Shown: positions 1-22,928 of the stretch, piece by piece
How positions within the stretch are numbered: the stretch's first letter is position 1
Layout: every line of letters begins with the position of its first letter
From: Chrysochromulina tobinii
Taxonomy: Eukaryota > Haptophyta > Prymnesiales > Chrysochromulinaceae
Assembly (NCBI GenBank): GCA_001275005.1
Contig: JWZX01002417.1
Coordinates: 1 to 22,928, forward strand
Length of the DNA: 22,928 bases
Direction of reading: 5' to 3'
Position numbers and translations under genes: made by a program
The notes under the pieces: generated by a model
The model's database searches: none
What the model was told of the DNA's origin: nothing
What the model saw: the letters and a program-made list of their open reading frames with translations, nothing else

Positions 1-2
1 AA

Positions 3-325
3 GTCCGATTTCGATACACATCTCCAAGGATCGCGAGAGAGCACATAGCTGGAGGGCCATAGATCGAGTCTAGGGACTATATGGACTCAAACAACGCCAT
101 TCAATGTCGCTCTGCATAGCCCTAGTACCAGAATGCGACCAAAACGCGACCCTCACAGGCCGTTCTCGGGGTCACACTGTGACATCTGAGTGGCGACAGT
201 GACTTGAGATGGCGTGATTCTCTGTGCTGTATGAGTCCATATGATCCCTAGACTCGATCAAAGGCCCTCCAGCTATGTGCTGTCTCGCGATCCTTGGAGA
301 TGTGCATCGAAATTGACCTTGGACG
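3..325. repeat. Foldback (inverted-repeat) element, copy 1
   Basis: The left part (about 3-100) and the right part (about 215-313) are reverse complements over most bases, including the shared block AGCACATAGCTGGAGGGCC. The roughly 100-base centre holds the small palindrome GTCACACTGTGAC. No coding capacity fits inside, so it resembles a non-autonomous foldback/MITE-type element. The left edge may continue outside the window. Compared with copy 2, the left arm lacks about 12 bases near 92 and the right arm diverges after about 313. Confidence 0.75.
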
Positions 326-332
326 ATAAGTA

Positions 333-696
333 GGTCGACATTCGAGACGAAGCCGGATTTCGATGCACATCTCCAAAGATTGCGAGACAGCACATAGCTG
401 GAGGGCCAAAACTCAAGTCTAGGGACTATATGGACTCATACAACACCGAGAATCACGCCATCACAAATCACTATGCATGGCCAAGTACCAAAATGCGACC
501 AAAACGCGACCTCACAGGCCGTACTCGGGGTCACACTGTGACATCTGAGTGGCGACAGTGACTTGGGATGGCGTGATACTCTGTGCTGTATGAGTCCATA
601 TAGTCCCTAGACTCGATCTATGGCCCTCCAGCTATGTGCTGTCTCGCGATCTTTGGAGATGTGCATCGAAATCCGACTTCGCCTCGAATATCGACC
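333..696. repeat. Foldback (inverted-repeat) element, copy 2
   Basis: A more complete copy of the element at 3-325. The terminal inverted repeats run from about 333-461 and 568-696, so the arms are roughly 129 bases around a centre of about 106 bases. The ends are GGTCGA and TCGACC. The two copies lie head to tail with only a few bases between them. No transposase is visible. I infer a non-autonomous mobile element; a large hairpin-forming regulatory RNA is a less likely alternative. Confidence 0.8.
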
Positions 697-1875
697 CGTG
701 AACCATTTGGCCACACAGCTCCATAATTCGAGCTCCAAAACACATTCTCTCACCTGTTCTCGATGGTGTGTCTCTTATAGAGTGGTGTGCGATCCTAAGA
801 TAAAGAGTGGTCGACGTATGACGCACACTGCAGTACGGAAACCTACATGATGCACACAAGATGCCCGGTACGACACACGCGAGTATGCACAGTGCTCCCC
901 TACACAAGAAGAGTGATGCTCTCCGATCATCAGCCCTGTCGGGATATCTCACGAGGCGACTCCGGCATGCCGTGAGCCGCCCATGCGACGCTATCTGCGC
1001 TGTCCTGGAGCCATCTGCTGTCCTGCGCGTCGTGCGCTGCGGGCCGTGCTGCAGCCACATCTGGTTCTGCGACGAGCTGATCGCCGACGCGTTGAGCCCA
1101 CTGCTCCGATGATGCGACGCCTCAGCTTACCAGCTGGCTGCGGCGGATGCTCCGTGCGCGGCAAGCCGTGCAGATGCCTTCGGGTGCGACACCAATGCCC
1201 TTGTGCTGTTCCCAGAGGCCGCAGCACCGGCCTCGGCGTCGCCGGCTTCGCGATTCGCTCTCGCCGTGATCGGCATCGACCCCGGGCGTCGCCTCAAAGC
1301 CCAAACTGGCCGATCCGAGCGCGTCTGGAGCCGCCAGGGAGCCCGGCAGCGACGCGCACAAGGGCCATGATTCGTCCGGGCCCGGATGAGGCTTGCGGAA
1401 TGAGGGCGCAACGTGGGCCTTTAAAGTCCCAATTAGGAGAAGTTTCGTAGAAGTTTCGGTCTCCTTTGGGCCTTCCACCATGTGCGAGCAGGGATTGAAC
1501 TAAACTCTGTGGTGTTTCGCACCCCACGGAGCACGCAGCACGGTCTTCCGTCTTGACTCTTGTGGGATGGTCTTAATGGTACAGAGTTCTCGAGAGAGGG
1601 CGTGCGCTCTGTACAAGCCTGCGTGTGGAGTCGGTGACTGTGGCTGCTGGCCGCACGTGGTTGTGAATGAGAGCCACAAGGTGCGGCCGCGCGCGCGCCC
1701 ACTACCGGATCGGATGCCCCCACTTAGATGTCCGGCGACCAAGGAGGCCCCGCCGTGCCGTCAGCCGTGCCGTTCGGTTTGGTATTCGTGGTGCGGTTGT
1801 TGGCTCCGATCCGAGGCGCACACTCTTCTGACAGTCGTTGGATGTCGATCAGCTCATCATACCAGTGCACACGCG
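697..1875. other. Region without a recognisable gene
   Basis: About 1.2 kb beyond the 3' end of the glycosyltransferase gene. Open frames exist on both strands here (for example 983-1450 + and 1122-1481 -), but they overlap each other. Their translations are arginine, proline and alanine rich, as expected for random GC-rich DNA, and I recognise no domain. No tRNA or rRNA was recognised. Confidence 0.5.
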
Positions 1876-3504
1876 TCAATACACCTTTGGCATCCGGCTC
1901 ACCGCGCGCATGACCTCAAGCTTGCATTCAGATTCTCCCGTGGTGCGTACCGCGCGCACCCAGTCGCGCCTCGCCTGATGGATGCCGTCGAGCGCCACCT
2001 CTGGCAGCCCTCGCATGGTGCCACGCTCTAACTCATGCCAGCGAGGCGTGCAGATGTTAGGGTCGCTGGCGAAGCCGACGCGGCAGAACACAAATGGGCA
2101 CCAGAGCGCGTCGGATGAGGTGTAGCTCGAAGGCTGGCCGAGAAGGTAGGCGATGCGCGGAAAGTTGGAGTAGAAGCTCGCGTGTATCTCCGACGAGAGG
2201 GCGAGGAGGGAGATATCGCGCACCGTGCCAATGAGGACCTGCGTGCGGTTCAGGTCGTGGCGGAATTCAATAGTCGAGTTACGGTGCTTCATTGAGAGTG
2301 AGGTCCCCAGGCCGTAGACGTCTGTCGAGGAGATCTGACAATGCAAGCCGCATGCCTCTTTCGCTATACGCTTGATGGCCGCCGAGTCGGTGACGACCAT
2401 CGCTGGCGCACGTATGGCCTGCAGCTGCGCTCGAACCTGCTCGTCCGACGGGCACGGCGGCCGAATGCCCTTGACCTTCTCGAGGCATGCGTCGCCGCGC
2501 CGAAAGTGGAAGCCCTTGTACTGCGCCGGAAGATCGTTCAGCACCGAATGACGCAGCAACATCAAGAGGCTCGACTTGTACGGAATGTATGTGCCGCCCC
2601 GACGCATTAATGACTGGCTAGCATTGGGCCATATGGCGCTGATTGCCGCATGCGAAGGCCGGATCAACGCCGTGGCGAGCTGCGAAAACCACCAGATGAT
2701 GCCGCATCTGCTGAATGGCTCGGGAAGCTGGCTCGCCCATGCGCAGTTGCCGTAGCCATAGCACAGGTCGATGCCCTGCTGGCTTTCGGGTATGCTCGAA
2801 TCCGCGCGTTCTCTGTGCAGGTGCAAAGTGCTAGCACGAGGGCTCTGGCAGGCGCTGAGTGGAGGGAAGATGTCGAAGCTGTCGAGGAATCCGTCGGTCG
2901 TCCACCACCAGTCTGCCGACCAGGCGAGCGGCCGGCCCAGCAACATTGCCCGGTGCAGCGCGAGGAAGAGCAGCATCATGTCGGCACCCACGCCCGAACC
3001 CGTGAATTGGAATTCGATTTTTTCGTTGCATCGTGAGACATTCGACTGGATGCTGTGGATGTAGCGCATCGCCACCGCTGGCTGGCAATGGCCGGCGGGA
3101 GCGGTTCTGTGGCGTGGCTGGCCTTGTGACTCGAGAGATGATGCTAGATCCAGCAAACTTGCCGCACGCGTGTGCGGATTCGCCCTGCCGCGCTTGCAGC
3201 ACTGAAACCAGCATTTTCCTCTCGTCCAAGGTTGTGTGCACATCGACGGTTTTCTGACGACCCACGTAGAGCAATCGCAAGGCTTGCCATCGTCGAGCTC
3301 ACCATCGAGCTTCTCCACGTCTTTGAGAGCAGCCAGCAGTTCTTGACGCATCGAAGAGACACCGGAGACCTGAGCTTGGACGTTTGCAGTTTTTGTCGTT
3401 TGCAGTCTTTGTCGGAGCGCTCCAACCTGATTGAGCTCAACAACTGCCTTGCGCCGCAGGTGCTCACGCAAAGATTTGATCTCTTCCTCAAGCTCTGAGG
3501 ACAT
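1876..3504 (-). CDS. Fucosyltransferase-like glycosyltransferase with N-terminal coiled coil
   Basis: A single 542-residue frame. Residues 1-70 are heptad-rich and charged, predicting a short coiled coil. Residues 165-200 (GSGVGADMMLLFLALHRAML) resemble the N-terminal glycine-rich donor-side segment of the fucosyltransferase fold. GFHFRRGD at 331-338 matches the HxRRxD motif that contacts GDP-fucose in GT23, GT11 and O-fucosyltransferases. MVVTDS (369-374) and DISLLALSSEIHASFYSNFP (430-449) followed by RIAYLLG match the last conserved motif of alpha-1,6-fucosyltransferases (GT23). The inferred role is transfer of fucose from GDP-fucose to a glycan or protein in the secretory pathway. No signal anchor is visible from the ATG at 3504, so an upstream exon encoding a membrane anchor could be missing. 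The family assignment rests on motifs; GT23-like is preferred, POFUT-like possible. Confidence 0.7.
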   Translation of the reverse strand: MSSELEEEIKSLREHLRRKAVVELNQVGALRQRLQTTKTANVQAQVSGVSSMRQELLAALKDVEKLDGELDDGKPCDCSTWVVRKPSMCTQPWTRGKCWFQCCKRGRANPHTRAASLLDLASSLESQGQPRHRTAPAGHCQPAVAMRYIHSIQSNVSRCNEKIEFQFTGSGVGADMMLLFLALHRAMLLGRPLAWSADWWWTTDGFLDSFDIFPPLSACQSPRASTLHLHRERADSSIPESQQGIDLCYGYGNCAWASQLPEPFSRCGIIWWFSQLATALIRPSHAAISAIWPNASQSLMRRGGTYIPYKSSLLMLLRHSVLNDLPAQYKGFHFRRGDACLEKVKGIRPPCPSDEQVRAQLQAIRAPAMVVTDSAAIKRIAKEACGLHCQISSTDVYGLGTSLSMKHRNSTIEFRHDLNRTQVLIGTVRDISLLALSSEIHASFYSNFPRIAYLLGQPSSYTSSDALWCPFVFCRVGFASDPNICTPRWHELERGTMRGLPEVALDGIHQARRDWVRAVRTTGESECKLEVMRAVSRMPKVY

Positions 3505-4015
3505 GGATACACCGCCCTCTTCGCGATCCGACGCCGTTTAATGTTGACATGATGTTTACTGAAAATTCCGCAACCGCATCGACTACCGGTAAACTTGAGA
3601 ATTAGGTTGTGAAACCACCACGCAGCTGGACGCATTGACCTCAGCGCGGTTGGTCTTCACGATATAGTCTACCATGCTGTGTGAAGGTCTATACTCGTGG
3701 CCGCGCGCCGTCGCGCGTCATGGGCGCCAGCGCGCGCGTGCCCACAGACGTGAAAAATAGTAGACCATTCTCCCTTGGGTCATGCCGTGCCCACCGAGCA
3801 CGGGGCCGCGCGCGGCCCGCCGCGTTAAGCCGCGTTGTGGCGCTCGTGCCCACTTGCCAGTATTGTCTATTCGGCCGTTGAGTATAGCATACTCGCTCAC
3901 ACTTACACACAGACTCACACAGTGAGTGATATGTTAAGTGATACGCGCACCGGCCACGCCCGAGCGCCCGAGTCTCGCGCCACACGTTCACGTCCGCACG
4001 CACGGTTCGTTGTTG
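3505..4015. other. Spacer between two co-oriented genes
   Basis: This lies downstream of the triphosphatase gene and upstream of the glycosyltransferase ATG, both on the minus strand, so it should hold a 3' UTR/polyadenylation region and a promoter. It contains a small imperfect palindrome near 3879-3895 (GAGTATAGCATACTC) and an alternating CA/GT-rich stretch at 3895-3950. I see no gene or clear core promoter element. Confidence 0.4.
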
Positions 4016-4978
4016 TCATACAACTCCCCGCGGTCTCCTTCGCACGGCCGCGTACGGCACGGTGCCGCAAAAGTAGTACAGCGGGTACGCTTGGCCTACG
4101 AGCTGCGTGGGCTCACTCATTACGAAGGCGAGGCCCGACTCCGGCACCCGGTGTGAAAAGATCCAGCCGGTGCTGGCCGCGAGCTCGGCGGGCATCTCGC
4201 CGTCGAAGCGCGCGCCCGCGCCGTGCCCCGACTCCGCCAACGCCACCTCCGTACCTGGCGCAAGCACCACCTCGTCGCCCTCCTGCACCGGGCCGTCGGC
4301 GGTTGACGACCTATTCGGTGCGCCCGGCAAAGCGCCTGCCGCACCCTCGCCGCTGCGCACCTTGACGAGCTGGTGCACGAGGTCGGCTGCCTTCATGAGC
4401 ATCGAGTCGGCGAGGTACTCGGGAGACACGCCCTTCCCCACTTCGCCCTGCCCGCAAAACTCAAGCTCCACCTCAAACTGTGTCTCCGCCCGTGACGCTG
4501 ATTCATTCGTCGGGCCTTGCTTCACCCTGGTGAGCTCGAACTTGAAGAGGTTCTTGTGCACGAACGAGTAGCGCTGCTTGTGCCGATACAGGTGCACGGG
4601 CGAAGGGTCGGCGGAGGACTCTCTTTCCGAGGCCACTGCAAACTTGACTGGCACGCCCGATGGCGTCGTCCACGGCACGTCATGGCCCTTGACCTTGCGC
4701 ATGTACTGTGCCGGCTTGGGCAATGGCTGGCCGTTTGGGCCCATCTCGATCGTCTCGCGCACGCCCGTCGCGTGCATCCTGTCGAGGGTCACACTCGGCT
4801 TCGGTACGTTGGACCAGCCGCGGTTGCTCTGCAAGCTCGAGAGCAGCTGTTCAAATCCAGCCTCACCCACCTCCTGCACGCGGAACTCAATCTCCATCTC
4901 TGGCTTGGCGCCATATTGCTTGAACCAAGAGATGAGCGCGTCACGAGCATCCGGTGGGAACTGCTTGGTGGACGCCAT
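4016..4978 (-). CDS. mRNA capping RNA 5'-triphosphatase, Cet1/TTM type
   Basis: A 320-residue single-exon protein starting at the ATG at 4978 (MASTKQFPPDAR). The frame stays open to 5221, but the extra 81 residues look non-conserved. EMEIEFRV at residues 27-34 has the alternating glutamates of the first metal-binding strand of triphosphate tunnel metalloenzymes. KQRYSF (near 135-140) and FELTRVK (147-153) carry the basic substrate-binding strands. FEVELEF (168-174) supplies the second glutamate triad. This order matches the fungal/protist Cet1 family, which removes the gamma phosphate of nascent RNA as the first step of cap synthesis, with Mg or Mn. It would act in the nucleus with a guanylyltransferase, which is not in this window. 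About 90 C-terminal residues after position 210 form an extra tail of unknown role. Confidence 0.72.
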   Translation of the reverse strand: MASTKQFPPDARDALISWFKQYGAKPEMEIEFRVQEVGEAGFEQLLSSLQSNRGWSNVPKPSVTLDRMHATGVRETIEMGPNGQPLPKPAQYMRKVKGHDVPWTTPSGVPVKFAVASERESSADPSPVHLYRHKQRYSFVHKNLFKFELTRVKQGPTNESASRAETQFEVELEFCGQGEVGKGVSPEYLADSMLMKAADLVHQLVKVRSGEGAAGALPGAPNRSSTADGPVQEGDEVVLAPGTEVALAESGHGAGARFDGEMPAELAASTGWIFSHRVPESGLAFVMSEPTQLVGQAYPLYYFCGTVPYAAVRRRPRGVV

Positions 4979-5410
4979 GATTGCGAAAGCGCGCTCCGAC
5001 AAGAGCCGACAGTCCGACAAGAGCGTCCGCGTACCACAACATGCGTCCTTGGTGCAGCTCAACACGACGCGTCGAATTCGATTGAGGACGCGCGAAACCT
5101 TACCGAACGAGGTCACGTGACAAGTTACATTTCGTAGCGAATACAATGCGATTACCTGCACGCTCTTAGACTCACCAAACCGAGAGCCACGTCCCATCCG
5201 TCCCCGATCCTGTTCCCACACTGTAGTTGGCTACGTCCAGACCGTCACTCATGCGTGCATCGATACTAAATACATGCACCGTCGCAAGACACCCGCCCAG
5301 TGCATGTAAGCGGTGCCTCAAATATTATTGTGTTGTTCTGTAGTAAACACAAGGTCGAAGCCGTCCGCTCATGAGGAGCTTCTTGATGACGTTTGATGAC
5401 GATCCTCCCG
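4979..5410. other. Upstream region of the triphosphatase gene / 3' flank of the next gene
   Basis: About 430 bases that should contain the triphosphatase promoter and the 3' UTR of the armadillo-like gene, both on the minus strand. The frame is open up to 5221 but I recognise nothing in it. An AT-rich patch (AAATATTATTGTG, near 5319-5331) is the only compositional contrast. No TATA box can be assigned with confidence. Confidence 0.35.
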
Positions 5411-5487
5411 TCACCTCAGCAGGCGAGCTCAGAGACCTCGTAACCATCTCGTCACCTCAGCAGGCGAGCTCAGAGACCTCGTAACCA
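5411..5487. repeat. 41-bp direct tandem duplication across a stop codon
   Basis: The sequence starting TCACCTCAGCAGGCGAGCTC at 5411 recurs at 5452, a period of 41. The second copy contains the stop codon and last codons of the minus-strand gene at 5457-8236; the first copy lies in its 3' UTR. On the coding strand the duplicated unit contains GAG|GT, so it carries potential donor and acceptor sites. Confidence 0.85.
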
Positions 5488-8236
5488 GTTGGCACCGTCG
5501 CGAGCGCCTGCTCTGGCTTGAGAGCAAAATGACCGCCGGCGGCCGCCACACTGTAGCCGGCATTCACACCAGGGGATTCACACCACCCGGCATTCACACC
5601 GGCCGCCACGCTGTAGCCGGCGAGCAGGCCGAGGCATTCACACCCAAGGAACTGGACCGCGCGGTGCTCAAGGTGCGCCTTCATCGCCGCCAGCACTGCC
5701 GCTTGCACGCCGGCCTCGAGCAGCAACGGTTGCTTCCTGTGGGGAAGTGGATGGGGCGTCGTGGTGAGCACTTGCATGCACGAGGGGGAGAGCGGCATCG
5801 GTCGCCGTGCATGCCGTACCTGTGCAGGCAGCGTAGCCGCACTTGGGCGAAGCACTCGAGGGCGAGGTGCGGGTGCTCCTCCTGCACGCCAAAGATCTCG
5901 AGGCAGCGCGCCAGGAGGGGCGCACTGCCCCCGCGTACCAGCTCACCCCAAGCTTCGTCGTCCCACTTGCTCAGCGTGAGCTGCTCGCCATCTTTGCCCA
6001 CCACGGTCGCATCGGGCGCGATGCCGAGCGCGTCCAGCAATTCCCCACAGTCCGGCCGGTAAAAGTGCTCCGGCTGGCCAGGCAGCCGGACGGCGAGCGG
6101 CTGGCCTGGGAGTGCGTTGGACGAAGTAAACTTGGGCGACATTGCGCGCCCGTGCCACGTTGCATCGCTCCACGCGATGATCGCCTGCGAGCCGTAGCCA
6201 GGCGCCGTGACGGGCAGCGCAGGGCGATCGGCCTTGCCCTTCCCCGGGTTCGTCATCTCAAGGAGGGTACTTTCTTCGTCGCCCGCGGCGCCCGTGGCTT
6301 TATGGCTACCCGTGCCGGCCTCAAACCGACCCTCATGGAGCCACGTGGCCTCGTGCATGTAGGCGCGGTCGGCGCTCGTCGTGCTCGCGCCGGCCAGGTA
6401 GGCGCTCGACACGGCGCTCGGCTGCTTATTGGGGCTCGCGGACCGATGGACTCGGGTCGCTCCGCGGGTCTCCACACGGACAGCGCGGTCAGTCGGGGCG
6501 TTGTCGTCGCCTTCGTCGCCCTCATTCCCACCCTCACTCCCGCCCCCGGGGACCACGATCGTCCTCGACGCGCCCGCAAGAACCGGTCGCACCAGCAGCG
6601 GTCGCTCCTGCAAGGTGTGCACGTTCACGCCAGCGCCCGGCCCACCACCACCGGACGGCTCGGTGCGCCGCGTGTCACGTCGCGAGGAGGGAGGCTGGAG
6701 CTCACGCCACATACCCGCCAACGAGTCCAACCAGCCCGGCTTGGAAACGATCCCAGATGCGCCCACTACAGCGCCCCCCGCAGCATCCCCGCTGGTCGGC
6801 GTCGTGCCGGGCGCCACCTCGTTGATGCCCGCGCCGGCGGCCTCCATGGCTGCCGGAGCAGTGCCGACGCGGCGCAGTGCCGTTGCGGCGGAGGCGCGCC
6901 CCTCAGCGGAGCCTTTGCGGCTTGCCTTCCCGACGAGCAACCGTTGCTGCTGCGCCGCCTTCAACCCCTCAACAGCCCCACCAGCCGCCGAGCTCCCAGC
7001 GCTCCCAGCGCCTATGGGCAGCGCCGTCGTGGGCAGCTTGCCTCCCGGGGGCAGCCGCGCCGCCGCACTCTCTGCCGCCACCCTCTGCCGAGCAGCGGCG
7101 AGCATGCGTAGCCGATCGTCCGCGAGGGCCAGGAAACGGTCATGGTCTGCGGGATCCGGTAAGGCAGGAGGTGTAGCACCCATACCGCCGGCGCCGTAGT
7201 GGGCATCCATACCGCCGGCGCCGCCAACGCCCGCATCCCCGCTCATGCGGGCGAGCTGCTGCTGCTGCTGCTGCTCGCACACATAGCTCGCGTACGCCAC
7301 CTTGGCCCGTACCGACTGCTCGACACGGCGCGTGCGCCGTTCAATCTCTTCGCGAGCTACGAGTACATCGCGCTGCGCGGCGATCCGCTGGGCCGCTCGG
7401 CGCGCCTTGATCCGCTTGGCACGCTCCTCCTCCTGCTCCCGCCGCTCGGCCTCGCTCGACACACGCGGCGGGGAGACGCCCGAGGGCGGGTGCGCCTTAT
7501 CCACACGGCTCGTCGGCTTGCGCGCCGTCGTTGGCGTGGGCTTCTCCGACCGTTTCGGGCGCGTCGGCTCCACACGCACAGCGCGGTCCGTCGGGGCGTT
7601 GTCTTCACCCTCGTCGCTCTCGTTCACATCCCCGCCGTCGGCGACCACGATGGGCCTCGATGCCTTCAGGCTGCGCTGTTGGCTCGCCAATGCGAGTAGC
7701 GGGTGCGGCGCGCCCGGCAGGGAGGGCATCTCAGCCGTCGGGGAGCCTATCATATCGTCATCGTCCTGGAACTGGGCCTGCTTCTTGGAGGAGCTGCCCT
7801 CGTCCTCGCAGATTATGGTGGTGCGTTTGGGCTTCTCGCGATCGATTATTTGGCGCTCCGCATCTCGCGTGCTCGCGTGCACTGGCCGCGGCGGAGGTCG
7901 GCGCTCGCCGACTGGCCTCGAGGTCGGCGGCCGTGCCGGCGATGGCGTCACCGTGCGGCGTGCCGTCGTCGGCTTGCGCGCCGTCGTTGGCTTTCGTGCC
8001 GACTTTCTCGCCGATCGGAGCCGGCCGCCCCGCGCACTCTCCTTGGCTGCGCGTGCCTCGCGCAACAGGGCCCGCCGCTCCGGCTCATCCTCCACGGAAT
8101 CCTCCTCGTCCATCATTCGCAGATTTTTGGAGGCGCCCTCATCTCCACATACGATGGTAGTGCGCTTCTTGTCCGGGACGCCTGCGAGCGCGTCCACCTC
8201 CGCCGCAAGCAAGATGCTCGCGGCCGAGTCGTCCAT
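5457..8236 (-). CDS. Large disordered protein with acidic repeats and C-terminal armadillo-like repeat
   Basis: Two exons: 8236-5820 and 5736-5457, with a phase-2 join giving about 898 residues. The N-terminal 260 residues are disordered and basic, with KRTTIVCGDEG (residue 24 on) and KRTTIICEDEG (near 140). Two related longer copies follow, each ending DNAPTDRAVRVE. Residues about 265-335 (EAERREQEEERAKRIKARRA and onward) form a charged helix or coiled coil ending in a six-glutamine run. The middle is glycine/alanine rich and low complexity. After the splice the frame reads LRCLHRKQPLLLEAGVQAAV then LAAMKAHLEHRAVQFLGCEC, which looks like an armadillo repeat (an aGvqaaVlaAmkaH-like helix pair). 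The last exon also has a 60-base in-frame duplication (5541-5561 versus 5601-5621). The function is unknown; a scaffold or cytoskeletal role is only a guess. The start codon begins the first recognisable repeat block. Confidence 0.65.
5737..5819 (-). other. Intron of the armadillo-like gene (83 nt)
   Basis: The donor is CTGCACAG|GTACGG and the acceptor CCCCACAG|GAAGC, phase 2. Splicing here removes the frame break and restores the armadillo-like sequence RKQPLLLEAGVQ. The block at 5753-5780 (plus strand CGTGGTGAGCACTTGCATGC) is nearly identical to blocks in two introns of the gene at 12400-14603. Confidence 0.75.
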
Positions 8237-8487
8237 GAAGCGCTCGAGGACCTTTTTCGGATTTGGATTGAAAATTGTCGAAAGAAAACAGCGCTCAAAG
8301 AATCCCCCTCACCGCCGCCCCCCCCGCCCCCGCCTAGTACATGTACACAGACCGGCACTTTGGTTGATAGGGCGCTTTTCGTTTTATGTGTCTGCTGATA
8401 CTTGACTTGACTTGACTTGACTTGTCTTGACTTGTCTGTGGTCCTGGGCGGCAAACCGTCAAACACACGGCGCTTCAAGTAGTAAGC
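8237..8487. promoter_or_regulatory. Shared divergent promoter region
   Basis: A 251-base gap lies between two divergently transcribed genes, the acidic-repeat gene (-) and the CW-PARP gene (+), so it probably holds both promoters. It contains a C-rich run at about 8317-8335 and a CTTGA pentamer array at 8401-8437, with one or two variant units. No TATA box stands out. Confidence 0.5.
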
Positions 8488-11233
8488 ATGCCTTCCCGGA
8501 AGCGCCCCTCTGACGAGCCGCCGCCGGAAGCCTCCCGGCGATCTTCACGCAAGGCCGCTGAGGTGCTGCCGGAGAACATCGAGCCACAATCGACACAGGC
8601 CAAGCAGGACGAGCCGGCAGCCCCAACCCGTCGCAAGAAGGCCGCGGAGCCACCAGCGCCGCCGCCACCACCGCCACCGCCGCTTGCGGCCCCTGAGCCT
8701 GCCCCCGCCGCGGTCGACGAGACCCGCTGGGTGCAGTGGGTGCAGTGCGAGAACAAGAAATGTCAGAAGTGGCGTAAACTGATGAATCCGAACTCGACGC
8801 TCCCGGACAAGTGGTACTGCAAGCTGAACCAGGACCCGATGCGCAACAAGTGCAGCGCAGCGGAGGAGACCTGGGAGGAGGAGGACGACGAGGAGGAGGA
8901 GAGTGACGATGAGGCGTATGAGGACCTGCTGCTCGCCAAGACCAAGGTAGCTGCCGCTAAGGCGGAAGCAAAGGCCGAGGAGCGCCGGAAAAGCGCGGAG
9001 CTTCCCGGTCCAGGCGAGGACGACGATGGCACGGCTACTTGGGGCGGCTCGCAGCTCACGGCCGGACAGCAGCGTATGCTTGATTCGGATGGGTTTGTGT
9101 TGCTGCCAGTCAAGCAGTCAGAGGCGCCGGGCGTCTGGGTAGGCCTCGAGCGCCTGATGCGGACGGATGGCAAACAGCTCGGCAAGGGCAAGGATGTGGG
9201 CGGCCAGCCCATGGCGTACGACTCTCTGTAAGCTCGCGCGCGCGTGGAAGATCGAGAATTCGAATAACAGTGACGCGTACGAGTCCGGGGTGGCCAAGGT
9301 CTCCAGCCACATGAGAAAGATCAGCACGAGCCTCACCGGCCTCGCGCCACCGACTGGCCTCCCGGCGATGACTGCTGCGGCTGCGGTCGCGGCGCTGTCG
9401 GAGTCGAAAGCGCTGCGTCCTGAAGTGAATGAGCAGCTGCTCCTGCACGGCACGAGCCCAGACGTGCTGTTCTCGCTCCTCTCCAATGGCCTCAACGAGC
9501 GCTTCTCAGGAACGAACGCGGGCACAAAGTTCGGCGACGGCATCTACTTTGCAGAGGATGTCGGCAAGAGCGATCAGTACGTGACAAAGGATGCGAAGCT
9601 CGAGGTGAGCTCCGAGCTGCACCAGCGACTCTATGATGCCGAGCAGCGCCACCCAGGCTCCGTCTACTACGTGCTCGCCTGCCGCGTAGCCCTGGGGCAC
9701 TCGATGCGGACACAGGTCGGTGGCAAGGGCGCAGTTTCGATGGACACGGGCCGGCCTTGCTTCCCGAAGACCTTCCGAGAGCTGTCGCCGATCGAGGGGG
9801 TGTCGCCGCCCATCATGCACCATTCTCTCATAGCCGAGACGGGTCGGGATCTGTGCCGCTATCGCGAGTTCATCACCTTCCATGGCGAGTACGTCTGCCC
9901 CGAGTTTCTGCTCGCGTATCACCGGTGCAGCGGCGGCGCGCCCGTCGCTCTTCCACAGCCGACCGCCCGAGCCAAGCAGGCTGCCCCTGCCCTCCCGCCT
10001 GTCGGCCCGACACCCACCTACGCCAGCTCGTCTTCGGCTCCGCCACAGATAGCTGCCGCCACGAGGCCTCCCAAGGCGAAGAAGGCGAAGCCGTCGAAGG
10101 ACTTCTCTGCGCTCCTTCGCAAGCATGGCGGCACCTTTTTGCCCAAGAAAGTGAGCCACGTCGATCGGCCGTTCGTGGAATCGCGAGGCGCAAGATGGGA
10201 CAGCGCGGCGGGCATGCTCTATGCGCCTGCCACCGTAGACCTCAGCCACTTCGCTCGATGGCTTCCGAAGGGCGCTCTGCCGCAACTGCGCATAAAGCAC
10301 GATGATCTCAGCCGGCTTCGGCGCGCCGGCGGTGGGGGCATTGCTCTCGACGTACCGTTCGGGGAGACACAAGAGGCGAAGGTTCTTGGCGCACGCTTCG
10401 ATTGGGCAGAGAAGATCTGGTGGGTCCCTGAGCAAGTGACCAGCTTTGGCCCGTTTGCAAAGTGGTTGCCGCTGAATTCCGTGCCCTCGCTCGATGCGGA
10501 CGCGCAAGCAGCGGCCCGGTCAGCGGCGCAGGCGCAGGCGCAGGCACAGGCACGCGCACACGCACACGCGCAGGCGCAGGCGCAGGCGATGCAGGTACAG
10601 GCGCAGGCGCAGGCGCAGGCGCAGGCGCAGGCGCAGGCGCAGGCGCAGGCGCAGGCACAGGCGCAGCAGGCACAGGCACTGGCGCATCAGGCATTGGCGC
10701 AGCAGGCGCAGTCACAGGCGCAGCAGGCACAGGTACAGGCGCAGGCGCAGGCGCAGGCGCAGGTACAGGCGCAGGCGCAGGCGCAGGCGCAGGCACACTT
10801 GCAGTCGGTTGTGCAGGCCCCAGCGGCGCCCGCAGCGCCGATGCATGCCGCATACCCGCAAGCTCCACATGGGGGCATACCCCAATGGAACGGGACCACC
10901 ATTCCACCATTCCACCCGCTTTCTACTATCACCGCTTTCCACTATCACCAGCAGCCGCCACCAACACAACCTGCTGCCTGCTACCAGCATCTCGCTCCGC
11001 CTCCGCCCCTATCTGCCATGCCAACTGCTCCCTACTACCCACCAGCCGCCGGTACAGTGGCACCTGTGCGCACGTATCTCTCGTGCCCCTTTGCAGAAAA
11101 GGACAATTGCAAGGCTTTGGGGGGCAGGTTTGACTTTGACCGCAAGGCATGGTATGTGCCAGCTGGGATCAACATCGATCTGTTCGCACGCTGGCCGAAG
11201 ATAGCGCATCTGAACGCACTGAATCTTCCATGA
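8488..11233 (+). CDS. Poly/mono-ADP-ribosyltransferase with CW zinc finger and three DUF5710-like modules
   Basis: The N-terminus is basic and proline-rich. A CW-type zinc finger follows at residues 81-129 ([14 protein letters not shown], then WYC and a fourth cysteine: C87, C92, C111, C122), a fold that reads methylated histone H3K4. After an acidic stretch comes a PARP catalytic domain. LLHGTSP (His codon near 9446), GDGIYFAED (Tyr near 9545) and HGEYVCPEF (Glu near 9887) give the H-Y-E triad typical of NAD-dependent polymerising members. Three modules resembling DUF5710 follow at about 10094-10270, 10336-10476 and 11067-11203 (for example [17 protein letters not shown]), the last two separated by a glutamine-alanine repeat. 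A chromatin-linked ADP-ribosylation role is inferred. The frame changes near 9228: either a 43-nt intron (9228-9270) is spliced, giving about 900 residues, or there is a 1-base frameshift. Confidence 0.78.
9228..9270 (+). other. Candidate 43-nt intron or frameshift site
   Basis: The CW-domain frame ends at TAA (9229-9231), while the PARP frame is open in another phase. GTAAGC at 9228 and AACAG ending at 9270 would make a canonical 43-nt intron that restores the frame. However, the skipped stretch reads [13 protein letters not shown] in the PARP frame and looks like real protein from the region preceding the catalytic domain. A single-base assembly error or true frameshift is therefore a serious alternative. 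Confidence 0.45.
10507..10800 (+). repeat. GCGCAG-type hexamer repeat coding for (Gln-Ala)n
   Basis: Imperfect repeats of GCGCAG/GCACAG lie inside the PARP gene and encode an almost uninterrupted Gln-Ala linker between the second and third DUF5710-like modules. All frames stay open (Gly-Ala, Arg-rich and, on the other strand, Pro-Ala), so overlapping frames here are shadows. Length is likely polymorphic. Confidence 0.9.
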
Positions 11234-12399
11234 ACACGGACCATGATGCTTGATGGCATACGTCTCCCCCAGCCAGGAATCTGGCAATACAGTGCAGTCT
11301 GGGCGAGGGTGTTGGCTGAGCGCGACCGGGGAGCGCGACGATGTCACGATGCTGATGTGTTTTGTATGTCGATGTGCGAATACCTCAGATCGTCTAGTAG
11401 TGGCTCCGCCTTCGAGGCTCCCTGGCTCGCCGCGCAACGGTGTGTGCACACAATGACTCCTTGACTGAAGCCAAACCGCGTGAGAAATTTGACGTCGTTA
11501 TCGTCACTCTTTCCCCCGAAGCGCGGAACGCGCTTACGGCTTAGACCTTACGAGCCGTTCCGTTCTTTAGTGCGTTTCGATCCCGCCTAGTGGCTACAGT
11601 CCGCATGGACCGGACTTCGGAGTGTACGCCTTCACGCTTCACACACGGGCACGTCCATCAGAGCGCCTTGGCAGTGGGTTTCACAAGTTTATTCATGTAG
11701 CCTCGATAATCTCGACAGCCTCTGACCCTCTGAGCCTCATCCCTCGACAGAGAAACTCGACCGGAAACTCGACAGCTCGACAGCTACTCGACACCCTGGC
11801 ACATGGAGTCAGCCTCGACAGGCTCGACAGGAACTCGACAGGCTCGACAGATGTGCCTGGACAGCGCTTCGACAGCTCGACACACGACAGCTCGACAGGA
11901 ACTCGACAGGCTCGACAGTGCCTGGACAGCGCCTCGACAGCTCGACAGCTCGACGTCGACAGCCAGGGCTCAAATCGGTTTAAATCGGTATCGCATGCGG
12001 TAGATCGGCCTCTCTACGGCCGACGGCGACGCCTCAGAGTGAGAATATTAGAAGTAGCGAAGATGTAAGTCAAAATCCCTAATCCGTGGACACAGTCGAC
12101 AGTGAAGAGTGATCCATGGGTCGAAATTCACAGCAATTATTGTTACATTCAGATTGAGATTCGCACTGTCCAACCGTGTACACGCCACGCGCCAAAGCGA
12201 AACCGAAAGCCAGGACTCACGTCACTGAAACACACAGCACAGACTCACGAAGTACGTTGCAAGGACCGTTCACCATCAGCCAGAAGCCCACGACACAACG
12301 AGAAGCATCAGAGTCGAACATCTTCTCTCTGGAGAGTCTGTGGCTGCCACCTAGTCCTCGCCGCCGCCGTGTTCCTCATCGCACCTCCCTCGCGTCTGC
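11234..12399. other. Convergent intergenic region
   Basis: This lies between the 3' ends of the CW-PARP gene (+) and the plastid-targeted gene (-), so it should hold both 3' UTRs. Apart from the minisatellite at 11711-11963 I recognise no gene. A possible hairpin sits near 11523-11563, where CGGAACG pairs with CGTTCCG and CGGCT with AGCCG. Open frames at 12102-12413 and 12176-12805 show no domain. Confidence 0.4.
11711..11963. repeat. CTCGACAG minisatellite
   Basis: Many irregularly spaced copies of the octamer CTCGACAG, often as GCTCGACAGGAACTCGACAG, span about 250 bases. Spacing between copies is variable and short, so it is not a CRISPR array. It lies between two convergent genes. Confidence 0.85.
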
Positions 12400-14603
12400 T
12401 TACCCCTTGGTGAGCTTCGCGATGGCGGCCTCGAGGTCCCAGCCCACCTTAACGAGGGTGGACTGCGCCTGCCGCTCGCTCCACCCTCGTTCCACGAGCT
12501 GCAGCACGAGCGAGTCGCGCTTGCGCTCCAGCCGCAATTGGGCGCGTAGCTCGGCCACCGTCCCCTCGCTAGGCAGCGTGCGCTCCTTGCACTCGTCGAC
12601 CAGCTGCGCCTTGTTCATGCGCGAGAGGGCCGGGCGCGCTGGCGCCGTCGCGGGCACGCCCTCGCCAACCGCCGCACCGGTCGTGGCGAGCGTCGTGGCG
12701 AGCAGCCCGGTGCCCCGCAGCCGCGCCTCGATCTCGGCCGTGAGCTCCGCTGCCTCGGTGCTCAAGCTGCTGCCGCCGCCGCCGCTGCTGCCTGGAGCAG
12801 CCTGAGCGCTCTCCTGGGCGCTCACGGCGACGCCTCCCTTGGCCGCCTTGCCTCCTTTGGCCGCCTTCGAGCTGGCCTTCGGCTCGAGGTCGGTGGCGAC
12901 CCCCGCCGTGCTCGCCGCGTTCTTGAGGTCTTCGAGCTGCGCCTGCAGCGCCGCAACGGACGCCTCCGAGCGCGCTAATTCGGTCGAGAGCTGCGCCGCC
13001 TTCGCCTCGGCCGCCTCCTCCGCCTGCTTCGCCTGCACCTCAAGCTCCGCGAGCGCCGCCTGCTCGCGACGGCGCTGCTCGGCCGCGAGCTTCTGCTGCT
13101 CCGAGAGCGACGCGACTGTCTGCTCGCGAGCGGGGAGGGGGTGGTGGGGCGCCGTGGTGAGCGCTTGCATGCAAGGCAGGTCCTCAGAGGCAATTGACGA
13201 ACCTGTTCGAGTCGCTCCTTGGCAGCCCCGAGCTCCGCCGCCGCCGCCTCGCGCCGCATCAGCTCCGTCTCGAGCTGCACCTGCGAGAGGATGAGGGAGG
13301 CCATCAGAGAGGCCATCAGAGGGCCATCAGGGAGGCACGATCGGATCCGTCTCGAGTTTCGTCAGGTTCGAGTTTCGTCAGGTTCGAGTTTCGTCAGGTT
13401 CGTCACCGCGCGCCGCCGCTGCTCGTCGTCGGTCGCCTCGGCCGCCTGCACAGCTTGCCGTTGGGTCTCGAGCAGCTGCGCCGCCGCGCGCTCGGCAGCC
13501 TGCTCCGCGGCCGCCAGCTTCGCGCCGTTGTCATCGAGGCTGGCTTGAGCTCCCGCGAGCTCCGACGCATACACGTCCGCGCGCGCCTTGAGCTCGGTGT
13601 TTGTGCGCTCGAGCTCGGACAGCTTCGTCTTCTCGGAGCTCACCTGCCGGCGCAGCGAGGCCACCGCAATCAGAGTGCAATCAGAGTGCAATCAGAGTGC
13701 AATCAGAGTGCAATCATAGTGCTATCAGAGTGCAATCAGAGTGCAATCACTCGCGCATGCAAGAGCTCACCTGCCGGCGCAGAGAGACCACCGCATCGTC
13801 CGCCGCCTCGAGCTCCCCTTCGAGATCGTCCACGTACCTGTGGGGAGGGTGGAGCGCCGTGGTGATCACTTGCATGCGCGCGCTCCGAGGGCACCCAGGG
13901 GCCCTTCGAGATCGTCCGCGTACCGAGCGAGCGCGCGCGCCGCCGCCGCAAGCTCGCGCAGCTTGGCGTACGAGAACTCGACGACGAGCGCGGCGAGCGC
14001 GTCGCGCGAGGCGAAGATCACCTCGCCGGCCTCGTTGGTGCGGTACGCGCGCCCCTCCTGCGGCGCCAAGAACGAGCAAAACTCCTTTTGGAGCTCCAGG
14101 CTCCCTTGCGTGGGCGCGAGCAGCGCCGAAGCTTGCTGGTCCACCTGCGCAAGCGAACCCGTCGGGCCGGCGAGTCCGAGCTCAGGCGGCTTGCGCGCGA
14201 GGCTGAGCGGCGCGGGCGGCGGCGAAGCCGCAGAGCCGCCCGCCGCAGCCGCCTCACCATCCTCGGCCGGAAGCCACGCGTTCGCCTTGCCGGCGACGCT
14301 GGCTGCGTTCGGCCGAATCTCCGGGAGGGGCTGGCCTGCGCGCTTCTGGAGCTGCCAGCCCGAATTGACCCACTGGTCCGCCGCCTGGCTGGCCACCTTG
14401 GTCGCGCCCTCCGCTGCCTGCAGCAGCGAGCCGACGAAGACCTCGAGGCTTCGGACGGCGGGTGGCGGACCCCCGGGCGGCGGCGTCTGGCTGAGCGTGA
14501 TGGTGGCGGCGCGGCAGTCGTGGCGCAGAAGGGCACGGATGGGTGCGAGACTGTATGCTGATGATAGCGGCAGCAGCGCCAGCACGATGAGGACGACCCT
14601 CAT
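12400..14603 (-). CDS. Plastid-targeted coiled-coil protein with SAP and UBA-like C-terminus
   Basis: Five exons: 14603-13924, 13837-13771, 13643-13407, 13280-13203 and 13119-12400, giving about 593 residues with every junction in phase. MRVVLIVLALLPLSSAYS (1-18) is a signal peptide. The following arginine- and serine-containing stretch resembles a transit peptide, so bipartite targeting to a secondary plastid is inferred. The central part (roughly 205-440) is a long alpha-helical coiled coil (for example SLRRQ then VSSEKTKLSELERTNTELKA). LSRMNKAQLVDECKERTLPS (from about 519) is a SAP-like helix-extension-helix motif, associated with DNA or RNA binding. The last 39 residues (LVERGWSERQAQSTLVKVGW near 560-580) look UBA-like. 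A role in plastid nucleoid or RNA organisation is a guess. The frame is open upstream of the chosen ATG, but that part overlaps the divergent gene's promoter and start and lacks targeting logic. Confidence 0.7.
13120..13202 (-). other. Intron 4 of the plastid-targeted gene (83 nt)
   Basis: The donor is GAACAG|GTTCGT and the acceptor GCGAGCAG|ACAGTC, phase 0, joining LEQ to TVASLSEQQ and keeping the coiled-coil register plausible. It contains the shared block CGTGGTGAGCGCTTGCATGC (plus strand, within 13146-13173), also found in intron 1 of this gene and in the intron at 5737-5819. Confidence 0.7.
13281..13406 (-). other. Intron 3 of the plastid-targeted gene (126 nt) with 16-bp tandem repeat
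   Basis: The donor is GCGCG|GTGACG and the acceptor CTCTCGCAG|GTGCAG, phase 0, joining EQRRRA to VQLETELM. Near its donor it carries about three copies of a 16-base unit (plus strand GAGTTTCGTCAGGTTC, 13355-13405). Before the acceptor it has a CTGATGGCC-type repeat. CTCGAGACGGA occurs both inside the intron and at the start of the next exon. Confidence 0.7.
13644..13770 (-). other. Intron 2 of the plastid-targeted gene (127 nt) with duplicated splice borders
   Basis: Donor CCGGCAG|GTGAGC and acceptor CCGGCAG|GTGAGC are identical, because the 32 bases at 13763-13794 recur at 13636-13667 with only two mismatches. Between them lie about seven copies of the 11-mer TGATTGCACTC (coding strand). 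Splicing joins VSLRRQ to VSSEKTK in phase 0. Confidence 0.85.
13838..13923 (-). other. Intron 1 of the plastid-targeted gene (86 nt) with duplicated border
   Basis: The first 22 bases of the intron (13902-13923) match the first 22 bases of the next exon (13816-13837) with one mismatch, both starting GTACG. Removal gives RALARYVDDLEGELEAADD in frame (phase 2). The interior contains the TTGCATGC block shared with introns 5737-5819 and 13120-13202. Confidence 0.82.
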
Positions 14604-14759
14604 TTTTGTCCAGGGCGCCACCGCGTCGCTCGCGCGGGAGTTCTTCTTGAGTCGGCCCTGTTTAACGAATTCAAGTGCCTCGTAGTGAGACCCGACTTTT
14701 GATTCCTCGTTCATGGAGTCTTGAGCGATGTCAGCTGATGAGGCGTGCAATCCGTTCCG
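14604..14759. promoter_or_regulatory. Short divergent promoter region
   Basis: Only 156 bases separate the ATG of the plastid-targeted gene (minus strand, 14603) from the first ATG of the cyclic-nucleotide-binding gene (plus strand, 14760). The two promoters and 5' UTRs must overlap or share elements. I see no clear TATA box. Confidence 0.5.
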
Positions 14760-17700
14760 ATGCGTCCAGGGTCCAGTCCAATGAACAGTCCGGGCGCGGC
14801 CACGCGACGTGCTCATTCGGCCCGCAGTTATTTTCGTGCCCCGCAGCCGGCCTCGAGTGCCCCGTCTCGCGCCGAGGTGAAGGCGCTGCATAAGCAGCGC
14901 CTGTGGACGGCGCTACAAGGCAATATGGCAGGCACGGCGTCCGATCGCCTGCGCGCGCACGCGTCCGACTTTCGAGACATCGAGGCACCGCTGCTCATCA
15001 AGCGCGCCATCGCAGCTCCCATCGCAGCGCTGCAGGCCCGGCAGCGCAAGAGCAGCGCAGTCCCCATGCGCGTCTTCATGGCGCTGCAGCGCAACGGCCT
15101 GGGTCGATCTACCTTTGACGTGGAGGACCTTGCGGTCTTCGCGTGTGCAGTGCACCCGCTCAAGCTCTTTTCGAGCCAGATGCGCCGCTCGCTCTGCCAG
15201 CAGGCGCAGCTCGTCACATACCAGCCGGGCCAAGTCCTCTGTGCCCAAGGCGAGCCGACGCGCGTGTTCCACGTGGTGCTCTCGGGCGCGGTCGAAGCGT
15301 ACCGACCAAAGGCGCTCGCGACGGCGCTAGGCGAGAGCGCGAGCGTGGCCACCGGCGAGGCACCGCAGCAGGCACCGCAGCAGGCACCGCAGCAGGCACC
15401 GCAGCAGGCACCGCAGCAGGCACAGCAGCAGCAGGGTGGCGTCTTCGAAGTGCTCGATAAGGACGGCAACGGGTTCATCGAAGCGAGCGAGTGGCGCCAA
15501 GCGACGGCCACGCTCGGGGTGCTCGCGGCAGAGAGCTCAACAGTGGACGCGATCTTCGACGTGCTCGATAAGGACGGCTCGGGCCAGATTGAAGACGACG
15601 AGCTGCATGCCGGCCTGCTCCACTCTTCGGACCTTCTCCCGTCACTGCCCGGCATGGAGCGTGTGGGGATCTTCCGAGAGGTGAGGATCTGATTGCCTCT
15701 GATTGCATGCGTGGGGATCTGATTGCATGCGTGGGATCTGATTGCATGCGTGGGGATCTGCCGAGAGCTGGAGGGCTTGCCTTTTGATTGCGTGTGGTTG
15801 CATGCTGATTGCTTCCCTCATCAGGTCGAGAGCTTCGGCCTCGCCGCGCTCACGAACGACATTGATTGCATGCTGATTGCTTCCCTCATCAGGTCGAGAG
15901 CTTCGGCCTCGCCGCGCTCACGAACGACATCACCTCGAGCGCCTGGCCGACGGCGATGCGCGCGCTTGAGCTCACCACGTGCATGTGCATCGACGCCGAC
16001 TGCTACAAGGAGGCGCACAGGCGAGAGGATGAGCGGCAGGAGGCGACTCGCATCAAGTGGACAAAGGCAGGGGCACGTGGACGAGGAGAGCGGGTAGGAC
16101 TCGTCAACAGTCCGTGATCGCGTGTGACTGCCTCTGACTGCCGCTGATAGACTCGGATGGCCTCCCTCATCAGGTGGGAGTGCAAGGAGATGGGAACATC
16201 ATCAGCTCCGGCCGAGCGCTCGGTACGGCGCTCAACGCCTCGACGCTCGACGCCGCCATGCTTCGCAAGCTGAGTCAGCAGCCGCCACAAGGCAGCAGCC
16301 GGCTCAGCGCGATGCTCACGCAGGGCGGCGAAAGCCTCATGGTACGCATCAAGGCGGCGCTCAGTACGGCGCCGCTCTTTCGCACGCCGTCGCAGGTGCG
16401 TGTCCGACTGCCCTTCTCCCCTTGCCCTTTGCAGAAGCCACCTGCATATCTGGACGTGTGCTCAAGATGGCGCCAACCCGATGCCGCCCACGCGCCCGAT
16501 CGCAGCTCAAACTGATCACGAGCGTGATGCTCGCAACGCACTTCTTCTCGTCGCTCGAGCCGGCGGATCTCGATGCGATCTCGCGCAGATTGATGCTCGA
16601 GAAGGCGAACCCAAACAAGGTGCTCATGCAGGCGGGCGACGACGCCGATACGTTCTTCATCGTGCTCTCTGGGCAGCTCCAAGTGAGATCACACCCGATT
16701 TGGGCAGATCGAACCCGAGTGCCCGCGATTACCTAATTTGGGCAGCTCCACCTGATTTGGGCAGCGTCAAGTGAGATCACACCCGCGGGCTCGCGAGGAC
16801 GACGCCGTCGTGGGTGCCGATCGGCCGCTTGTCGACATGATTGCCTCTGATTGAGCTCTGATTGAGCTCTGAGGAGATCGGCCATTGTGAGTGCCTCGTG
16901 ATTCCCTCGTGATAGGAGTGCCTCGTGCTGGCGCAGGTGAGCGTGGATGGCGCCGTCTTGGGCACCAAGCAGATGGGCGACACTCTCGGCGAGATGGCTC
17001 TGGTCTCGTCCCAAAAACGAGCCGCCGACGTGCTCGCAATCTCGCTGTGCGAGCTCGCCGTGCTCCGACGGGACGACTACCTCACCGTCGTGTCCGAGAA
17101 GCAAAATGAGACCCTCGAGCTCAAGCGGGAGCTCATCCGAGCCAATCCCTTGTTTGGATGCCTCACGCGCGCGCAGCGCGACGAGCTGTCCAAATTAGGC
17201 AAGCTGCAGCGGTTTGCATGCGGCGAGACCATCATTCGGCAGGCCGACGGCTCGGATGAGCTCTTCCTCATCGCATGCGGCTCCGTCCACGTCTTTCGGC
17301 GTGTCCAAATTAGGCCAGGGCAGTCCCCTTGCGCCCAAAACGGCGCCAACGACCCGTCGAACGCCCAACACGGCGCTGGGACGACCCTGGCCACTGCCTC
17401 CGGCCGTCGTGCCTTTTACGTCGGCGCCCGTGCTCCCGAGGCAGCGGACACGCCCTCGACGGCGCCCAGCGTCGAGCTGCTTGTGAACGTGCTCCATAAA
17501 GGTCAGCTCTTTGGAGAGATTGGCGTGCTGACGGGCGCGAAACGGTCCGCGAGCGTCGTGGCGGCGCTGCCGTCCGAGCTCTTTGTGATCTCGCGCATCG
17601 AGCTCTACCGCTTCCTCTTCGACTGCCCTCTGCTCAAGCAGGTGCCCCTCTGATGACGCTCTGATGACGTTCTGATGACGCTCCGATGACTTGTATGGCG

Positions 17701-18353
17701 ACTCTGATGCCCCCCGGTAGGTACTCCTCGATGCGTCGGCCTCGCACTACCCATCCGATGACGAATTACTTGCCACGTGGCGCTCCGATGACGCGTGGCA
17801 CACGTACCGACGGGCGCTCAACGGCTGCGTCAGTGCCAACGGCTCTCGTGACGGGCCCACGACGGCGCGCGACAAGCCTCCGTCAGGCGGACCCTGGCGT
17901 ACCGACATCTGGACGGCGTCGGGGCGGGGCGGCGTGGCAGCGCTGCCGAGCTACAGCGAGCCGCGCGTTTCGTCAGACCGAGGGTGCGCCGCTCTGACGA
18001 AACGCGGAGGCGATCTCGATGCTCTGACGAAACGCGGAGGCGCTCTCGATGCTCTGACGAAACGCGGAGGCGCGCTCGATGCGGACTCGCGCCTTTATGA
18101 ATGGGCGTCCGAGCACCTCGACAGGCACGTCATCGAACCCATCAAGGATGGCTTGCTCGTCTCTTACCCGAAGCCCCAGCCACCCGCCCATCTCGGCGCA
18201 CCAACGCCCGCCCCGTCCGTCCGCGAGCGCGCCGCACCCAACCGACTGTGGCGAAAAGCGGCGGGCGGCGACTTCGCGAGAGAGAGAGTGAGTGCGAATG
18301 CGATTGCGCTCGACCATGCGCTCCGAACTCTCGAGCTCGTTCAGGACACCTGA
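14760..18353 (+). CDS. Three-domain cyclic-nucleotide-binding protein with EF hands inserted in the first domain
   Basis: Six exons: 14760-15680, 15893-16093, 16174-16395, 16506-16682, 16937-17641 and 17721-18353. All joins are phase 0, giving about 952 residues. CNBD1 begins near residue 122 (LKLFSSQMRR, PGQVLCAQGEPTRVFHVVLSG). It is then interrupted by a repeat of APQQ and two EF hands (loops DKDGNGFIEASE at about 233-244 and DKDGSGQIEDDE at 270-281). Exon 2 (VESFGLAALTNDI) looks like its second half. CNBD2 spans exons 4-5, with LSGQLQ and the phosphate-binding cassette GDTLGEMALVSSQKRAADVL. CNBD3 follows, with FGEIGVLTGAKRSASV. The last exon has a three-copy ALTKRGG(D/A)LD repeat and no catalytic domain. 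It resembles a stand-alone regulatory subunit of a cyclic-nucleotide kinase, which would respond to cAMP/cGMP and Ca2+. A second ATG lies at 14781. Confidence 0.78.
15360..15431 (+). repeat. 12-bp tandem repeat coding for APQQ
   Basis: Five copies of GCACCGCAGCAG and a sixth variant copy (GCACAGCAGCAG) encode an (Ala-Pro-Gln-Gln)n linker between the first half of CNBD1 and the EF hands. Copy number is probably variable. Confidence 0.92.
15681..15892 (+). other. Intron 1 of the cyclic-nucleotide-binding gene (212 nt) with 68-bp duplication at its acceptor
   Basis: The donor is CGAGAG|GTGAGG and the acceptor CCTCATCAG|GTCGAG, phase 0. The acceptor with about 40 bases of exon is duplicated 68 bases upstream (AGGTCGAG at 15823 and 15891). 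Using the upstream copy would shift the frame. The exon end (GTGGGGATCTTCCGAGAG) has a near copy at about 15750. The interior has GATTGCATGCGTGGG repeats. Confidence 0.8.
16094..16173 (+). other. Intron 2 of the cyclic-nucleotide-binding gene (80 nt)
   Basis: The donor is GAGCGG|GTAGGA and the acceptor CCCTCATCAG|GTGGGA, phase 0, joining GRGER to VGVQGDGN. The interior has GACTGCCTCTGACTGCC-like repeats and the shared GATGGCCTCCCTCATCAG tail. Intron start and next exon start are only weakly alike. Confidence 0.75.
16396..16505 (+). other. Intron 3 of the cyclic-nucleotide-binding gene (110 nt)
   Basis: The donor is GTCGCAG|GTGCGT and the acceptor GATCGCAG|CTCAAA, phase 0, joining FRTPSQ to LKLITSVMLATHFF, the first helix of CNBD2. 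An earlier acceptor at 16434 would put a stop codon in frame, so the later one is chosen. It lacks the TGATG repeats. Confidence 0.65.
16683..16936 (+). other. Intron 4 of the cyclic-nucleotide-binding gene (254 nt) with duplicated donor region
   Basis: The donor is CTCCAA|GTGAGA and the acceptor GGCGCAG|GTGAGC, phase 0, splitting CNBD2 between LSGQLQ and VSVDGAVLG. The exon end plus intron start at 16671-16697 recurs at 16759-16785 with two mismatches, giving a second potential donor. Short repeats of GATTTGGGCAG and GATTGAGCTCT fill the rest. Confidence 0.78.
17642..17720 (+). other. Intron 5 of the cyclic-nucleotide-binding gene (79 nt)
   Basis: The donor is AAGCAG|GTGCCC and the acceptor CCCGGTAG|GTACTC, phase 0. 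Unspliced, the frame stops at once in CTCTGATGA. The interior is three to four copies of CTCTGATGACG. Splicing opens a 210-codon last exon in the same frame. Confidence 0.75.
17991..18080 (+). repeat. 30-bp tandem repeat, three copies, in the last exon
   Basis: GCTCTGACGAAACGCGGAGG followed by CGATCTCGAT (with variants) is present three times and codes for ALTKRGG(D/A)LD. The sequence just upstream (GCGTTTCGTCAGA) is partly the reverse complement of the repeat, so a hairpin could form. Confidence 0.9.
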
Positions 18354-18619
18354 CACTCTCATTCACACCGAAAGCCGTGCCACACTCGGCAATTGAATTT
18401 AAAACGGAATTTTCAGAAAAGACGTTCAATCATGTGGTAGGAGGGTTGGCTGGCGCCGGGTGCGCAACAAGGCAAACCCGGCAAAGGCTTAGGTTAAAAG
18501 GCGTTAAATTAGTTCATTGTCCCATGATCCTCGAGCGCGTGGCCCGCCGTCCACGCAGCAGGCAGCGGGAAGCTGGCACAGACAGATGCGGACGGCGCAC
18601 TCATATCTGCTCGTGGCAC
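18354..18619. other. Convergent 3' region
   Basis: A 266-base gap between the 3' ends of the cyclic-nucleotide-binding gene (+) and the lipocalin gene (-). A locally AT-richer stretch at 18389-18420 may serve 3' end formation. No gene is seen. Confidence 0.4.
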
Positions 18620-19186
18620 TCAGGCGCTCCACTCCTGCGGCACGGGCTTGACCTTGCTCATGTCGTACCCGAGCTCCTCGGGCACTGCGAGCATCTGGCG
18701 CAGCCTCTCGGCCGGTGGATTGGACTCACGGGCCATGACCCACAATAGCGAGCGGTCGGGGTAGCCGACCGTCATGCTGCTGTAGTCGTCGGCGCAGTCG
18801 ATGATGATGTAGCGGAGCTTGACGGGCAGCGCCCAGCCCAGCACAATCGGCGAGACGCGCCACTCGGTGCCCGTCGTCACCGCGTCGTAGAACCATCCGC
18901 GCTGTTTCATGACGGTGCGCGGGGCCGTCGGCGAGCCCTTGGCGAAGCTCAACGTCACGAGGAATCGCTTATTGGCCTCATCCCACTCGTACTCCTCCGT
19001 CTCGTTGTAGACCCCCGGGATCTTTTCGATAAAGTTTGGGATCACGTGCGTCACGAACCACTTGCCCATGCACTTCATGGGGTCGATCGTCTTCGTTGAG
19101 GCCTCGAGCGGCGGCAGCGCAGCCCCAGCCTTTGCAGCCCAACGCAGGCTGTGCTTGGGGGTCGCATCGTCTGTGGGCGCAGACAT
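18620..19186 (-). CDS. Lipocalin of the Blc / temperature-induced (apoD-like) type
   Basis: A single exon of 188 residues, close to the usual length of this family. MGKWFVTHVIPNF (40-52) holds the lipocalin G-x-W motif (G41, W43). EEYEWDEANKRFLVTLSFAK (64-83) fits successive barrel strands. DYSSMTVGYPDRSLLWVMAR (134-153) matches the Blc/TIL signature of the last strands. An eight-stranded barrel binding a hydrophobic ligand is expected. In plants and bacteria such proteins protect membranes from oxidative or temperature stress. There is no lipoprotein or classical signal peptide, so a cytosolic or peripheral membrane location is likely. The start at 19186 leaves a 35-residue leader before the barrel. 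It is convergent with the cyclic-nucleotide gene and divergent from the gene at 19563. Confidence 0.85.
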   Translation of the reverse strand: MSAPTDDATPKHSLRWAAKAGAALPPLEASTKTIDPMKCMGKWFVTHVIPNFIEKIPGVYNETEEYEWDEANKRFLVTLSFAKGSPTAPRTVMKQRGWFYDAVTTGTEWRVSPIVLGWALPVKLRYIIIDCADDYSSMTVGYPDRSLLWVMARESNPPAERLRQMLAVPEELGYDMSKVKPVPQEWSA

Positions 19187-19562
19187 GCCGGGGTGGCGCC
19201 CGATGTCCTCCGAAATCTAGCACGGCACTTTCCTGGGAAAATCTCAAACCGAGCACCGACCACCGTCCGCACGGGACGATCGCCACGCATGGCACCCGCA
19301 CCTTGCAAATTCACAATGATCGCTTTGCGGATGAGCATGTGAAGTCTGGGGGTTCACCGCCCATGTCGGCGGGCGCGCTCCCTCCCGAGTTCATATTTGG
19401 GTCTCGCCGATCTTCTCTTATAGGCTGTTTCTCAGCTCTCTGCCTGCATGTGTCTCAGTTGAGGCCTGGCCTGTATTGTATTGTTTTGTCTTCACGGCTG
19501 TCCTGCTTACGTGTTGTGTGTATTAACATGAAAGAAGCTCGAACGTTCTGCGTTCTGCGCGT
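19187..19562. promoter_or_regulatory. Divergent intergenic region
   Basis: A 376-base gap between the lipocalin start (-) and the start of the modular secreted protein (+), expected to contain both promoters. A T-rich stretch is present at about 19465-19530 (GTATTGTATTGTTTTG). No specific element can be assigned. Confidence 0.45.
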
Positions 19563-22500
19563 ATGGCGGCGCTGGATGCGCGGGTGGTGTGCGAGGTCGG
19601 CCGGTTGGTGATCGTGTCGACGATCGTGGCCGCGTGCGTGCATCTGCTCTCAGCGACGAGCGCGAGGCTGAATCTATTTGAATGCTCCTTTCGTGATCGA
19701 ACAGATGATTTCGGTCGCCGCCATTCCGCCACAAAGTGTGCGGCGGCCGCGGCCGGGCCCCTCACGCACTTGCTCGCTAGAGGCAGCTCCGCTGTGTTGC
19801 GCGCTGTCCTCATGGTCAAGCAGCTGTGCTACGACGAGAGCAGCCTCGAGGCGATTTCCTCCTCCCACGCGATGGCGGTGACCATCATGTACCAGTTGGG
19901 GATCGGCTTTGTTGGTGCGGAGCCTTTCGAGGTCTTCACGACGGACCGGCTGGCCAACACCTCGATCTCGTCGCCGCCGAGTCGGGCGTGGACCCCGGGC
20001 GTGGTCACCACAGTTGCCTATGCCGCGTCCACACGGGCGAGATCAGCATTGTCACCACCGATTCGTCCGCGAGTGCTGCCGTAGAGAAAACCTTGAGCAC
20101 ATTCGTCCTCGCAGACGCGGACGCGGCGAGCGCTTTCTTCAATCTTGGGGTGACGACCGAGCCCACCATCGCCGTGGAGACGGTCACTCGACCATCGCGC
20201 GAGTCGGTGCGCAAGTACATCCTCTGATGATGACCTCTGATGATGACCTCTGATGATGACCATTGATGATGACCTCTGATGATGACCTCTGATGACCTCT
20301 GATGATGACCTCTGATGACCTCTGATGATGACCTCTGATTGCCTCCCTCATCAGGTGCGCGAGAACATCCTCTTCGGGCTGCCGTTTCATCAGGGGAGAT
20401 ATTCGAGATGCGTCGCGAGATCGGAACTCGAGGCGGATCTCGCGCAGCACGCCAACTCGGAGTGACCATCGTGCTTGCCACGAATCAGGCATGCTCCTCG
20501 TCACTGATGGCCCCTGATGATGATTGATCGCCATTGATTACATGCTCTCGGAGGTACCATCGTGTTCGCACCTCTACGGCCGCGCCGAGGTGACTGATGA
20601 GACCTGATTGCCTCCCTCACGGCATGCAGGCGCACCTCGTTTGACCGCCCTGAAGTGATTCGCATCCTCCTTCTCGAGTGTATCGGTGTGCTCGTTGGGC
20701 TCGCGCCGTACCGGGCGCTCCGGTCTGAGTGTATGCATGGGGCTTCACCGCAGATGTTGGATGCCCTGGGATGCGCCGACTCTGTGGTCGACGTGGACGC
20801 GAGCGAGCACTTGACCAATCTCGGTCTAAATCTTGCGTCTTCAGACGACGGCACAGTGACGGGCGGGGTGGCGGCGGCGGCGGCGGACACCGAGGCGGTG
20901 GCTGTGGCGGCCGAGGCGGCGGCGGCCTCACGCGAGACAGATGCGGCGGCCTTTAGCGCCGCCTCGGGTGTCCGCACCTTACGCATTTCGGACGCGAGAT
21001 TTGAGGGACGGACGTTGGACAGACGCTTGGTCGAGACGCTCTGTGCCGCTGAGTGCCGTTGAGTGCCTCTGATGGCCTCTGATGACCTCTGATGACCTCT
21101 GATGATCCTGATGGCCTCTGATGGCCTTTGATAACTTGACTCGATTGCCATTGTCAGCGGCCCGTGCATGTTCACGACGCCCGGCTGCACCAACTCGAGC
21201 GCATCCAACTATGACGCCGGCGCCACCGTCAACGCCGGCAGCTGCATTCACTTCGCGCCCGGCTGCCTGGACCCGACGGCTCTCTCGCCACCTCCACCCT
21301 CTTCGCCACCGCCATCGCCTCCGCCGTCGCCACCACCGTCGCCGCCCCCGCCATCACCACCGCCGCCGTCAAAGCCACCGTTGCCGCCTCCGCCATCTCC
21401 GCCGGCACCGTCTCCGACTCCACCAACTCTGCCACCACCATCGCCGCCGCCGTCGCCGCCCCCGCCATTTCCGCCGCCGCCGCCGCCGCCGCGTCTGTCA
21501 CCGCCGCCATCACCACCGCCGTAGCCGCCGCCGACGCCGCCGCCGTCGCCACCCCCACCATCTCCGCCATCGCCGTCGCCATCGCCGTCGCCGTCGCCGT
21601 CGCCGCCGTCGCCGTCGCCGCCGTCGCCGACGCCACCTTCGTCTTCGCCACCTTGACCGCCGCCAAAGCCTCACCGCCACAAAGACCTACACAATGCCGG
21701 CGAAAACCCTGTTACGCCCTCCTGGTGAGCACTGATAAGCACTGATGAGATCTGATGAGCCCTCCTGATGAGCATTGATGAGCACCTATGAGATCTGCTG
21801 AGCACTGATGAGAACTGCTGAGCACTGCTGAGCACTGATGAGTCTGGATGAGCAATGATGTAGTCCTGATGAGCAGTGATGAGCACTGATGAGCGCTCCT
21901 GATGAGCGCTCCTGATGAGCCCTCCTGATGCGCACGGATGGGCACTGATGAACCCTGATGAGCCCTTCTGATCGTGATGAGCACTGTTGAGCACCGATGA
22001 GCACTGATGAGCATTTGATGAGCACTGATTAGCCCTTAACTCGAACTTGATGGCGCTTGATGGCGCTTGATAGGGCTCTTCATTGCCTCTTCTCTCTTCT
22101 GAGTACCGTCCGATTGCGTCTCTCGTATCAGGTATGGCTCGCGCCACCGGCTGTGTTTCGGCTCGAACGGCAACAGCGCCGCCGCCAAATCGGAGAAGCT
22201 GCTCAAGAAAGATGCGTACATGGTCATCATCGACTTGAATGAGGGCAATCACGCAAAGCTCCTGTTCTCGTCGGTGACCAAGTACGAGGAGGCGCGCACG
22301 CACCCCCGTGACGTGCTACAGGTGCGTGCCCCTCCTGATGGCGTCTGATTTCCTCTCTCATCGCCACGAGCACCGCCGCCACCCATGCCTCCGCCGCCAC
22401 CGCCCTCGCCGCCAGCTCCATCGCCGCTGCCGCCATCTCCGCCGCCATCCTCTTCTCCCCCGCGTTCATCGACGCCCTCATCTCCGCCACCCTCGCCGCC

Positions 22501-22657
22501 ACCCGCTCTTTGGCCACCGTTGCCTCCACCATCGCCACCTCCGCATGCCCCACCGCCGCCGTCGCCGTCGCTACCCTCGCCGCCGCCGCCGCCGCCGCCT
22601 CACCGCCGCGCCCTTGCCCGGCGTATAGAGTATAAACAAAGAGCGTCTCGAGACTGA
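19563..22657 (+). CDS. Probable secreted modular protein with Cys motif and proline tracts, many small introns (model uncertain)
   Basis: The ATG at 19563 opens MAALDARVVCEVGRLVIVST, a hydrophobic segment to about residue 34 that could be a signal peptide or anchor. A frame change before about 20014 is unresolved. From there the model is consistent: exon to 20206, then 20355-20461, 20554-20589 (36 nt), 20630-21052, 21158-21724 (or 21520), 22132-22321 and 22371-22657. Recognisable pieces are a Ser/Ala-rich module (TTDSSASAAVEKTLSTFVLA) and the motif GCTNSSASNYDAGATVNAGS plus C, like the GCTDxxAxNY repeats of extracellular proteins. Two (SPPP)n tracts, as in cell-wall and pherophorin-like proteins, are also present. 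An extracellular or cell-surface role is inferred. In the first proline tract a TAG (21522) and a TGA (21654) interrupt the frame, so part of it may be intronic or the gene may be decaying. The last exon's acceptor is weak. Confidence 0.45.
20207..20354 (+). other. Intron with duplicated border and TGATGATGACCTC array (148 nt)
   Basis: The donor is GAGTCG|GTGCGC and the acceptor CCTCATCAG|GTGCGC, phase 0. The first 19 bases of the intron (20207-20225) match the first 19 of the next exon (20355-20373) except for two. The interior is about nine TGATGATGACCTC/TGATGACCTC units, ending in the shared GATTGCCTCCCTCATCAG. Confidence 0.8.
20462..20553 (+). other. Intron with imperfect duplicated border (92 nt)
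   Basis: The donor is TCGGA|GTGACC and the acceptor CTCGGAG|GTACCA, phase 2. Intron start (GTGACCATCGTGCTTGCC) and next exon start (GTACCATCGTGTTCGC) are near copies, and both are preceded by CTCGGA. The frame is preserved into a 36-nt exon. Confidence 0.6.
20590..20629 (+). other. Very short intron (40 nt)
   Basis: The donor is GCCGAG|GTGACT and the acceptor GGCATGCAG|GCGCAC, phase 2. It contains ACTGATGAGACCTGATT and the GCCTCCCTCA tail, so it is almost nothing but the family's 3' module. It joins the 36-nt exon to the long exon 20630-21052 in frame. Confidence 0.6.
21053..21157 (+). other. Intron with TGATGGCCTC repeats (105 nt)
   Basis: The donor is CGCTGA|GTGCCG and the acceptor CATTGTCAG|CGGCCC, phase 2, joining TLCAA to GPCMFTTPGC. 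The repeat unit is TGATG(G/A)CCTC, in the same orientation as transcription. Confidence 0.65.
21287..21660 (+). repeat. CCG-rich repeat coding for Pro/Ser-Pro tract
   Basis: Trinucleotide-biased CCG/CCA/TCG repeats encode SPPPSPPPPSPPPP-like sequence in one frame and Arg/His-rich or Ala-rich sequence in the others. The proline frame is chosen because it continues the cysteine-motif exon. It has in-frame stops at 21522 and 21654. Confidence 0.85.
21725..22131 (+). other. Long intron with TGAGCACTGA minisatellite (about 407 nt)
   Basis: The donor is CTCCTG|GTGAGC and the acceptor CTCGTATCAG|GTATGG, phase 2. Positions 21725-22035 consist of dozens of irregular copies of GATGAGCACT. An alternative donor at 21521 (GTAGCC) has the same phase and would also remove the two in-frame stops of the proline tract. 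Confidence 0.65.
22322..22370 (+). other. Candidate short intron (49 nt) before second proline tract
   Basis: The donor CTACAG|GTGCGT is good. The interior holds CCTGATGGCGTCTGATTTCC and the tail CTCTCTCATC, as in the other introns. The acceptor GCCACGAG is weak, and its phase would open the Ala-rich rather than the Pro-rich frame, so the exact 3' end is unsure. Confidence 0.4.
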
Positions 22658-22928
22658 AACCACCATCCGAGACTGATAAACGCTAGCCAACTTAGACGTT
22701 AGACCGATAGGCGGGTGATTTAAGTCTGGTCTGGTGAGTGGTGACTCTCATCTCTGCTCACAGCGGTGGCGGCTGGCGCGCGACGTGAGCCATCACGTTA
22801 CATCAGGATCGTGGGGGTTCACGTTACATCATGCGAGAATCGTGGCTGTCTGGAGCGGCGGGTGAGATGCTAGGCCGCGCGCCGATCGGCGCGCGTCAGT
22901 GGGCGATCTCGAAAATCCTGGAGCCCCC
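22658..22928. other. 3' flank, no gene recognised
   Basis: 271 bases at the window edge. The 13-mer TCACGTTACATCA occurs twice (22793-22805 and 22819-22831), each followed by a GATCGTGG/GAATCGTGG-like sequence, suggesting a short direct repeat or paired sites. No coding sequence could be supported. Confidence 0.35.

Follow-up and report, generated by a model that had tools for sequence, protein, structure and literature searches.

The origin of spliceosomal introns is an old open question. The window (the whole 22,928-nt stretch of Chrysochromulina tobinii DNA analysed here, with a GC content of 52-71% per 1 kb) raises it in a concrete form, as several predicted introns begin with a near copy of the start of the next exon. 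How were these introns made? A sequence-only reading of the window proposed that both of their splice sites came from a duplicated AG/GT (slashes mark splice junctions), that filler repeats then expanded between the two copies, and that the introns are recent. Recomputation showed that the border copies are real, with 21/22, 30/32 and 17/19 matches for three pairs (Table 1). The fourth was fairly described as looser, as ungapped comparison of 20462 with 20554 gives 3/17 matches and a 1-nt gap is needed. Scanning the window for GT...AG/GT pairs with at least 17/20 matches yielded three (13923/13837, 20207/20355 and 15825/15893), and 60 dinucleotide-preserving shuffles yielded none. The pair at 15825/15893 was absent from the earlier reading, and is a perfect 68-bp tandem repeat across a CAG/GT junction. 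The derivation of both splice sites from a duplicated AG/GT holds for the second pair and loosely for the fourth, but not for the first and third, in which the duplication starts at GT and provides the 5' splice site only, the 3' AG belonging to the filler.

Table 1. Introns, duplicated borders and element copies in the window (positions are those of the window).
Feature	Position	Strand	Remarks
Family-A intron, 86 nt, GT...CACAG	13838..13923	-	First 22 nt are a near copy of the start of the next exon
Intronic (left) copy of duplicated exon piece, pair 1	13902..13923	-	21/22 to 13816-13837
Exonic (right) copy, pair 1	13816..13837	-	
24-nt mobile core GCATGCAAGTGATCACCACGGCGC	13854..13877	-	545 exact genome copies, two wildcard positions
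Intron, 127 nt, both splice sites within 32-nt duplication; filler of TGATTGCACTC repeats	13644..13770	-	
5' copy of 32-nt duplication, AG/GT inside, pair 2	13763..13794	-	30/32 to 13636-13667
3' copy of 32-nt duplication, pair 2	13636..13667	-	
Family-B intron, 148 nt, CTGATGATGACC arrays, ending in TGATTGCCTCCCTCATCAG	20207..20354	+	
Intronic copy of duplicated exon start, pair 3	20207..20225	+	17/19 to 20355-20373
Exonic copy, pair 3	20355..20373	+	
Family-B acceptor end	20336..20354	+	With one preceding C and following GT, 425 exact genome copies
Looser pair, 20462.. vs 20554.., one-base gap	20462..20570	+	Recomputation and inspection
Perfect 68-bp tandem repeat across family-B-like CAG/GT 3' junction	15798..15930	+	
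Probable longer family-A copy, GTTCGTCAATTGCC...core...GAGCAG	13120..13202	-	Core 13149-13172; intron ends by inspection only
Probable older family-A intron, without clear duplication	5737..5819	-	Core 5756-5779; intron ends by inspection only
Family-B acceptor end, 2 mismatches, before GTGGGA	16155..16173	+	

If left unspliced, the frames of the 86-nt and 127-nt introns contain stops at 13866 and 13747, respectively (ORF list). With both removed, the minus-strand gene has no stop and reads through (...ARYVDDLEGELEAADDAVVSLRRQVSSEKTKL...). Removal of the 148-nt intron from the plus-strand gene gives the product ...VRENILFGLPF..., for which CFTR/ABCC chains give a weak alignment (best E 0.026).

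The filler of the 86-nt intron is a dispersed element rather than locally expanded sequence. The genome searched comprises 53.15 Mb in 2,253 contigs, in which window positions 13600-14000 as query gave 61 matches, mostly short. A 24-nt core of this intron, with two wildcard positions, has 545 exact copies genome-wide and 1,991 if up to two mismatches are allowed; the reversed-pattern control gave 0 in each case. An adjacent acceptor (CCACAGG within 28 nt; control 0) was identified for 338 of the exact cores. Thus, near-identical introns are dispersed in many copies, as is the case for introners. Of the mechanism first proposed, the border duplication stands, and the locally grown filler does not hold in general. 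Expansion of filler repeats may still hold for the CTGATGA arrays of family-B introns, but the family-B acceptor end also recurs: a 22-mer of this end plus GT has 425 exact genome copies (control 0).

Downstream of the 24-nt core GCATGCAAGTGCTCACCACGGCGC, form A usually has up to about 19 nt of pyrimidine-rich sequence and then CCCCACAG. At each position of the latter, 44-47 of the 47 selected intronic copies agree, AG being required by the selection. The core includes CTCAC, which we take from its consensus to be a putative branch site. Long copies start with AG/GTACGTTGATTGCCACTGATGACC (174 in the genome with up to three mismatches, control 0, compared to 1,991 cores), and a pattern running from TGATTGCCACTGATGACCTGCCTT into GCATGCAAG of the core occurs 169 times in the genome (control 0). 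As this start and this pattern overlap at some places (e.g., on contig C273), the long copies carry their own donor, GTACGT. Most copies are without the long 5' part, and the donor then comes from the duplicated target. Among 58 tailed copies, 39 have a duplication that ends no more than 8 nt from GCATGC. By inspection, the two ends of the element (GCATGC... and ...CACAG) do not form an inverted repeat, and no A-tail was seen at the 3' end of the element.

The core had no matches in prokaryote genomes, and Rfam searches of four loci returned only two snoRNA matches, both below threshold. There was one match to the core in a viral collection (locus L119, positions 4380-4554 of IMGVR_UViG_3300027760_000958). 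This viral-listed metagenome contig is mostly phage-like by eye and ends in a family-A core, a pyrimidine tract and CAG/GTGAG. It is probably a chimeric contig that includes sequence from a related alga.

For analysis of target duplications we sampled 60 loci at family-A cores and 20 at family-B ends, roughly in listing order and mostly avoiding clusters. After near-duplicates and one tandem locus were dropped, 65 of 71 family-A copies were kept. A segment that starts at the donor GT or GC recurs right after the AG of the element in 44 of the 65 (donor-to-acceptor duplication score of at least 15), compared to 4 of 195 shuffled pairings. At a score of at least 20 the counts are 34/65 and 0/195, and 17 of the 65 copies score below 12. 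Thus, border similarity of the kind first noted in the window exceeds shuffled controls across the sampled family-A copies. For family B, 13/20 copies score at least 12, against 3/100 in the control.

A position profile was made from 47 selected family-A copies (donors 38 GT and 9 GC). Match frequency declines from about 0.9 to about 0.3 over the 40 nt downstream of the junction, whereas at upstream positions -1 to -20 matches are about as frequent as in shuffled pairings. The profile is one-sided from the junction, and thus the duplication starts at the donor. Intron length is 63-99 nt in 45 of these 47 copies, and 133 and 141 nt in the other two. Duplication length is variable, at 14-55 nt in 58 tailed copies, as it is for target-primed retroposons. 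The suggestion of recent origin was borne out in its signs, as 9 of 30 ungapped duplications are 100% identical and 15 of 30 are at least 95% identical. At locus L126, AGGT lies inside the duplication, which supplies both splice sites. The end of the exon equals the end of the element over at least 2 nt in 22/44 copies (a few of them tandem units), compared to about 6% of background GTR sites. This fits microhomology priming, and equally fits selection for good donors (CAG before GT).

A control with the wrong dinucleotides proved invalid, because a long repeat scores at internal offsets too and other dinucleotides score nearly as often; shuffled pairing and the position profile were used in its place. 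In an unbiased check, splice dinucleotides were not singled out among dinucleotide combinations, AG with GT ranking 13th in one position class and 8th in the other. Similarly, in a direct-repeat scan of 200 kb of random contig starts, GT/AG was outside the top 12 combinations, and by eye 5 of the 11 GT/AG rows listed look like clean introns. Most of the signal in both scans comes from satellites and coding repeats, and the scans are thus uninformative.

Local tandem units (the element 3' end plus the first exon bases) are present at window positions 15798-15930 and at loci L034, L040 and L045, as if insertions recur at one junction, or the unit itself duplicates. We also identified near-identical loci on different contigs (L046/L062, L047/L063 and L032/L118; contigs C101/C235 and C29/C977) that have insertions in common. 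These are haplotypes or recent segmental copies.

Several features of the genes indicate that the copies are probably spliced and the mRNA preserved. A codon model, for which 76 long ORFs from a random sample served as the training set, placed both flanks in one frame upon excision in 29/38 confident cases (31/45 of all cases), compared to 15/38 (18/45) if unspliced; 9 of the 38 are out of phase after excision. The expectation that excision tends to restore the reading frame was thus upheld. An earlier phase test based on GC3 scores placed the flanks in frame in 28/45 cases spliced and 17/45 unspliced. The phase test gave no support for family B in a small sample (7/11 spliced, 6/11 unspliced). 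Nine spliced products were chosen by eye, and in five of them a Pfam domain over cut-off extends across the junction. These include EMP70 (124 residues) and DSPc (118 residues), both colinear over the junction, as well as Gelsolin, CRAL_TRIO and UPF0020. Among the remaining four, one has AAA_lid_9 only after the junction and three have no domain over cut-off.

The direction of change appears to be insertion, not loss. The joined flanks of the copy in a DSP phosphatase gene (L033) match elsewhere in the genome across the junction, at 85% DNA identity, and the protein encoded by this paralogue (L114) continues through the site with neither the intron nor the second copy. For the other 18 of the 19 queried loci, no empty-site match was identified among the 40 of 262 candidates scored.

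Some cores are without the pyrimidine tract or CAG. At three loci (L115, L117 and L120), such tail-less cores are in frames that are open across the whole fetched stretch. The units in open frames, each a core between two copies of its target (X), are 42-60 nt long and a multiple of three in 12/12 cases (8 distinct X by count). Other tail-less copies, mostly intronic by our reading, are a multiple of three in 3/14 cases. The open-frame copies end at or near GGCGC, not CCCCACAG. These copies suggest that the element can insert independently of splicing, and that whatever preserves the protein may be retained by selection. In-frame insertion is thus a non-intron fate that provides an internal contrast to the intron fate.

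The explanation that we consider likely, including its splicing outcomes, is that a tiny non-autonomous 'micro-introner' is copied into coding sequence with a long target duplication. Insertion would duplicate about 15-50 nt of target, converting X to X-element-X. With an X that starts with GT or GC, the spliceosome would remove the left X together with the element and join the exon to the right X, leaving the mRNA unchanged. The new intron would then consist of a duplicated exon piece, which provides the 5' site, and the 3' half of a mobile intron. An X that contains AG/GT could supply both splice sites. If there is no acceptor, and X plus the element is a multiple of three, the copy could persist as a peptide insertion.

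The element is probably an introner with unusually long target duplications that is spread by retroposition. The most likely mechanism is target-primed reverse transcription of an intron-derived RNA, which would involve a retrotransposon enzyme and widely spaced nicks. We favour this mechanism because of the variable 5' ends, the near-fixed intronic 3' end, the long and variable duplications and the priming-like microhomology. That no A-tail was seen and no partner found counts against it, as do the tail-less copies in open frames, which are not typical of such retroposition. Genes for reverse transcriptases are present (26 RVT_1 matches, 22 of them over cut-off), and the element was not connected to any autonomous partner. 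Of two such genes that we examined, one has RNase H domains and looks gypsy-like, and the other (L130) has RVT_1 only and looks LINE-like by motif and by eye.

The template may be the excised introns themselves, a possibility that we put forward tentatively, with a retrotransposon enzyme priming and a wide nick stagger duplicating the target. In this case, the 3' end of the intron RNA (...CACAG) would prime at genomic sites with a matching CAG, and the 3' half would be copied, with the usual stop just upstream of the branch site. The nick stagger would duplicate 15-50 nt, and the target would supply the missing 5' half of the intron. A preference for CAG/GT proto-splice sites would stem from priming, and the same machinery would also write short in-frame insertions into proteins.

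The main rival to retroposition, which we regard as doubtful, requires no transposition machinery. Fill-in and end-joining of staggered breaks, with nicks 15-50 nt apart, would trap an abundant short piece of intron-derived RNA or DNA as filler. The variable duplication length, the few unexplained bases at many 5' junctions, the junction microhomology, and the similar duplications around two different fillers (A and B) are all consistent with such capture. There is also a precedent in Daphnia, where 43% of gained introns have short direct repeats on either side, interpreted as a result of staggered-break repair in the portion of the report available to us (PMC3443670). However, only a very biased source could yield hundreds of captures of a single 24-mer whose ends hardly vary, and splicing should not require the degree of conservation seen at the A and B ends.

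A MITE-like DNA transposon with unusually long target duplications is improbable. At least one DNA-transposon signature is present in most published introner families, ascomycetes apart, in the available part of the survey (PMC9860276), but the ends of the element are not inverted repeats by inspection, and the duplications are variable and 14-55 nt long rather than short and fixed.

Tandem duplication of an AGGT-containing exon piece, with filler repeats expanding afterwards, seems more improbable still, and is contradicted for most family-A copies. AGGT does occur within the duplication at the intron at 13644-13770 and at L126, and local tandem units over the 3' splice site exist (15798-15930, L034, L040 and L045). 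Yet the inserted sequence is common genome-wide (family-A core and family-B end), and the solitary insertion in L033 has a paralogue without it. An intron produced by Rogers-type duplication consists of exon sequence, and similarity extends to either side of its junction. In the present case, a dispersed element lies between the copies, and similarity is one-sided in the 47 selected family-A copies, which argues against this as the general mechanism. Finally, an assembly or library artefact (a linker or chimera) is hardly credible: a 24-mer in hundreds of copies resembles a linker, and the sole viral-collection match is probably a chimeric contig, but copies and duplications are mutated to different degrees, excision yields colinear conserved domains in some genes, and the insertion is common to the near-duplicate contigs of L032/L118.

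Retroposition of an introner may be compared with known systems, here from the portions of the published descriptions available to us. As in introners, near-identical introns are dispersed, probably by insertion, with carried and co-opted splice sites (PMC9860276); introners carry one splice site and co-opt the other from the target duplication (Fig. 2B and 2C of the same source). Target duplications of introners measure 3-9 bp in some of the earlier families, and the worked examples have 4 or 8 bp (PMC9860276). The element described here differs from these in its duplication of 14-55 nt, in showing no terminal inverted repeats by inspection and in the presence of the core in open frames as well. 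Thus, relative to those published descriptions, it acts like an introner, and is set apart by duplication length and by the additional in-frame copies. The survey of Gozashti et al. (2022) filtered out low-complexity families, as described in the part available (PMC9860276), and families such as B could therefore be hidden from it. In open-licence literature on introners and haptophyte intron gain (mostly titles and the starts of abstracts, with a 2023 dinoflagellate introner paper outside the scope), we identified no report of introners with duplications this long.

As in the Rogers model (ATP2A1 and potato RdRp, in the excerpted text of PMC4974935), a duplicated exon piece provides splice sites, and the local tandem units resemble the potato RdRp case. 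In contrast to that model as described there, the two copies are separated here by a dispersed sequence, and GT is usually where the duplication begins. Variable 5' ends, a near-fixed intronic 3' end and long duplication are shared with the non-LTR elements CRE, R4, R8 and R9. Target duplication is a feature of all known CRE and R4 elements, according to the sections available (PMC3636483), and an 'exceptionally long' duplication is named for R9 in a title in the reference list of that paper. Compared to these elements as described in that source, the present one is small (about 24-50 nt), has no A-tail that we could see and has no linked partner. Direct repeats at intron borders are 4-30 bp (mean 11.4, 71-100% similarity) in the available portion of PMC11782384, and 3-5 nt, thus shorter than here, for Amoebophrya introners in that of PMC7789003. 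A shared dispersed core like the one found here does not feature in what is available of either source. The C. tobin genome paper gives on average one intron per gene (PMC4580454, in part). The genome searched also has 58 light-harvesting matches, and for one of these the nearest PDB structures are the haptophyte FCPI chains 9jj8, 8z11 and 9uh3.

Hundreds of recent events thus appear to be preserved in one genome, with element, duplicated target and splice sites still readable in each. The mechanism of intron gain, its age structure and its choice of targets can therefore be tested directly in an alga that grows in culture. Intron-creating elements may also be undercounted by surveys that look for short duplications or discard low-complexity families.

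Other features of the window were also recorded. The gene region at 14742-18353 (plus strand) encodes cyclic-nucleotide-binding and EF-hand domains, and is interrupted by introns of the family-B type. A single-exon protein at 18620-19216 (minus strand) is presumably lipocalin-like. Close to the contig end, at 7-672, there is a 359-bp unit in 1.9 copies. The motif CTGACGAAACGCGGAGG / TTTCGTCAGG is repeated at 17991-18082 and 13352-13402 of the window, and at 8083-8330 of locus L027, in or near genes. It is possibly a third filler family.
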